Origin: Candidatus Poribacteria bacterium
GTDB lineage: Bacteria; Poribacteria; WGA-4E; PCPOR2b
Length of the DNA stretch: 64,000 nucleotides
Reading direction: 5' to 3'
Assembly: GCA_022822005.1 (NCBI GenBank)
Contig: JAJECO010000040.1
Coordinates: forward strand, 126,090 to 190,089
How positions within the stretch are numbered: the first letter of the stretch is position 1; every line of letters begins with the position of its first letter. This document shows, piece after piece, positions 1 through 64,000 of this stretch. The notes under the pieces were generated by a model that did no database searches, had not been told where the DNA came from, and saw only the letters and a program-made list of their open reading frames with translations. The position numbers and the translations under genes were made by a program.

Positions 1-1
1 G

Positions 2-826
2 GACTGTGTGGATAGAGCCGATGTGGTGTACATCCTCACGCCACCTTCTACCCATCGGGAATTGGCACTGACAGCGATTAACGCTGGAAAGCATGTCGTT
101 TGTGAAAAGCCGATCTCCATCTCCTTGGACGATGCTGAAGCCATGGTGCAATCCGCTAAACAAGCAGATGTAAAACTGATGATTGCCTTTAACAATCGGT
201 TCAGAAAGGGATTTAATCGTCTCAGGGAAATGGCTAACTCCGGCACACTGGGCAAAATCATCAATATGTGGAGTCAACGGATCGGACCGGGAATTCCTCA
301 AGGGTACAACTGGCGGACCGATCCGCAACTGATGTGCGGTATGAGTATTGAATCCCTTTCGCACGATATTGACCTTATTCGCTGGACAGCGGGAGAAATT
401 GTCGATGTCCGCGCAAATATTGTCGCCTCCAACCCGGATCTAAAGGGTTTTGACGACAATGCACATGTAGTTCTGACCCTCTCCAATGGAGGTACAGCTG
501 TAATCCATGCGAGCTGGTCTTCTCACCTCGGCATGAACACCCGTGGGGTGATTGGAACTCTCGGCACGGCGGTTGTGGACGGTCCGGGACTCTGGGATGG
601 AAGGCATTTCCGCTGGAAGACCTGTGAGATGACAGACGAACACATCGAAGTGATCAACGATTCCTATGCCACTTCAGATTGCTACGAGCTGGAAAATCGG
701 CATTTCCTTGATTGTGTTACCAACGACCTACCCCCGACGATTACGGGTGCCGATGGCTTGGCAGCCCTCAAGGTCTCGCACGCTATACTCGATTCTCATT
801 ATAAAAAAACGGTGATTTCCTTGTAA
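2..826 (+). CDS. Gfo/Idh/MocA family oxidoreductase (5' truncated by window edge)
   Basis: Probable NAD(P)-dependent sugar or inositol-type dehydrogenase. The frame is open to the window edge, so the Rossmann N-terminus with its GxGxxA motif lies outside. What is visible begins in the second half of the Rossmann domain (ADVVYILTPPSTH). The family signature follows, with GKHVVCEKPIS carrying the EKP lysine. After that comes the C-terminal GFO/IDH alpha/beta domain with SIESLSHDIDLIRW, where the histidine and aspartate are typical of the substrate pocket. It ends with TAA just before a PhyH-type dioxygenase on the same strand, so the two may be co-transcribed. The substrate cannot be told from sequence. 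Confidence 0.9.
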   Translation, partial: DCVDRADVVYILTPPSTHRELALTAINAGKHVVCEKPISISLDDAEAMVQSAKQADVKLMIAFNNRFRKGFNRLREMANSGTLGKIINMWSQRIGPGIPQGYNWRTDPQLMCGMSIESLSHDIDLIRWTAGEIVDVRANIVASNPDLKGFDDNAHVVLTLSNGGTAVIHASWSSHLGMNTRGVIGTLGTAVVDGPGLWDGRHFRWKTCEMTDEHIEVINDSYATSDCYELENRHFLDCVTNDLPPTITGADGLAALKVSHAILDSHYKKTVISL

Positions 827-890
827 TGGAAGCGACCTGAATTGACCACGATATGACGTCAATCACTTGTGGACAGACGCGGAGGGAAAG

Positions 891-1703
891 ATGCTTACCA
901 AACAACAGCAGCAGCATTTTGATGTGTTCGGATTTCTCGTGCTTCGGCAACTGTTCTCGCCGGACGAAATGGCTATCGTCAGCCGAGACTTTGAAGCGGC
1001 GATGCTTGAAGACCGAGATGGTGAACCGTTCGATGGTAAGACACGCCAACAGGTGAACGACTGGTATCTTGGACGACCTTGTGCCGAGCTGCTGATTGAC
1101 AGCGAACGCATCTGGAAGCCAATTGGACAACTGTTAGGTCCTGGCTATACATTTAAGCAGGGGAACGACGGGAACTTTTATGTGGGCAATACCGGTTGGC
1201 ATCCGGATCTGGGATGGGACCCGCACATTCCGGAGGGCGAAAACGATCCCAACCGAAACGTCGCACAGTGGCAGTATCATTACTGTCCGAGCATTAAGGT
1301 TGCGTTCTACCTGGATCCGGTCAGTAAGGATAGCGGATGCCTACGTGTTATACCGGGCGCACATCGGAACCCGTACCACGATCAGCTGTGGTCGCTCCAT
1401 CTAAATGTCCCTGCCGCAGTATCCGAAGATGACACCTATAAGTTCGAGAATGTGCGTCCAAAACTCCTTGAGATGTGGGAACAGGCGACCGGCGATGAGG
1501 AAGGTGCGGAACGATTCCTGTCAGACCCCGATACGAACCACTTTGGAATAGCACCGAGCGACATTCCAAGTTTCCCCATTGAATCTGAGCCGGGTGATGT
1601 CGTATTCTTCAGTCATCAGCTTTGGCATGCGTCGTTCGGAGGACGCGTGGGCAGACGGATGTTCACGCTAAACTTTCGAAGCGCGCCGGCTGATGATGGG
1701 TAG
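891..1703 (+). CDS. Phytanoyl-CoA dioxygenase (PhyH) family protein
   Basis: A 270-residue Fe(II)/2-oxoglutarate-dependent oxygenase, probably cytoplasmic. The iron triad fits H104-x-D106 (GWHPDLGWD) with a distal histidine near H246 (LWHAS). A following arginine (RRMFTLNFR) would bind 2-oxoglutarate. The ATG at 891 is chosen because GGAGGG lies 881-886 and the N-terminus (KQQQQHFDVFGFLVL) matches the usual PhyH start; an upstream TTG at 867 lacks support. It sits between a Gfo/Idh dehydrogenase and an aldo/keto reductase. Bacterial PhyH proteins are very diverse, so hydroxylation of a small catabolite is likelier than phytanoyl-CoA. The substrate is unknown. Confidence 0.88.
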   Translation: MLTKQQQQHFDVFGFLVLRQLFSPDEMAIVSRDFEAAMLEDRDGEPFDGKTRQQVNDWYLGRPCAELLIDSERIWKPIGQLLGPGYTFKQGNDGNFYVGNTGWHPDLGWDPHIPEGENDPNRNVAQWQYHYCPSIKVAFYLDPVSKDSGCLRVIPGAHRNPYHDQLWSLHLNVPAAVSEDDTYKFENVRPKLLEMWEQATGDEEGAERFLSDPDTNHFGIAPSDIPSFPIESEPGDVVFFSHQLWHASFGGRVGRRMFTLNFRSAPADDG

Positions 1704-1715
1704 TACTATAGGATA

Positions 1716-1740
1716 TAGGGGCGCAGTAACCCCGCTCCTA
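1716..1740. repeat. Short hairpin between phyH and aldo/keto reductase (REP-like)
   Basis: The arms TAGGGGCG (1716-1723) and CGCTCCTA (1733-1740) pair with one G-T mismatch around a 9-base loop. It lies in the short gap between two co-directional genes and has no T-run, so it resembles a REP-type palindrome more than a terminator. Only one copy was seen in this window. Confidence 0.4.
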
Positions 1741-1777
1741 CGATTTCTCAACATGAGTGTTATCAGAAAGGCCTATT

Positions 1778-2638
1778 ATGGAATATCGTGAATTTGGAAG
1801 AACAGGGATGCGGTTGAGTGTTATAGGGACGGGCGGTCTTCTTGCGCACTATTGGGAAGGAGAATCTGGTCACCCGCCACCCGAAGAGAAGCGACGGATC
1901 TATCTGCGCGCAGCCGAAGCCGGCATAAATCTATTCGATATGGGCTACGGGGATGAGATCCATATCCCGGAGGAGCTGAAGGGGAATACGGACGAGCGTT
2001 ATTTCTCCCTGAAAGTTGGCGCGCCCGCAGCAGCGGACTTAGAAGGCATAGTTGACAAGCATCTCACGAATCTACGCAGAGATGCGATCGATATCCTCCG
2101 GGTACACTATTACGCCTATATGAAGGACCCTCAGTTGAGAAAAAGGATCACCGATCTCAAACAGATGGGTAAGGTGCGGTCACTTTGTACGATCCGCCAC
2201 TTCGAGGAGGACCAAGACGCCTATGTAACACGGGGACCAGAAAAAGGGGCAGACGCAGATCTGATTATCTACAATTATGTCTGTCGTGGTCAGGCATCGG
2301 GTATTCGGGCGTCGTCCAAAGCTGGAAAGGGTGTTTTGGTAATGAAGGCGCTCGGCGGGCAGTATTTAAGCTGGGGACATAAAACCGGAACGGACTGGAC
2401 CAACGCGACGGAGGAAACTCTGGTGCAGCTCTCGCCTCTCGGCGAGAGTATGCGAAGCGAATTGTCGCTTGTCTATTCTTTTACCGCTGGTCCTTGGAGC
2501 GAATTGGCTGAATCAGAGGACGAGATTTCACCGACAGGAAAGGCGTTGTCGTGGGTGCTTGAGAACCAAGGGGTAAGCACCGCTTTGGTAGCTGTCGCCA
2601 GTGTCGCAGAACTTGAGGCTGTTTTGGAGGGGGTATAG
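1778..2638 (+). CDS. Aldo/keto reductase family protein
   Basis: A 286-residue (alpha/beta)8 NAD(P)H-dependent oxidoreductase. It opens with the family signature YREFGRTGMRLSVIGTGG. Likely tetrad residues are D54 and Y57 (FDMGYGDE), K79 (FSLKVG) and H110 (ILRVHYYAY). The D-to-Y spacing is three residues rather than the usual five, so catalysis may differ from classical reductases. ATG 1778 is preferred over an upstream in-frame alternative start because AGAAAGG precedes it and the family N-terminus starts there. It lies between two PhyH-type genes, all on the plus strand. This suggests a shared oxidation/reduction pathway, which is an inference. Confidence 0.85.
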   Translation: MEYREFGRTGMRLSVIGTGGLLAHYWEGESGHPPPEEKRRIYLRAAEAGINLFDMGYGDEIHIPEELKGNTDERYFSLKVGAPAAADLEGIVDKHLTNLRRDAIDILRVHYYAYMKDPQLRKRITDLKQMGKVRSLCTIRHFEEDQDAYVTRGPEKGADADLIIYNYVCRGQASGIRASSKAGKGVLVMKALGGQYLSWGHKTGTDWTNATEETLVQLSPLGESMRSELSLVYSFTAGPWSELAESEDEISPTGKALSWVLENQGVSTALVAVASVAELEAVLEGV

Positions 2639-2674
2639 AAGCCCCTTTTTACAAGATTGCTCAGTGAGGTTTTC

Positions 2675-3430
2675 ATGGATATACAACTGACATCAGTACA
2701 AAAAGAAGCGTATGAGCGGGACGGCTATACTATCGCTCAAGGTGCGTTTGATCCTGACGAATGCGACCGATTTATCGAATATATGATGGACCTACATGCA
2801 GGGCGCAAAACCGTCGAAGGCTATCCTCCACGGGAGCCGGACGACTGGCGGCGGACACATAACCGCTCTCTGCATGAACCTGTGGGGTTAGAATGGATGC
2901 TGGATATGAGACTGTACGAACCGGTGCAGACCCTCCTCGGCGATGAGCCGGATGCGGTGCAGAGTATGTATTTCTATGTCGGTTCGGAACAGCGTCGCCA
3001 TCAGGATGCATACCATCTTCCGGGCTGTATGTCGGCGTGGATTGCTCTTCAGGAGGTCGGCGCATGGAACGGAAGTATCCACGTCCAGGTTGGCTCTCAC
3101 AAAGGACCGCTTATCGACAAGAAAGATTTTAGGACAGATGAAGACGGCAACCCGGGGGCTTGGTACGGTTGGCAGCACGAAGACGCATTTGATGCCCTGT
3201 TCGAGCGCAACGGGCTTCCAGAGGTGGCTGTCGAAGCCTCAAAGGGAGACGTGGTGTTCTTCCACGGTAGGCTCATCCATCGCGGCGGTCCCATTTTGGA
3301 ACAGGGGACGTTTCGGCACAGTTTCGCGTGCCACTATATTCCCCAGTCTTTCAATCCTTGGCCCTATGAAGCACTGCCGAGGTTACGGATTTCATTCGAT
3401 AGGGTCTGCCGATTCACGCCAACCCACTAA
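2675..3430 (+). CDS. Phytanoyl-CoA dioxygenase (PhyH) family protein
   Basis: A 251-residue Fe(II)/2-oxoglutarate oxygenase. It shows H109-Q-D111 (RRHQDAYHLPG), distal H202 (LIHRGGP) and R214 (GTFRHSFACHY), which fits a complete PhyH active site. ATG 2675 follows GTGAGGT. It begins 36 bases after the aldo/keto reductase, so the two are probably in one transcript. It converges with the minus-strand LPP20 gene, with only 19 bases between the two stops. It is not a close copy of the PhyH gene at 891. Confidence 0.88.
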   Translation: MDIQLTSVQKEAYERDGYTIAQGAFDPDECDRFIEYMMDLHAGRKTVEGYPPREPDDWRRTHNRSLHEPVGLEWMLDMRLYEPVQTLLGDEPDAVQSMYFYVGSEQRRHQDAYHLPGCMSAWIALQEVGAWNGSIHVQVGSHKGPLIDKKDFRTDEDGNPGAWYGWQHEDAFDALFERNGLPEVAVEASKGDVVFFHGRLIHRGGPILEQGTFRHSFACHYIPQSFNPWPYEALPRLRISFDRVCRFTPTH

Positions 3431-3449
3431 GTATCAGCTTCATTTTGCC

Positions 3450-5063
3450 CTACTGTTTCATCGTCGTAAGCACAAGCCGCGCCTCACTCTGTTGCATATC
3501 AGGTGCTTTCTGTTTCTTTTTCATCCCGCGAAAATCACGCGCTGCCTGTCTGGCATCTTTAGCAGTCAGGAAGAGATAGCCGTCGCTCTCATACGTCTGG
3601 ATCGGTGGAAATACCTCAGTCTGTGCTGCAACAACGAGGAGCTCCGCACCAAACGGCGGGGCACACTCAAACTCCTGTGGAATTTCAACAACACGATTTA
3701 CCTTCGATTGGTCGATGTAATAGTTGTCATAGAGAAGCGTACGTCTGCTGTCGGCAAGGATGTACAGCAAACGGATGTGTGCTTCCCGATTGACACGGAC
3801 AAAAACCTTCATGGTCTCGGCTTCGGCGTAAAGCAGATGCTCGGCTCCCTTGTCCGTCCAGATTTCAATCTGTAACCCACCACTAATGAACTCACCTTCA
3901 GCAAAAGCGTGTTGTTCAACGAGCATCTGCTTATAATTCTGCGGTTTTAAGTTAAGAGCCTCCATGTCCCGGTCAAATTTTACGATAGCCCCTGCTTTGA
4001 CCACTCCTGTTTCTATATGCCGCAATGTCGCCCGGAGCGTGATCTGATCGCCATTTTCCCAATACGTGCCGGACAGGAGCAAACTCGCACCAACCTCGTT
4101 AGCAAAGTCACCCATGGACTGAACTGAACCGGGTCGAAGCTTCCTGTGTAAACGGCGCGTTTGATTGATAGTTTCCCACTTGGCTATCTGCCCTAGCTGC
4201 GCCTCAAGCGCGGTGAGGAGCTGACGGGAAAAACGACTGCTCATCTGGGTATCTTGATAGGTGAACGGTACCAGTAGAACTTTTCCCGCTGGCTGTTTGA
4301 TCTGCTTTGAGAGTTGAAGCACGATAGAGCGAGCGACGCCATCAACGGAAGTAATCGACTCCATCACAAGTTGCTCAATACGATTGATAACCTCTGTATG
4401 CGACGGAATTGGCGCAATATCGGATTCGCCAATAAGTTCTTTTCTAACGTTTTCTAATTCATCGAAGGCAACATCACTCGGACTGCCGTAATGTTTCACC
4501 ACCAATAGGACAATTTCTGCCTCTTTCAACGCTTCGTAAAGCGGATAAGTGCTCAGGTATTTTTCCACCGCTATATCTATGTTTGAAGCGTTCTCCGCCT
4601 CCTCGGCATCAGCAAGGATCCGCCGAATCTCCTCGCGAAGTGTTGATGCTCGTGTGGTATAGATGCGTTTGAGTTCGGCCCGACTGACGTAGGCAAGAAC
4701 GTACGTGGTTGGATTGCGCTCGGCATCAACGTAAGTTTCCGTTTCGATCCCTAACAGTTTCAGTGCCGTCGTGCTCTCGGTGACTCCACTATACTGCTGG
4801 GATAGAGTGCCATTCGCATCCGATTCGGAGGTGCGAATGACACTCTTGACCTTTGTAATGATGTGACGGGATATATCCGCTCGTGCGCCCTCCGCAGCAC
4901 TTCGGCGAGGTTCAGCACCACTCCCCCAAGCACTCCCAAAACCGACGAGGTAACTGTGAATAGGCCACTCTTCGGAACGCCCATAGTTCTTAACCCAATT
5001 GGGTTTTGCAGCGCAGGCGGTCGTTGTGAACAGAATAAAGAAACAAAAAAACAGATTTCGCAT
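3450..5063 (-). CDS. LPP20-type / DUF4384 envelope protein
   Basis: A 537-residue exported protein. The N-terminus is a signal peptide ending TTTACAAK, a possible but weak lipobox. Residues ~20-160 look like an LPP20 domain (SYLVGFGSAWG, then an ARADISR helix). A middle part (~250-370, KVLLVPFTYQDTQMSSRFSR) resembles FlgO/CsgG-type periplasmic domains. Residues ~400-510 match a DUF4384-like domain (MKVFVRVNREAHIRLLYILA). No clear Shine-Dalgarno precedes the ATG, which lies in an AT-rich leader. It is the last gene of a minus-strand set with an Ig-like lipoprotein, two caspase-like proteins and a second LPP20-like lipoprotein. DUF4384 and LPP20 proteins often neighbour bacterial caspases. The molecular role is unknown. 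Confidence 0.75.
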   Translation of the reverse strand: MRNLFFCFFILFTTTACAAKPNWVKNYGRSEEWPIHSYLVGFGSAWGSGAEPRRSAAEGARADISRHIITKVKSVIRTSESDANGTLSQQYSGVTESTTALKLLGIETETYVDAERNPTTYVLAYVSRAELKRIYTTRASTLREEIRRILADAEEAENASNIDIAVEKYLSTYPLYEALKEAEIVLLVVKHYGSPSDVAFDELENVRKELIGESDIAPIPSHTEVINRIEQLVMESITSVDGVARSIVLQLSKQIKQPAGKVLLVPFTYQDTQMSSRFSRQLLTALEAQLGQIAKWETINQTRRLHRKLRPGSVQSMGDFANEVGASLLLSGTYWENGDQITLRATLRHIETGVVKAGAIVKFDRDMEALNLKPQNYKQMLVEQHAFAEGEFISGGLQIEIWTDKGAEHLLYAEAETMKVFVRVNREAHIRLLYILADSRRTLLYDNYYIDQSKVNRVVEIPQEFECAPPFGAELLVVAAQTEVFPPIQTYESDGYLFLTAKDARQAARDFRGMKKKQKAPDMQQSEARLVLTTMKQ

Positions 5064-5214
5064 AATTAAATAAATATTGAGATTTCAAGTAAAGGTATGT
5101 TTTGTACCTACTCAACGAGAGCAACACAAGCGCTGATGGAAGTTAACCCTGTACCTTACCGGGACAAACTTTCTGCTGTAGTTGCATAGCCCAATAGGCT
5201 CGTTACCACACCAT

Positions 5215-6669
5215 TCACCGTTTGATATCGGTAACAAAGGTAATCGTCTGTTTCGTTGTATTATTGGCATTATCCCTGACATCAATCTCAATTTTGTAGG
5301 TTGTCTCGCCAGCAAGTCTTCGCGCCGAACCTGCAGTCAGTGTTGCTGTTTGACCCGACACGTTTGCAATCCAGTTGAGATCCTTCCCCGCCTCATCAGT
5401 CAACCTTATGCTTCCAATGATAGGTTCGTTAAAATCAAACCTGAAACCATCAGCATTGCTTCGATTAACATCAATCCTTACGTCGCCATTTGACACCGTC
5501 CCAGTTACTATTGATGGGTCCGTCGTATCTGGAACAGTAATGCTAACAACATCTGAAAGGCGACCTGACCTCGCGGTGATGACTGTTTGACCATTAGCCC
5601 GGGCAGTGACAAGCCCTGTTGAACTGACGGTTGCGACAGACGGATTACTGCTCGTCCAATTGACTCTTACACCCGCGATAACGTTGTTTCGAGGATCGCG
5701 CACAGTAACGCTCAACCGCAAGGCTCGTCCGACATTGATCAAAGGTGGATTGGCTGAAGTGATTTTGATTGTAATTGGTAACTGTGCCACGGTTATATCA
5801 GTGGTCCCGTATTCGTTACCTGATCTCGCTGTGATAGTAGCGGTCCCGTTACCCCGGGCGGTAACGAGTCCAGAGATCACGCTTGCCACAGCGTGCTTAC
5901 TGCTTGACCAATTCACAATCGCGTCCGGTATGGGCTGGTTTTTCTCATCTTTTACCGTAACACTTAGCTGCATAGTGTCTCCAATCGCTTCCAGCGTTGC
6001 CGAGGCGGGAGTGATGTTGATTAGCCCTGGTTCTTGTGCCACAGTAATCTCCGCGGTGTCTGATGCCTTTCCAGATGTCGTCGCTGTGATAATAGCGGTA
6101 CCGTTGTCACGAGCAGTAATCAACCCTGATGCACTGACACTTACCACAGTGTGCTTGCTGCTTGACCAATTCACAATCGCGTCCGGTACAAGCTGGTTTT
6201 TCTCGTCCTTTACCGTACTACTTAACTGCATAGTCGCTCCAATCGCTGGCAGCGTTGCAGCAGATGGGCTAATGTTGATTATAAGAAGCCCTATTAGTTC
6301 TATAGCAAGTTGATTTTCACCACTTGAAATATTAACCGTGTCGGAGCCCACGAATAAACGGTTCCCCCCCTTAAAGACCTCTACGTTGACTTCCCTCTGA
6401 TCACCAACCGGAACATCATTAACCGTTACCTCATAAGTTCGGTTGAGTCCTTCGACAATTGCAAGATTCTGTTCCTCTATAATCTGATTTGGGATATCGG
6501 CTGCTGTTATTGTTATTTTGACGATATAATCCCCAGCTGCCATTGGGCTCAGAAAAGCGAGAGGAATATCCATTGAAGAAAGATCCTCCATGTCGTCGCT
6601 TCCACAGCTTGAGAAAACCAGGGTTAACCCCATAGCAACCCCTATCATCAAAACCAAACTTTTTGACAT
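5215..6669 (-). CDS. Lipoprotein with three Big_2 Ig-like domains and an SbsA-like C-terminal domain
   Basis: A 484-residue surface lipoprotein. The signal peptide ends in the lipobox VFSSC. Residues ~125-375 hold three bacterial Ig-like (Big_2) repeats, seen as VNWSSSKHTVVSVSASG, VNWSSSKHAVASVISG and VNWTSSNPSVATVSSTG, each followed by LxTARxNGxxxITA. The first two are nearly identical, so they duplicated recently. Residues ~385-484 form a different Ig-like domain (GFRFDF..., GKDLNWIANVSG). The same domain ends the lipoprotein at 42785. AAGGG precedes the ATG. Adhesive or scaffold role is inferred from the domains. It sits among the caspase/LPP20 genes. Confidence 0.85.
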   Translation of the reverse strand: MSKSLVLMIGVAMGLTLVFSSCGSDDMEDLSSMDIPLAFLSPMAAGDYIVKITITAADIPNQIIEEQNLAIVEGLNRTYEVTVNDVPVGDQREVNVEVFKGGNRLFVGSDTVNISSGENQLAIELIGLLIINISPSAATLPAIGATMQLSSTVKDEKNQLVPDAIVNWSSSKHTVVSVSASGLITARDNGTAIITATTSGKASDTAEITVAQEPGLINITPASATLEAIGDTMQLSVTVKDEKNQPIPDAIVNWSSSKHAVASVISGLVTARGNGTATITARSGNEYGTTDITVAQLPITIKITSANPPLINVGRALRLSVTVRDPRNNVIAGVRVNWTSSNPSVATVSSTGLVTARANGQTVITARSGRLSDVVSITVPDTTDPSIVTGTVSNGDVRIDVNRSNADGFRFDFNEPIIGSIRLTDEAGKDLNWIANVSGQTATLTAGSARRLAGETTYKIEIDVRDNANNTTKQTITFVTDIKR

Positions 6670-6897
6670 TATCTATACCCTTCTACTCATCGCTCACCGA
6701 GCCTTTATCCGCGAGATGGATTTCCTACTCGCTTGAGAACTAGTCGTCACACAATTCATTACAAACGTACGCAATTACCCCAGCACGACTTCGATTAGTA
6801 CAGATGTCCAATTCATTATGACTATCAGCCAGCGCAGAATCAGTAAATTATAGACTTCCGACGCACAATTCCCACACCATCAGAAAGAGGTGATCTT

Positions 6898-8163
6898 TCA
6901 CGGAATGTTTATTGAAATTGTTAGGTCCCCGGTCGGTGGTGGGTCTACCGGACCTTCGTAGAGTAGGTACGCGGCAACACCCGCCCCAGACGCGACAATA
7001 ACTCCTCCGAGAATAAAGGGCCATTTTGATCTGCCTTTCCGGGGTGGCGGCAATCGTCGGAGCGTGGGGCTGACTTGAATCTCTCTTCCCGCTTCAACAG
7101 TGATTCGCTGCGTATAATCCTCGTAATCCTCAAGGGTTAATTTCAACATGTGTGTTCCAGCCATCACATCTTGAATTCGCACCGGTGTGCGTCGTGCTTG
7201 CAAAATACCGGCGAGCATCACTTGCGCCCCGGCGGGTTGGGAGGAGACAAAAATTGAGCCAATTGGCATCAATGGTGGTGAATCCCCAGGAAGCACGAAA
7301 ATAAAATCGCCTTTGTTCAATTGCGGATCCATGATTTTGCCATGCTGCGGATGTTGCGCTCCGTTGTTGTATTCAGGCACTGTCATTGCTAAATGTGCTC
7401 CCAACTCCTCTCCTGTTATGTAACCATCAGGAAATGGATCTTTTGCCTTACCTTGGATAAGGTCTAAGAACTCTTGTTTGAAAACACTACGACCGGGGAC
7501 CTGTTCATTAGCATGTCCCGCAGTGATGAACTGCCGTACCGGTTGATTGACACTGTCCGAAATATGGGCGGGAGTTACCCCGGCTTGTAAGTTGAGAATT
7601 GTACCAGACAGGCAACTGTCAAACATAAAGAGCACATGCCGCGATTGCACCGACCTCGTTTGCATAATCAACGACGTTATATCCATAGCTTTGAGTTTGA
7701 AGTTGATTGTATCCTCTTCTGGCGGTGGAGTATCAATCATTACCAGATAGCCAAGGTCTTCACCGGTCGCTAGCCTCTGGGTGTAACCGTGCCCTACATA
7801 ATAAAACAGAAGGCGGTTGTATGGATTTCCACCAGCGTTGGCGACAAAATCAGCGAACACCTTTTCAAATTCCGGCTTCGTCAAGTCTTTTTTTAACGTC
7901 ACGGAGAAGTTATGTTCCTCAAGAACATCTGCAACTTCATCCACGTCCTGAAGAACGCCTGAAAGCTGTGGCCAGCCCTCAGTGTAGCTGCCATTGCCGA
8001 CGACGAGTGCGTAGGAGTCTTTATACAATTCAATTTCTTCGCCCTGCTGCGTGCGGACGGAAAGGGTTTCCGTACCGCGGGGAGCCTGTGCTAACAAATC
8101 TCCGACGGCACCCAAACATAAACAAAGCAGCATAACAAGTAGAAAAATCAGATGTTTTTTCAT
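6898..8163 (-). CDS. Secreted caspase-like (C14) protein with PEGA domain and C-terminal membrane helix
   Basis: A 421-residue protein with a signal peptide (residues 1-26). The caspase p20-like domain covers ~46-290 and has the expected dyad H125 (FYYVGHGYT) and C184 (FMFDSCLSG). A PEGA domain follows (~302-370, GSIFVSSQPAGAQVML), then a basic stretch and a hydrophobic helix (~382-402). A short tail rich in proline follows. The protein is thus probably periplasmic or surface-facing and anchored at both ends or by its C-terminus. ATG 8163 is chosen because the signal peptide starts there and AAAGAGAT precedes it. It is a paralogue of the next caspase gene upstream in transcription. The protease substrate is unknown. 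Confidence 0.88.
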   Translation of the reverse strand: MKKHLIFLLVMLLCLCLGAVGDLLAQAPRGTETLSVRTQQGEEIELYKDSYALVVGNGSYTEGWPQLSGVLQDVDEVADVLEEHNFSVTLKKDLTKPEFEKVFADFVANAGGNPYNRLLFYYVGHGYTQRLATGEDLGYLVMIDTPPPEEDTINFKLKAMDITSLIMQTRSVQSRHVLFMFDSCLSGTILNLQAGVTPAHISDSVNQPVRQFITAGHANEQVPGRSVFKQEFLDLIQGKAKDPFPDGYITGEELGAHLAMTVPEYNNGAQHPQHGKIMDPQLNKGDFIFVLPGDSPPLMPIGSIFVSSQPAGAQVMLAGILQARRTPVRIQDVMAGTHMLKLTLEDYEDYTQRITVEAGREIQVSPTLRRLPPPRKGRSKWPFILGGVIVASGAGVAAYLLYEGPVDPPPTGDLTISINIP

Positions 8164-8408
8164 GGTAATCTCTTTCGAAGACTGGGAATGAACAGTCAAG
8201 GGTTTATTTTTCCCGCTAGGATTTCAAGTGTTTCTGCGATCGAAAAGAATCTTTTTGTCGCTTTCGATTCAAATGTCTAGGACTCGCGTATTTGAAGGTT
8301 CAAAGCCTTGAAGGTGTCATGTGATACAACACGTACAACATGGTGGGTGCACAGTTCTGGAAGGTGTAATAATGAGGATAAGGAATAGGGCGATTAAGCA
8401 GTAAAAAC

Positions 8409-10565
8409 TTACGGGGACACGGTCCTTGCACAACGAAAACCGCTGCTATTGTCCGTGAAAGCTGGATTGAATCTTCGGCGATCAGCGACGCGAAGGGCAG
8501 ACCGACTGTTGTTCCACGCTCCGCCGCGCAACACACGTGGGGCCTTAGCATCCACGAAGTATCTTGTAACTTGTGCAATATCAACCTTTCCGGCAATTGG
8601 ATTGCGACGCGGTGAACTCTTATAGAAATCCCCATAGTACGCATCAAGACACCACTCCCGCACATTACCCGCTACATCGTAGAGTCCGTACTTGTTGGAC
8701 GGATATCTCCCCACAGCAGTCGTGCCTCCACCGCGGTAGTTTGCCTTGCTGGAATCTAGCAAATTGCCCCACGGATACTTTTTGCCCAGCAATCCACCTC
8801 GTGCTGCGCTTTCCCACTCTGCTTCCGTCGGCAAACGCTTGCCTGCCCACTCAGCGTACGCCATAGCACCATACCAACTCACATACACAACTGGATGATC
8901 GCCTCTACCGTAACTATTCCCAGTCCAGTGTTTTAGGTAGTTTCCATCGTGGTACCTGCTCGGGATTTGGTCTTTTCCCCACTGCGGATTAGAGTCAACG
9001 AACTCCTTGTATTGTGCATTGGTCACCTCGTATACGTCCATATAGAATGCATTAACGTAGACGGTATGAACCGGCTTTTCGTCAAACTCACCATCATTAC
9101 TTCCCATCTGAAACTCCCCGGCAGGAATTAAAACCATACCTTCAGGGGTAGCACCACTCGGGACAACCGCCTTTTGTACTTCCGGTACTTTCTCCAACCG
9201 AACATTCCACGGCGTTTTCTCACCGCCTTTCAACATCAACTTTGCTGCGCGGTACTTGTAGCCCGAGAGTTCTAAGCCTACATCAACCTGCCTTTCACGA
9301 GCTAAACCGGTATCAATTTTATAATCGCGTAACGGTGTTTCTCCAATAAGGGCACCATCAACATAGACAGATGCGCCGCTCGGTGTGCTAGTAACCGTCA
9401 ATGTTGCCATTCGAGGGATCAATTTCTCTAGGCGGACCTCCCACGGCGTTTTTTCGCCCTCCCTCAATGTCAAGTTTGCCACGCGGTACTTGTAGCCTGA
9501 AAGTTCTAAGCTCACCGTCACCTGTTTTTCACGACGCTCACCTATGTTCACCTTATAGTCGATCAGTGGGGTCTGCCCAATTCGCGCATTGTCAACCAAG
9601 ACAAATGCACCGCTCGGTGTACTTGTTACTGTTAACGTTGCCACAGTAGACGAATCCGTGGGACTGGGTGTTCCCGTCTCCTCTTTTGGCACCACAAACA
9701 CAAAATCGCCTTTGTCCAACTTCGGATTGAGAATTTTACCATACTGGGGGTGTTGTGCAGGGTTATACAGAGGCACCTGATATTTCAGGTAGAATCCCAA
9801 CTCCTCTCCCGTTATATATCCATCAGGAAACGGCTCGCGTGCGCGTCCCTCAATCAAATCCAAAAATGCCTGCTTAAAATCGCTGTGGTCCGGTACTGTT
9901 TCCCCTTCTCGACCAGCCGTGATAAACTGCCGTACCGGGTACTGGATGTTATCGGAAATACTTTCGGAAGGGATGAGTTGATCCCGCGCATTGAGAATCG
10001 TCCCGGAGAAACAGCTATCAAACATAAATAGGGCATGTCGCGCCTGAATCTTCTCCGCTTGCGTTACCAATGACTTCATATCAACACTCTTGAGTTCAAA
10101 ACCGACCTCATCTTGATGTCGTAACGGAGCATCAACCATGACCAAGTACCCCAGGTTTTCGCCGGTTGCGCTTTTACGCGTGTGCCCGTGCCCAGCATAG
10201 TAAAACAGAAGCCGATTATCTTTCTCTTTACCGGATTTCAGAACAAACTCTGCAAAGGCGCGATCAAACTCAGCCTTCGTCAGATTGGTTTTCAAGGTTA
10301 CTTTGAAGCCGTGTTTTTCGAGGACAGCCGCAACTTCCTCTACATCCTGAACGGCACCCTTGAGCGGATTCATACCCTCAGCGGCGTAAGCACCGTTACC
10401 GACAACGAGAGCATAAGAGTCTTTATATAGCTCAATTTCTTGCCCAGCCCTCGTACGGACCTTAATGGGTTTCATCCCGCGTTGTGAAAGTAACTCATCT
10501 GTGGTGACAAGACATAAAGAAACACAGACCGCCACAAAAAGGAGGAAAATCAGACGTTTTTTCAT
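8409..10565 (-). CDS. Secreted caspase-PEGA-PEGA-FGE-sulfatase fold protein
   Basis: A 718-residue multidomain protein. After a signal peptide (~1-28) comes a caspase-like domain with H126 (FYYAGHGHT) and C185 (FMFDSCFSG). Two PEGA repeats follow (~310-381 and 386-458, both with LTVTSTPSGA). A formylglycine-generating-enzyme/sulfatase-modifying-factor fold runs ~475-715 (GMVLIPAGEFQMGSN, RLPTEAEWE, GLYDVAGNVREW, ending GFRCAR). Only one cysteine is seen in the last part, while true FGE uses two. The fold is therefore more likely a binding module than an FGE enzyme. ATG 10565 is chosen as the start of the signal peptide. The caspase part is clearly paralogous to the gene at 6898. Confidence 0.9.
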   Translation of the reverse strand: MKKRLIFLLFVAVCVSLCLVTTDELLSQRGMKPIKVRTRAGQEIELYKDSYALVVGNGAYAAEGMNPLKGAVQDVEEVAAVLEKHGFKVTLKTNLTKAEFDRAFAEFVLKSGKEKDNRLLFYYAGHGHTRKSATGENLGYLVMVDAPLRHQDEVGFELKSVDMKSLVTQAEKIQARHALFMFDSCFSGTILNARDQLIPSESISDNIQYPVRQFITAGREGETVPDHSDFKQAFLDLIEGRAREPFPDGYITGEELGFYLKYQVPLYNPAQHPQYGKILNPKLDKGDFVFVVPKEETGTPSPTDSSTVATLTVTSTPSGAFVLVDNARIGQTPLIDYKVNIGERREKQVTVSLELSGYKYRVANLTLREGEKTPWEVRLEKLIPRMATLTVTSTPSGASVYVDGALIGETPLRDYKIDTGLARERQVDVGLELSGYKYRAAKLMLKGGEKTPWNVRLEKVPEVQKAVVPSGATPEGMVLIPAGEFQMGSNDGEFDEKPVHTVYVNAFYMDVYEVTNAQYKEFVDSNPQWGKDQIPSRYHDGNYLKHWTGNSYGRGDHPVVYVSWYGAMAYAEWAGKRLPTEAEWESAARGGLLGKKYPWGNLLDSSKANYRGGGTTAVGRYPSNKYGLYDVAGNVREWCLDAYYGDFYKSSPRRNPIAGKVDIAQVTRYFVDAKAPRVLRGGAWNNSRSALRVADRRRFNPAFTDNSSGFRCARTVSP

Positions 10566-10793
10566 GGAAGGCTTCTTATATAGGAGCCGACTTGCTAGAC
10601 ATTGAAAATCCATGGATTTTCCGGCAGGGATAGGATTTTCGCGCTCGCCAAGGGCTCGATCTTTAGCACGAAATGGTCTAGCACGAAACTGTTGCTCGGT
10701 CCTGATCCGCGGCAGATCCCGGTAAGGTCGGAAGCGGCTTGCAGAGTGTTGCAATAGGTATTAATTTAGGCTAAGCTTTTATTACTGTGCTTT

Positions 10794-11438
10794 CTACTCG
10801 CGGAGATTGCTAATTTTCTCTGCCAGTCCACTGGGACCTCTCCAAGATTGGAACTCTTGAACTAAGATTTCATCCTGGCCTATTTCCTCAACAATTGGAT
10901 CTTCAATATTGCCCTTTATGGGCATTCCCAACATGAGTTGCATGCTGTACAGTCCAGCCTTTTCCGTTGCTTTCGTTGTGACAACATCAGTTCCAATTAA
11001 CGTTGCAGCGGCAATACTACGGGAGACTTCCCTAAAAACAGCATCAATTTTCACTTTAGCATCTGCGCGGAGTTGTTGCTGAAAATCTTCGGAGAGTGCT
11101 ACGACAACCACCTGAGCTTTCTGTGCCATATCTGCCCTTGCTCTTTGAATGGCCATTGACCTTGCTATGCTCAAATCTTGGGATTCAGCGATCCCGATAG
11201 TGTAGAGCATGCCGCGAGTCCCATCGGGGTAGGGTTCAAGTATGTACACATCATTCGCTTCTAGGTCAGTAGTTGATTCTTCGCTCGGGGGAGAGATGTT
11301 AGTCGTGCTTGATATGACAAGCGTTTCTACGTTAGTAGTGGATTCGACCCCCTTCTTGGCACCGGCACCACAACCGAGAAAAACCAATCCCATACCGACG
11401 CAGAGGAATAGCGTCAAATTCAAAACAGTTTGCTTCAT
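10794..11438 (-). CDS. LPP20-like lipoprotein
   Basis: A 214-residue lipoprotein with a signal peptide ending VFLGC. A Ser/Thr-rich linker leads to an LPP20-like domain (LYTIGIAESQDLSIARSMA, then IQRARADMAQKAQ). This GxA...A(R)xxAxxxAR pattern is typical of LPP20/FlgP-type outer-membrane lipoproteins. AAGGAGT precedes the ATG at good spacing. It is the first gene of the minus-strand caspase cluster, 228 bases before the larger caspase gene. The cluster has LPP20-like proteins at both ends. Function unknown; an envelope scaffold or a partner of the caspases is inferred from position only. Confidence 0.8.
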   Translation of the reverse strand: MKQTVLNLTLFLCVGMGLVFLGCGAGAKKGVESTTNVETLVISSTTNISPPSEESTTDLEANDVYILEPYPDGTRGMLYTIGIAESQDLSIARSMAIQRARADMAQKAQVVVVALSEDFQQQLRADAKVKIDAVFREVSRSIAAATLIGTDVVTTKATEKAGLYSMQLMLGMPIKGNIEDPIVEEIGQDEILVQEFQSWRGPSGLAEKISNLRE

Positions 11439-11651
11439 TGTGAAACTCCTTTCTTAGTGGAATGCTTCGTTTATACGCAGTTTTTCGGAATAAAAGAGAA
11501 GAGCGTCTTTACGTAAAGGGAGATAAAGACTTTTGTCAGTAACGATCAAAGTCCGTTACGACTTGATGGCGTGCCCCACCATTTCAACCTACTACAAAAC
11601 TATGAAATGTCAATGCTCGATTCGACTTCTGGGATCGATTATATGAGTGAA

Positions 11652-12704
11652 TCAACGAAAATTCTGAATCGCATCGACCAACTTATCTGCTCCAAAGCGG
11701 ATGACATCCGTGGCGGGTAGGCCCGTTTCTCGCTCTGTATCTTCAACAGCTTGGAGGGCTTCTTCTTCGGTGAGATCAAAGCAGTTAAGACCAATTCCAA
11801 TGACTTTGGCGGGTTTAATGGGATGGGCGAGCATCTCATACTGACGGATCAATTCTGGCACAGGTGGGAGTGGAACAGTGTACCGGGCGACAATTTTCCG
11901 TGAAGGTTGATGACAGAAGATTATGGCATCGGGCATCGAACCGTGCAGGAGACTCAATGTGACACCCGAATAGCCGGGGTGAACCAGCGATCCCTGCCCC
12001 TCGACAATCAGGAGGTCGCACGCCTTCGTTGCACCTTCGAGCACAATTTCCTCTGACGCGCCCGCGGTGAAGTCCGAGACCACCGCATCAATGGCAATTC
12101 CCCAACCAGAGATCATGATGCCGTTCTGACCGGTCGCGCAAAATTCCGCGTCCACGCCCCGATTTCTCGCCATCTCTGCGAGTTCAATCGCCGTCACCAT
12201 CTTGCCGATCCGACAATCCGATCCGACAGTTAGGATCACCGTTTGATCAACCTCATCGGCTTTGCACGTGGCAATGGGAAGGTCTGCTGGCGGTTTCCGA
12301 ACATCCCACAACGTAACGTTGTTGCGTTCGGCGAGATCCGCGAGTTGTGGATCATCACTCAGGAATCGGTGAAGCCCACTCATCACGTGCAGTCCATGGC
12401 CGATAGCTTCTTTGAGAATTGCCGTCCACGCTTCAGGCAATTCACCACCCGGTGGAGCAATTCCGATCGCGAGCATTGTTGGGTTCAATTCCATCGCTTC
12501 CGCGAGGCTGCCAAGGACAGGAATTCCCTCGCCGATCTCAATGACTTCGCTGACATCTTTACCGGCTTGTTCACTGTCAATAACGGCGACAACGTTATCG
12601 GTATGATAGCGCACCAACACCGTCGCTGCCTTTGATTCCAAAATGCCGAATGAACCTTCGGCAAGAATGACCATTTTATGTTCTTTAGGATTGAGTTGTG
12701 CCAT
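11652..12704 (-). CDS. DUF1611 family protein (DgcN-like acetyltransferase)
   Basis: A 350-residue cytoplasmic protein matching the DUF1611 family. The N-terminal half is Rossmann-like (MLAIGIAPPGGELPEAW). The C-terminal half carries a P-loop-like motif, TVGSDCRIGKMVTA, and DLLIVEGQGSLVHPG. Some family members act as D-glutamate N-acetyltransferase (DgcN), working with an enolase-superfamily racemase (DgcA). No DgcA is adjacent here. AAGGA lies 8 bases before the ATG. The gene stands apart from the caspase cluster, so it is probably a separate transcript. Amino-acid or peptide metabolism is likely, with the exact reaction uncertain. Confidence 0.8.
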   Translation of the reverse strand: MAQLNPKEHKMVILAEGSFGILESKAATVLVRYHTDNVVAVIDSEQAGKDVSEVIEIGEGIPVLGSLAEAMELNPTMLAIGIAPPGGELPEAWTAILKEAIGHGLHVMSGLHRFLSDDPQLADLAERNNVTLWDVRKPPADLPIATCKADEVDQTVILTVGSDCRIGKMVTAIELAEMARNRGVDAEFCATGQNGIMISGWGIAIDAVVSDFTAGASEEIVLEGATKACDLLIVEGQGSLVHPGYSGVTLSLLHGSMPDAIIFCHQPSRKIVARYTVPLPPVPELIRQYEMLAHPIKPAKVIGIGLNCFDLTEEEALQAVEDTERETGLPATDVIRFGADKLVDAIQNFR

Positions 12705-12810
12705 ACACTTTGTCCTTATCTCTAAATCGTGGACTAAAAAGACCCTTTTTCGCTATCACATCTTTGCCTATTCCGGAATAATTCCGTGTCAATGCACGGG
12801 ATAGCAACCG

Positions 12811-15312
12811 TTATCCTCTGCTCACAGTGCCATGAACGAGCGCATCTGCACCCTTCCCTGTATCTTCCCCTCGATTCCCCTGTGCATCAGTCTGTATCTG
12901 TCGGGCAATGATTCTTACCGGCGTTGCTTTGGCGGGAACAACATCTGTGTTAACGCGGTAGGTCCGATCGTCTGTGCCGCCGGGCAGCGGATGGTTGAAG
13001 ATTGAGTCTGGATCGCGGTAGACAGCAATAATATTGTGGAACAGTTGTGCGGTGAATTGGTTACGGATGACACGCGCGCCAGTGAAGACCCAATGGGTTT
13101 GCTGCATCGGCTGCTTAGTCATCGTATTCCACACCATCTCTTCGGCACGATGCCGAACAACCTGCTCACCACGCTTCCATTCTACCCACAACTCGACTGG
13201 ATCGCCTTTCGGGAGATGGGGGTCACCTTCCACGGTAAGGTTCATGCCCGGATTTAGGTTCAAGCGAAGCAGCGCAAGTTGGATGTGCATCGGTTCCGCA
13301 TCAAGCATAATGAGGCTTTCATGTGTTTTGCCCAACTTGCCGACCGCAAAAAATTCCAAGATGGTCTCCTGACTGATAACATTAATTTCACCGTTCATTA
13401 TGACTTCATGGTTCTTGACATCAACAGTGACCGTTCCAATTTGAAGTACACCGTCGCCGATTTTTTTGATAGCAGAATCTGGGGAAATTGCTGCGGCAGA
13501 CTCTGGACGGATAGTCAATTGCTGCGATGTCGTATTATTACTGCGATCCAGATCCTCAATCGCCGCATTTGGATCAACAACAACATAGAGCGTATAATCG
13601 CCGTCCTCACTTGGGGTCCAATTGATCCCGGTGGTCGTTTCGTCGAGGTTCGTGTTAAAGAGTACCTCTTGAGAATCGATCTTTTTCCCACCTTGTGCTG
13701 GATTCCCGTCGTAAAAATCCACTGGAACCGTTGACTCAATCGGTGCACCGGTATTTGCCAGTGTGACACTGATGCGTACAGGGTCACCAACCCGCGGTGA
13801 TGGCGGAGAGTAACGAAGACTGCGGTTTATCGCACCGAGGTCTGGCTGCATCGGTTTCGGCAGGGAACGGGTCAGAAACATCAGCGCGAAGCAGGTTGTC
13901 GGGAAATAGTCCTCGTGATCGATCCAGCGTCCATCAGGTTGCTGCTCCGCAACGAACATACTGGCGATATCCCGATACCAATCGTGTCCAACAAGTGTAT
14001 CCTGTTTCGGGGGAATGTCGCAGAAGCGCTGTAATGTCACAAAGTAGTAATGATGCCAAGAGTTTGCTCCAGGATTGCGGGTAAGCGACCAGTGCTTTCT
14101 GATCCATTCCAGTCCCTTCTGCACCTGCGGATCTTCAACAGGAACGCCAAATGCACGGAGTGTCCACAGTCCCGTCGCCGTCATGCTGCCGTAGACACCT
14201 TCTGCCCAAGGCGAACCGTGTTCAACTCGATTATAGAGCCATCCACCGGTATCTGTTTGATTGCTGCGAATCCACTCCTCTGCCCGCTGCCACGTATCCG
14301 AAGGGACATCAAGACCCCACTGTTTTGCAGCGTATAGGGCATAGATAACCCAATTAAAGTGCGCTCCATCGGCTGTCGCACCGTAGCCCCAACCGCCAAA
14401 ATCTCTTGGATCTGAGAACTCCTCCCCACCAAATGGCAACTGACTTTTAACAAGTTGATTCACTGAAAATTGGGCACGTTTGCGGTATTCCGGTAGGTTG
14501 GCAGTAACGAGTGCTGGCAAAACAATAGAGTGAACGTAGACATCGAAGGAGTTCCAATCCTGCTGCATGAGGAAATCCAGTCCTCGCTGCACAGCAGGAT
14601 CCGACGCAGGTACTCCCGCTGACAACAGAGCGAGCAGTGCGAGTGCAGTTTCTTGCTTACTATCTTCCCCCAGATCCCATGCTGGACCGGGTAAAAGATC
14701 TTCAGGGAGCCCTTTCAGGGTCGCGCCACAGATGACGCAGATTGAGATAAGCTGATTTTCGGAACCGCATTGTAAGCAGGTGCGATTATGCCGCCCCTGT
14801 TGCGCTCTCACCCACTCCACCCCTCGTTGAATTGCGTTTTGGATCTGTTCAGGGGTCGCCCGGGGAAACGCACGTCGGGTAGCAGTAATAGAGGTGTGCG
14901 CGATGTTGTTGCTGCGATTGGCTTCTTGAATCTCTTTATCGTCCCCAACCGGATTAGCAACGGCATACACTTCCGTTGTTCCGGGCGGTGGTCGCCATTG
15001 CGTCTTAACCCTTTTTGACTCACCCACGCCCAACCCCAAAATCACATCCCTGCACATAATCTGCAGCGGAGTTGTCCCCGGATCACCTTCGTAAAGATTG
15101 ACAATCAGATCTTCATTCATTGTCGGCGCAGCCTGTCCCACATTATTGACAGTGACGTAGACCGTGATCTCTTCTCCCTCAAGCGGAGAAGGATTGGAAA
15201 ACACAAAACTTGTGCTGTCTACCTCAAAGTCCGGCAACAGTGGCTGTTGCGCGTGCACGTGAGATACAGCGAGGAGCAGTATCAGAACGAAAAGCATGCG
15301 AAACCTGCACAT
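12811..15312 (-). CDS. Secreted CARDB / terpenoid-cyclase-fold protein with embedded zinc ribbon
   Basis: An 833-residue exported protein. A signal peptide (1-21) precedes a CARDB adhesion-type domain (~25-143). Residues ~155-490 are an alpha-toroid of the prenyltransferase/squalene-cyclase type (GVEWVRAQQ, GLDFLMQQDW, QTDTGGWLYN). Inside the first toroid helix pair is a four-cysteine zinc-ribbon-like insert: C179, C182, C192, C195. A second CARDB-like domain spans ~505-605, and the C-terminus (~615-735) resembles the YdjY-like domain. No DxDD cyclisation motif is visible, so it is probably a structural or protease-inhibitor-like toroid, not a terpene cyclase. AAGGGG lies upstream of the ATG. 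Confidence 0.82.
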   Translation of the reverse strand: MCRFRMLFVLILLLAVSHVHAQQPLLPDFEVDSTSFVFSNPSPLEGEEITVYVTVNNVGQAAPTMNEDLIVNLYEGDPGTTPLQIMCRDVILGLGVGESKRVKTQWRPPPGTTEVYAVANPVGDDKEIQEANRSNNIAHTSITATRRAFPRATPEQIQNAIQRGVEWVRAQQGRHNRTCLQCGSENQLISICVICGATLKGLPEDLLPGPAWDLGEDSKQETALALLALLSAGVPASDPAVQRGLDFLMQQDWNSFDVYVHSIVLPALVTANLPEYRKRAQFSVNQLVKSQLPFGGEEFSDPRDFGGWGYGATADGAHFNWVIYALYAAKQWGLDVPSDTWQRAEEWIRSNQTDTGGWLYNRVEHGSPWAEGVYGSMTATGLWTLRAFGVPVEDPQVQKGLEWIRKHWSLTRNPGANSWHHYYFVTLQRFCDIPPKQDTLVGHDWYRDIASMFVAEQQPDGRWIDHEDYFPTTCFALMFLTRSLPKPMQPDLGAINRSLRYSPPSPRVGDPVRISVTLANTGAPIESTVPVDFYDGNPAQGGKKIDSQEVLFNTNLDETTTGINWTPSEDGDYTLYVVVDPNAAIEDLDRSNNTTSQQLTIRPESAAAISPDSAIKKIGDGVLQIGTVTVDVKNHEVIMNGEINVISQETILEFFAVGKLGKTHESLIMLDAEPMHIQLALLRLNLNPGMNLTVEGDPHLPKGDPVELWVEWKRGEQVVRHRAEEMVWNTMTKQPMQQTHWVFTGARVIRNQFTAQLFHNIIAVYRDPDSIFNHPLPGGTDDRTYRVNTDVVPAKATPVRIIARQIQTDAQGNRGEDTGKGADALVHGTVSRG

Positions 15313-15456
15313 ACGAATACCCCTTTTTTATCCCAATGGATCGGGACGGGTTGGGAAGAAAGGTTGAGAAAATCAGCAATGGCGAATTAAAGATGAACCA
15401 ACCAGCAAATGGACAGGTATTCGGGATACCCATTTACCTCTACGGTTGTGTGCGTA

Positions 15457-16431
15457 TTATTGCCCCGCCCAGTTTCCAACAGAGACGAAAGAGGGCTGCG
15501 GTATCGGATTTTCAAACAACTGCTGTCCATCCGCAGAGAACTTACTGACACCGCCCTGAAATGTCGATCCAAACTGATCGGCGACCCATACCCCACCATC
15601 TTGGGAACTGGCACAGATAGAAAGAACCGCCATCCCGGCAGGCACCTCCAGCAATTTCTGACCACTTGCAGACAATTTAACAAGGGTATTACCGTCGGCA
15701 ACAACCCACAGATTGCCATCCCGCTGGTTGACACTCGGCGAGCTGGGTAGTTTGAGTTCGGTAACTCTGAGCAATTCTTGGCCGCTTGGACTCAATTTGA
15801 CAATGACATTGCCGTGTGGATCTGTCACCCACGCATTACCAGATGTGGAATTGACACTGACATACTTGGGTTCTTTCAGTTTTACCGGAGAGGTCGCAGC
15901 GGCTGCGCCGGCAGCACTATACCGAGCAATCGTTCCGCGGGAATCTGTGACCCAGCAGCTACCGTCAGTGCTATTGACCGCAACTGTTGGTTCGTGCACG
16001 CCAGTAACCGCCGCAAGAACCTGCGTACCGTCGGCTGAGAACTTTTGTACCGTATTAATTCCACCAACCCAAACGGTCCCATCGGTTGGGTTGACCGAGA
16101 CGGAATGCGGACGCTCAATTGGAGGAAGTTGGCTGAATGCCTGGTTGGGATCTGGGTGTGCCGTATCATATCGAAAGACGAGATTCGCAGCGGATACAGC
16201 AATCCAAACAACACCACTTTTCGGATCGATTACAGCAGCTTGTGCCTGCGTGAGGCCGGGGATGATCGTTGGATCTGCCATGCCATCTGCATTAAGCTTA
16301 TAGACCGTATCGCCGCCACTGACGACCCAGCATTCCCCATTGTAATTCGCATGAAGTGGGTTGAGTGAAATTGCAATGAGAGCAAGTACCGCTGATAGTA
16401 TCTTCAATGTACAAAAAACACGCTTTTTCAT
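15457..16431 (-). CDS. Secreted NHL-type beta-propeller protein
   Basis: A 324-residue exported protein with a signal peptide ending NPLHA. It carries about six repeated blades, each with a core such as (V)SVNPTDGTVWVGG, VAVNSTDGSCWVTD, VSVNSTSGNAWVTD or PSVNQRDGNLWVV. This looks like an NHL or SMP-30-type propeller. ATG 16431 is chosen because AGGAG precedes it and the signal peptide begins there. No catalytic motif is visible. A ligand-binding or adhesion role is likely but unproven. It follows the CARDB protein divergently from a plus-strand permease. Confidence 0.8.
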   Translation of the reverse strand: MKKRVFCTLKILSAVLALIAISLNPLHANYNGECWVVSGGDTVYKLNADGMADPTIIPGLTQAQAAVIDPKSGVVWIAVSAANLVFRYDTAHPDPNQAFSQLPPIERPHSVSVNPTDGTVWVGGINTVQKFSADGTQVLAAVTGVHEPTVAVNSTDGSCWVTDSRGTIARYSAAGAAAATSPVKLKEPKYVSVNSTSGNAWVTDPHGNVIVKLSPSGQELLRVTELKLPSSPSVNQRDGNLWVVADGNTLVKLSASGQKLLEVPAGMAVLSICASSQDGGVWVADQFGSTFQGGVSKFSADGQQLFENPIPQPSFVSVGNWAGQ

Positions 16432-16660
16432 CTGACTTAATCTCCTAATATATGTTTGGGCAGAACCGTTGTGAGGACAAGTTGCACCAAGGCAACAAGA
16501 TGTCAATAGATTAACACATCTGCTTGTAATGTTCAAGCATTTTTGGAAGTCCCTACAGCTTAGTCTTGCTCACGGGATGCGAATCGGTTATAATTATCCC
16601 CATCTGAATTGTGACAAGGATACTGCACCTTCAAGGTTCCATGAAATCTGCGATAAAGCC

Positions 16661-17446
16661 ATGATTGCCCTAATCCTTAAAGAGTTGCGTTTTTACGCGT
16701 ACCAACCAAAGTATCGCCGCACACAATTTATCATTCTATGTACGCTCGCTTGCGCCCTGTTTGCCACAGCATTTGAGGGATTCGCATTAAGCCGCGGAAG
16801 ACCACAAATTCTTGTCGGCGAAAGCATTTACGTCGTCCTAATATCACTGTTTTTTTGTCTATTACTCGGCTTGGTTATCCCGCTGCAAGCTGTTGAATCG
16901 TTTCAGATTGAGAGACGCGGATCTAACTGGGATATACTTAATCTCACACCCATCGGGCATCGAAAGTTCCTGCTTGGCAAACTGATGGGATCGGTCTTGG
17001 CACTACTGTGGTGTATCGGGTTAACGATTCCACTCTTTGGGATTTCGGTTTACACAGGCGGATTGGAGATGCGTCAACTGTTTTTGTGCGGATTGGCATC
17101 CATTATCGGATTTATCGCCTTTTTCTTAATCGGGGCATGTTTTGCCTTGTTGGGATGCCCGGATCACGCACGAGGACGCAGTTACGCCGTGGTGCTATTG
17201 CTGACTTTCATCCCACTTATCATTCCTGCATTGACACCGCTGATAAAGTTCCCAAAGATCTTGATAGACTTACTGCAAGTGTTGAGTCCCTTGTGCGCCC
17301 TGATTGCTATTGTAAAACCTGATGGCTACGTCGGTCTCAGCGTTACACCGGTCTGGGTGTGGATGGTACTCTATCACATAGCCCTATCCGCAACGCTGTT
17401 TGGGATACTGAGTTGGCAGCTTGAAAAACGCTCAATGGCCTCATGA
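16661..17446 (+). CDS. ABC-2-type membrane permease
   Basis: A 261-residue integral membrane protein with about six hydrophobic segments (for example ISLFFCLLLGLVIPL, LASIIGFIAFFLIGACFALL and LLLTFIPLIIPALTPLI). A conserved cytoplasmic loop, RRGSNWDILNLTPIGHRKFLLGK without a break, resembles ABC-2 type transporter permeases. No ATP-binding subunit is adjacent, so a partner must be elsewhere. ATG 16661 is preferred over an upstream start because the N-terminus MIALILKELRFY matches this family; the ribosome site is weak. It ends before the lysA leader. Confidence 0.7.
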   Translation: MIALILKELRFYAYQPKYRRTQFIILCTLACALFATAFEGFALSRGRPQILVGESIYVVLISLFFCLLLGLVIPLQAVESFQIERRGSNWDILNLTPIGHRKFLLGKLMGSVLALLWCIGLTIPLFGISVYTGGLEMRQLFLCGLASIIGFIAFFLIGACFALLGCPDHARGRSYAVVLLLTFIPLIIPALTPLIKFPKILIDLLQVLSPLCALIAIVKPDGYVGLSVTPVWVWMVLYHIALSATLFGILSWQLEKRSMAS

Positions 17447-17566
17447 TGAATCGCTAAACTACCAAGCTTTGAGCGTTCAACTCTGTAACTTCTCAAGCAG
17501 TTAATTTTATATGAACAACTATTTTCGTCATGACAAATGGAAGTCTGTGTTTTCAACTGGATTTGA

Positions 17567-18862
<1,296 letters not shown>

Positions 18863-18905
18863 TGAGGGAATCTTTGGTAAAATCCCAGAATCAAAACGTG
18901 TTGTC

Positions 18906-18943
18906 TTGACATAAGACATACGATTAACATGTCAATTTGACAT
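18906..18943. promoter_or_regulatory. Palindromic operator-like site upstream of clpB
   Basis: TTGACAT (18906-18912) pairs with ATGTCAA (18929-18935), and the second half forms a near-perfect palindrome with a third copy, ATGTCAATTTGACAT (18929-18943). Three half-sites within 38 bases suggest a repressor or activator site, about 180 bases before clpB. TTGACA could also be a sigma-70 -35 box, although no good -10 was found 17 bases on. It does not match the CIRCE sequence. Confidence 0.4.
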
Positions 18944-19119
18944 AGTGCAGATGCGCTAAATCTCTGCAGCGAGTGCGCTCTAATGTCGGTCAAAAACCTG
19001 TTCAACTATGCCTAGCGTGCATTGCAGCCAAATAGAGACGAAAAGGATTATCTTGGCATGTCATTTGCTGATTCAATTCCGATTGATATTTCATGTAACA
19101 CACATCAGGAGGAACAGTT

Positions 19120-21732
19120 ATGCGCATTGACAAATTTACACAAAAGGGCCAAAAGGCGCTTATAGAAGCGCAGAATTTAGCACAAAAGTACAATCATCCG
19201 GCAGTCAAAACCGAGCATCTGCTCAAAACACTGGTTGAGCAAGAAGGCGGTGTCGTGCCATCGGTTCTCAAACGGATTGGCGTGGATACCGATTTGTTAG
19301 AACAACGCATTGATGAAACGCTGGATCGTATGCCACGCGCGACAGGTGCATCGGTTCAAGTTGGAATGGACCAAGACCTCCTTAGCGTTCTCGACGGTGC
19401 AGAGGCAATCGTCGATAAAATGAAGGATGACTACACATCCACCGAGCATATTCTGTTGGCGATGGTGCAGGCGAAAGCAGCCACGGTCAGCAAGTTCCTG
19501 GCGTCCTTTGGAGTGGACGAAAAGAGTATCATGGACGCCTTGATGGGCATTCGCGGCTCCCAGCGGGTCAGCAGCCCAACCCCCGAAGATCAGTATGAAG
19601 CGCTGATTAAGTATGGACGTGACTTGACGCAGGAAGCGCGTAAGGGGAAGCTGGATCCGGTAATTGGTCGGGACGAAGAGATTCGGCGTACAATTCAGAT
19701 TCTGAATCGGCGCACAAAAAACAATCCGGTACTTATCGGTGAACCGGGAGTGGGCAAAACCGCCGTTGTTGAAGGGCTCGCGCAGCGAATTGTGCGGGGC
19801 GATGTGCCGCTCGGTTTGAAGGAGAAAAGGCTCGTTGCACTCGACCTCGGCGCGTTAATCGCCGGCGCAAAATATCGAGGTGAGTTTGAGGAACGACTCA
19901 AGGCAGTGTTGCAAGAGATTCAGAGTGCCGAAGGACAGATCCTTCTCTTCATTGATGAGATGCACACCCTCGTTGGTGTCGGGGCAGCTGAAGGCGCGAT
20001 GGATGCGTCCAACATGCTCAAGCCGATGCTGGCGCGCGGTGAACTCCACGCCATCGGTGCAACGACGCTCGACGAATACCGCAAACATATCGAAAAAGAT
20101 GCGGCACTCGAACGCCGCTTCCAACCGGTTTACGTCGACGAACCTTCCGTTGAGGATACTGTCAGCATCCTTCGTGGTCTCAAAGAGCGGTATGAAGTGC
20201 ATCACGGTGTCCGCATCACCGATAGCGCAGCAATCTCTGCCGCAACGCTGAGCCATCGCTATATCAGCGATCGTTTTTTGCCGGATAAGGCGATTGACCT
20301 TGTAGATGAGGCGGCGAGCCGACTCCGCACCGAAATTGACAGTAAGCCAGCGGAATTGGATACGGTCGATCGAGAGGTTATGCAGCTACAGATCGAACGG
20401 GAAGCCTTGAAAAAGGAAAAGGACGCGGGTAGCAAAGAACGGTTGAAAAAAATTGAAGAACAACTCGCCAACCTCAAAGAGAAAAGCACACAACTGTCCG
20501 TGCGGTGGCAAGCGGAGACCGCTGCGATTGAGAAGGTACGCGGTATCCGCGAGCAGATTGACCAAGTTAACCAGCAGATTGAGGAAGCGGAACGTCAGAC
20601 CGATTTACAGCGTGCTGCCGAACTCCGCTACGGTCATCTCCGTCAATTGGAGAATGATCTTACTGATGCTGAAGCGGCACTTGCTCAACTTCAGGGTGAC
20701 GGCGCATTGTTAAAAGAAGAGGTGGACTCGGAGGACATCGCTGCCATTATCAGTAAGTGGACTGGGATTCCGGCGAGTAAATTGTTGGAAGGTGAGATTG
20801 AAAAACTGGTTCAGATGGAAAAACGGCTTCACAATCGAATTGTTGGTCAGGACGGTCCCGTCGAAGCGGTGGCGCGAGCGGTCCGGCGAAGTCGTTCAGG
20901 CTTGCAAGATCCAAATCGCCCGATCGGTTCGTTTATTTTCTTGGGACCGACGGGGGTGGGAAAAACCGAGCTTGCCCGTGCGTTGGCGGAATTTCTGTTC
21001 GATGACGAACAGAACATGGTACGGATTGACATGAGCGAGTATCAGGAACAACACACCGTGGCACGCTTAATCGGTGCACCGCCGGGATATGTGGGCTACG
21101 ACGAGGGCGGTCAGCTAACCGAAGTCATTCGACGTCGTCCCTACAGCGTTGTGCTGTTCGACGAAATCGAAAAGGCACATCCGGAAGTGTTTAACGTGTT
21201 CCTACAGGTGCTCGACGACGGTCGACTTACCGACGGTCAAGGACGTACTGTTGATTTCCGCAATACGGTTATCATCATGACCAGCAACATCGGCAGTGAC
21301 TCCATTCTGAACATCACGGATGACAAAGCGATGCGTGAACGGGTAACCTTTGCACTTCGTGAGCATTTCCGTCCGGAGTTTCTGAACCGGATTGATGAAG
21401 TGGTCTTTTTCCATCGCTTGGAAAGCGAACATATTCGTCAAATTGCTAAAATTCAACTCGGCAACGTCCGTCAGTTGCTCGCCAAACGAGACATCTCGAT
21501 TGATATGACTGATGGCGCGACGGATCTCCTCATTCAAGAAGGGTATGATTCTGCCTACGGTGCGCGTCCTCTTAAACGGGTGATCCAGCAGAAGATCATT
21601 GATCCGTTAGCAATGCAGGTAATTCAGAACGAGGTGCGTGACGGGGATCATCTGCTGATTGATGCAAACAGTGATGAGCTGACATTCACTGTGACCGAAC
21701 CGGCTGCAGAAGATAAGATCGCTGCCGATTAA
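19120..21732 (+). CDS. clpB: ATP-dependent disaggregase ClpB
   Basis: An 870-residue Hsp100 chaperone that resolubilises aggregates with DnaK. Domains in order: Clp_N double repeat (~1-145, [14 protein letters not shown]), AAA+ 1 with Walker A GEPGVGKT and IDEMHTLVG, coiled-coil M domain (~400-530), AAA+ 2 with Walker A GPTGVGKT and [11 protein letters not shown], then the D2-small domain. The long M domain separates it from ClpA and ClpC. Length is normal for ClpB. AGGAGG precedes the ATG at good spacing. A palindromic site at 18906-18943 may regulate it. It is a single gene with no dnaK or grpE nearby. Confidence 0.98.
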
Positions 21733-21802
21733 AAGTCAAATGATCAAGTAGAAGCAGTATACATAAGATGCTGCCATTCCAAACGTGGGGGTCGATCCAA
21801 AT

Positions 21803-23848
21803 ATGTTCTCAAAAAATCTGCTACCCAACGCCAGTTTTGAACTCGACTTCGGCGATACCGTCCCGACAAACTGGGGCGATACCCAGAACGAGTTGACGTT
21901 ACGGTTGCACCTCGATTTAAACCCCGATGAAGCCGGGACGACTCAAGTGCCGCAGGTGCCGCCACGCAGTGAAGTCATTGGTGAGGCTGTTGATGGTGAA
22001 CGTGTAGCGCGGGTTGAGACAGAGACTCCGCTAAATCCCGATGGCGCGGGAACGAGTGGTAGCACCGCCATCGGACATCTGCTCTCACCGCTGGTGAAGG
22101 TCACCCCTTGTACGCCATACGCCATTTCGGTTTATGCGCGGAGCGATGAGGCATCGGCAAAACTGGAAATTGGGTTGTGGACGAGGGGGGTAGACTTCAC
22201 AGAGGAGGCAGATTCGCTTAGTTATGAGATGCCACTTTTGACAGAATGGCAGCGTTTTACGTTTACCTGCTGCACGGACGAACTGGAGGAACGCGCTGTC
22301 GTCGCCTTCAGGGTTAAAGCAGATAAAGTGGGAGCAGCCGTTTGGTTCGACGCAGCACAATTAGAGCAGGGACCTCAAGCAACGGAGTTCCAACCACGCC
22401 GGAGTGTCGAAGCAGCAGTTGTGGGCAGTCCTGACTCCCGTCCCAGCCAAGGCAGGCGAGATAGCTCGCTGATCCACCTTAATGATCGACCGCTCAAGCT
22501 CTCTCTGACGACATACAACCACACAACTGAAGCAATCAATGAACCGATTACGTTGGAGGTTCAGGAACTTGTCGGGGGGCGTATAATTTTTAGCCACACA
22601 CCGGTGGAACCTATCACACCCGGTCGAACTGAACGCAGTCTTTTGCTGGACTTTCCGTTTATCGGTGAGTTCCGCGCACGGGTTATCGCAGGAGACGGTG
22701 AACAGATTAGTCCAGAAGATTATATTTTCGTCAACTATCCAGTCTTTGAGGAAACGTATCAGGGTGTAGTATACACAAAGCACAGTGCCGTGCACGAAAT
22801 ACCGGCTGAACGTAGCGTGCTGCCGTGGACCAATGACCGGAACTGGTATGCTGATACGCAAGCAACACTGATCGTTACCGATGACGATGAGATCCACGCA
22901 CAGATGAGCGATGGGCATACGGTAATGCGTACCCGTGATGGCGGACGAACTTGGGACAATCTACAGGTAACCAAGTCGATCAATACTGTGCTGTACGACG
23001 GGACGTTTCTGGCTGTAGAGCCGAAGGGTAGGTTGTTGCATGTATCACGGTCAAGCGATCAGGGAAGAACATGGCAACCGCTCGGAGAAATCGAGTCATC
23101 CGAACACCCACAGGTCGGGGGAATTGAACAACTACGCGATGGGTCACTGATTATACCGGTCGGCATCATTAGTTCGCAGACAGCCGCGGGTCCTCTGACC
23201 GTACACTCATTTCGCTCAACCGACGGAGGCAAAACATGGTCGGCAGGATCGCCAATCTGTCCGGGAGGAGAACCGCAACTCCTTGAATTACAATCGGGAC
23301 GGATACTCGCTTTCTGCCGCAACAATCCGCGGGTCCCGTCCAGCGATCTACAACGCCCATTCCACAACGAAGGACCGTGGCGGTTATGGCAACGCTTTCA
23401 AGGTGCACGGGGTCTTTCTTCCTACACGAAACGGATCACCCTGGCAGAATCAGATGACGGTGGACGAACGTGGCATAGCCAGCGTCCCGCAACGTTTCTG
23501 CTGGAAGAGATGCACGGCGGTGGTGTCCAGTTACCGGACGGACGAGTCGTCTTCCTTTATACACACCGTGGACCAACGTATCGCGGTGGCGAGCGGGCAA
23601 AAGTAAGCTGCGATGAAGGCAGAACTTGGCGCGATGAGTTATATTTTATGACCGCAACGCCCTCGTACCCGGGCTATTCTGGCAGCTGCGTGCTGTCCTC
23701 GCACTTAGCGGATGGCAAGCCGGGGATGATTCTGACGCTTGTCGGTGAGCGATCCGAGCGCAACTGGGGCAGTGAAGGACCTGCAACGCCGGAAGGCTTT
23801 GAGTATATGCCACGCGTCCAAGCAATTCGCTGGCGCCCTGTAGAATGA
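21803..23848 (+). CDS. Sialidase-like (BNR/Asp-box) glycosidase with N-terminal binding domain
   Basis: A 681-residue protein. Residues ~1-200 resemble a CBM4/9-type jelly roll (NLLPNASFELDFG, ending VWFDAAQLEQG). An Ig-like middle part follows. The C-terminal ~330-680 is a sialidase-type six-bladed propeller with five Asp boxes: RTRDGGRTWDN, RSSDQGRTWQP, RSTDGGKTWSA, ESDDGGRTWHS and SCDEGRTWRDE. No signal peptide is seen at ATG 21803, which is unusual for an exo-sialidase. The GTG at 21785 adds six residues and no signal. It is downstream of clpB but not obviously linked. Release of sialic acid or related sugars is likely; other Asp-box activities cannot be excluded. Confidence 0.82.
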   Translation: MFSKNLLPNASFELDFGDTVPTNWGDTQNELTLRLHLDLNPDEAGTTQVPQVPPRSEVIGEAVDGERVARVETETPLNPDGAGTSGSTAIGHLLSPLVKVTPCTPYAISVYARSDEASAKLEIGLWTRGVDFTEEADSLSYEMPLLTEWQRFTFTCCTDELEERAVVAFRVKADKVGAAVWFDAAQLEQGPQATEFQPRRSVEAAVVGSPDSRPSQGRRDSSLIHLNDRPLKLSLTTYNHTTEAINEPITLEVQELVGGRIIFSHTPVEPITPGRTERSLLLDFPFIGEFRARVIAGDGEQISPEDYIFVNYPVFEETYQGVVYTKHSAVHEIPAERSVLPWTNDRNWYADTQATLIVTDDDEIHAQMSDGHTVMRTRDGGRTWDNLQVTKSINTVLYDGTFLAVEPKGRLLHVSRSSDQGRTWQPLGEIESSEHPQVGGIEQLRDGSLIIPVGIISSQTAAGPLTVHSFRSTDGGKTWSAGSPICPGGEPQLLELQSGRILAFCRNNPRVPSSDLQRPFHNEGPWRLWQRFQGARGLSSYTKRITLAESDDGGRTWHSQRPATFLLEEMHGGGVQLPDGRVVFLYTHRGPTYRGGERAKVSCDEGRTWRDELYFMTATPSYPGYSGSCVLSSHLADGKPGMILTLVGERSERNWGSEGPATPEGFEYMPRVQAIRWRPVE

Positions 23849-24126
23849 ACAAACTAGCGAGCTAACAAACAGCTCCAATGAGGCGACAAACATGTAGGAA
23901 CTCAAATCTCTGCAATGCCAATCTGATAACTGCCGAAGCAGTGCCAGACCGAGTCGAGGGGACGTTGCTTCACTTTTCTTAAAAAAAGGGCGAACTTAAT
24001 TCAAACTCACCTGCCCAAAGGTGCAGAGACACAAAATTATAGCCGAAACCTACATATTATTGATTATAAACCCGTGGTTCGGCGCTATTCTAACATTCAT
24101 TCGATAAGAAAGAAGGAGATTTTACC

Positions 24127-24612
24127 ATGAAACGCAGATGGTTCGTACTCACCGCCATTCTCGCAATGGCAGCAGTTACCGTTTTTCTGACAAATCAGGT
24201 TACCCAAGCCCAACGCCCAGACCGCGACGGAATGCGCGAGAGAGCCGGAGGCGAAAGGCGTGGTGGCGGCGGAATGCGTGCATTCAATCCCACCTCAATC
24301 ATTGACAATTCATGGACAGACCTTACATTTTCACTTAAGGTCGATGATGAGACACTCATCAAAGCCCGTCCAGTTTACCAGAAACATCGTGAGAGTCTCC
24401 AGCAAACCCTCAAAGAAGCTCGTGAATCCGGAGATCGAGGCGGACTGCGCGAGGTCTTCGGGAAGATTGGCAGTGAGTTCAAGGAAGATCTGAAGTCGGT
24501 CTTGACCGAAGATCAGATAGCCCAACTCGATTCACACCAACAGAAGCGGATGCAGCAGATGATGAATAGGGGTGGTGGCAGAAGAGGTGGCGGTGGCAAC
24601 AGAGGTCGCTAA
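24127..24612 (+). CDS. Exported Spy/CpxP-like protein with Arg-Gly-rich ends
   Basis: A 161-residue periplasmic protein. A signal peptide ends near QVTQAQ. The middle is helical (ETLIKARPVYQKHRESL, then SVLTEDQIAQLDSHQ), like the LTxxQ motif of Spy/CpxP-type chaperones and metal-stress proteins. Both the early mature part and the C-terminus are Arg/Gly-rich (GGERRGGGGM, RGGGRRGGGGNRGR). The adaptor encoded next has a similar Gly/Arg-rich insert. GAAGGAG lies upstream of the ATG. A terminator-like hairpin follows, so read-through into the adaptor would be partial. The role may be envelope stress. Confidence 0.65.
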   Translation: MKRRWFVLTAILAMAAVTVFLTNQVTQAQRPDRDGMRERAGGERRGGGGMRAFNPTSIIDNSWTDLTFSLKVDDETLIKARPVYQKHRESLQQTLKEARESGDRGGLREVFGKIGSEFKEDLKSVLTEDQIAQLDSHQQKRMQQMMNRGGGRRGGGGNRGR

Positions 24613-24630
24613 ACCACGACATATAGACAA

Positions 24631-24667
24631 GGGGAGATATGGATTCGTCCATTCTCCCCAGTTTTTT
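24631..24667 (+). terminator. Rho-independent terminator between Spy-like gene and efflux adaptor
   Basis: GGGGAGATATGGA (24631-24643) pairs with TCCATTCTCCCC (24648-24659) around a TTCG tetraloop with one bulge. A run of six T follows at 24662-24667. This is a strong intrinsic terminator and lies 19 bases after the Spy-like stop. It may attenuate transcription of the downstream adaptor and permease. Confidence 0.75.
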
Positions 24668-24693
24668 GTTTCGCCAACGAAGGAGGATAACCG

Positions 24694-26751
24694 ATGGGGA
24701 AAAAATGGATCATTATCATAGTGATTGCTGTCGTGGTCCTCGTATCCGGCGGTTTGCTGCTGTGGGGACAGCGCGCCAAAGCAACCAAAGAGGAAGCTAA
24801 CAATACCCCTGAAATCAAGACCGCCACAGTTGAGCGGGGCAATATTGAAGTGACAATTGACGCGACCGGCACCATTGAGCCACTTAACATCGTTGAGGTG
24901 AGTTCCAAAGCGAGCGGTAAAATTTTAGAGATTACTGTTGAAGAAGGGGATTACGTCGAACAGGACGCTGTGATTGCACGTATCGAAACTACCTATGTTG
25001 CAGCGGATCTGGAGCAGGCACAAGCAGACTTTAGCGCGTCCCAAGCACGCCTTGATCAGTCGAAGATTAACATCGAATTGCAAAAGGAACAGACAGCGAT
25101 TCAGATTCAGCAGGCGGAAGAAAAGTTAGCTGAGGCAAAAAAACAGTTGGAGCAGCTCACAGAACAGATACGGATAGAAAAAATAACAAATCAACGCCAA
25201 TTAAACGATGCGGAGAATAGCCACGAGATGGCGCGGTTACGATATAAACTCCTGACATCTGAAACGGTACGAGAAGAAGATAAAAAACGTGCAGAAGCAA
25301 GCGTGAACCAAGCGAAAGCCAATCGCGACCTTGCCCAAAAGGAATATGACCGAAAACAGCAACTTTTCGACAAACAATTCATCTCAAAATCGGACCTTGA
25401 CTCCGCTGCGACGCAGCTTCAGTCAGCACAGGCACAGTACGATTCGGCTAAGCAGCAATTGGAGTTAGTTAAACAACCGGCAAGCCAAGAAGAGTTAGAA
25501 CTTTCAGAGGCTGAGATCAAGAGGGCAGCGTTTGCCGTTGATGCAGCGAACGAACAGATCGAGAAAGAGAAGTACCGTGACTTGGAGATAAAGATTCAGG
25601 AACATCGTGTCACACAAGCCGAGGACGCTTTGGAGTTGGCACATGCTAACAAAAAACAGATTGATCTGAAAGAAAAAGACCTTGAAAGTTCCAACGCACA
25701 ACTCATGCGCAGTGCAAGTGCCTTGCAACTTGCAAAAGAGAGTTATGACGATACGGTTATCCGTGCTCCCATCTCCGGCACGATTCTCGAAAAAAGGGTG
25801 GAGAAAGGTCAAGTAATCGTCTCCAGCTTTAGTGGAGGCGGTCGGGGCGGATCCGTTTCGTCCGAAGGTCAGGTGCTGGTAACGATGGCGGATCTCGAAA
25901 AGGTATTTGTGGCAACAGAGGTAGATGAAACCGATATTGGCAAGGTGAAGGTTGGGCAGTCGGTAACCATCACTGTCGAAGCCTACCCGGATCAACCGCT
26001 GCAAGGACAGGTACTCCGCATTGCACCGCAAGGGCAGGTGGTCCAAAACGTGACGACATTCAAGGTCATCACTGAAATTACAAACACGCGTCCCAGGGGA
26101 CGTGGACGTTGGGGGAGAGGCGGTGGATTGTCGAGGCGCGGTGATGGCGGCGGCTTTGGTCCAGGCGGTGACAGCGGTGAGTTCACACCTGAACAGAGAG
26201 AGCGCTTTCGCCAAATGCGTCGGCAGCGACAAGAAGAAACGGCAGCATCAGAGAATACGGAAACTTCCAACGAAAATGTAGCGGCTGCCGAGCCTGCAGA
26301 GGCACCGGATCCGTGGATGGCAATGGCGGACAGCTTTTTCGGTGACACAGAGACGGTGGATCCAGCTCCTGAAGAAACCCCATCGGAAGATACAGATACG
26401 CCGTTCTTGAAGCCGGGGATGAATGCAACTGTTGAGATTGCTGCCACGAGTAAGCGAAATATATTAGTCCTTCCGAATGAAGCGATTCTGTCTTTTGGAA
26501 ACCGAAAAATGGTCCGTGTCATCGGCACAGATGGTCAGCCGGGGCGTCCACAACCTGTTGAGGCTGGTGTGAGTAGTTTTGACACAACAGAAATCATCTC
26601 CGGCTTAAGTGAAGGACAGACCGTCGCGGTAGGCGGTTTCGATCGCAGAGGCGGCGGGGATATGGAACGATTCAGACGTATGATGGGCAATCCGGCTTCT
26701 ACAATGCGACGGATGCAGCGGAACGCCGGCGGCAGAGGGGGCGGTCGCTGA
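24694..26751 (+). CDS. MacA/HlyD-type efflux periplasmic adaptor
   Basis: A 685-residue membrane-fusion protein. An N-terminal anchor helix (IIIIVIAVVVLVSGGLLLWG) is followed by a split lipoyl domain (ATGTIEPLNIVEVSSKASG, later VIRAPISGTILEKRVEKG). A long coiled-coil hairpin (~110-345) separates the halves. A beta-barrel follows (VFVATEVDETDIGKVKVGQ). It is much longer than normal MacA (~370). Two reasons are the coiled coil and an insert at ~465-580 rich in Gly/Arg, then Ala/Glu/Pro. AAGGAGGA precedes the ATG. It pairs with the MacB-like permease 24 bases downstream. Export of a peptide, lipid or macrolide-like compound is likely. Confidence 0.88.
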   Translation: MGKKWIIIIVIAVVVLVSGGLLLWGQRAKATKEEANNTPEIKTATVERGNIEVTIDATGTIEPLNIVEVSSKASGKILEITVEEGDYVEQDAVIARIETTYVAADLEQAQADFSASQARLDQSKINIELQKEQTAIQIQQAEEKLAEAKKQLEQLTEQIRIEKITNQRQLNDAENSHEMARLRYKLLTSETVREEDKKRAEASVNQAKANRDLAQKEYDRKQQLFDKQFISKSDLDSAATQLQSAQAQYDSAKQQLELVKQPASQEELELSEAEIKRAAFAVDAANEQIEKEKYRDLEIKIQEHRVTQAEDALELAHANKKQIDLKEKDLESSNAQLMRSASALQLAKESYDDTVIRAPISGTILEKRVEKGQVIVSSFSGGGRGGSVSSEGQVLVTMADLEKVFVATEVDETDIGKVKVGQSVTITVEAYPDQPLQGQVLRIAPQGQVVQNVTTFKVITEITNTRPRGRGRWGRGGGLSRRGDGGGFGPGGDSGEFTPEQRERFRQMRRQRQEETAASENTETSNENVAAAEPAEAPDPWMAMADSFFGDTETVDPAPEETPSEDTDTPFLKPGMNATVEIAATSKRNILVLPNEAILSFGNRKMVRVIGTDGQPGRPQPVEAGVSSFDTTEIISGLSEGQTVAVGGFDRRGGGDMERFRRMMGNPASTMRRMQRNAGGRGGGR

Positions 26752-26775
26752 TAAACGAGGGAGAAACCTATTTAG

Positions 26776-27990
26776 ATGGGAATACTCGAAAGTTTAGCAA
26801 ACGCGTTACGTGGTTTATTAGCAAACAAACTTCGATCAGCACTGACGATGCTTGGTGTAATTATTGGCGTGGGAGCAATTATGACTACCACCTCAATCGG
26901 CGAGGGTGCGAAAGCAGATATCACGGAGCGCATCCAGACGCTCGGAGCGAACATCTTGGCAGTCCGTCCGGGTCAAAGCCGTTTTCGTGGACGGAGTTCA
27001 GGGCAGGACCGTCAGAGCCTAAAGTATGAAGATGCTATGGTGCTGAGGGAACGCGCACAAAATATTCTCTTAGTTACGCCGGAAGTATCTTCGCGCACTC
27101 AGGTCAAGCACGGAAACAAAAACCACAATACGACGGTTATCGGTACAACGCCGGAGTATCAGGTTACAGCGAACTTCCCGGTTGAGAAAGGGGCGTTCTT
27201 TACCGAGAACGATGTGCGTACTCGGCGTCGGGTATGCACGTTGGGAAAGACAGTCGTTGATGAATTGTTTGATGAAGGAAAAGATCCGATTGGCGAGACG
27301 GTCAAGATTCGCGGCCTCAACTTCCGAGTGCTCGGCGTGATGAAGGAGAAGGGCGCAAGCGGTTGGCGGAATCCGGATGACCAGGTCTTTATTCCGGTAT
27401 CAACGGCGATGAAACGGGTTTTTGGCAGAGATCATCTATCAAGTATCAGCGCACAGGCAATCAGTAGTGAGGCGATGGAACCAGCCCAAGCCGAAATCGA
27501 GAATCTTTTACGCAAACAGCACAAACTCCCAACCAACAAGGAACTTGATTTTAACGTAAGGAATCAAACGGAGTTCCTTGAGACGCTTGAAGAATCGGGG
27601 CAAACATTCACCTACATGATTATGGGTATTGCAGTGGTATCGCTGATCGTTGGTGGGATTGGGATAATGAACATCATGTTGGTGTCGGTGACAGAGCGCA
27701 CGAGGGAGATAGGTTTACGGAAAGCGGTCGGTGCCAAGCGTCATGACATCCTGATTCAGTTCCTGATCGAATCGATGACGCTGTCGATCCTCGGTGGCTT
27801 GATTGGGATTGGCGTTGGGATTTTCGGATCGAAAATGGTGCCCTCGCTCTGGGGGTGGCGTACGGTTATCTCACCGATATATACGGCAGTAGCATTTTTC
27901 GTTGCAGCGTGGATCGGTATCTTCTTCGGTGCGTATCCTGCATGGAAGGCAGCAAAACTGTCTCCGATTGAAGCGCTAAGACACGAATAA
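26776..27990 (+). CDS. MacB-like ABC permease (FtsX fold, no ATPase domain)
   Basis: A 404-residue inner-membrane protein. It begins with the MacB_PCD signature (LLANKLRSALTMLGVIIGVG), has a periplasmic core domain (~50-260), and ends with three FtsX helices (VSLIVGGIGIMNIMLVSVTERTREIG split around 290-310; ends AWKAAKLSPIEALRHE). Classical MacB carries an N-terminal ATPase and is ~650 residues, so here the ATPase is a separate protein not encoded nearby. It follows the adaptor closely and probably shares its transcript. Together they would form the MacAB-type core of a tripartite pump or lipoprotein-related transporter. Confidence 0.88.
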   Translation: MGILESLANALRGLLANKLRSALTMLGVIIGVGAIMTTTSIGEGAKADITERIQTLGANILAVRPGQSRFRGRSSGQDRQSLKYEDAMVLRERAQNILLVTPEVSSRTQVKHGNKNHNTTVIGTTPEYQVTANFPVEKGAFFTENDVRTRRRVCTLGKTVVDELFDEGKDPIGETVKIRGLNFRVLGVMKEKGASGWRNPDDQVFIPVSTAMKRVFGRDHLSSISAQAISSEAMEPAQAEIENLLRKQHKLPTNKELDFNVRNQTEFLETLEESGQTFTYMIMGIAVVSLIVGGIGIMNIMLVSVTERTREIGLRKAVGAKRHDILIQFLIESMTLSILGGLIGIGVGIFGSKMVPSLWGWRTVISPIYTAVAFFVAAWIGIFFGAYPAWKAAKLSPIEALRHE

Positions 27991-27995
27991 ACAAA

Positions 27996-28042
27996 TTTAG
28001 CGCAGATGCGTCAAAAAAGCATCTCTGAGTATTTGGGCTAAA
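27996..28042. repeat. Imperfect hairpin after the MacB-like gene
   Basis: An outer TTTAGC/GCTAAA pair (27996-28001 and 28037-28042) encloses an inner CAGATGC/GCATCTcTG pair. No T-run follows, so termination is doubtful. The core GCAGATGCG also occurs upstream of clpB near 18949, which may be chance. Confidence 0.3.
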
Positions 28043-28116
28043 TCCATCCTATCTCAACTGGTTATATATTTTTTAGAAATCCTTCCATAAGTCGGAGGAA
28101 GGAGGCAAAGCAGACG

Positions 28117-29526
28117 ATTTCTCGTTTTACACACTACGCATCACGCCCCATATTTCACACGCTATGTTGCGCTTTTCTACCACTCTTGTTGATCATCGGT
28201 TGCGATGGGACAGACGAATCACTGCGACAGAGTGAGGCGCTTATACGCTCAAACCGGTATGATGAAGCGATTGCTCTATTAGCGCAGGTCATCACGGCGG
28301 ATGAACGGAATCCCAAAGCGCGGCTCCTGATGGCGCAAGCACATGAAGCGCTGGAAAACTACGATCGCGCGATTCCCCAATTCAAGGCTGCGATCCGACT
28401 GTACGTCGCCCAGCCCGAAGAGCGGGCGATGGTACGCCTTCAATTAGCAAAGATTTATCTAAGATTGGGGGTCCGCAAGGAAGGGGTCAATCAACTGCGC
28501 GCGATTGTCCATTCTACATCGGACAGTGCGGTGATACAACAGGTCGCAGGACTGGTCAGTGATGCTTATCAAGTGGTTCAGATCACAAAGGGAAATCCAG
28601 ATAACTACTCCCCGAACTTCTCCCCCGATGGCAAACAGGTCGCCTTTGCATCGTCCCGCTTAGGTAACAGTGAAATCTATCTGATGGATGTGAATGGAAG
28701 CAATCTCCGACAGATAACATTCACACCGGATTTTAATGAAGATACCCCGAGATTTTTGGGTGATTCACGGTATATAGTGCACAGCCGAGAACCAAAAAGT
28801 GCCAGCGAAATCCATATTGTCCTCCAGAGCGATGGAACAACGCCGGTCTACGCAGGTATTTATGCCACTCACCTTGATAGAGAAGTAACACACGAACTAT
28901 TACCACTTGGATTGGGTGTCCGGGCACCGTGTTTATCACCAGATTGGAAGCGTGTGGTCTATGAGGCAAGTAGGAATAGAACCTTAGACCTATACCTCCT
29001 AGATTTGAACGACGTTGATCTGGAAAACATGGGGGGAAGTATAATCGTCCCTATTCCTATTACCGATAGTGAGGCAGACGAAGGCAGCTCAACCTTTTTT
29101 CCGGACGGAGAACGGCTCGCATTTGTGTCTGCGGGACCAGAAGGCACAGGTCCGCGTCGCGTAGCACCCGGTCGTAGCAAGCCGCTTCATCAAATCTACA
29201 CCATCAATGTTGATGGCACCGATGAAAAACATCTGAATCCCAACCCTTACGACTGTTACAGCCCGGTGATTGCCCCGGACGGGGAAACCATCGCCTTCGT
29301 CTCTGGACGGATGGATGACATTGAGATCTATCTGATGGATATAGATGGAACGAATGAGCGACGCATTACCAGTGACATCGGTGTCTCAGTCCAACCAGCC
29401 TTTTCGCCAGATGGAAGAAAACTTGCCTTTGTCTCCGATCGGAGCGGTAATCTCCAAATTTACCTAATGTCTCTTGATCAACCGGTGACGCGGGAGATGT
29501 TAGTCCAACGCCTGCAAGGAGAATGA
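28117..29526 (+). CDS. Lipoprotein with TPR repeats and PD40 (TolB-like) propeller
   Basis: A ~469-residue lipoprotein. TPR-like repeats cover the first ~130 residues (RYDEAIALLAQVITADERNP, ENYDRAIPQFKAAIRL). A PD40/TolB-like propeller follows (SPDGKQVAFASSRLGNSEI, APDGETIAFVSGRMDDIEI, SPDGRKLAFVSDRSGNLQI). The frame opens with no ATG or GTG; the first common start is TTG 28186. Upstream in-frame codons encode a perfect lipoprotein signal ending LLLIIGC. A strong GGAGGAAGGAGG lies 28094-28105, 11 bases before an ATT codon at 28117, so an AUU start or a base error is likely. The signal region is encoded by a 7-bp repeat tract. Confidence 0.75.
   Translation: MSRFTHYASRPIFHTLCCAFLPLLLIIGCDGTDESLRQSEALIRSNRYDEAIALLAQVITADERNPKARLLMAQAHEALENYDRAIPQFKAAIRLYVAQPEERAMVRLQLAKIYLRLGVRKEGVNQLRAIVHSTSDSAVIQQVAGLVSDAYQVVQITKGNPDNYSPNFSPDGKQVAFASSRLGNSEIYLMDVNGSNLRQITFTPDFNEDTPRFLGDSRYIVHSREPKSASEIHIVLQSDGTTPVYAGIYATHLDREVTHELLPLGLGVRAPCLSPDWKRVVYEASRNRTLDLYLLDLNDVDLENMGGSIIVPIPITDSEADEGSSTFFPDGERLAFVSAGPEGTGPRRVAPGRSKPLHQIYTINVDGTDEKHLNPNPYDCYSPVIAPDGETIAFVSGRMDDIEIYLMDIDGTNERRITSDIGVSVQPAFSPDGRKLAFVSDRSGNLQIYLMSLDQPVTREMLVQRLQGE
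28125..28166 (+). repeat. Degenerate 7-bp repeat tract encoding a signal peptide
   Basis: Six contiguous 7-base units read TTTTACA, CACTACG, CATCACG, CCCCATA, TTTCACA and CGCTATG. The first three align unit by unit with those of the long array at 60146-60215. In both, the reading frame gives RFTHY(A/V)SR just before the hydrophobic core of the signal peptide. Confidence 0.6.
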
Positions 29527-29701
29527 CCTCTCAGCCAGAATTGTCATTCCCATTCTCCAGTTTCTCAACACTCAGGAGTGCCCACAGCGCTCAAGCGTTC
29601 CACCGTTAGCAGAACAGTGATAATCTTGCCTACGGCGGGTAGCTTATACACCTGATTTAGTAGTGCATTCGAGGTATCCGAAAACGAAAGGAAAGATGTC
29701 T

Positions 29702-31966
29702 ATGGGTTGTCAATCAAAGAGATGTTCTCCTTCTCAGGGGGACGAACCTTACAGAATCTACTCGCTCCTCTGTTTTTTTGTATATTTGCTCATTTTAATC
29801 CCCTCCACCGGCAACGCAATCTCAACAAACGCTACTGACTATCAGGCGATGGCGTATCGGACGTTTAGCAGTATCGAGATTGACGGTGATTTCAATGAGC
29901 CCGATTGGCAAGAAGCCAAACCTGTCGGTCAGTTTAGTCAAGTTGAACCGGATGCGGGTGAACCAATGACCCTACCGACCGAAGTGCGCATCCTCTATGA
30001 TGAAGAGAATGTCTACTTCGGCTTTACCTGTTTTGATTCAGATATTTCCAAGCTAGTCGCCAACGATATGCGACGTGACGCACGTGAATTGCATGAGAAC
30101 GACTATGTCTTTCTTATTCTCGACACCTACAACGATAAACGGAGTGGCGTTGCGTTCCGGGTGAACGCATTGGGAGCGGTGCAGGATACCGCCGTAACTA
30201 ATAGTGGAGATAGCTTCAACAGAGATTGGGATGCCGTGGTAGAGTGCCAGAGTCAAATCCATTCCGACCGATGGACATCAGAAATTTCTATCCCCTTCGG
30301 TCAACTCCGCTTCAAGGAGAGCGAACAGATGACATGGGGGTTGAATTTGTCACGCGGCATCCGTCGAACCAATGAGGAAGGAACCTGGGCGCCGGTGCCC
30401 TCATCGTATGGTGGACGTGCGAAATATCGCACTGCGTATATGGGCAGTTTAGTCGGCATAGAGGGGATCAAGCCGAAAAGACAGATCGAGTTTCTACCCT
30501 ACGTTTTACCCGGTGTGAGTCGAATCGAAGAGGATGATAAGACGGATGGGGAGTTCGAGGTTGGCTTAGACCTCAAGTATGGACTGACCACGAATCTCAT
30601 CGCTGATCTGACCTTGAACACAGATTTTGCACAGGTTGAAGCTGACGAAGAACAGGTCAATCTGACCCGCTTTAGTCTATTTTTTCCTGAGAAGCGTCCT
30701 TTCTTCTTGGAGGGAGCGGGCCTTTTCGATTTTGGCGTTCCGCGTCCTAGCTTCCGGCGCCCACCACCGCTGCTTCTTTTTTACAGTCGTCGAATCGGTA
30801 TCGAGGAGGGACATGCCGTTCCAATCCTCGGAGGTGGCAAAATTACGGGAAAACTGGGCCCCTATGGCGTAGGATTGCTCAATGTGTTCACCAATGAATT
30901 TCACACAGATGAATCAATTACTGATCCCGATGATATTGTCGATGTGCCACGCACGAACTATTCTGTACTAAGGATGACACGAGACCTTTTCAGTGGGTCT
31001 CGTGTCGGGTTGATTGGCATAAACAAGCAAGATTCAGAGAATTACAATCGCGCTGGTGGACTTGATTTTTCGTACCGTCCAGCCGACAGATTGGAAATTC
31101 GTGGGTTATGGGCAAGGACAGCCGACTCAGAGGACGAGGCCGATGTCGGAGGTAGTGATGCGTGGTATATTGGTTCAAATTGGCAGGATAATCTGTTTGA
31201 CCTGTCAGTTGGATACACGGATACCGGTGATAATTTCAACCCAGAGGTTGGATACGTTCGACACGAAGGAAGTCGTCGATTCCGCAGTCAAACGGAGTAC
31301 ACACCTCGACCGCGTAAATTCGGGATTCGCGAAATTCAGGTGGGACCGGAGATAGACTATGTTCTCACTCAGGAAAATGAACTGAAAACCCGTGATCTCA
31401 CACTCGGTAGCCGGATTGAACTCGACAATGGTGAGCGGATTACGTTACAAGCCATACGTACAGCGGAGCATCTCGAAGAAGATTTCGATATATACGATGA
31501 CATTATTATTCCCATCGACGAATATGAATTTAATTGGTTCCGCGCAATGATCGAAACCGCACAAAGCGGGATGTTCGCTGGACAGTTTGGGGTGAATGTT
31601 GGCGATTTCTTCGACGGGACGAGACGGGGATTCGAGATTGACGCCAGTTTCAAACCCAATGGACGGCTCGTGGTAGAAACGCAATATCAATTTGACCGGG
31701 TCGAACTCCCTGTGGGATCTTTTAATGCGAATTTAGTGGCAAGCCGGGTTGTCTATTCCTTCTCCACCCGACTCTTTGCAAAGCTGTTCGCACAGTGGAA
31801 CAGCACCGACGATGTGGTTTCAACCAACTTTCTGATCAACTATATCTATCGCCCGGGCAGCGACCTCTACTTTGTATTTAACCAAGTTTATGACGAGGAT
31901 GGCGGGACGATCGGTCTCTCGGAATCAACGGTTGTCGGGAAGATGACGTATTGGTGGAATCCGTAA
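29702..31966 (+). CDS. DUF5916 outer-membrane protein with CBM9-like N-terminus
   Basis: A 754-residue exported protein. A signal peptide (~18-40) is followed by a CBM9-like domain (IEIDGDFNEPDWQEAKPVG, then VRILYDEENVYFGFTCFD). The remaining ~480 residues match the DUF5916 beta-barrel (ADLTLNTDFAQVEADEEQV, LFFPEKRPFFLEGAGLFDF) and end in alternating aromatic strands and a terminal W-N-P typical of outer-membrane barrels. ATG 29702 has AAGGAAAG at good spacing; ATG 29696 overlaps that site. Family members often sit with TonB or carbohydrate systems, but their role is unsettled. Kelch and PD40 genes flank it. Confidence 0.85.
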   Translation: MGCQSKRCSPSQGDEPYRIYSLLCFFVYLLILIPSTGNAISTNATDYQAMAYRTFSSIEIDGDFNEPDWQEAKPVGQFSQVEPDAGEPMTLPTEVRILYDEENVYFGFTCFDSDISKLVANDMRRDARELHENDYVFLILDTYNDKRSGVAFRVNALGAVQDTAVTNSGDSFNRDWDAVVECQSQIHSDRWTSEISIPFGQLRFKESEQMTWGLNLSRGIRRTNEEGTWAPVPSSYGGRAKYRTAYMGSLVGIEGIKPKRQIEFLPYVLPGVSRIEEDDKTDGEFEVGLDLKYGLTTNLIADLTLNTDFAQVEADEEQVNLTRFSLFFPEKRPFFLEGAGLFDFGVPRPSFRRPPPLLLFYSRRIGIEEGHAVPILGGGKITGKLGPYGVGLLNVFTNEFHTDESITDPDDIVDVPRTNYSVLRMTRDLFSGSRVGLIGINKQDSENYNRAGGLDFSYRPADRLEIRGLWARTADSEDEADVGGSDAWYIGSNWQDNLFDLSVGYTDTGDNFNPEVGYVRHEGSRRFRSQTEYTPRPRKFGIREIQVGPEIDYVLTQENELKTRDLTLGSRIELDNGERITLQAIRTAEHLEEDFDIYDDIIIPIDEYEFNWFRAMIETAQSGMFAGQFGVNVGDFFDGTRRGFEIDASFKPNGRLVVETQYQFDRVELPVGSFNANLVASRVVYSFSTRLFAKLFAQWNSTDDVVSTNFLINYIYRPGSDLYFVFNQVYDEDGGTIGLSESTVVGKMTYWWNP

Positions 31967-32016
31967 GGCAATCGATGTGCGATGAACGAGAGACAGGGAA
32001 CGAAAGGAACTTCTTA

Positions 32017-33057
32017 ATGAAACGGTTTTTGAGTTGGACACTTGGACTTGGTTTAGCGATAAATGGACTGTTCGCACTCTCTCCGATTAGCCTTGCGGCA
32101 GAGGGGGAATGGTCCAAAAAAACTGACCTGCCTTTTCCGAGACTCTTTTTCTCGGTAAGCGCAGCAGGTGAGTTGGTTTACGTTATCGGTGGTATGCTTG
32201 CTGCACCTGTCGCGAGAGTTGACGTCTACAACCCCGCGACTGACACATGGGCACAGAAAGCAGACATGCTATCTGCACGCGCGGGAATCGTAACTGCGGC
32301 TGTTAACGGAAAGATATACGCTATCGGCGGTTGGAATAACGAAGCCCCTGCGCTCTCGACCATAGAAGAATACGATCCGGCAACCGATAGGTGGACACAG
32401 AAAGCCGACATGCCCACGGCACGGGTGTTTTTCACAACTGCTGTTGTCGACGGAAAGATCTATGTGATTGGTGGTATAGCAACAAATTTCGGTCCGGTAC
32501 TTCCGGCTATCGAAGTTTACGATCCAGCGACTGACAAGTGGGATCAAAAAGCGGACATGCCAAATCCCCGGTCGGGCATGTCCGCTGCAACTGTGGATGG
32601 AAGAATCTATTTGTTCGGTGGCACGTCTAACGTACAAGGACCCGTGCTTGCAACCGTTGAGGAATACGATCCTACGACGGAGACTTGGACACCAAAAACT
32701 AATATGCCAACCAAGAGGAGTGCTTTAGCAACTAGCGTTATTGGTGCACGAATCTACGCGATTGGTGGTACTACTGTCATACAAGGTCCTGGTCTATCCA
32801 CGGTTGAGAGGTATGACCCCGCGAGTGATACGTGGTTGAAGGAAACAGATATGCCAACGGCGAGAGTGTTCTTGGGAGCAGGTGTTGTAGGCAACAAGAT
32901 TTATGCCGCTGGTGGGGTTGCAGAAGGGCTAGGTCCCGCCATTCTACCGGCCATGGAAGAATTTGATACCGGCACATTGCATGTCGAAGAAAACGACAAA
33001 GTGCTAACACGGTGGGGGCAGATAAAGAAAGGGTATTGGAACAATGACCTTAAATGA
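32017..33057 (+). CDS. Secreted Kelch-repeat protein with W-G-x-I-K tail
   Basis: A 346-residue exported protein. The signal peptide ends PISLAA. About six Kelch blades follow with the typical patterns VYVIGGM, IYAIGGW, IYVIGGI, IYLFGGT and IYAIGGT, and repeated ATDxWxQKADMPTAR. It probably forms a propeller for binding. The C-terminus (VLTRWGQIKKGYWNND) shares a short W-G-x-(I/M)-K tail with three LamG proteins in this window. AAGGAAC precedes the ATG. The last 14 bases overlap the next gene. Confidence 0.87.
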   Translation: MKRFLSWTLGLGLAINGLFALSPISLAAEGEWSKKTDLPFPRLFFSVSAAGELVYVIGGMLAAPVARVDVYNPATDTWAQKADMLSARAGIVTAAVNGKIYAIGGWNNEAPALSTIEEYDPATDRWTQKADMPTARVFFTTAVVDGKIYVIGGIATNFGPVLPAIEVYDPATDKWDQKADMPNPRSGMSAATVDGRIYLFGGTSNVQGPVLATVEEYDPTTETWTPKTNMPTKRSALATSVIGARIYAIGGTTVIQGPGLSTVERYDPASDTWLKETDMPTARVFLGAGVVGNKIYAAGGVAEGLGPAILPAMEEFDTGTLHVEENDKVLTRWGQIKKGYWNNDLK

Positions 33058-33658
33058 AACAACGGAGAAAACTTTTGTTTCCAAAGAATTGATGAAAGAC
33101 CTCTTTATCGCTCAATACGCCAAGCCCTTGGACTTAGAGGAGATTAATCTAAGTCAATTAACGCCGTTTCAACGCGCGCTATTGGTCACAGATGGGACAG
33201 TTACGCGATTTATTGAAGCCCATACGTTCTCTCCAGTCGAAGTTGTGTTGCTCCACCAGGAGACGCAAACCCTGCCTGCCGATCACGTTTGGCTTGAAAC
33301 CGAAAAAGGAACAGAAGTAATCGCCCGCCGGGTGATGCTGCAAACGGGGCACACGAGGGGTAAGCAGCCGATCGCCCATACTTATGCGACCTCACTCATT
33401 GTGTCGGACCGCATCCCACAGGCCATTAGGGAAGGCTTAACCTTCAAGGGGAAGGGTTTGGGACAACTCTTACAACGCAGCGGTTTAGAAACCCGACGGG
33501 ATCTGCTGTGGTGGGGCATCAGCCACCCAAAAGATCTGCCAGAGGCGTTCCTTCGTCTGGAAGGGCAACCGTTTCTCAGTCGAACCTATCGTATCGTCAC
33601 TGACGGACATCCTATCATGCTAATCCGCGAACAGTTTCCATTTGACCAACACGTATGA
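33044..33658 (+). CDS. Chorismate lyase-like (DUF98) family protein
   Basis: A 204-residue cytoplasmic protein similar to the chorismate pyruvate-lyase/DUF98 family. Family marks are LTPFQRALLVTDGTVTRFIE, EVIARRVMLQT and the end LSRTYRIVTDGHPIMLIREQF. Relatives remove pyruvate from chorismate to give 4- or 3-hydroxybenzoate, but many members are uncharacterised. No quinone or chorismate gene is nearby. The start overlaps the Kelch gene by 14 bases (ATGACC...TGA). This overlap suggests translational coupling, although one product is exported and the other is not. Confidence 0.65.
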   Translation: MTLNETTEKTFVSKELMKDLFIAQYAKPLDLEEINLSQLTPFQRALLVTDGTVTRFIEAHTFSPVEVVLLHQETQTLPADHVWLETEKGTEVIARRVMLQTGHTRGKQPIAHTYATSLIVSDRIPQAIREGLTFKGKGLGQLLQRSGLETRRDLLWWGISHPKDLPEAFLRLEGQPFLSRTYRIVTDGHPIMLIREQFPFDQHV

Positions 33659-33715
33659 GAAACGAGCATCTCACAAAATAGCTGCTACTGTTTATCTCAA
33701 ACCCCTCACGGTCTC

Positions 33716-34822
33716 CTATTGCAGACGTCCACGTCCCAGAAGGGGCCAAACCGTCTCGACAATCCCATCGCGGATACCGTAGATTTCGTCGTGTAATGCG
33801 ACGGTGACATCTGAGTAGCCGATAACAAACTCAATTTTGTCCCCGACACGCGGCGTTTCACTCGGCTCAGTGAGTTTAACCGTCCCGTGTTCCGCCGACA
33901 ACCCCACTGATTCTACGCCCGAATCTATAATAGGATCGGGATCTGCTGCGCCCACACTCATGGTCTTTCTCCCAGCATCGCAGATAATCCGCGTGGGTGC
34001 AGGACGACTGGTAACTGCGGCAAGGACAGTAAGCGCATACGGATGTTCGACGCCGTATTGATGACGGTAAATAACGTCACAGAAAATTCCACCGCCCGCC
34101 TGAATCTCCGTGATGCCCGGCTGGAAAGCGCTGATCCAGTAGGTTCCCGTTCCCCCACAACTGATGATGTCGATAGGCATCCCTTCGTTTCGGCATTTCT
34201 GTGCGGTGTCCGTCACGGAGGTCAGCGCATCGTCAATCATCCGTTTTTTCTCCTCTGGATCCTCAATACGAAGCGCGATTGACTCCCATGTAAAGAGACC
34301 GGCAAGTTGTACCCCTTTCCTCCCTTGGATCTTGCGAGCCAGAGCAAGAACTGGTTCTCCAGGATCCAGGCCGGCTCGATCCATACCCGTGTTGATTTCA
34401 ATGACAAGGCGAACACAGACACCCTTCTCACAGGCGGCGCGGTCAATGGCTTCTACATGCTCCTCACAGTCAACAGCGACCATGACATCCGCATGTTTCC
34501 GTAGATTGACCAGCCGTGCGACCTTTTGTGGTCCAACAATTTGGTTAGCGATGAGAATGTCCTTTACACCGCCAGCAGCCATAACTTCCGCTTCACCAAG
34601 CTTGGCGCAGGTAACGCCGATGGCACCCGCATCAATGAGTTTATGGGCGAGTGCTGGGCTTTTCATCCCCTTTGTATGGGGTCGCCAATTGACCCCGGCA
34701 TCATGGATAATAGTGGACGACATCCGGTCTATATTGCGCTCCATCGTTGGTAAATCGATCAGGAGCGCCGGCGTGTCCAGTTCTTCTTTACGACAACCGA
34801 CGAGATTCGTGTGTGCTATCAT
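33716..34822 (-). CDS. DSD1-type PLP enzyme (D-threonine aldolase / D-serine dehydratase-like)
   Basis: A 368-residue fold-III PLP enzyme. It has an alanine-racemase-type N-terminus with ELDTPALLIDLPTMERNI and the PLP lysine in WRPHTKGMKSP. The C-terminal part holds the metal-binding end typical of DSD1-like enzymes (VALHDEIYGI). These enzymes cleave or dehydrate D-3-hydroxy amino acids such as D-threonine or D-serine. Start 34822 (MIAHTNLVGCRKEELDTP) matches the family; a GTG start at 34921 would place the N-terminus inside the preceding gene. It is the last gene of a four-gene minus-strand set with a D-xylonate dehydratase. Confidence 0.85.
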   Translation of the reverse strand: MIAHTNLVGCRKEELDTPALLIDLPTMERNIDRMSSTIIHDAGVNWRPHTKGMKSPALAHKLIDAGAIGVTCAKLGEAEVMAAGGVKDILIANQIVGPQKVARLVNLRKHADVMVAVDCEEHVEAIDRAACEKGVCVRLVIEINTGMDRAGLDPGEPVLALARKIQGRKGVQLAGLFTWESIALRIEDPEEKKRMIDDALTSVTDTAQKCRNEGMPIDIISCGGTGTYWISAFQPGITEIQAGGGIFCDVIYRHQYGVEHPYALTVLAAVTSRPAPTRIICDAGRKTMSVGAADPDPIIDSGVESVGLSAEHGTVKLTEPSETPRVGDKIEFVIGYSDVTVALHDEIYGIRDGIVETVWPLLGRGRLQ

Positions 34823-34908
34823 AATAAACCCGCAATTTCCGCCTCTGGGTAATTGAGGCAAGCGATGCGGACTCCTTTCTGTTAATTGAAATCTGAGTTT
34901 TGCTTGCG

Positions 34909-34922
34909 TTTTACGTTTCACG
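34909..34922. repeat. Two 7-bp repeat units at end of dehydratase gene
   Basis: TTTTACG (34909-34915) and TTTCACG (34916-34922) match units of the array at 60146-60215. Read on the minus strand they supply the last codons and the TAA stop of the dehydratase (ending KRET). Confidence 0.45.
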
Positions 34923-36902
34923 CTTTATACCGGCTTCAAGTGTTTCGATAATTGCATCCACATCGTAGACACAACCGCCCCATGTACCTCCACCGACGCT
35001 TTGGAGTGCTGCCCACAGGCGTGTATCGTCTGGTAGCAGATCATCGGGGGCAAGGTCTGGACGTAGAGATCGTTCGGCAAGGCGTTGCGTCCCCGTCTCA
35101 ACCCCGAAGATCTGATCGCCATGACCGACCAAATCAATGCTTCCTTCAAGCCGATTCCGATCAACCTGAATCTGAATCTGATCGCCATCAATCAACTTGC
35201 CGATGGGACCGCCCGCTAACGCTTCTGGACCCACATGTCCAATGCACGCGCCGGTTGATACGCCAGAGAATCGTGCATCGGTAATCAGGGCAACATGCTT
35301 ACCAAACGAAAGATGTTTGAGCGCGGCTGTGATCTGATAGACCTCCTCCATGCCGGATCCCATTGGACCGCGGGAGCAAAGCACCATTACCTCGCCCGGC
35401 TTGATCTGGTCATCATCATTGCTTTTGAGTGCCCGAATAGCGTCCCGTTCGCGCACAAACACACGGGCTCGACCAGTCATGCGGTAGACGCCATCTTCAT
35501 CAACAACGCTGGGATCGATTGCAGTGCTTTTAATGACAGAACCTTCTGGTGCAAGATTCCCACGCGGAAAGGTGACCGTGCTGGTCAAGCCACGCGCCTG
35601 CGCAGCTTCCAGACTCATGATCACATCGTCCGGATCAATCCCGTCCCGTTCCATCAAGAGGTCTCGCACACGCTGACGACGTTCCGATTTCTCCCACCAA
35701 TCGAGGTTTCGTCCAAGAGGTTCACCTGTAGCGGTGATAACATCCTCGTTCAACAGACCTAACTCCCGTAAATGCAGCATCACTTCAGGCACACCGCCCG
35801 CCAAAAAGACCTGAACAGTTGGATGACCGACAGGACCATTGGGCAGAACATCGACGAGGCGGGGCACACGCCAATTAATCTCCATCCAATCTTCGACGGT
35901 TGGCCGATCAAGTTTCGCCGCATGTGCGATGGCAGGGATATGCAGGAGCAGATTGGTTGAACCGCCGCATGCGGCGTGGACGACCATGGCGTTATGTACC
36001 GCTTCGTCTGTCAAGATATCCCCCATTTTGAGACCTTTTGCATCGAGATTGACCAAGGCACGCGCGGATCGCTTCGCCATATCCGACCAGATCGGTTGTC
36101 CCGACGGTGCTAGCCCAGAATGTGGTAACGTCATCCCCAGCGCTTCCGCGACCACCTGCGATGTTCCAGCAGTGCCAAGAAATTGGCACCCGCCTCCCGG
36201 ACTTGCACAGGCTTTACAGCCGAGGTCAGAGGCATCCTGCAAGGAAATTTCCCCGTGCGCAAAACGGGCGCCGATGGACTGAATTTTGCCCGCATCTTCA
36301 CCTTCGGTAGGTGGCAGCGTGACACCGCCGGGGACCAACACACACGGCAGATCGCGCATCGCAGCGATTGCGATCATCGCAGCGGGAAGCCCCTTGTCAC
36401 AGGTCGCTACCATCATCACCCCTTTGCGCGTCGGTAATGACCGAATGAGACGCCGGAAGACCACTGCAGCATCATTACGATAGGCGAGGCTATCCATCAT
36501 CCCGGGTGTGCCCTGCGTACGACCATCACACGGATCCGAACAGAACCCAGCAAACGGGATCATGCCGAGTTCTTTGAATTCCTCCGCAGCAGCCTGCATC
36601 AACAATCCTACTTCCCAATGGCCGGTATGGTAGCCAAGGGCGATCGGACTTCCGTCGGGCGCGCGGATTCCGCCTTGCGTGCTTAGGATGAGGAACTCTC
36701 TGCGATTAAGTTCACCGGGCGCCCAACCCATACCCGCATTATGGCTCCAAGCGAAGACATCCCCGCTCGGCAAATTGAGCAACATCTCCGGTGTCAATGG
36801 CAGACTGCCCTCAGGACCGGATGAATGGGTCTCTAAATCGTAAATTGTGGAATCGTTAGAATCCAAAAGTTCATTGTAATCAACAGTTTTCTTAGAAGCC
36901 AT
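34911..36902 (-). CDS. D-xylonate dehydratase, YjhG/YagF family
   Basis: A 663-residue Fe-S dehydratase of the IlvD/Edd superfamily, YjhG/YagF branch. It removes water from D-xylonate or a similar sugar acid to give a 2-keto-3-deoxy acid. Family marks run through it: [72 protein letters not shown] and [19 protein letters not shown]. Cysteines in SDPCDG, TCDKG and KACA fit the cluster ligands. Length matches E. coli YagF and YjhG. It lies between a PhyH gene and a DSD1-type gene, so a sugar-acid or 3-hydroxy-acid pathway is likely. Confidence 0.93.
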
Positions 36903-36985
36903 GTCATACCTACTTTCGTATCAGTACAGGTTCCGATAAATCGGAATGCTCGGAACGGCAAAAACGTGCCCTCATGTTGCACACA

Positions 36986-37717
36986 TCACAGCGGCTTACC
37001 GCGCAATGCCTGCCGACACTGCATCAGACCGTTGCCGGTGACGTTATATGCAAAGGTGTTCATCCGCCGAGGGAGATCAGAGGTATTGGCGGCGGAACCG
37101 TGAATAATTAGCGCGTTGAAAAAGACGCCATCGCCCGGTTCCATCTCCACTTGGACGGCGTCCTCGCGTTCCTGGTAATGTCCCGGCAAGAAAACACCAA
37201 ATGTCTGTTGACGTCGTTGATGTTCCTGCAAACCCCATTTATGGCTGCCGGGAACAAATTGGATGCAGCCGTTCTCTCGGGTTGTCGCATCAATTGCAAG
37301 TTGGCAATTCACCATCAAGGGACGGTTATCATCTCGGTTCCAATAGGCATAATCCTGGTGCCATGGAATCGCTGTGCCATCTTTTGCATCTTTGGGGAGC
37401 AGCTTGCTGTGATATAGTGAGACATCAGGACCAATCATTTGTTCGAGAATGTCCAACATCGTATCTGAACGCAGTATTTTGCTCAGAGTCGGGCTTATTA
37501 ATTCACTGTTCATCAGCTGCTTAAGGCGTGGGGGTAGGTTCGGGTCATCGAACTCTTCCCACGAGAGACCAACCCCTTCGACCGGGTGTTCTGCCATGCG
37601 ATTGTGGATATCTTCGATATCTTCACGGATCTTTTCTATATCTTCAGGCGAGGCGAGGGCTTTTTTTAGAATAAATCCATTCTCATCATAAGATTGCTTT
37701 TCTTCGGGAGTGAGCAT
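36986..37717 (-). CDS. Phytanoyl-CoA dioxygenase (PhyH) family protein
   Basis: A 243-residue Fe(II)/2-oxoglutarate oxygenase. The iron ligands are H120 and D122 (IPWHQDYAYW) and H206 (LIIHGSAAN), with R217 likely for 2-oxoglutarate. The start 37717 (MLTPEEKQSYDENGF) is chosen because AAAGGA lies nine bases before it and it matches the common PhyH N-terminus. Upstream in-frame ATGs at 37726 and 37735 are possible. It lies 32 bases after the transporter gene and 83 bases before the xylonate dehydratase, so the set is probably co-transcribed. Confidence 0.9.
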   Translation of the reverse strand: MLTPEEKQSYDENGFILKKALASPEDIEKIREDIEDIHNRMAEHPVEGVGLSWEEFDDPNLPPRLKQLMNSELISPTLSKILRSDTMLDILEQMIGPDVSLYHSKLLPKDAKDGTAIPWHQDYAYWNRDDNRPLMVNCQLAIDATTRENGCIQFVPGSHKWGLQEHQRRQQTFGVFLPGHYQEREDAVQVEMEPGDGVFFNALIIHGSAANTSDLPRRMNTFAYNVTGNGLMQCRQALRGKPL

Positions 37718-37749
37718 CAAATCCATTCCTTTCATGACAATTTCAAGGT

Positions 37750-39144
37750 TTAGGCAAACCGAAGATAGACAGCATAGATTGCAAGCCCGATCATTGCAAG
37801 GAAGCAGAACCAAAGCACGGCATCGGACTTCCCTCCCGGTGCAATGCGGCGATCAGTGCGGAAGTATCTCAGGTAGATCGTATTACCCGCGACGAGCGGC
37901 ATCATCATCGCCCCAACCGTGCCACTGATAGTGAGCATCCAGACAGGATTTTTGACAAAAAAATAGCACACTGATTGAATCGCTGGCGCAGCCACCGCCC
38001 AGATTCGTCGGACGCGGACTCTCGCGTTGTAGTCGTTAGGATCAATCACACCAATAACACCCATCACATCGGCCATCATTCGTGACCCACCGCCGAGTCC
38101 TGAGACCACCGTTGAGAAGAGGACAAAGAATCCTCCGAACATGAACAGCCACCAAGCCCATTGACCCAGTGTCTGTGTGTACATGTTAGACAAGATACTG
38201 AGTGTATCCAACCCATCGGGCATCTGCCCCATGCGATTCAGGACGCCGGCACCGAGCATATAGAAAGGAATCGTTGCAAAGGTTAGGACAATTAGCGTCA
38301 GGACCACGTCGGTTTGCATAACGCGAATCCAACCACGCGCCCGGTTTACCCAACCTTCGCTATTATCGGTCGATCCGGTGAAACGGGCATAGCCTTTTTC
38401 AGTGCACCAGTAGGTGTACGCCATCGACTCGCCGGCGTTGACACCGGTGCCGCCATAAGCCGCCAACGCGGCAGCAATGGCAAAAGCGGGAAAATCAAAT
38501 CGCAGCCCTGCCCCTAAATCTGACCATGTGATCGCATATTCTGTGAATTGTAACAGAATCGCACACGTCATCGTGATGAAGGTGAAGGTTACAACCATAA
38601 AGGTCAGTAACTTTTCGAGGAAACGATAGGTGCCGCTCAGAATCAGCGTCGCCGTGACGATGGCGACGATTATTGTCCACCATCTCGAATCCAGAAACGG
38701 CATCATCATACTCATTGCCTGGCCCGCTCCTCCATAGATTCCGCCGCCGCCAAGTAGACCGGGAATCTGTTGAAGGAACCATAGCAAGATGAACCAAGAC
38801 ATTTTGCTGCGGAAAAAGGGAAACTTACCGGGGATGTCATTGAACGCTGCGAGAGCGGTCTGACCCGATGAGACAGCGTAACGCCCCAGTTCCGCCTGTA
38901 CGATGCTCTTGCCCCAACAACTGAGTAGCATCCACCAGAGCATCACAAAACCGACCGTTGCACCGAGTGTTGTTGTCAGAATAATTTCTCCTGAACCCAC
39001 CACGGAACCCACCAAGATCAACCCTGGTCCGAGAAATTTAACCGTGTTCCAAAAACCGACGGGTGGCTCCTGGATATATTCGCTTCTAAGGGCATAGGGA
39101 TCGTCAGGGTGTCTCTCTTCGTTTGTATCTTCGTTTTCTGCCAT
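37750..39144 (-). CDS. Nramp-superfamily transporter lacking the canonical metal motif
   Basis: A 464-residue inner-membrane protein with about 11-12 helices. The first helix reads LGPGLILVGSVVGSGEI, as in Nramp proteins, but the metal-binding DPGN is replaced by GSGE. The sixth helix has GGTGVNAGESMAY in place of MPH. Such Nramp-related proteins may move something other than Mn or Fe. Position at the head of a sugar-acid operon suggests an organic substrate, which is inference. AAGGAATGA precedes the ATG. Confidence 0.85.
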   Translation of the reverse strand: MAENEDTNEERHPDDPYALRSEYIQEPPVGFWNTVKFLGPGLILVGSVVGSGEIILTTTLGATVGFVMLWWMLLSCWGKSIVQAELGRYAVSSGQTALAAFNDIPGKFPFFRSKMSWFILLWFLQQIPGLLGGGGIYGGAGQAMSMMMPFLDSRWWTIIVAIVTATLILSGTYRFLEKLLTFMVVTFTFITMTCAILLQFTEYAITWSDLGAGLRFDFPAFAIAAALAAYGGTGVNAGESMAYTYWCTEKGYARFTGSTDNSEGWVNRARGWIRVMQTDVVLTLIVLTFATIPFYMLGAGVLNRMGQMPDGLDTLSILSNMYTQTLGQWAWWLFMFGGFFVLFSTVVSGLGGGSRMMADVMGVIGVIDPNDYNARVRVRRIWAVAAPAIQSVCYFFVKNPVWMLTISGTVGAMMMPLVAGNTIYLRYFRTDRRIAPGGKSDAVLWFCFLAMIGLAIYAVYLRFA

Positions 39145-39198
39145 AAATCATTCCTTTCAATTTGGAGTAAGCGTATATATTTACTGAGCACCCTTTAA

Positions 39199-41880
39199 TC
39201 AACCGATTGACGCCATTTTCAGATGCCCGCGCCACTGCGTCTGTAACACCTCTTTCAATACCTGATGCGCTGGTTGACTTAGGCTTGGGTCTGCCTTAGC
39301 CAGTCGATTCGCTTCTGTCTTGGCAATTTCAATCAACGACGCATCTCGGAGGATATTGGCGATTTTGAAGTCTGGAAGACCGGACTGACGAGTTCCAAAA
39401 AATTCGCCGGGACCTCGGATTTCCAGATCCGCCTCCGCAAGCTCGAAACCGTCATTGGTTCGTGTCATCGCTCTGATTCGACGCACTCCATCGTCGGTCA
39501 TTGGTCCACTAATCAGATGGCAGGAAGATTTGTCCGTACCGCGACCAACGCGCCCACGTAACTGGTGCATTTGCGACAGTCCAAACCGCTCAGCGTTCTC
39601 TATTACCATGAGCGTGGCGTTTGGCACGTCTATACCAACTTCGATCACAGTAGTAGATACCAAGACATCAATCTCTCTATTCTTGAAGCGACCCATCACT
39701 TCCTGCTTCTCCACTGATCGCATCCGTCCGTGTAGCAACCCGACCCGCAGGTGCGGAAATATCTCCGTCTGAAAGTGATCCGCCATCTCCGTTGCAGCTT
39801 TAATCTCTTCCAACTTCTCCGATTCTTCAACGAGTGGGTAGACGATGTAAGCCTGCCGCCCACGCTGAACCTCTTTCTCTATCTGCTGGTACAGTTTTTG
39901 GCGATCCTTCTCTCTTACCCATTTCGTCGTTATTTTCTGCCGTCCCGGCGGGAGTTCGTCGATTACGGACACATTGAGATCGCCATAAATTGTCAAAGCG
40001 AGCGTCCGCGGAATGGGGGTCGCCGTCATAACCAAGACATCCGGGGTTGTTCCCTTGTCCCGGAGCGTCGCCCGTTGCATCACGCCGAAGCGGTGCTGCT
40101 CATCAATGATTACCAGTCCAAGCCGATGAAATTCTACGCCCTCTTGGATCAGGGCATGCGTCCCAACAACAACGTGTGCTGATCCATCAGCAATGGTAGC
40201 AAGGGTTTCGTCACGCTCCGATTTGGCGAGGTCGCCTTTGAGCAGAACAACCTTCAGATTCAGCGGTTCAAGCAGTTCCGAAAGATTGTAGGCATGTTGT
40301 TCAGCGAGAATTTCTGTGGGCACCATCAGTGCTCCTTGGTACCCACTCTGAATCGCACACAGCAGAGCAACCGCCCCAACGATGGTCTTGCCAGATCCGA
40401 CATCTCCTTGAAGCAAACGATTCATCGCTTGTGCGTTAGCCATGTCTGATTTAATTTCCTCGATGACCCGCTCCTGCGCGGCGGTCAATTGGAAAGGTAA
40501 TGCTTCAATGAATCGACCTAACAACTTACCTTCAGTGTGGAAAGCAATCCCTTTTTCCTCGATTTTCCAGCGCTGCTTTTTGAGTTCAAGCCCCAATTCC
40601 AGCAAGAAAAACTCATCGAAAGCTAACCTTCTTCGCGCCGCCTCTTTATATTTCTCAGAAGCAGGGAAGTGGATCTCTTGGATTGCCGTAGCGCGATCTA
40701 TCAACTGATTTTGCTGCCGAATGTCTAAGGGCAAAATCTCCGGACAATTCCCTGCGTACTCGTCCACGACTGCCTTAGCCCACTGTCGCAGCATCCGTTG
40801 GGTCAGTTTCGCCGTCAGCGCATATTTTGGCACGATTCTGCCCGTATGGATTAGATCCGCATCCTCTTCTTCAAGCACCTCAAAGTCAAAATCGGTGGTT
40901 TGGATTTCATTGTTGCGTCGGGTAAATTTACCGCTCACAACAACAGGCGTACCAACCTTCAGCACCTTCTTGAGATAACCGGCACGACGACCAAAGCCGA
41001 CCAGTTGCGCTACACCAGCCTGATCGTAGACGGCAATCCTGCCGACAGACTTTGCACCCTTTCGGGTCGGCGTGAATTCGCTTTGATTGACCACCACCCC
41101 CTGAATTGTTTCATATTCACCGGTACGTCCCACATCATAAATCGACCGGAACTGTCCATGATCGAGATAGTCACGCGGATAGTATTCCAGCAGATCGCGG
41201 ATAGTGCAGATATTGAGTTCCGCCACCAATCTCGCCGCTCGACGTGACCCGATTCCACTTGCATACTGGATTTCTGTCTCCAAAAATTCCAGTGATGCCA
41301 GATCGGTTGCGATCGGCACATCTTTAACCTGCACCTTTTCTGGGGCGGCAGGTTGCGTATCAGACTCCGATACATGCGACTCTGATGTATCGGGGCGGAC
41401 AGGCAGAGGTGAGGGCGCTGATTCGGCCGTCTCCAATGTCCCACGGACTTCTGAAGCAGCAGAGAAAAGCGCCTGTTGCTCTTTAGCCTGTCTGGTTTGC
41501 TCCACCGGAGGGAAATTGGTCTTCGCTGGTTGGCTGGGTAGCGATTGAAATAGGGGTAGATCATCAACTTTCGGTGCAGGTTTTTTTGCGGGTGATGCCT
41601 TCTGATCTTTCGACGTCATCTCGTCGATCTGCTTCATAGCAGCTTGCACGACCTCTTCACGCTTCGCGGGCGAGAGCGTCTCATAATCTGAGAACAGATC
41701 TGCAAGCGAAGTCAGTGCCTGCTTCTGAGCGGGGTTGAGTGTCAGTTGTGCGGCATTTCCGACCCAAAGTTGAACATAGGCACCTAAGCCGTTGATCACC
41801 ACGCTGTCTTGACAACCGCTCCGAATCTCCTGCTGAAACGGACGTCGGATCGTTGTTAGAATTTTGGAGAGTTCATTCAT
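39199..41880 (-). CDS. recG: ATP-dependent DNA helicase RecG with long N-terminal extension
   Basis: An 893-residue helicase that remodels stalled forks and branched DNA. The wedge/OB domain is at ~215-400 (LLEYYPRDYLDHG). Motif I is GDVGSGKT, the DExH box IIDEQHRFGV and motif VI QLRGRVGRG. The N-terminal ~200 residues before the wedge are an extension not found in E. coli RecG (693 residues); its outer half is low-complexity (Pro, Ser, Gln). The ribosome site is weak. It is downstream of the cupin gene, with 61 bases between. Confidence 0.96.
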   Translation of the reverse strand: MNELSKILTTIRRPFQQEIRSGCQDSVVINGLGAYVQLWVGNAAQLTLNPAQKQALTSLADLFSDYETLSPAKREEVVQAAMKQIDEMTSKDQKASPAKKPAPKVDDLPLFQSLPSQPAKTNFPPVEQTRQAKEQQALFSAASEVRGTLETAESAPSPLPVRPDTSESHVSESDTQPAAPEKVQVKDVPIATDLASLEFLETEIQYASGIGSRRAARLVAELNICTIRDLLEYYPRDYLDHGQFRSIYDVGRTGEYETIQGVVVNQSEFTPTRKGAKSVGRIAVYDQAGVAQLVGFGRRAGYLKKVLKVGTPVVVSGKFTRRNNEIQTTDFDFEVLEEEDADLIHTGRIVPKYALTAKLTQRMLRQWAKAVVDEYAGNCPEILPLDIRQQNQLIDRATAIQEIHFPASEKYKEAARRRLAFDEFFLLELGLELKKQRWKIEEKGIAFHTEGKLLGRFIEALPFQLTAAQERVIEEIKSDMANAQAMNRLLQGDVGSGKTIVGAVALLCAIQSGYQGALMVPTEILAEQHAYNLSELLEPLNLKVVLLKGDLAKSERDETLATIADGSAHVVVGTHALIQEGVEFHRLGLVIIDEQHRFGVMQRATLRDKGTTPDVLVMTATPIPRTLALTIYGDLNVSVIDELPPGRQKITTKWVREKDRQKLYQQIEKEVQRGRQAYIVYPLVEESEKLEEIKAATEMADHFQTEIFPHLRVGLLHGRMRSVEKQEVMGRFKNREIDVLVSTTVIEVGIDVPNATLMVIENAERFGLSQMHQLRGRVGRGTDKSSCHLISGPMTDDGVRRIRAMTRTNDGFELAEADLEIRGPGEFFGTRQSGLPDFKIANILRDASLIEIAKTEANRLAKADPSLSQPAHQVLKEVLQTQWRGHLKMASIG

Positions 41881-41941
41881 TTAGTTTTCTTCAAATATAA
41901 AGGGATTCCGTCTTAGAACTGCGGGGGATTATTCGGCACGG

Positions 41942-42697
41942 TTAAGCCTCAACAAGCGCGTCTTTGACAAGCGGCATCAGCCAACGGTTCATGCAGAAAC
42001 AGTACCAACGGATCGGTTCCTTCTCAGCGATAAGCGTATGATGGACGCCCGGCGCATGCCCGATAAGATCTCCTGCCGAGACTTCGAAGATTTCCCCGTT
42101 CTGTTCAACATGACCTGAACCTTCATGGATGTACCAGAACTCCTCGTGGCTGTCGTGGACATGGTTCGCGGCACGTGCCCCAGGCTCGCTGCTATTCTGG
42201 TCCCAATGGTCCAGCGTCGAATGCGGTCGAGCGTGTGGATATCGATAACAGGAATCACCCTCCTGCGGCGGCAGCTCTTCGCCCCGTACCAGTGATGGTT
42301 TGCCCTTGATGTAATCGCCGTGTGGATCGCCGATACCATCTTCCAACGCATCCGCAGTAATCTCCCACGTAGCGGAATGGAATGCAACATCAAACCATTT
42401 GACGGGCGTGTCCCCGGCGGCAAGCGAATGGGGAACTCCGGGCGGCGTGATGATTAGGTCTCGCGGTCGGATTTGGGTGGTTTCATCGCCACGCACCATT
42501 GTCCCTTCTCCACTGATGATAATCCAGAATGATTCGCGCGATTCGTCTATACTCTCTGGAGTACGCATCCCTGCGTCGAGAGTGCGGATAGCGAACCGCT
42601 CAAGAGAACGGCAGTCCTGATCCTGCGTCGCGTATTCAAGCGTTGCCCCTTCAGGGAGGGACTTTGGTTCGGGTAAGTCTGTATATTGAATGTGCAT
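41942..42697 (-). CDS. Bicupin family protein
   Basis: A 251-residue protein with two cupin barrels (~25-110 and ~165-245). The second has a metal-binding set, NHVHDSHEEFWYIHEGSG and GVHHTLIAEKE. The first (SFWIIISGEGTMVRG, PGVPHS) has fewer histidines. Such proteins include dioxygenases and sugar isomerases, but also sugar-binding proteins. ATG 42697 is chosen because GGAG lies seven bases before it. Location next to dehydrogenase genes suggests catabolism. Substrate unknown. Confidence 0.82.
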   Translation of the reverse strand: MHIQYTDLPEPKSLPEGATLEYATQDQDCRSLERFAIRTLDAGMRTPESIDESRESFWIIISGEGTMVRGDETTQIRPRDLIITPPGVPHSLAAGDTPVKWFDVAFHSATWEITADALEDGIGDPHGDYIKGKPSLVRGEELPPQEGDSCYRYPHARPHSTLDHWDQNSSEPGARAANHVHDSHEEFWYIHEGSGHVEQNGEIFEVSAGDLIGHAPGVHHTLIAEKEPIRWYCFCMNRWLMPLVKDALVEA

Positions 42698-42784
42698 ATT
42701 TCGCTCCATGACTAAGCACGAATGTTGCTCTTCCGTTTTAAAAGGATCCAAAATGTGACTAAAGGTAGGAATGTAGAGGGAAAG

Positions 42785-43501
42785 CTATTCATCCTTGGTC
42801 CTAAATGTAATCGTGCCCTCAGTTTTCTCCTCAATGTTACTTATGACTTCGATATGGAGGACATAAACGACACCATGCTGGAGTTCTCCTCCCGCCACGG
42901 CGGTGAGCGTCACTGTAGCACCATCGATGTTGGCGATCCAATTCAACGGTTTCCCACCTTTCGTCCAGATTGTAACATTCCCCCTAACTTCTCTATCGAA
43001 ATCAAAACGAATCCCGCCTGCGTTCAGACGTTCGGGGTCAACGTCTGCATCACCATCGCTAACTGAACTAAAGAGTAGTTCAGGTGGATTTCCTCCGAAC
43101 CCTACTATAAACGTAAGTGTGATTTCTCCGTCAGAACCATCCCTATTTACCCAAGTTACTGATAAATCCGCGCCTTTGATTGGGTTTGGCTCCAATACCT
43201 CCAATAATCGTTTGGTGGTAACTTCCCAAATGGCATGATCGCCTTGAAGTTGAGCCCGAATTCCACCCACAGAGATGTGGGAAGGAAGGCGATCGAAAAA
43301 TAATTTAATTTCTACAGGAGTGTCTAAAGCATCTGAAAGATTAATAATGCCACCGTTTGGCGGGTCGCTCTTGATGAAATTTGCTACTGGAAGGGTAGAT
43401 GTCTCAAGTTTATCCTCAGTTACAAGTTCATCTTCGTTGCCCCCACAACCAACCATGAGCAAAATCATAACAAAACATATCAGATAACACATCAGTTTCA
43501 T
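42785..43501 (-). CDS. Lipoprotein with SbsA-like Ig domains
   Basis: A 238-residue lipoprotein. The signal peptide ends LLMVGC. Two Ig-like domains of SbsA/Big_5 type follow. The second (GIRFDFDREVRG, GKPLNWIANIDG, TITFRTKDE) is clearly homologous to the C-terminal domain of the Big_2 lipoprotein at 5215. GGAGG lies upstream of the ATG. Function unknown; a surface role is likely. Confidence 0.82.
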   Translation of the reverse strand: MKLMCYLICFVMILLMVGCGGNEDELVTEDKLETSTLPVANFIKSDPPNGGIINLSDALDTPVEIKLFFDRLPSHISVGGIRAQLQGDHAIWEVTTKRLLEVLEPNPIKGADLSVTWVNRDGSDGEITLTFIVGFGGNPPELLFSSVSDGDADVDPERLNAGGIRFDFDREVRGNVTIWTKGGKPLNWIANIDGATVTLTAVAGGELQHGVVYVLHIEVISNIEEKTEGTITFRTKDE

Positions 43502-43676
43502 AAAACTACACCTCCGAAACTGGATTGAGATTATCTAATCTGAGGCGTGTTCACAGAATTTTCTTCAATTTATTTTTTGGAAATTCAGCACTGAACTATC
43601 AACTTTCAAAATCTGTAAAGGTATAGTCTGTGGTTGGATGATATGCCCTCTGATGATGCAGCTATTAGATCATGTA

Positions 43677-44729
43677 TCAATTTCCCGGCGGTAGTGGCAG
43701 ATCTACACGCACATTCCCGCGCTCTTGGGATTTGAGGAATCCGACGATGATCTCGACCACTTTCTTCGCCTCCGACGCGGGAGAGAGCAGTTCGCCACCA
43801 TTCTCTATCACTCCAATGAGTTCTTCAATGTAGGCGGGGATGCCGATAACCATGTGCGGCGGAAGGTCGAGCAGCTCAGATCTACCGACACCGGTTGACA
43901 AAGTTACTGTATTTTCCACGTCCAAGCGTCCTTCCTCACCGATGATCTCAAGGCAGAAACCGCTCGCCTGCCCCTTCGATGCGTTAACGAGTGCGCGGAC
44001 ACCGTTCTTGAAGTGGATGTATCCGCTGCCGCCGGGATCGCCCGCAGGGCTGCGTCCACCGTCTCCGCGATAGGAGAAATAATCCTCAAAACCTTCGTCC
44101 AATTCGGCAAACACCCATTCCGGTTCGGATTCAGCAAAGAAGCAAACACCATCAAGTAGGTGCGTGCCGTTGCGGAACAACATGGCTCTGGGACCGCCCA
44201 TGTGTGCCACAATACGACGCACACCGCCGATGGCACCTTCACGGATCGCCTTCCTTGCGCAATGATAGGCGGGCCACCATCTTCGGGTATGATCAATCGA
44301 AATCGGCACACCGTTTGCTTCGCAAGCAGCAATCATACGATTGCAGTCGTCCACCGTTGTCGCAAGCGGTTTCTCGCACGCTATACCCTTGATCCCCGCA
44401 TTCGCTCCGTCAACCACAATATCGGTATGGCGATTGTCGGAGGTGACAACGCTGAGGAGGTCGAGGTTCTCCTTTTCAAGCATCTCGCGATAGTCTGTGT
44501 AGGTCCGAACATCAGGAAGCACATCGCCCCATCGCTCCTTAAATTGGTCAAACAGCTCCGTTTTTAGGTCGCACACCGCAACCAGATCTGTGTGCGGGAG
44601 TGCTGCATAGGATGCGACGTGTGATCCCGGCATCGGAGTGTTCAGCACTGCCCCTGAATCCGCTTCTAAACGATTTGCCCCTATCCCCGTCAGCCCGACC
44701 ACACCAGCTCGGTATCTCTTTTCTGCCAT
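43677..44729 (-). CDS. Gfo/Idh/MocA family oxidoreductase
   Basis: A 350-residue NAD(P)-dependent dehydrogenase. The Rossmann start is unusual, VVGLTGIGANRLEADSG, with an insertion compared with the normal GxGxxA region. The family lysine is in GIKGIACEKPLAT. The C-terminal domain has FRNGTHLLDGVCFF with the substrate-pocket histidine. ATG 44729 is chosen because AAGGAG lies eight bases before it. It is divergent from the sigma-WD40 gene; the 156-base gap would carry both promoters. Substrate unknown. Confidence 0.9.
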   Translation of the reverse strand: MAEKRYRAGVVGLTGIGANRLEADSGAVLNTPMPGSHVASYAALPHTDLVAVCDLKTELFDQFKERWGDVLPDVRTYTDYREMLEKENLDLLSVVTSDNRHTDIVVDGANAGIKGIACEKPLATTVDDCNRMIAACEANGVPISIDHTRRWWPAYHCARKAIREGAIGGVRRIVAHMGGPRAMLFRNGTHLLDGVCFFAESEPEWVFAELDEGFEDYFSYRGDGGRSPAGDPGGSGYIHFKNGVRALVNASKGQASGFCLEIIGEEGRLDVENTVTLSTGVGRSELLDLPPHMVIGIPAYIEELIGVIENGGELLSPASEAKKVVEIIVGFLKSQERGNVRVDLPLPPGN

Positions 44730-44885
44730 CGCCAATTCTCCTTATCGATTTGTGTAGAATACATTCTCTTTCATTATACGTAATCGAAAAATGTTGGTCA
44801 ATACAAAAAAATCGGCAACGCTTGTGAGATTTTTGCGCTGAGATCCGTCTAATATACAAAAGCCTTCTAGTAAGGAGAAAAATCC

Positions 44886-47696
44886 ATGCGAACGGAAGAT
44901 GGACATATCATCCACAAATGTCTTGGTGGAGATACCGCAGCGTTTGGCTTACTTGTAGATAAATATCGAGCGAGTGTCTACGCATTAGCTTACTCGAAAC
45001 TCGGCAACTTCCACGACGCCGAAGACGTCACTCAAGAAGTCTTCCTCAAAGCATATCAGAAACTTCGTACGTTGAAACAGTGGGATAGGTTTCTGGCATG
45101 GCTTTATGCAATTACTTCTAATCTGTGTAAGGATTTTTCGCGCTCAAGGTCGAATCGTCCCGATACTGAGTACATTGCCGACCAAAAGAAAGAACACGTG
45201 GAAAAGCTTTCGATGACCTCTCATCACGAAACCGAAGTCTATCAATCGCTTCACGAAACATTGGCTGTGCTGCCTGAGATACATCGACAGGTCTTAACCC
45301 TACACTATTTGGGAGGCATGAGTTACCGAGAGATTGCCCAGTTTCTTGGAACATCACCCCATGCGATAGCTATGCGACTCAACCGCGCTCGCTCTAAATT
45401 GAAAACGGAGATGCTGACACTGATGAAAGCAAGTTTTGACCAACACAAACTCCAACCGGCGTTTACTCTTAACATCGTTGAAATTATTCAGCGAATCCAA
45501 ATTCAATCCAATCCGCGGATGCCAACTATTCCTGTAGGAGTTGCCACTGTGGGCTTATTGACGCTGCTATGTCTCACCGCAACTTTCGATCCATTTTGGG
45601 TGATTGGTAGTCTGGTCGGTGCGCCGCTCACCAGCGACACTAAAGTCACGAAAGTCGGCGAGATTCCTACAGAAGTGGTTGTGCTTTCGAAAGCGTCAAT
45701 TCTTTCAAGCAGTTATAGTAAAAAGGATTTAGCAGGAAATCCTCAGTCGGCCGATGGGATACAGGCTGCCAATACTTACACCGGAGCAAAAACAGCCGGG
45801 CAGGATAAACCTTATACTCGTCTTGGCAACGGCACGGTTCACACCATCGCCTATTCCCCGGACGGTAGTTTAATCGCCATTGTGGGAAATAGCACTTGGC
45901 TCTATGATGCTAACACGCTCGCGGAAGTTGGGATGATAGAGCGCAGCGCGCGCTCAATCGCTTTCAGTCCCGACGGACGGACTTTGGCATCTGGAAGTTG
46001 GCCAGATCCAGATCGCACTGTTCATCTATGGGATGTAGCAACCCAAGAAATGGTGGGAGGATTACAGTTACCGGGGCTAAGGGGCGTGACTGCCGTTGCC
46101 TTCACGCCCGATGGAAACACCCTCGCTGTAGGCTATGGAGACGGAGATATCGCTTTATGGGATATGAAAACAAAACGCCAAATTGCACAACAGACTGTGA
46201 TAAGGCGCATTCTTACAAGTATCCCTTGGACTTTAGCTTTCAGTCCTGATGGGCAGCTATTGGCTGCGGGTGGACATGAAGCCCCCGCAATTAGTCTGTG
46301 GGAGGGGCATGAAGCCTTCATCATCAGCCTATGGGACGTGCCAACCCTAGAGTTTGTAGGATCATTTGAAGAACAGCCCGGTGATACATGGTCACAGAAT
46401 CATGCGGTCTCGTCTATTGCCTTTAGCTCGGATGGCGCAATCTTAGCTTCGGGCAGCCACTACGATTACACGGTCCGCCTTTGGGATGTAACGACTCAAA
46501 GGCAAATCGCTCTGTTGCTAGAGAACGACGGTAATGAAGAAGATGAAGCCGTAAACGCTGTGGCCTTTAGCCCAGATAGCGCAATCTTGGCTTCAGCCGG
46601 AGATGACGCTAAAATCCGACTGTGGGACGTAAAGACTCAAACACAGATCGATGTATTAGATACAAGTACCGGCACTGTGAGCTCTATCGCTTTTCGTCCG
46701 GATGGAAAAACACTGGCATCTCTGAGTGGTCTGGAACAGTATAGGCGGACCTGGCAGAAGAGTGGAGATATGTCTGTTCGCCTTTGGGATGTAAAAACCC
46801 GGAAACAGATCGCTATGTTTCAGAATCACACCGCTGACATTAAGGCGGTAACACTCAGTCCGGATGACACACTTCTCGCCTCGGGGCACCGAGACGGTGT
46901 CGTTACATTATGGAATATGCAAACTCAAGAGTCGCTTACAATCCTGCGAAATCACACGGCGGCAGTCCTATCCGTAGCTTTCAGCCCGGATGGGCTCCTG
47001 CTTGCTTCAGGCGAAAAAGAAAAAACACGGTTGTGGGATGTCCAAACGAAAGAGCAGTTCGAGATCTTTACGATGGCTAACACAATTGTAAAGTCAGTTG
47101 CGTTCAGCCCCGACGGGAAGATCCTAGCTTTGCTTGATGGCAGCTGCATTCGACTCTGGGACATGCGACAGAAAAGCGATATCCGTGTGTTGGGGCAGGA
47201 AGCATCACACGAAGGACCAACTCAACCGCACAGCACTATAAGGTCAATGGCTTTCAGCCCAGATGGCAAGTTGCTAGCTTCGGGAGGCACTGACAATACG
47301 CTTCGTTTGTGGGAGGTGCAGAAGCCACAGGAAATTTTCACACGAAAAACTCAGAGTAGTATATTTGCCCTTGCGTTTAGCCCCGACGGGAAAATCTTGG
47401 CTTGGGGAGGAGATCCCGAAGAAATTTATTTATGGCATGTAGAAAAACAGGAGCTAGTCACAACATTGAGCATGCAGGGCTGGCTCAAGACACTCGCCTT
47501 CAGCCCTAACGGACGCTTTCTCGCTGCCGGAAATGGAGGATCAACTTGCATGTGGGATTTGAAGACGCAAGCAAAGATTGGCCCCTTTTATGGTCCTGCC
47601 AATTCGCTCATTTTCAGCCACGATGGCAAGAAACTCATTGTGGGCGGTGTGGATGGTATCATTATCCGGAACACCGACACGTTCGAGGAGAATTGA
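44886..47696 (+). CDS. ECF sigma factor fused to membrane helix and WD40 propellers
   Basis: A 936-residue protein. Residues ~10-80 are sigma region 2 (DAEDVTQEVFLKAYQKL) and ~118-175 are region 4 (LPEIHRQVLTLHYLGGMSYREIA without a break, helix-turn-helix ending RLNRARSKLK). A hydrophobic helix follows at ~213-233. Residues ~310-935 hold about 14 WD40 repeats with cores like FSPDGRTLASGSW and VRLWDV, enough for two seven-bladed propellers. The likely topology is a cytoplasmic sigma domain and extracytoplasmic propellers. AAGGAGA precedes the ATG. Sigma-WD40 fusions are known from Planctomycetes. No separate anti-sigma gene is adjacent. Confidence 0.93.
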   Translation: MRTEDGHIIHKCLGGDTAAFGLLVDKYRASVYALAYSKLGNFHDAEDVTQEVFLKAYQKLRTLKQWDRFLAWLYAITSNLCKDFSRSRSNRPDTEYIADQKKEHVEKLSMTSHHETEVYQSLHETLAVLPEIHRQVLTLHYLGGMSYREIAQFLGTSPHAIAMRLNRARSKLKTEMLTLMKASFDQHKLQPAFTLNIVEIIQRIQIQSNPRMPTIPVGVATVGLLTLLCLTATFDPFWVIGSLVGAPLTSDTKVTKVGEIPTEVVVLSKASILSSSYSKKDLAGNPQSADGIQAANTYTGAKTAGQDKPYTRLGNGTVHTIAYSPDGSLIAIVGNSTWLYDANTLAEVGMIERSARSIAFSPDGRTLASGSWPDPDRTVHLWDVATQEMVGGLQLPGLRGVTAVAFTPDGNTLAVGYGDGDIALWDMKTKRQIAQQTVIRRILTSIPWTLAFSPDGQLLAAGGHEAPAISLWEGHEAFIISLWDVPTLEFVGSFEEQPGDTWSQNHAVSSIAFSSDGAILASGSHYDYTVRLWDVTTQRQIALLLENDGNEEDEAVNAVAFSPDSAILASAGDDAKIRLWDVKTQTQIDVLDTSTGTVSSIAFRPDGKTLASLSGLEQYRRTWQKSGDMSVRLWDVKTRKQIAMFQNHTADIKAVTLSPDDTLLASGHRDGVVTLWNMQTQESLTILRNHTAAVLSVAFSPDGLLLASGEKEKTRLWDVQTKEQFEIFTMANTIVKSVAFSPDGKILALLDGSCIRLWDMRQKSDIRVLGQEASHEGPTQPHSTIRSMAFSPDGKLLASGGTDNTLRLWEVQKPQEIFTRKTQSSIFALAFSPDGKILAWGGDPEEIYLWHVEKQELVTTLSMQGWLKTLAFSPNGRFLAAGNGGSTCMWDLKTQAKIGPFYGPANSLIFSHDGKKLIVGGVDGIIIRNTDTFEEN

Positions 47697-47700
47697 AACC

Positions 47701-47767
47701 CGTTTCTGAAGAAGGAAACGTCTCGCCTCCTAATGTTACTGCTTTATCAGCATCGGGAGGTTTTTTT
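47701..47767 (+). terminator. Double hairpin terminator after the sigma-WD40 gene
   Basis: A first perfect hairpin CGTTTC/GAAACG (47701-47720) is followed by CCTCC (47726-47730) pairing with GGAGG (47756-47760), with an inner TGCT/AGCA. Seven T follow at 47761-47767. The second is a convincing intrinsic terminator. Confidence 0.7.
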
Positions 47768-47890
47768 ATGCGATAAAATGGCTTTGATTTCTCAGCGAGA
47801 TTTGATACACTTGAAGGGGATTCAAGAACTTTTCTAAATTACATAGAGTAGCGTGTTACTGTCAACTACATCGAAAATTGGAGGAGAATA

Positions 47891-48541
47891 ATGAGTTTTG
47901 CTATCTACGATTATCACAACGACGAGGACATTCGTAATGTATTGGTTACCCCACAAATTCGCTCCCGTTTTTTGCGGATGGAGCCCGGTAGTGTCGCTGA
48001 TATTCACAGCCACGACTTGGGACATGAAATTTTCTTAATCCTCGAAGGACGGGTCATATTTGAGATTGGTGACGGGGTTGAGAAATTGGGGCCCGGTCAA
48101 ATGTGTGTTGCGCTAGCCGATGAGGTCCACCGAGTACGCGTAATAGGGGACGAACCGATGATTATGTACCTCTCGGTGACACCCCATATCCATCCTACCC
48201 ATACCCCACGTACGGAAGACGGAGAACGGCTGCCACATGTGTTCGCACCACCCAACGCCTATGACCTAGATGAGGATACAAACAAACCGATTGAAGAACT
48301 GATTGACCACCACGTTGCGGTCGCTGAGAGCCTTGCGGAAGCAGCTCAAGCCTGTGCCCGCGCCCAGAAAGAAATGGGAACCAAACTCAAGGAGCTTCAC
48401 GCCAATGGGGATAATCCTGCTGCCGTTGCGGCTCGGCAAGAGATGTGGGAGGGTGTTTACACAATGTTCAAGAAGGTTTATGAATTCGGCGAGGTGTGGA
48501 ATGAACTAGCACCACGGGCGGCGGAGAATGAACCGGAATAG
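47891..48541 (+). CDS. Cupin protein with C-terminal helical domain
   Basis: A 216-residue protein. Residues ~25-100 form a cupin barrel with metal ligands in IHSHDLGHEIFLILEG and DEVHRVRV. Residues ~135-210 are helical and Ala/Glu-rich, and may dimerise. GGAGGAGA precedes the ATG. It stands alone after a terminator and converges with the beta-helix gene. Function unknown. Confidence 0.8.
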   Translation: MSFAIYDYHNDEDIRNVLVTPQIRSRFLRMEPGSVADIHSHDLGHEIFLILEGRVIFEIGDGVEKLGPGQMCVALADEVHRVRVIGDEPMIMYLSVTPHIHPTHTPRTEDGERLPHVFAPPNAYDLDEDTNKPIEELIDHHVAVAESLAEAAQACARAQKEMGTKLKELHANGDNPAAVAARQEMWEGVYTMFKKVYEFGEVWNELAPRAAENEPE

Positions 48542-48624
48542 TACGGTTTTTATGTGGTGGGCGTATACATTTGACATCGGACTTGAATGTGACAATCCTG
48601 ACCGAGCGTAGTGAAAAACTGGTT

Positions 48625-49824
48625 CTATCCAAGGTTTTCCGCAGATTTCGTATCGGCACCAACAGTAAGTACGCTCCCCACCAGATTCCCCTGACAATGG
48701 TTGGCAACGATGAGATTCCTGTCGCTTGTCCCGCTCTCTTCAATCCCGTAAGCTTGCGTTTGTGTGTCCTGATCGTCGAGGCATCTATTGCCGGTGACCG
48801 TCATCCCGGTGACATCCATCAGGGCAATTCCGCTATATCTGCCCGCTTCCTCTTGAGAGTTGTTTAAGCAGATATTGCTGTTAATGATATTGTCCCTGCC
48901 ACGCGAGGCTTCGATACCGTGTCGGGCATTGTTGACACAGGTGTTGTTGGCAACGACGTTGTATTGGTCGCCGCCGTCAGCCAACCCCCCGATGCCGTGC
49001 CGACCATTTCCGTGAAAGGTGCTTTCGCTGACAACTGAGTGACGGACATTCATGCAGAAATAGAGTCCATCGCGACCGTTATCCCGCCCGATGTTGTTTG
49101 TCCAGAGGCTGTGCTGGACGGAGGTGCCGGGGTGAAAACCGTGTCCCAGACAACCTTCGGCAAGGCAATCGCTGACAATCGCTCCGGTACCTCCCTGAAC
49201 GCTTACCCCATCCGCGAGCCAACCCTGTACAACGCATCCCCTCACGCGGGCATCTGCCGTCCGCACCAGATGGATAGCAGACACGGTAAAGTCGGCGAAA
49301 ACACTTTGACCGGTTGTGTCGCTTCCATCAATGCAAAGCGATTCTAATTCGCAGCCGCGCTCTTCCCACCCCACGAATGCTGAAAACGCGTGTGCCACCC
49401 CACCATTCCGCTCTGGCAAGCAGGAACGATTGATAGGTTTGTCAAGATGGAGTCTGTTTTCAATAATCCCCACAATGAAGGCGTGTGTAGCGTACCAACC
49501 GTGTTGCGCTGTGTCAAACACGCTGACTTCCATACCAACGGCAAATTCGGATTCGTTTTCGACGTGGACAGAGGTTTCGCCCTCTTGGGCTTCACTCACA
49601 AGTGGCGAAGCGACTTCCGGCGCACGGGTGATTCGGCTGGATTGCCCCGCGCCGCGGATAGTGACGTTGGAACGCAGCTGCACATGACGTTGTAGGGTAT
49701 AGACCCCTGGTGGAACCCAGACAATACCCCCACTCTTAGGGAGCGCATCAATCGCCTCTTGAAGACCAGAGGTGAAAGAGTCTTTCTCGTTAAAATCTCT
49801 CACATTTTGGGTGACTTCTATCAT
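48625..49824 (-). CDS. Right-handed parallel beta-helix protein
   Basis: A 399-residue protein with a pectate-lyase-like N-terminus (GIVWVPPGVYTLQRHVQL) followed by parallel beta-helix coils (RGCVVQGWLADGVSVQG, NVVANNTCVNNARHGIEA, NIINSNICLNNSQ). No signal peptide is visible, so it may be cytoplasmic or exported by another route. Relatives are polysaccharide lyases, epimerases and NosD-like proteins. It leads into a minus-strand catabolic set with PhyH and Gfo/Idh genes. Lyase or epimerase action on a sugar polymer is possible, not shown. Confidence 0.8.
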   Translation of the reverse strand: MIEVTQNVRDFNEKDSFTSGLQEAIDALPKSGGIVWVPPGVYTLQRHVQLRSNVTIRGAGQSSRITRAPEVASPLVSEAQEGETSVHVENESEFAVGMEVSVFDTAQHGWYATHAFIVGIIENRLHLDKPINRSCLPERNGGVAHAFSAFVGWEERGCELESLCIDGSDTTGQSVFADFTVSAIHLVRTADARVRGCVVQGWLADGVSVQGGTGAIVSDCLAEGCLGHGFHPGTSVQHSLWTNNIGRDNGRDGLYFCMNVRHSVVSESTFHGNGRHGIGGLADGGDQYNVVANNTCVNNARHGIEASRGRDNIINSNICLNNSQEEAGRYSGIALMDVTGMTVTGNRCLDDQDTQTQAYGIEESGTSDRNLIVANHCQGNLVGSVLTVGADTKSAENLG

Positions 49825-49843
49825 GATTGGTAGGCTTTATGTG

Positions 49844-50635
49844 TCAGAGCGGCTCATCGCCAACTCGCTGAATCCAGTCCCGCGTCCATTCAACGGTTTC
49901 CAATTCCAAATCGCAGATACAACTGGCGAGGAAAATCATGCCATTAATCCGACCGTCACGGAGCCATTGCAGACCGATTTCGCACTGATGTTGCATCAAT
50001 TCAACCGGCATCGGTTGACGATCACCGTAGTCGTACATGTAGCAACCGAGTACTTTACGAGGTGATGGCGCAATCTCTTCAGCACACGTGAAGTTTTTCT
50101 CTAACTCAGTCAATTGACTGGCATTCCATGTCCAGAACGTAACGACATCACAAGTTTCCAGATGTGAACCCACGGGGTGTTCAAGCTGATGGTTGTAAAG
50201 CACGACCCACAGATCCAGCTTCCGGTTCGATACGGTCAGCTGCTTTTGAATGGTATTCAGCGATTCTACATCATGGACAGCAACCTTACCTGTTGCCGGA
50301 TCGCTGAAGAAATCATCCATCATCACGCCGGTAAAATTCGGGAATTTTTCCGCCAGATTACGCGCTGCTTCTACCTCGTAATTCGCCGAGGCACCGCCCG
50401 CTCCAACGATAGACCACACCACCTGTTTCAACGGACGCAACGCTAATGCGTACTGCTCATACGGCGGTTGCGGCAAACCATTATAACGCACCAATATGAT
50501 ATTCGGTACGTTAAGATAGAAAGCACCCTCCGCCGGCGTCATCCGTGAAGTGGCAGTTAATCCCCAGTGATCATTGTGGCTCCCGGCGTCATGCCCCCAG
50601 ATCCAAAACTTATCCTTCACAATACCATTTCCCAT
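49844..50635 (-). CDS. Hypothetical protein, possible TIM-barrel glycosidase fold
   Basis: A 263-residue protein I do not recognise as a named family. It has alternating strand/helix order like a small TIM barrel. Acidic residues cluster at strand ends in FTGVMMDDFFSD and in LGCYMYDYGD, as in glycoside hydrolases. Aromatic residues are frequent (VVTFWTWNASQL). No signal peptide. AAGGAGG lies seven bases before the ATG. It lies between the beta-helix gene and a PhyH gene, so a role in carbohydrate breakdown is plausible. Confidence 0.6.
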   Translation of the reverse strand: MGNGIVKDKFWIWGHDAGSHNDHWGLTATSRMTPAEGAFYLNVPNIILVRYNGLPQPPYEQYALALRPLKQVVWSIVGAGGASANYEVEAARNLAEKFPNFTGVMMDDFFSDPATGKVAVHDVESLNTIQKQLTVSNRKLDLWVVLYNHQLEHPVGSHLETCDVVTFWTWNASQLTELEKNFTCAEEIAPSPRKVLGCYMYDYGDRQPMPVELMQHQCEIGLQWLRDGRINGMIFLASCICDLELETVEWTRDWIQRVGDEPL

Positions 50636-50694
50636 GACATCGCCTCCTTAGATCACCTGCCCTCAATTTTCATCTCGCTGATGAATGCCTCCGT

Positions 50695-51558
50695 TTACTT
50701 GGCTTTCTTCTCCGCAAAGATGGGGTTGTCTAGAAGCGTTTGCACCTCGTAGATCGATCCCGTTCGGTCCGAAGACGGCTGAGGAATGCGAACAGGAGTG
50801 GAAACGACGCGCGGTTGATTCGTGGGTTCACCACGCAGCGCGAAGGATCTGAACACATTCCAATCCCCACCATGTATGGGCCAAGCGTCAAGCGCACAAT
50901 ACTGGAGCAACAATAGACGGCGGGGGTTGCTGGACTTATTGGGGGCGGAACCGTGCAGCGTACGAACATGGTGAATCGAGATGCCGCCGGCTTTGACCTG
51001 AACGGGAACGGCGTTATCGGAACTAAAATTGGGATCTGTTACCGCACCGACGAAGATACCATTTTGGTGATGGTCATAGGTCGGTCCCTTATGGGAGCCG
51101 GGGATAACCATCAGACAACCGTTTTCTAGCGACATATCGTCAATTGCCACGCCAACTGCCAGCAGGTCGTCGTTGGTATAGGGATAGAACGCCCAATCCT
51201 GATGCCATTCGACGGGGCTGCCAAATTCGGGGTATTTCATGTTGAGTTTGTGACCATTATGGCTCACGCCGGGTCCAATCAACTGCTCAACGATATTGAG
51301 GATACGGTCATGGCGCAACGTCTGCTCATAGACAATGTGGTGCAAGACAGGATTTTTGATCCGGCGCACGCGCGGGTTTGCTGGGGTATGCCCCGGTTCA
51401 AGGTCAAACACATCGGTATGTTCAGTGACCTCGCGGGATTTCTCAACGAACTCATCTGTAGTCCGTTGAAGATCAGCAACCTCCTCCGCCGAGAGCACAT
51501 TTTCGACGCCGAGATAACCATTCTCATTATAAAAGTCGATCTGTTCTTGGGTTAGCAT
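50695..51558 (-). CDS. Phytanoyl-CoA dioxygenase (PhyH) family protein
   Basis: A 287-residue Fe(II)/2-oxoglutarate oxygenase. The ligands are H119 and D121 (VEWHQDWAFY) and H202 (TLHGSAPN), with R213 or R214 for the co-substrate. It opens MLTQEQIDFYNENGYLGVE, the usual PhyH N-terminus, and AAAGGAG lies six bases before the ATG. It is the fourth PhyH-type gene in the window and most resembles the one at 36986. The gene is followed in transcription by the hypothetical TIM-barrel protein. Confidence 0.92.
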   Translation of the reverse strand: MLTQEQIDFYNENGYLGVENVLSAEEVADLQRTTDEFVEKSREVTEHTDVFDLEPGHTPANPRVRRIKNPVLHHIVYEQTLRHDRILNIVEQLIGPGVSHNGHKLNMKYPEFGSPVEWHQDWAFYPYTNDDLLAVGVAIDDMSLENGCLMVIPGSHKGPTYDHHQNGIFVGAVTDPNFSSDNAVPVQVKAGGISIHHVRTLHGSAPNKSSNPRRLLLLQYCALDAWPIHGGDWNVFRSFALRGEPTNQPRVVSTPVRIPQPSSDRTGSIYEVQTLLDNPIFAEKKAK

Positions 51559-51664
51559 CTGAAGCTCCTTTCAGCTAAACAGTGTCGATGGTAACCGCTC
51601 AACCTAAAGATAGTGTCCATAAGTTCTGAGCGGCTGAGTTGCGGTGTATAGTTTATCCTTTGTT

Positions 51665-52723
51665 TTAAGAATCTGCTCTGGTCGTTAGCTCAATTGCGCT
51701 GCCGGTCCGAGCGGAGGTCATACCAGCCAGCAAGATCTCAGTAACATGGCGCGCTGCGTAAACGTGTGACAGCGGCGGCTGCCTGTCTTCACGGATGCAC
51801 TGCGCAAAGTGTGCGTGCATATCGCCAAGATCGGCATCCGAACAATCAATCGCTTCCAGGTCCACTGGCGCGGTCTCACGGGTGTAAGATGTTGGTGTCC
51901 ACTGACTCAGTGCAGCGCCATCCTCTCCCGGCAGCGTGAGTTTGCCCGCTGTGCCGTGGATGCTTGCGCCCCACGTCCGCGCAGGGTCGCACCAACTGGT
52001 TTCAGCGGTGACGATGCCTCCCGACTCCATTTCGAGAACGAGGGTCGCCACATCTTCCAACTCAGTGGGTTTATCAAAGGTCGTTGCGAAACCTGTGACA
52101 CGCTTGAATGTCCCCAGCATTGTGACCAATCCGGCGACCGCATAAACACCCATATCGAAGAGTGCGCCGACGCTCGCTCGCTTGGCGTCAAAGAACCAGA
52201 GATCATCATCCTTCTCACCAAAAATGTCTTTAATCTCTGCGTAGTAGATTTCGGGACCGCCGTGACTGGTGCGGAATCGAGCCCCCGAAACCCTACCAAT
52301 TGCACCTTCCGCCAGTAATTGACGCGCTTTATGGATGGATGCATTAACGTGAGGAAGACACATCACCGTTAAGCCGGTTTTCTCTGTCGCTTCCACAAAT
52401 TGATTGGCTTCATCCATATCACCGCACAACGGTTTCTGCATCAGAACATGCATTCCCGCCTCCAGCGCTTTTACTCCCCAAGACACATGGAGTGGGTGCG
52501 GTGTACCGACCAAGATAGCATCGAGCGAGTCATCTGCGATGATTGTCTCGTAGTCCTGCGTCCAATGCGGGATGTTGAACTGATCGCACTGTTGTGTAAG
52601 TCGATGTTCCCGTCTGCCACCGAGCACAGCAACCTCGAAGTCATCCCCGGCAACGAGCGCAGGAAGATGCAGCCGACAAACAATGCCACCAGCACCGATA
52701 ACACCCAATCTAACTTTCGCCAT
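51665..52723 (-). CDS. Gfo/Idh/MocA family oxidoreductase
   Basis: A 352-residue NAD(P)-dependent dehydrogenase. The Rossmann motif is VIGAGGIVCRLHLPAL. The family EKP is QKP here (GMHVLMQKPLCG). The C-terminal domain has LFDMGVYAVAGLVTMLG. ATG 52723 is preferred because AGGGGA precedes it and the Rossmann fold begins directly after. It starts 10 bases after the stop of the enolase-superfamily gene, so they are co-transcribed. Sugar dehydrogenase is likely; substrate unknown. Confidence 0.92.
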   Translation of the reverse strand: MAKVRLGVIGAGGIVCRLHLPALVAGDDFEVAVLGGRREHRLTQQCDQFNIPHWTQDYETIIADDSLDAILVGTPHPLHVSWGVKALEAGMHVLMQKPLCGDMDEANQFVEATEKTGLTVMCLPHVNASIHKARQLLAEGAIGRVSGARFRTSHGGPEIYYAEIKDIFGEKDDDLWFFDAKRASVGALFDMGVYAVAGLVTMLGTFKRVTGFATTFDKPTELEDVATLVLEMESGGIVTAETSWCDPARTWGASIHGTAGKLTLPGEDGAALSQWTPTSYTRETAPVDLEAIDCSDADLGDMHAHFAQCIREDRQPPLSHVYAARHVTEILLAGMTSARTGSAIELTTRADS

Positions 52724-52733
52724 GTCAGTTCCC

Positions 52734-53927
52734 CTAATTATCGAAAAAGTCCTCATCGCCTTCAGGGAGGTACTGTCTTGTGGCTTCTTCGTTGAGTTCA
52801 ACTCCCATGCCGGGCGCATCCCAAACCGTGATGAATCCATCCTCGACGATGGGATCCGGCAGCCCTTCTACGATATCGTACCACCACTTGGGGTTTCCGA
52901 CCGGATATTCAAAGGCGATATAGTTCTGGGGCAAGGTCGCCGACACCTGCACGAGGGCAGCGAGACCAATCAGTCCATCCAATACACCGTGGGGTGCCAT
53001 AAGAATGCCGTGCAGGTCTGCGTATTCTGCAACCCATTTCAGTTCGGCGATCCCACCGATGTCGCATGGATCGGGACCGATTATATTCACAGCGTGTTGT
53101 TCGATCAGGTCTTTGAAGTTCTGCCGGAGATAGATTTGTTCACCAGTATGGATCGGTGTCGATGTACTTCGCGTTACCTCGCGGTAGACATCTGCCAAAA
53201 CATACGGCACATAGTCACCGGTGATCATATCTTCAAGCCACATCACGTTTAGCGGCTCCAAAGCCTGTGCCAGCCTTATTGCATCAGGGACCGTCATGCC
53301 GGGACCACAATCCAGCGCCAGTCCGACTTCGTCTCCCAAACCCTCCTTCATCGCTTGAACACAATCAATTGTATGTTTCAATCCACGCTCAGTCAAAAGA
53401 CCACCAGTCCTCGCAAAACGCCCTGTCTGGACTTCACCGTAGAAGTAGTCCGGGAACTGACTCGGCATTCCACTATGAAATGCGATTCCCTGTTTAATAA
53501 TGGTGAAACCTTCGGGAGAAGCCTTCATTTTTTCCATGTTCGCCGCGTGGGCTTCTGGAGTATTTCCTTCCATCGGATACCTGACTCCGCCATTATAGAC
53601 CCGAACTTTGTCGCGAATTTTGCCGCCCAGCAGCTTGTAGACTGGAACCCCCGCTGCTTTACCGGCGATGTCCCAAAGTGCCATCTCTATCGCACTCACG
53701 GAACTGCCCCACGGCTTAAAACTGCCGCCTTTGCGGATCCGCATCATGACCCGTTCCACGTCCGTGGGATCTTCCCCGACTATGAAGTCCTTGTAAAACA
53801 TTATATGAGGCTTCAGGTAATGTTTACTAGCCTCGACCTCTCCCAGTCCGCTGATCCCCTCATCAGTTGTTATGCGGACCACAGGATTGTTACCCAAAAT
53901 AGTGCATTTTAAGTCCGTAATTTTCAT
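52734..53927 (-). CDS. Enolase-superfamily enzyme (mandelate racemase/muconate lactonizing type), copy 1
   Basis: A 397-residue enzyme, probably an acid-sugar dehydratase or racemase. Metal ligands appear in LALDCGPGM, WLEDMITG and IHTGEQI. The acid/base histidine is in ILMAPHG, paired with the aspartate in IIGPDPCDIGGI. It is a tandem copy of the gene at 54072, with most residues identical. A visible difference is GPDPC in place of GPDPG. AAAGGA lies 11 bases before the ATG. It is downstream of a fragment of the neighbouring Gfo/Idh gene left by the duplication. Confidence 0.93.
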   Translation of the reverse strand: MKITDLKCTILGNNPVVRITTDEGISGLGEVEASKHYLKPHIMFYKDFIVGEDPTDVERVMMRIRKGGSFKPWGSSVSAIEMALWDIAGKAAGVPVYKLLGGKIRDKVRVYNGGVRYPMEGNTPEAHAANMEKMKASPEGFTIIKQGIAFHSGMPSQFPDYFYGEVQTGRFARTGGLLTERGLKHTIDCVQAMKEGLGDEVGLALDCGPGMTVPDAIRLAQALEPLNVMWLEDMITGDYVPYVLADVYREVTRSTSTPIHTGEQIYLRQNFKDLIEQHAVNIIGPDPCDIGGIAELKWVAEYADLHGILMAPHGVLDGLIGLAALVQVSATLPQNYIAFEYPVGNPKWWYDIVEGLPDPIVEDGFITVWDAPGMGVELNEEATRQYLPEGDEDFFDN

Positions 53928-53993
53928 TGATACGAGTTGTCCTTTGGATTTGGTCTGACCCTGCAAAACAAGGTTGAATAGATATTACCAATC

Positions 53994-54044
53994 CTACCAG
54001 TCGCTCGGAATGGGTGCACGCTCAGTGTAGGATTTGACAATACG
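53994..54044 (-). pseudogene. 3' remnant of the Gfo/Idh gene, left by tandem duplication
   Basis: Read on the minus strand this stretch encodes RIVKSYTERAPIPSDW and a stop. The intact Gfo/Idh gene at 55306 ends NIVKSYTEHARIPSEW and a stop. The same order (Gfo end, short gap, enolase-type gene) is thus present twice. The fragment has no start or upstream part, so it is a footprint of the duplicated segment. Confidence 0.85.
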
Positions 54045-54071
54045 GTAAAAGTTTCCTATCAAGGGATAGAG

Positions 54072-55262
54072 TTAATCGAAAAAATCTTCGTCGCCTTCAG
54101 GGAGATACTGCCTTGCGGCTTCTCCGTTGAGTTCGACTCCCATGCCGGGCGTGTCCCAAACCGTGATGAATCCATCCTCGACGATGGGATCTGGCAGTCC
54201 TTCTACAATATCGTACCACCACTTGGGATCTCCAATCGGACATTCAAAGGCGATATAATTCTGGGGCAAGGTCGCCGACACCTGAACGAGCGCAGCAAGA
54301 CCGATGAGTCCAATGAATATACCGTGGGGCGCCATAAGAATGCCGTGCAGGTCTGCGTATTCTGCGACCCATTTCAGTTCTGCAATCCCACCGATATCAC
54401 CTGGATCGGGACCGATTATATCCACAGCTCGCTTCTCGATTAGGTCTCTAAAGTTCTGCCGAAGATAAATTTGTTCGCCGGTGTGGATCGGTGTCGACGT
54501 ACTTCGCGTAACCTCGCGGTAGATCTCTGCTAAAACGTACGGCACATAGTCACCCGTGATGGTGTCTTCAAGCCACATCACGTTTAGCGGTTCCACAGCC
54601 TGTGCCAGCCTTATTGCATCAGGAACCGTCATGCCGGGACCACAATCCAGCGCCAGTCCGACTTCGTCTCCCAAACCCTCCTTCATCGCTTGAACACAAT
54701 CAATTGTATACTTCAATCCGCGCTCGGTCAAGGCACCACCGGTCCTTGCAAAACGCCCTGTCTGGACTTCGCCGTAGAAATAGTCCGGCACTTCATTTGG
54801 CATTCCGCTATGAAATGCGATTCCCTGCTTAATAATGGTGAAGCCCTCGGGGGAGGCTTTCATTTTTTTCATGTTCGCAGCGTGGGCTTCCGGGGAATTT
54901 CCGTCCATTGGAAACCTGACTGCGCCATTATAGACCCGAACTTTGTCCCGAATCTTACCTCCCAACAGCTTGTAGACCGGAAGACCAGCTGCTTTGCCGG
55001 CAATATCCCAAAGTGCCATCTCTATCGCACTCACTGCGCTACCCCACGGCTTAAAACTACCGCCTTTGCGGATCCGCATCATGACCCGCTCCACGTCCGT
55101 GGGATCTTCCCCAACTATGAAATCTTTGTAAAACAGAATATGCGGTTTCAGGTAGTGTTTTCTACCTGCCACCTGTCCCAGCCCACTGATTCCTTCGTCG
55201 GTTGTTATGCGAACCACAGGATGGCTACCCAAGACAGCGCATTTTAGGTCCGTAATTTTCAT
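54072..55262 (-). CDS. Enolase-superfamily enzyme (mandelate racemase/muconate lactonizing type), copy 2
   Basis: A 396-residue enzyme. The metal ligands are D206, E232 and E263. H313 pairs with D286 as the catalytic dyad, E340 closes the active site, and K145 (FTIIKQGI) lies on the second strand. This set fits the dehydratase-like branches such as galactonate or related sugar-acid dehydratases. The gene directly follows the Gfo/Idh gene (43 bases). It is probably the parent copy, because its neighbour is intact. Both copies keep all the catalytic residues, so both look functional. Confidence 0.93.
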   Translation of the reverse strand: MKITDLKCAVLGSHPVVRITTDEGISGLGQVAGRKHYLKPHILFYKDFIVGEDPTDVERVMMRIRKGGSFKPWGSAVSAIEMALWDIAGKAAGLPVYKLLGGKIRDKVRVYNGAVRFPMDGNSPEAHAANMKKMKASPEGFTIIKQGIAFHSGMPNEVPDYFYGEVQTGRFARTGGALTERGLKYTIDCVQAMKEGLGDEVGLALDCGPGMTVPDAIRLAQAVEPLNVMWLEDTITGDYVPYVLAEIYREVTRSTSTPIHTGEQIYLRQNFRDLIEKRAVDIIGPDPGDIGGIAELKWVAEYADLHGILMAPHGIFIGLIGLAALVQVSATLPQNYIAFECPIGDPKWWYDIVEGLPDPIVEDGFITVWDTPGMGVELNGEAARQYLPEGDEDFFD

Positions 55263-55305
55263 TGATACAAGTTGTCCTTGAGCTGTGGTTTAACTTGCTG
55301 CAACC

Positions 55306-56400
55306 CTACCACTCACTCGGAATTCGTGCGTGCTCCGTATAAGATTTGACTATGTTGATAATCAATGCAATATCATTGCGGGCATCAACTACCGATGTAC
55401 GACATGGAATCCCCTCAGTAATACAGGCATGGAAGTGGCGAATTTCGCGGCTGAAGGCACTCTCCCACTCGATCGCTGGCTCCTTGAGGACAGTTGTGCC
55501 ATCCGCTTCGATCTCATGCACGGTAACGGTAGAGAGGATACCGCGTGAAAATCCTGTGGGATATTTGACAATCACGCGCTTGGTATCGCCGTAGACCTCC
55601 AGTGTTTCCTTGAAATCCCACAAGCCGGGGATAGCTGCCCATGTATAAACGAGACGGACCTCGTTTGGGTATTCAAGAATCGTAGTGATACCGCGCCCAC
55701 CATTCCACAACTCCGTGCTGGCTACCGCCTCTGGGACACCAAGCATGGCACGGAAACCGTAGAGATCGTGGATACCGCTGCCTGAGAGTGTGGAGAAGGC
55801 ACTCCCAGCATCGCCGGCTATATCCCCAATGGCATCGTGACGTGCTTTCGCTCCATCCTCACTTCCCTGATGCATTGCGTCCGGTGGAATGTCATCGAAT
55901 CGCTTAATCCGAAAATTAGTGAGATGAAGTTCGTTACCACAATGCAGGTGGTTTGCCTGAACGAATCGGATGTCGTCCATTTGATCAACTTCACGTTTTG
56001 CCACCTCAAACGCGGGGTCATGAACTTTCATGTACCCCGCTTGCCCAACCTTCCCTGACTCCCGACACGCAGCACCGATAGCATCTGCTTCCTGAATTGA
56101 GAAACACATCGGTTTCTCAACGAAGACATGCTTGCCTGCGTTAAACGCTTCCACAGCTACCCTTGTCTTTGGATCAGAGTGGCAGAGCAGTACTGCGTCT
56201 ACATCGGATGCGAGTAGGTCACGGTAATCTGTCACATAGCGGGCGATATGGAAGGTTTGGGAAACGTATTCAGCAGCGCCCGCCGACACATCACAGACGA
56301 TCGGTACCTCAAATTCATCTTGAAGCGCCGCCAAATTGGGAAGATGATGGACCTGAGCAATAGCCCCACAACCAATAACGCCAATACGTACTTTTTTCAT
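55306..56400 (-). CDS. Gfo/Idh/MocA family oxidoreductase
   Basis: A 364-residue NAD(P)-dependent dehydrogenase. The Rossmann motif is VIGCGAIAQVHHLPNL and the signature lysine is in GKHVFVEKPMCF. The C-terminal domain has SGSGIHDLYGFRAML. AGGAG lies six bases before the ATG. It lies upstream of two enolase-superfamily genes, as expected for oxidation of a sugar followed by dehydration of the acid. Its 3' end was duplicated along with the enolase gene (see 53994). Confidence 0.93.
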   Translation of the reverse strand: MKKVRIGVIGCGAIAQVHHLPNLAALQDEFEVPIVCDVSAGAAEYVSQTFHIARYVTDYRDLLASDVDAVLLCHSDPKTRVAVEAFNAGKHVFVEKPMCFSIQEADAIGAACRESGKVGQAGYMKVHDPAFEVAKREVDQMDDIRFVQANHLHCGNELHLTNFRIKRFDDIPPDAMHQGSEDGAKARHDAIGDIAGDAGSAFSTLSGSGIHDLYGFRAMLGVPEAVASTELWNGGRGITTILEYPNEVRLVYTWAAIPGLWDFKETLEVYGDTKRVIVKYPTGFSRGILSTVTVHEIEADGTTVLKEPAIEWESAFSREIRHFHACITEGIPCRTSVVDARNDIALIINIVKSYTEHARIPSEW

Positions 56401-56457
56401 ATAGTTCTCCTATAGTTTTCCTATTGCAAATTTTCCGATTTTGCACTTTAAGAATCA

Positions 56458-57231
56458 TTACACGGCACGACACGCAGCAAAGAAGTCCTCATTTGATGCA
56501 GAGAAGCCACACTGCTGCTCAACCTCGCGGATAGTGATTTCAGTAGTAAAAAGTTGATCGAGCGTATCGGGAAACTCCACACCTGTGGTCGCATCGCGGA
56601 GGAGAATGATATTATATCCCCGTCGGGTCATTGCCCGAATACCGTAATCACGTCCAACGACACACCAGTTGGTTGCAAAACCGACGTAGATAAGGTGTAA
56701 GATGCCTCTTTCCTTCGATAGCTGGTGCAACTGCTCCCCCGTTGCGATTACAAAGTCCTCGTCTTGCACTTCGATTGCCGGTGACATCCCCAATTTGTCC
56801 GATAGATGATCCCAGTGAATACCGATGCTTGGTGGCTGACTGCGCGGTCCCCGGTAGGCAGCATACTCACCGGTTCGACTCTGAAACTCCGGCGGGGGCC
56901 AATCAGGTGTAGGTTGGACTTCGGGAGGGGTATGCCTATTAAGCTGCGGGAATTGCCCGGCGACTTCCGGGCACGGGGCATGCACGATTGTCAATCCTGT
57001 CTCACGAGCAGTATTCAGCACAGGAACGATTGCGTTGCGGGTCACGTCCTTGGCGCGTTCAATCCAACTTTCAATAAAATGCACATTCCAGACATCGACG
57101 AGCACAAGTGCAGTTTGCTCGACAGGCAGTGGCATCGTGATTTCGCGTCGGATGAAATTCTCTTCGCGACATGGCACCTCTATAGGCGTGCTGTCCTGAA
57201 AATATCGGACACACAGATCCAGCGTTCGCAT
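56458..57231 (-). CDS. Isochorismatase-like cysteine hydrolase
   Basis: A 257-residue hydrolase. The aspartate is in LVLVDVWN and the nucleophile cysteine in GFATNWCVVGRDYG. The catalytic lysine is not seen where expected: the region after EDFVIA is shortened, with TGEQLHQL following directly. The activity may therefore differ from the classical D-K-C triad. A long N-terminal part of ~32 residues precedes the fold; ATG 57231 has AAGGA at good spacing, so it is likely real. The neighbouring sugar genes suggest an amide or ester substrate. Confidence 0.85.
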   Translation of the reverse strand: MRTLDLCVRYFQDSTPIEVPCREENFIRREITMPLPVEQTALVLVDVWNVHFIESWIERAKDVTRNAIVPVLNTARETGLTIVHAPCPEVAGQFPQLNRHTPPEVQPTPDWPPPEFQSRTGEYAAYRGPRSQPPSIGIHWDHLSDKLGMSPAIEVQDEDFVIATGEQLHQLSKERGILHLIYVGFATNWCVVGRDYGIRAMTRRGYNIILLRDATTGVEFPDTLDQLFTTEITIREVEQQCGFSASNEDFFAACRAV

Positions 57232-57438
57232 ATTTAATTTCCTTCTTGGGATTCGCTAGGCAAACAACTTTATCCCGAAAACACCCGGTGTCTTGCGCTA
57301 TAGTTCTAGGCTCACTGAACCAAGCATATTGCGTAACGTTGTTGGTATATTCAGGACTAAAAAGCGCGCGCTCACTCTAAGCGGTGGGGGTGGTTGAGGA
57401 GGACGAAGTTCAGAGGTGGGAGGTGATAAAATAGGTAT

Positions 57439-57473
57439 AACCTTGCGAAGGTTTTTGAAACCCTCGCAAGGTT
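57439..57473. repeat. Long near-perfect palindromic hairpin
   Basis: AACCTTGCGAAGGTTT (57439-57454) pairs with AAACCCTCGCAAGGTT (57458-57473) around a three-base loop, with one mismatch in 16 pairs. It lies about 30 bases beyond the stop of the minus-strand LamG gene. No T-run follows on the minus strand, so a terminator is possible but a dispersed palindrome is equally likely. Confidence 0.55.
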
Positions 57474-57501
57474 TGAGTTTATTGAGAATTTTAACAGAAT
57501 G

Positions 57502-58398
57502 TCACCGGCTAAAATTCTCTCGAGTGTTTCTAGTCTTGATAGCACCCCAAGTTGTGGTAGCTTTGCCTTGCGGGCTAACAGCAAGTGCACCTGCCTCAAG
57601 TCCATCGTCCATGATGGTCCGAATTTCATCTTCACTCAACGCACGATCAAGCAGCGCGACATCGTCAATGAGCCCATTAAAATTGCCGGTGTCATTCGGA
57701 CGGGTAGCGATGATGAATGGATCGCCAGCGGCTTTGAGATCTGGTAGTGCGTTACACGGATCATCTCCGTTCGGGCTGTCTCCATCAAAACATTTATCCT
57801 GCCCTTTTCTTCCATCGGTATAAACAAGCAGGGACGGTTGTTTCCAGAGTCCGACGACATGATGCCACACGTCATCCGTTAGGGTGTCGCGTGGTGCTTG
57901 AGCATCAGCCCACTTGCAGCATCCATCAGCACCAAAAACAATACGCCCTGTGTCTCCTGCACCACCGTTAAGTTCCCAGACGATATTCCGGCTGCCATCT
58001 CCACCCGGAAAAGATTCGTTTGAAAACATACGTTGATTTCCTCCTGTGGTTGTTGCTTTGACCCACAAGGATATGGTAAACTCGTCGAAGGCGTTATAGT
58101 TCTGTGGATTCGGAATGGTGACGTTATTAAGTTTTCCATCTACAGCAGGAAACTTTAGTGCCCCACCAAACTTGCCCGGTTCTCTTTTCACACCATCTGC
58201 GGTGAAGTTATTGATTTTACCGTCTGCGTGGTTGCCACTTGCATCAACGATTGCATCACCATCTGCCTCATCAAAGAGCCAGATCCCTACGATATCCTCG
58301 TCTGCAAGCTCAATCTTGGTATATCCTGGATGCGCGAAGACCAGTCCAAGAGCAATAAGACTGGCACACATCAGGGTCAATTTTAACGCCGTGTTCAT
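57502..58398 (-). CDS. Secreted LamG-domain protein with W-G-x-I-K tail
   Basis: A 298-residue exported protein. The signal peptide ends near FAHPGYT. Residues ~35-265 are a LamG/concanavalin-like jelly roll (VGIWLFDEADGDAIVDASGN, FTISLWVKATTTGG, GLIDDVALLDRALSEDEI). The tail is ALAVSPQGKATTTWGAIK, then an Arg-rich end. The Kelch and two other LamG proteins share this tail. AGGAGG lies seven bases before the ATG. Carbohydrate or protein binding outside the cell is likely. Confidence 0.88.
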   Translation of the reverse strand: MNTALKLTLMCASLIALGLVFAHPGYTKIELADEDIVGIWLFDEADGDAIVDASGNHADGKINNFTADGVKREPGKFGGALKFPAVDGKLNNVTIPNPQNYNAFDEFTISLWVKATTTGGNQRMFSNESFPGGDGSRNIVWELNGGAGDTGRIVFGADGCCKWADAQAPRDTLTDDVWHHVVGLWKQPSLLVYTDGRKGQDKCFDGDSPNGDDPCNALPDLKAAGDPFIIATRPNDTGNFNGLIDDVALLDRALSEDEIRTIMDDGLEAGALAVSPQGKATTTWGAIKTRNTRENFSR

Positions 58399-58520
58399 GC
58401 ATTAACCTCCTAATATTTACTAGCAGCTGCCGAATTTAGCGGCGAATCGCCGCCCTATATAACGTATACAGTAATAATGTTAGCATCTTTTAAAATTTAT
58501 TGCAACGATTTTTTTGATTT

Positions 58521-60245
58521 TCATTTCTCGCTCGGTTCTGTGATTTCGATAACCTGATTGACAGCAGCTGTCTCCAGTTTATAAACACGCTCACCCGGAA
58601 ATGTTGCAACGATTTTATCGATGATCACGTGCCGCCCCAAACCGAAATGAAGGGTAAGCGCATTTTGGCAGAGGTATCCGGAACCACTTTTGACTTCAGC
58701 CATTTGTGAAACATCTCCGGTAACGACTTCGACCCGTACCCCGATTCCCCCCCGGTTACTTGTAGTTCCACGGATGCGCACTTTCACCCAATTGTTCCGG
58801 CTTCCACCATCATTTCTGAGCAGTTGGGGCTTTCCATCGCTGTTGGTAACCAGTATATCGATGTCGCCGTCGTTATCGTAGTCTCCGAATGCAGAGCCCC
58901 GGCTGGGTGCTTTTTGGGACAGATCGAGGCCGGTATTGGTAGTGACCTCTTGAAAAACGCCACCGCCCAGATTTCTGAATAGGTGATTGACCTGTGCGTA
59001 AGTCGTTTCAGGGTTGAATTCCTCAACATTACCGAAGATGTGCCCGTTGGCAATAAATATATCCTTGGCACCGTCGTTGTCATAGTCGAAGAAGCAGACA
59101 CCCCACCCCAAAGACGCGTAGGTACTTTCGCCTGTCCCAGAGATATAAGAAGCGTCAGAAAAAAAACCATCTCCGTCATTGTGATATAAGGTTGCCACTT
59201 CATCCTGAAAATTGGTCACCATAATATCCAAGCGACCATCATTGTCGTAATCACCAAAATCAACGCCCATACCGCTGCCCATTTCGCCATCCTCGCTCAA
59301 CGCAACACCCGCGAAAAACGCCTCGTCGGAGAATGAACCATCCCGGTTATTGCGAAACAGATGGTTCTCATTCGTGTCGTTCGCTACATAAATATCACTG
59401 TAGCCATCGTTGTCGTAGTCGCCCCAAACAACCCCAAGTCCTCTGCTCCGCGGCTGGTAGACGCCTGCAGTTTGGGTAACTTCCGTAAATGTTCCATCGG
59501 CATTGTTCTGATAGAGGATATCCGCCTCGCCGACATATTCCTGGGGATTACAATACGTGCGCACACCTTTATTCTTGCAGATTTTGTTTTTATCCAGTTG
59601 ATACTGAATATAGTTGGTCACGTACAAATCGAGATGACCATCATTGTCATAATCCGCGAAGGCGCAAGAAGCTCCCCAACGCACATCCCCAACATTGGCT
59701 TGATCCGCTACATCCGTGAAAGTTCCGTTTCCATTATTGCGGTAGAGGCGGTTTTTTCCGAAATTGGTCACATACAGATCGAGATAACCATCGTTGTCAT
59801 AATCACCAACGCAGCATCCAACCCCGTAACTCCTGTCCCCAACTCCGGCAATCTCTGTTACGTCGGTAAAAGTCCCGTCCCCGTTATTTCGATAGAGGCA
59901 ATCTGTTGGTGGTTTCTCCGATTCAAAACCGGGGAGATCTGCTCCGTTGACGAAGTAGAGATCGAGATAACCATCGTTATCATAATCAAAAAATGCTGCC
60001 CCTGAACCGAGCTGTTCTACAAAGTAAAATTCGCCACTCCTGCCATTTGTATGCTTAAAATTGATGCCAGCTTCTGCGGTCACATCGGTGAAGGTTGGCG
60101 TCTGGGCTGCGAGGGTTAGAGACGCAAATAGCAGGAGTAGGCAAACGTGAAACGCGAAACGTGAAACGTAGTGCGTAAAACGTATTGTGTATTGCGTATT
60201 GCGTATTGCGTAAAATAACCTTCCTTCCATTCTGCCCATCCTCAT
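58521..60245 (-). CDS. CRTAC1-type FG-GAP/VCBS propeller with ASPIC/UnbV domain
   Basis: A 574-residue exported protein. Seven FG-GAP/VCBS blades carry Ca-binding loops such as YDNDGYLDLYFVNG and YDNDGDIDILVTN, enough for a seven-bladed propeller. The C-terminus (~480-570) is an ASPIC/UnbV domain (NWVKVRIRGTTSNRGGIG). The start codon overlaps the TPR stop as ATGA, so translation is coupled. Residues ~11-34, before the signal core (VCLLLLFASL), are encoded by an array of ten 7-bp units. Slippage there would shift the frame. Confidence 0.92.
   Translation of the reverse strand: MRMGRMEGRLFYAIRNTQYTIRFTHYVSRFAFHVCLLLLFASLTLAAQTPTFTDVTAEAGINFKHTNGRSGEFYFVEQLGSGAAFFDYDNDGYLDLYFVNGADLPGFESEKPPTDCLYRNNGDGTFTDVTEIAGVGDRSYGVGCCVGDYDNDGYLDLYVTNFGKNRLYRNNGNGTFTDVADQANVGDVRWGASCAFADYDNDGHLDLYVTNYIQYQLDKNKICKNKGVRTYCNPQEYVGEADILYQNNADGTFTEVTQTAGVYQPRSRGLGVVWGDYDNDGYSDIYVANDTNENHLFRNNRDGSFSDEAFFAGVALSEDGEMGSGMGVDFGDYDNDGRLDIMVTNFQDEVATLYHNDGDGFFSDASYISGTGESTYASLGWGVCFFDYDNDGAKDIFIANGHIFGNVEEFNPETTYAQVNHLFRNLGGGVFQEVTTNTGLDLSQKAPSRGSAFGDYDNDGDIDILVTNSDGKPQLLRNDGGSRNNWVKVRIRGTTSNRGGIGVRVEVVTGDVSQMAEVKSGSGYLCQNALTLHFGLGRHVIIDKIVATFPGERVYKLETAAVNQVIEITEPSEK
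60146..60215. repeat. Tandem array of ten degenerate 7-bp units
   Basis: On the plus strand the units read CGTGAAA, CGCGAAA, CGTGAAA, CGTAGTG, CGTAAAA, CGTATTG, TGTATTG, CGTATTG, CGTATTG and CGTAAAA, with no gap. Nearly all begin CGT. The array lies inside the 5' end of the FG-GAP gene and encodes its pre-signal region. Related shorter tracts lie at 17579, 28125 and 34909. Confidence 0.85.
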
Positions 60246-61435
60246 TTCTTCCGTTCAGCGATTGCTTTTTGGATTGATTTCTGGCGTGCTATATAGTCCG
60301 GATCATCGGGTTGTAAATCAAGTGCTTTGGCAATCGCCTCGGCGGCTTCCGTGTATCTTCCCGCGCTATAAAGGGCGTAAGCGAGGGTATCCCAGTGAGA
60401 AGCGGTCGGTTTCAGTTTAACCGCCTTTGTCGCAAGTACAACTGCCCTATCTAACTTCTTCTCGCTCTCGGCATAAAACCAAGCGAGTGCGTTACAAGCG
60501 GGCGCAAAATTGGGGTTAAGCGTGAGGGCAGCTTCAAACGCCTCGATCGCCTTTTCGATTGCACCCTGTTTGTGATAGATACTGCCCAGTTGATAGTGCC
60601 CCGCAGCGAAATTAGGTCTGATCTCAAGCGCGCGTTGGAGATACTCCACCGCGGCTTCCAAATCATTCTGCTGGAGAGCAATAGCGCTAAGCCGGGCATA
60701 GGCAGGCGCAAACGCGGCATCCATGTCAAGCGTGCGCTGAAATGCTGTCAGCGCTTCGCCGATCTCTCCCTCTTTCAGCGATCGTTCTGCGAGATTAAAC
60801 CGTTCCTTCGCTTTAATCTCCCGAAACTTTTCCAACTGATGTTTCCCTTCCTCCTGTTTGCCCACCCGGAAATAGGCATTCGCCAGTTGATAGTAAGCAC
60901 CTGTGTGATTTGGATAGAGTGCTATCGCTTTCTGATAAAAGGGAACGGCTTCTTCAAACTTTCCCTGTTGAGTTAAGAGGTAACCGAGTTGGAAATGTGG
61001 TAGAGAGAGTTCCGGATCTAATTCGATGGCGAGATGATATTGGGTTTTCGCTTTGTCAAAAGCTCCTTTCCTCGCATGGATTAGGCCAAGCTGGTAACGT
61101 CCGAGCACTTTTAAGCCATATTGTGCACTCGGTGAGTTGGGATCAAGATGCAACGCAATAGCGTAAGATTCAACCGCCTTGTCAATCCATCCCAATCTGC
61201 TGCAGGCAATCGCAAGTTGCACATGGACATCAACCGCTCGGGGCTGAATAGTGCGCGCCTTTGAGAGATGTTCGACCGCTTTGAAGAACTCGCGTTGACT
61301 CGCGTATCGATCTGCTTTTTGGAGATGTGTCTGAAATTCAGACTCTGAATAAAGGGGGAAGCTGCACAAAGTCAGGAAAACCACGATCAGGAAAAAGAAA
61401 ATCCATCTGTTATACAAGTTGTGTAAATTGACCAT
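60242..61435 (-). CDS. Exported TPR-repeat protein
   Basis: A 397-residue protein. An N-terminal hydrophobic helix (IFFFLIVVFLTLCSFPLYS) serves as signal or anchor. About nine TPR repeats follow (KADRYASQREFFKAVEHLSK, GKFEEAVPFYQKAIALYPNH, GAIEKAIEAFEAALTLNPNF). It probably acts as a scaffold in the periplasm. GAGGT precedes the ATG by seven bases. Its stop overlaps the start of the FG-GAP gene by four bases, so both are made together and may interact. Confidence 0.9.
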   Translation of the reverse strand: MVNLHNLYNRWIFFFLIVVFLTLCSFPLYSESEFQTHLQKADRYASQREFFKAVEHLSKARTIQPRAVDVHVQLAIACSRLGWIDKAVESYAIALHLDPNSPSAQYGLKVLGRYQLGLIHARKGAFDKAKTQYHLAIELDPELSLPHFQLGYLLTQQGKFEEAVPFYQKAIALYPNHTGAYYQLANAYFRVGKQEEGKHQLEKFREIKAKERFNLAERSLKEGEIGEALTAFQRTLDMDAAFAPAYARLSAIALQQNDLEAAVEYLQRALEIRPNFAAGHYQLGSIYHKQGAIEKAIEAFEAALTLNPNFAPACNALAWFYAESEKKLDRAVVLATKAVKLKPTASHWDTLAYALYSAGRYTEAAEAIAKALDLQPDDPDYIARQKSIQKAIAERKK

Positions 61436-61621
61436 CTGATGTTACCTCAACACAATTGCCGATTTTTTGTAGACAATTGCGCGATTTTTTGTTAAACTTG
61501 TATGAAATTCTTTCCGATTCCATTGTGAAGAATTCCTAAGACAAAACCACACAAGTTATTGGCTGCTCAATAGGAAGGGTGTAAAACTCTCTTCTACCAG
61601 AACTCAGAAGGAGAATGTAAT

Positions 61622-62503
61622 ATGAAATTGTCTAACAGAACTATCCTCGGTCTCACGCTTATCATGGCGCTGACAACCTCCATGGTATTCGCAACGAGCC
61701 CGGTGAAGGGACCTGTGCTTTACTTTAACCCCGTAGAGACCCGGCAAGAAAAGGGGGACAATGCTTGGAAGAATGCCGGCAAAGCTGGGGGAGAAGTTAG
61801 AAAAGGCGAAGGCAAACCATCCCTTGAAGTGGGCCCCATTGAAATTCCATCAATCGGTCTTAAGGCGGATGACGCTGCGTGGTATACCGCAACTAAGTCT
61901 AAGTCAGTTTTCGCCAATGAAGCGGAGGACGATAAAGCACCTGTCGTTAATCTTGAGAACTTCACCCTTGGACTCCTTATGCGGGTGAACGGTCCATATT
62001 TCGCAGAAGAAAACATCATCATAGGCATTCAAACCGAGGGGAAGATACCGCCTCGGGCGCATGAACAGGTTATTCGGATATGGTTAGATGTCGCCGGCAA
62101 AGGCATCGTCCAAAACGTAAGTATCGCTCAGAACGTTATACAAGCCCGTCACGACTTTTCCAACAGACGAAACAAACTGAAGCTTGGAGAAAACGAGTGG
62201 CATTGGGTTCACGTTGTGTTTGAGAGTGGCGTGAGTATGACCACCTACCTCGATGGAAAAGAGGCAGCCTCCAATCCAACAGAAGTAAAGTGGAACGCCG
62301 AGCACGATCTAAATCTTCACGGGATATTCACCTCCAATTTTGAGGTGCAGCAGCGAACCTGCAACTGTTCTATCGCAATCTATCGCGTCTATGACCGGGT
62401 GCTCACACCAGACGAAATCAGCAAAAATGTCAGAAATTCACTGGCGGTTGATCCGGCGGGCAAACTCGCCATCACTTGGGGCAAGATGAAACGTGGCTTT
62501 TAG
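61622..62503 (+). CDS. Secreted LamG-like protein with W-G-x-M-K tail (paralogue 1)
   Basis: A 293-residue exported protein; the signal peptide ends MVFATS. A LamG/concanavalin-like domain covers ~25-260 (PVLYFNPVETRQEKGDNAW, WHWVHVVFESGVSMTTYLDG). Near the end are RTCNCSIAIYRVYDRVLTPD and AVDPAGKLAITWGKMKRGF. AGAAGGAGA precedes the ATG. The next gene is a close paralogue; a 38-base stretch (62348-62385) is identical at DNA level. Function unknown. Confidence 0.85.
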   Translation: MKLSNRTILGLTLIMALTTSMVFATSPVKGPVLYFNPVETRQEKGDNAWKNAGKAGGEVRKGEGKPSLEVGPIEIPSIGLKADDAAWYTATKSKSVFANEAEDDKAPVVNLENFTLGLLMRVNGPYFAEENIIIGIQTEGKIPPRAHEQVIRIWLDVAGKGIVQNVSIAQNVIQARHDFSNRRNKLKLGENEWHWVHVVFESGVSMTTYLDGKEAASNPTEVKWNAEHDLNLHGIFTSNFEVQQRTCNCSIAIYRVYDRVLTPDEISKNVRNSLAVDPAGKLAITWGKMKRGF

Positions 62504-62628
62504 TCTGGAGATCTTTTTGACAGACCCCCAAACGTTTCACTAATGCTTGACTTCCTATTCTATTGAGCGGTTAGCGTAATAATTAGGAGGATAGTAACCC
62601 CCACAGTATCTATCAGGAGGAGATTAAA

Positions 62629-63543
62629 ATGAAAACGGCTAATAGTGCTATTCTGAGTGTGGTGCTGATTACGGTCCTTATCTCATCTGTGGCGTTTGCC
62701 GTGAGTCCGGTTAGGGACCCCGTGCTCTACTTTAACCCTGTAGAAACACGCCAGCAGAAGGGTAGCAATGTGTGGCGGAACGCTGGCACGGCTGGTGGAC
62801 AACTAAAACGAGGGGCTGTCAAGCCGAACCTTGAACACGGCACCATTGAAATTCCCGCGATTGGCGTCAAGTCGGACAATGCCGCTTGGTACACAGCAAC
62901 TGAGTCTAAGGCTGTCTTTGCCAACGACGAGGAGGATAAAGACGCACCTATTGTCCATCTTCAGGATTTTACCATTGGGCTTCTTATGCGAATAAATGGG
63001 CCCCTCTTTCTGGAAGAGCACCAAGTATTTGGACTTCAGACCCAGCCGTGGGCTCCTATTAAAGACGGCTGGAACGCCGGAGCACCGAGAGACCAGATTG
63101 TTCGGGTTTGGTTAGATGCTAACGGTAGTGGAATATTCCAAAACATAAGCATCGCCCAAAACGTCGTGCAACATCGCCAAGACCTAGCAAAACGGAAAAA
63201 CAAGCTGAACATCGGACAGAAAGAATGGCACTGGGTACATCTCGTCTTTACCAGCGGAGAGAGTATAAAAATCTACCGAGATGGTGTCGAGGTTTCCAAT
63301 AATCCAACCGAGGTGGAGTGGGATCCCGCACACCCAATGCTACAGCACGGCATATTTACTTCCGCTCGTGTTGAACAGCAGCGAACCTGCAACTGTTCTA
63401 TCGCAATCTATCGTGTCTATGACCGGACACTCAGCCCAGACGAAATTAACAAAAATGTCAAAAACTCACTCGCAGTTGATCCCGCTGGCAAACTTGCTGT
63501 CACCTGGGGCAAGATGAAGCGCAGGTTGTCAGCCCATAGATAG
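62629..63543 (+). CDS. Secreted LamG-like protein with W-G-x-M-K tail (paralogue 2)
   Basis: A 304-residue exported protein; the signal peptide ends VAFAVS. It aligns with the preceding gene along its full length (PVLYFNPVETRQQKGSNVW). It differs by an insert of about 12 residues (PWAPIKDGWNAGAPRD) in the middle. The end is LAVDPAGKLAVTWGKMKRRLSAHR. AGGAGGAGA precedes the ATG. The copies diverge across most of the gene yet are almost identical at 63376-63425, which suggests gene conversion. Confidence 0.87.
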   Translation: MKTANSAILSVVLITVLISSVAFAVSPVRDPVLYFNPVETRQQKGSNVWRNAGTAGGQLKRGAVKPNLEHGTIEIPAIGVKSDNAAWYTATESKAVFANDEEDKDAPIVHLQDFTIGLLMRINGPLFLEEHQVFGLQTQPWAPIKDGWNAGAPRDQIVRVWLDANGSGIFQNISIAQNVVQHRQDLAKRKNKLNIGQKEWHWVHLVFTSGESIKIYRDGVEVSNNPTEVEWDPAHPMLQHGIFTSARVEQQRTCNCSIAIYRVYDRTLSPDEINKNVKNSLAVDPAGKLAVTWGKMKRRLSAHR

Positions 63544-63565
63544 GAAAAAGTGTCGAGGGTATCGC

Positions 63566-63606
63566 AAGGTGTCTTCGAATCACTTTCTTTCAACTTGAGA
63601 CACCTT
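63566..63606. terminator. Possible bidirectional terminator between convergent genes
   Basis: AAGGTGTCT (63566-63574) and AGACACCTT (63598-63606) form a perfect nine-base inverted repeat around a 23-base loop. It lies between the plus-strand LamG gene and the minus-strand aldo/keto reductase, and overlaps the latter's stop. No long T-run is present. Confidence 0.4.
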
Positions 63607-64000
63607 AGAAACTCCCTTGTGGACGTCCGACGAATGATTCGGAAACAGCATCTAGTTTTTTTCGTACGGAATCATCAAGCGTCCAACCGACACCACCGAT
63701 GTTATCGTCCAAGTGTTCGATTGTGTCTGCCCCGCTGATGGCAACCGTGATTTCTGGATGCGATAGCACCCAAGCTAAAGCCAGTTGTGCGGGCGTTTTT
63801 CCCAATTCATCGGCGAGCTGCCTAACCGTTGTTATAACGCGCGCGGCGCGTTCCTCCATCATACGGGCAAAATCGTCCTGACGCGTTGCAAAAAGGGTTC
63901 CTGACGGTGCTGGACGGTCTGGAGAGTATACCCCACTGAAGAGACCGACCGCCAGCGGACTAAACGCCATCGCTCCCAAACCCATATCCTTTACCAGACT
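63605..64000 (-). CDS. Aldo/keto reductase, C-terminal part (cut by window edge)
   Basis: The last ~131 residues of an aldo/keto reductase; the frame is open to the window edge. Family marks are MAFSPLAVGLFSGVY, LADELGKTPAQLALAWVLSHP and VAISGADTIEHLDDNIGG, typical of the NADPH-binding C-terminal end of KCNAB/YghZ-like reductases. The catalytic tetrad is outside the window. It is not a close relative of the aldo/keto reductase at 1778. Confidence 0.9.
   Translation of the reverse strand, partial: SLVKDMGLGAMAFSPLAVGLFSGVYSPDRPAPSGTLFATRQDDFARMMEERAARVITTVRQLADELGKTPAQLALAWVLSHPEITVAISGADTIEHLDDNIGGVGWTLDDSVRKKLDAVSESFVGRPQGSF

Follow-up and report, generated by a model that had tools for sequence, protein, structure and literature searches.

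Does the gene at positions 44886-47696 of the window, as we call the whole 64,000-nucleotide stretch of a Candidatus Poribacteria contig analysed here, encode a sigma factor that serves as its own receptor? The original prediction placed sigma regions 2 and 4, one membrane helix and about 14 WD40 repeats in a single chain and proposed that such a protein could sense an external signal without a separate anti-sigma factor. We consider it probable that the protein is a complete transmembrane signalling system, in which a linker and a helix tether a cytoplasmic sigma factor to an external WD40 sensor of two propellers, and the sigma factor is released by a protease and transcribes its own gene.

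Domain order and predicted membrane topology

The gene and all features described here lie on the plus strand. The coding sequence starts with ATG, is preceded by a ribosome-binding-like AAGGAG read from the sequence (44872-44877) and specifies 936 aa, ordered as ECF sigma factor, linker, transmembrane helix, disordered stretch and a WD40 part of 14 repeats. The ECF sigma factor, which is intact, occupies aa 1-180. Pfam places sigma-70 region 2 (PF04542, Sigma70_r2, E 2.4e-16) at aa 23-89 (44952-45152) and region 4 (PF08281, Sigma70_r4_2, E 6.1e-16) at aa 120-172 (45243-45401), and the alignment identifies SPHAIAMRLNRARSKL as the recognition helix of the latter. Regions 1.1 and 3 are absent, as in the ECF (group 4) layout, and a phmmer search against PDB matched SigW, SigH and RpoE across both sigma regions (best E 6.5e-20). 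Next come a conserved cytoplasmic linker (aa 181-213; 45426-45524) with the pattern L.P.(F/L)T..I...I.R.....P..KP..PW, a helix predicted to be N-in/C-out (aa 214-232; 45525-45581), a juxtamembrane and disordered stretch (aa 233-310; 45582-45815) and the WD40 ectodomain (aa 311-936; 45816-47693; Pfam E 3.2e-87). The ectodomain contains exactly 14 SPDG-type repeat anchors, the first from aa 323, a number that would fit two seven-bladed propellers. Just 3′ of the stop codon is a hairpin that, with the T run after it, resembles an intrinsic terminator (47725-47768; fold -13.9 kcal/mol, z -2.3); the hairpin exceeds the loop limit of the separate regulatory-element scan. Rfam gave no match around the gene.

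Three orthologs, in genomes G006, G009 and G012, are 935-956 aa long, are 63-65% identical to the protein across the N-terminal 310 aa and keep the domain order unchanged, which excludes a chance fusion. Identity to the orthologs is about 80% in sigma region 2 and 46-60% in the WD40 part. The predicted composition of the chain is thus borne out by Pfam, PDB, the repeat anchors, hydrophobicity and the orthologs.

The segment at aa 214-232 is the sole strongly hydrophobic one (mean Kyte-Doolittle 1.95), and it is modest as a membrane helix, with an apparent insertion energy near zero on an approximate scale. AlphaFold, given the full protein as a single sequence, returned a model with pLDDT 36, of which only the secondary structure was read; this low-confidence model draws a helix at 216-233. 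The weak insertion score would suit a soluble cytosolic protein whose hydrophobic segment is folded into the interior and whose WD40 part controls the sigma factor via cytosolic partners, as in the published model for ECF57; regulation through cytosolic protein binding has been proposed for both ECF42 (TPR) and ECF57 (WD40) (PMC8999054). Several observations make this reading improbable. Most C-terminally extended relatives have a single transmembrane segment at one position (aa ~209-249), and in 58 of 62 relatives Lys and Arg are commoner N-terminal to the helix than after it (3.24 vs 1.45 per roughly 20 aa). The helix is missing from sigma factors of the same genome that carry cytosolic-type extensions (ankyrin, LRR or PurC). 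Moreover, 19 of the 20 complete WD40 proteins in this genome have a hydrophobic, export-like N-terminal segment, many exported-type WD40 proteins continue with ..LPEGAKARLGKG..IAYSPDG..LAVASSIGIWLYD.., and the start of the ectodomain studied here, RLGNGTVHTIAYSPDGSLIAIVGNSTWLYD, resembles the post-signal start of the genome's WD40 proteins. The other ectodomains in the family belong to classes that envelope or secreted proteins commonly carry. Given the charge bias, the helix-less cytosolic types and the export-like WD40 relatives, the WD40 part is computed to lie outside the cytoplasmic membrane, which lends computational support to the membrane tether and external sensor of the original prediction.

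The poribacterial family and its ectodomains

The protein, first seen singly, is one member of a large family. Its 6.0 Mb genome has 41 sigma region-2 matches, and about half of these genes encode a long C-terminal extension. An alignment of 62 relatives revealed a conserved frame of sigma factor, linker, helix and juxtamembrane motif, after which, from about aa 290, the sequences diverge. The protein conforms to this pattern in its L.P.(F/L)T..I...I.R linker, its transmembrane segment at ~214 and its ectodomain past ~290; the family juxtamembrane motif (V/I)E(L/I)I(E/D)AP(V/I)V appears here as EVVVLSKAS (aa 263-271).

Beyond the frame, relatives carry WD40, PD40, Kelch, BNR/Sortilin-Vps10, carboxypeptidase-regulatory plus AhpC/TSA (thioredoxin), transglutaminase, peptidase M61, M16_C or Ig-like Big_5 ectodomains, and a more distant pair has DUF4159. 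The best named relative (L110), from a Candidatus Poribacteria MAG, has a Kelch propeller where the protein studied here has WD40. On a quick sigma tree, for which change counts are approximate, ectodomain type requires 24 changes, where 9 would be the fewest possible, and the starred branches force at least 7 changes for the WD40 ectodomain. Searches with the linker-TM module alone found 14-40 modules per genome in the sister family f3, 0-3 in f1 and f2, and none in f4.

Some sigma genes depart from the common frame. In two genomes (L045:1648-3153 (+) on G000:C58 and L155:1029-2591 (+) on G004:C6) a SAICAR synthetase domain (PurC, PF01259) sits in frame exactly at the position of the paralogs' transmembrane helix. 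A close relative of the sigma factor studied here (L155:2928-5297 (+)) continues straight into thioredoxin, TPR and PD40 domains without a transmembrane helix, and the sigma factors at L041:68-2350, L040:2535-4037 and L039:1808-3799, with ankyrin, LRR and helical extensions, respectively (the last without a Pfam match), also have no post-sigma transmembrane helix. Two adjoining sigma-TM proteins (L044:1241-3397 and 4723-7008, on G000:C58) combine a Pro-rich TonB-like stretch with DUF4159. One relative with linker, helix and BNR/Vps10 domain is sigma-less (L143:7701-9944 (-)) and convergent with the G006 ortholog. We rejected it as an anti-sigma factor acting in trans, as DRLYPVLIHWKKELTM, resembling a truncated region 4, can still be read in the frame upstream of it; it is probably a 5′-truncated copy, and no second clear sigma-less relative was found among the loci examined.

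Promoters of the gene and its relatives

The gap at 44730-44885, where a target promoter was predicted, contains a bipartite ECF-type candidate (44824-44852). A -35-like element, GTGAGATTT (44824-44832), is followed after 13 bp by the -10-like element CGTCTAA (44846-44852), 34 bp upstream of the start codon. The three orthologs share this layout, and across the four genes the pattern GTGA(G/C)ATTT-N13-CGTCT(A/T)A starts 61-62 bp ahead of the ATG. Its positions are invariant at 19 of 27, compared with at most 9 in 200 shuffles, a contrast inflated by the relatedness of the sequences, although conservation drops visibly in the flanks. In all four genomes the exact bipartite pattern has a single match, which lies ahead of the sigma-WD40 gene, and a stricter pattern recovers the same four sites. 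A looser pattern adds a single site, within infB of G000. As this sole extra match is inside infB, we rejected a regulon in the protein's own genome, and matches with one mismatch occur near the control level. One of these (L187; G006:C5:33063-33091), on the contig of an ortholog, lies 86 nt before a gene for a lipoprotein that looks like the binding protein of an ABC transporter. No sigma-70 type promoter was found on the plus strand upstream of the start codon, where promoter-like matches are at shuffle level.

Most family promoters share a -10 of C(G/A)TC, and -35 elements differ between subfamilies. For example, GCACCAGTTT occurs with the recognition helix SANTVRSRLRRAQQRL, GTGAGATTATTTTT with SEA(A/T)IRNRLYRAR, and CTGTGACTTTTT with SVGAIKNRVYRAQERL or close variants, and each of these pairs is found with differing ectodomains. 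Among 29 f3 genes, the distance between -35 elements correlates with that between recognition helices (r 0.50, p<0.001) and between sigma-2 regions (r 0.69, p<0.001) and shows no correlation with that between ectodomains (r 0.11, p 0.12). Because the -35 elements follow sigma-2 too, the shared ancestry of promoter and sigma gene could account for a large part of this correlation without direct recognition; promoter and gene are inherited together, so conservation of the promoter is not proof that the sigma factor reads it. Since the promoter is unique to the position ahead of the gene and -35 elements follow the sigma part, we infer that the gene likely activates itself from its own candidate promoter.

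These promoters also bear on whether the sigma domain matters at all. The protein might be mainly an envelope protein with an incidental, vestigial sigma domain at its N-terminus, as the enzyme-like ectodomains of some relatives (transglutaminase, M61, M16) could act alone and one relative has no sigma part. This is very hard to reconcile with sigma regions that are the best conserved part of the protein and have HMM scores above the cut-off, and with family promoters that track the sigma part; the sigma-less copy, the only clear case, resembles a 5′ truncation. We regard a vestigial sigma domain as extremely improbable.

A search of four f3 genomes for one family promoter, allowing at most 3 mismatches, returned 22 sites, 16 of which precede sigma genes of the family. 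Three others are within long opposite-strand frames, one is before a transposase-like ORF and one has no ORF in reach. The remaining site (L337; G050:C1:3159435-3159464) has one mismatch, lies 78 nt ahead of an exported WD40 gene and also matches the family promoter in the sequence past the -10; the exported WD40 protein is thus a candidate regulon member of a sigma receptor. More broadly, and with something short of even confidence, we propose that Poribacteria may make extensive use of sigma factors as transmembrane receptors. A genome would encode as many as about 40 such single-chain receptors, whose ectodomains are exchanged freely while every sigma factor retains a recognition helix and a private promoter that match; each receptor would amplify itself along with a regulon of very few genes, those for exported propeller proteins among them.

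Tethering, probable release and known systems

No anti-sigma gene was found among the neighbours of the gene, and no conserved neighbour genes or synteny around it; we rejected a separate anti-sigma gene next to it. Pfam detected no anti-sigma domain in the linker, nor any match up to E 1 between the linker and the ectodomain start (aa 181-320). The expectation that no separate anti-sigma factor is needed therefore agrees with what adjoins the gene and what is detectable in the linker. With neither an anti-sigma domain nor such a neighbour, the tethering itself is likely the inhibition, perhaps aided by the conserved linker helix.

How would the sigma factor then become active? The parallel with IutY and the long variable stretch that follows the helix both favour release by regulated proteolysis. 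IutY is the sole studied membrane-anchored ECF fusion and is released by Prc and RseP; extended ECF factors appear in classifications, yet activation by proteolysis has been demonstrated for IutY alone (PMC8999054). A gene for an RseP-type M50 metalloprotease (PF02163) is present in the genome studied here, although its presence proves little, as the family occurs in all 14 control genomes. Without a stimulus, anchor and linker would hold the sigma factor away from RNA polymerase. Once a ligand or partner bound to the propellers, a first protease would gain access to the disordered stretch next to the membrane, a site-2 protease would then cut the helix, and the freed sigma factor would transcribe its own gene from GTGAGATTT-N13-CGTCTAA, together with further targets, as positive feedback.

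Activity while tethered is a serious rival with the same topology. CadC and ToxR act while membrane-tethered, and here the ectodomain might shift the oligomeric state or the linker and so recruit RNA polymerase at the membrane without cleavage. The linker nearly matches region 4 in conservation (mean IC about 2.2-2.6) and surpasses the sigma2-sigma4 linker, which suggests a working joint, and no specific protease partner gene is nearby. However, the sigma factor must leave or move with the elongating polymerase, the variable stretch past the helix (29-34% identity between orthologs) resembles a cleavable spacer, and the fate of IutY also points to cleavage. On balance we judge action at the membrane unlikely, well behind release by proteolysis.

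WD40-extended and membrane-anchored ECF factors are already known; the promoter before the gene is new here. As the original prediction stated, WD40-fused sigma factors are on record in Planctomycetes, where ECF57 and the Tuwongella and Gemmataceae factors likewise join sigma to a C-terminal WD40 part (PMC8999054, PMC8567305). ECF57 has two conserved cysteines possibly linking sigma2 and sigma4, whereas there is no cysteine in region 4 here (aa 121-180). In a Gemmataceae genome (G059, L312-L327) many extended sigma factors have one transmembrane segment about 70 aa past sigma and varied ectodomains. As some of these sigma-TM proteins (L312, L315, L318 and L322) carry WD40, the architecture is not unique to Poribacteria, although the linkers differ (~70 aa of LxRRGLAL... 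type vs ~33 aa of L.P.FT...KP..PW type). IutY of Pseudomonas putida (ECF243) also combines sigma factor and membrane anchor in one chain with no separate anti-sigma factor, but it belongs to a cell-surface signalling system and has a recognisable fused anti-sigma part, in contrast to the WD40 ectodomain and lack of a detectable anti-sigma part here. The actinobacterial ECF48/52/53 (e.g., SCO4117), for which proteolysis has been proposed, similarly have a C-terminal extension with a transmembrane helix and an extracytoplasmic part; their anti-sigma portion is of zinc-finger type, whereas the linker here (aa 181-213) has no cysteine. ECF41, ECF42 and ECF56 are extended sigma factors that also do without a classical membrane anti-sigma factor, but their SnoaL or TPR extensions are soluble and have no transmembrane segment.

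In the main paper on poribacterial single-cell genomes, WD40 proteins are described as abundant and sigma factors go unmentioned (PMC3909097). We found no description of a poribacterial sigma-linker-TM-ectodomain family in the open-access literature, within which the family structure and private promoters appear undescribed so far; an earlier account elsewhere is possible.

With its many naturally exchanged sensors on a single sigma-linker-TM frame, and with a promoter that can readily serve as a reporter, the family makes release, self-activation and what the propellers sense directly testable. Its naturally paired recognition helices and -35 elements are material for orthogonal sigma switches. 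Finally, the family gives a hint of the way in which sponge-associated and free-living Poribacteria sense their environment.
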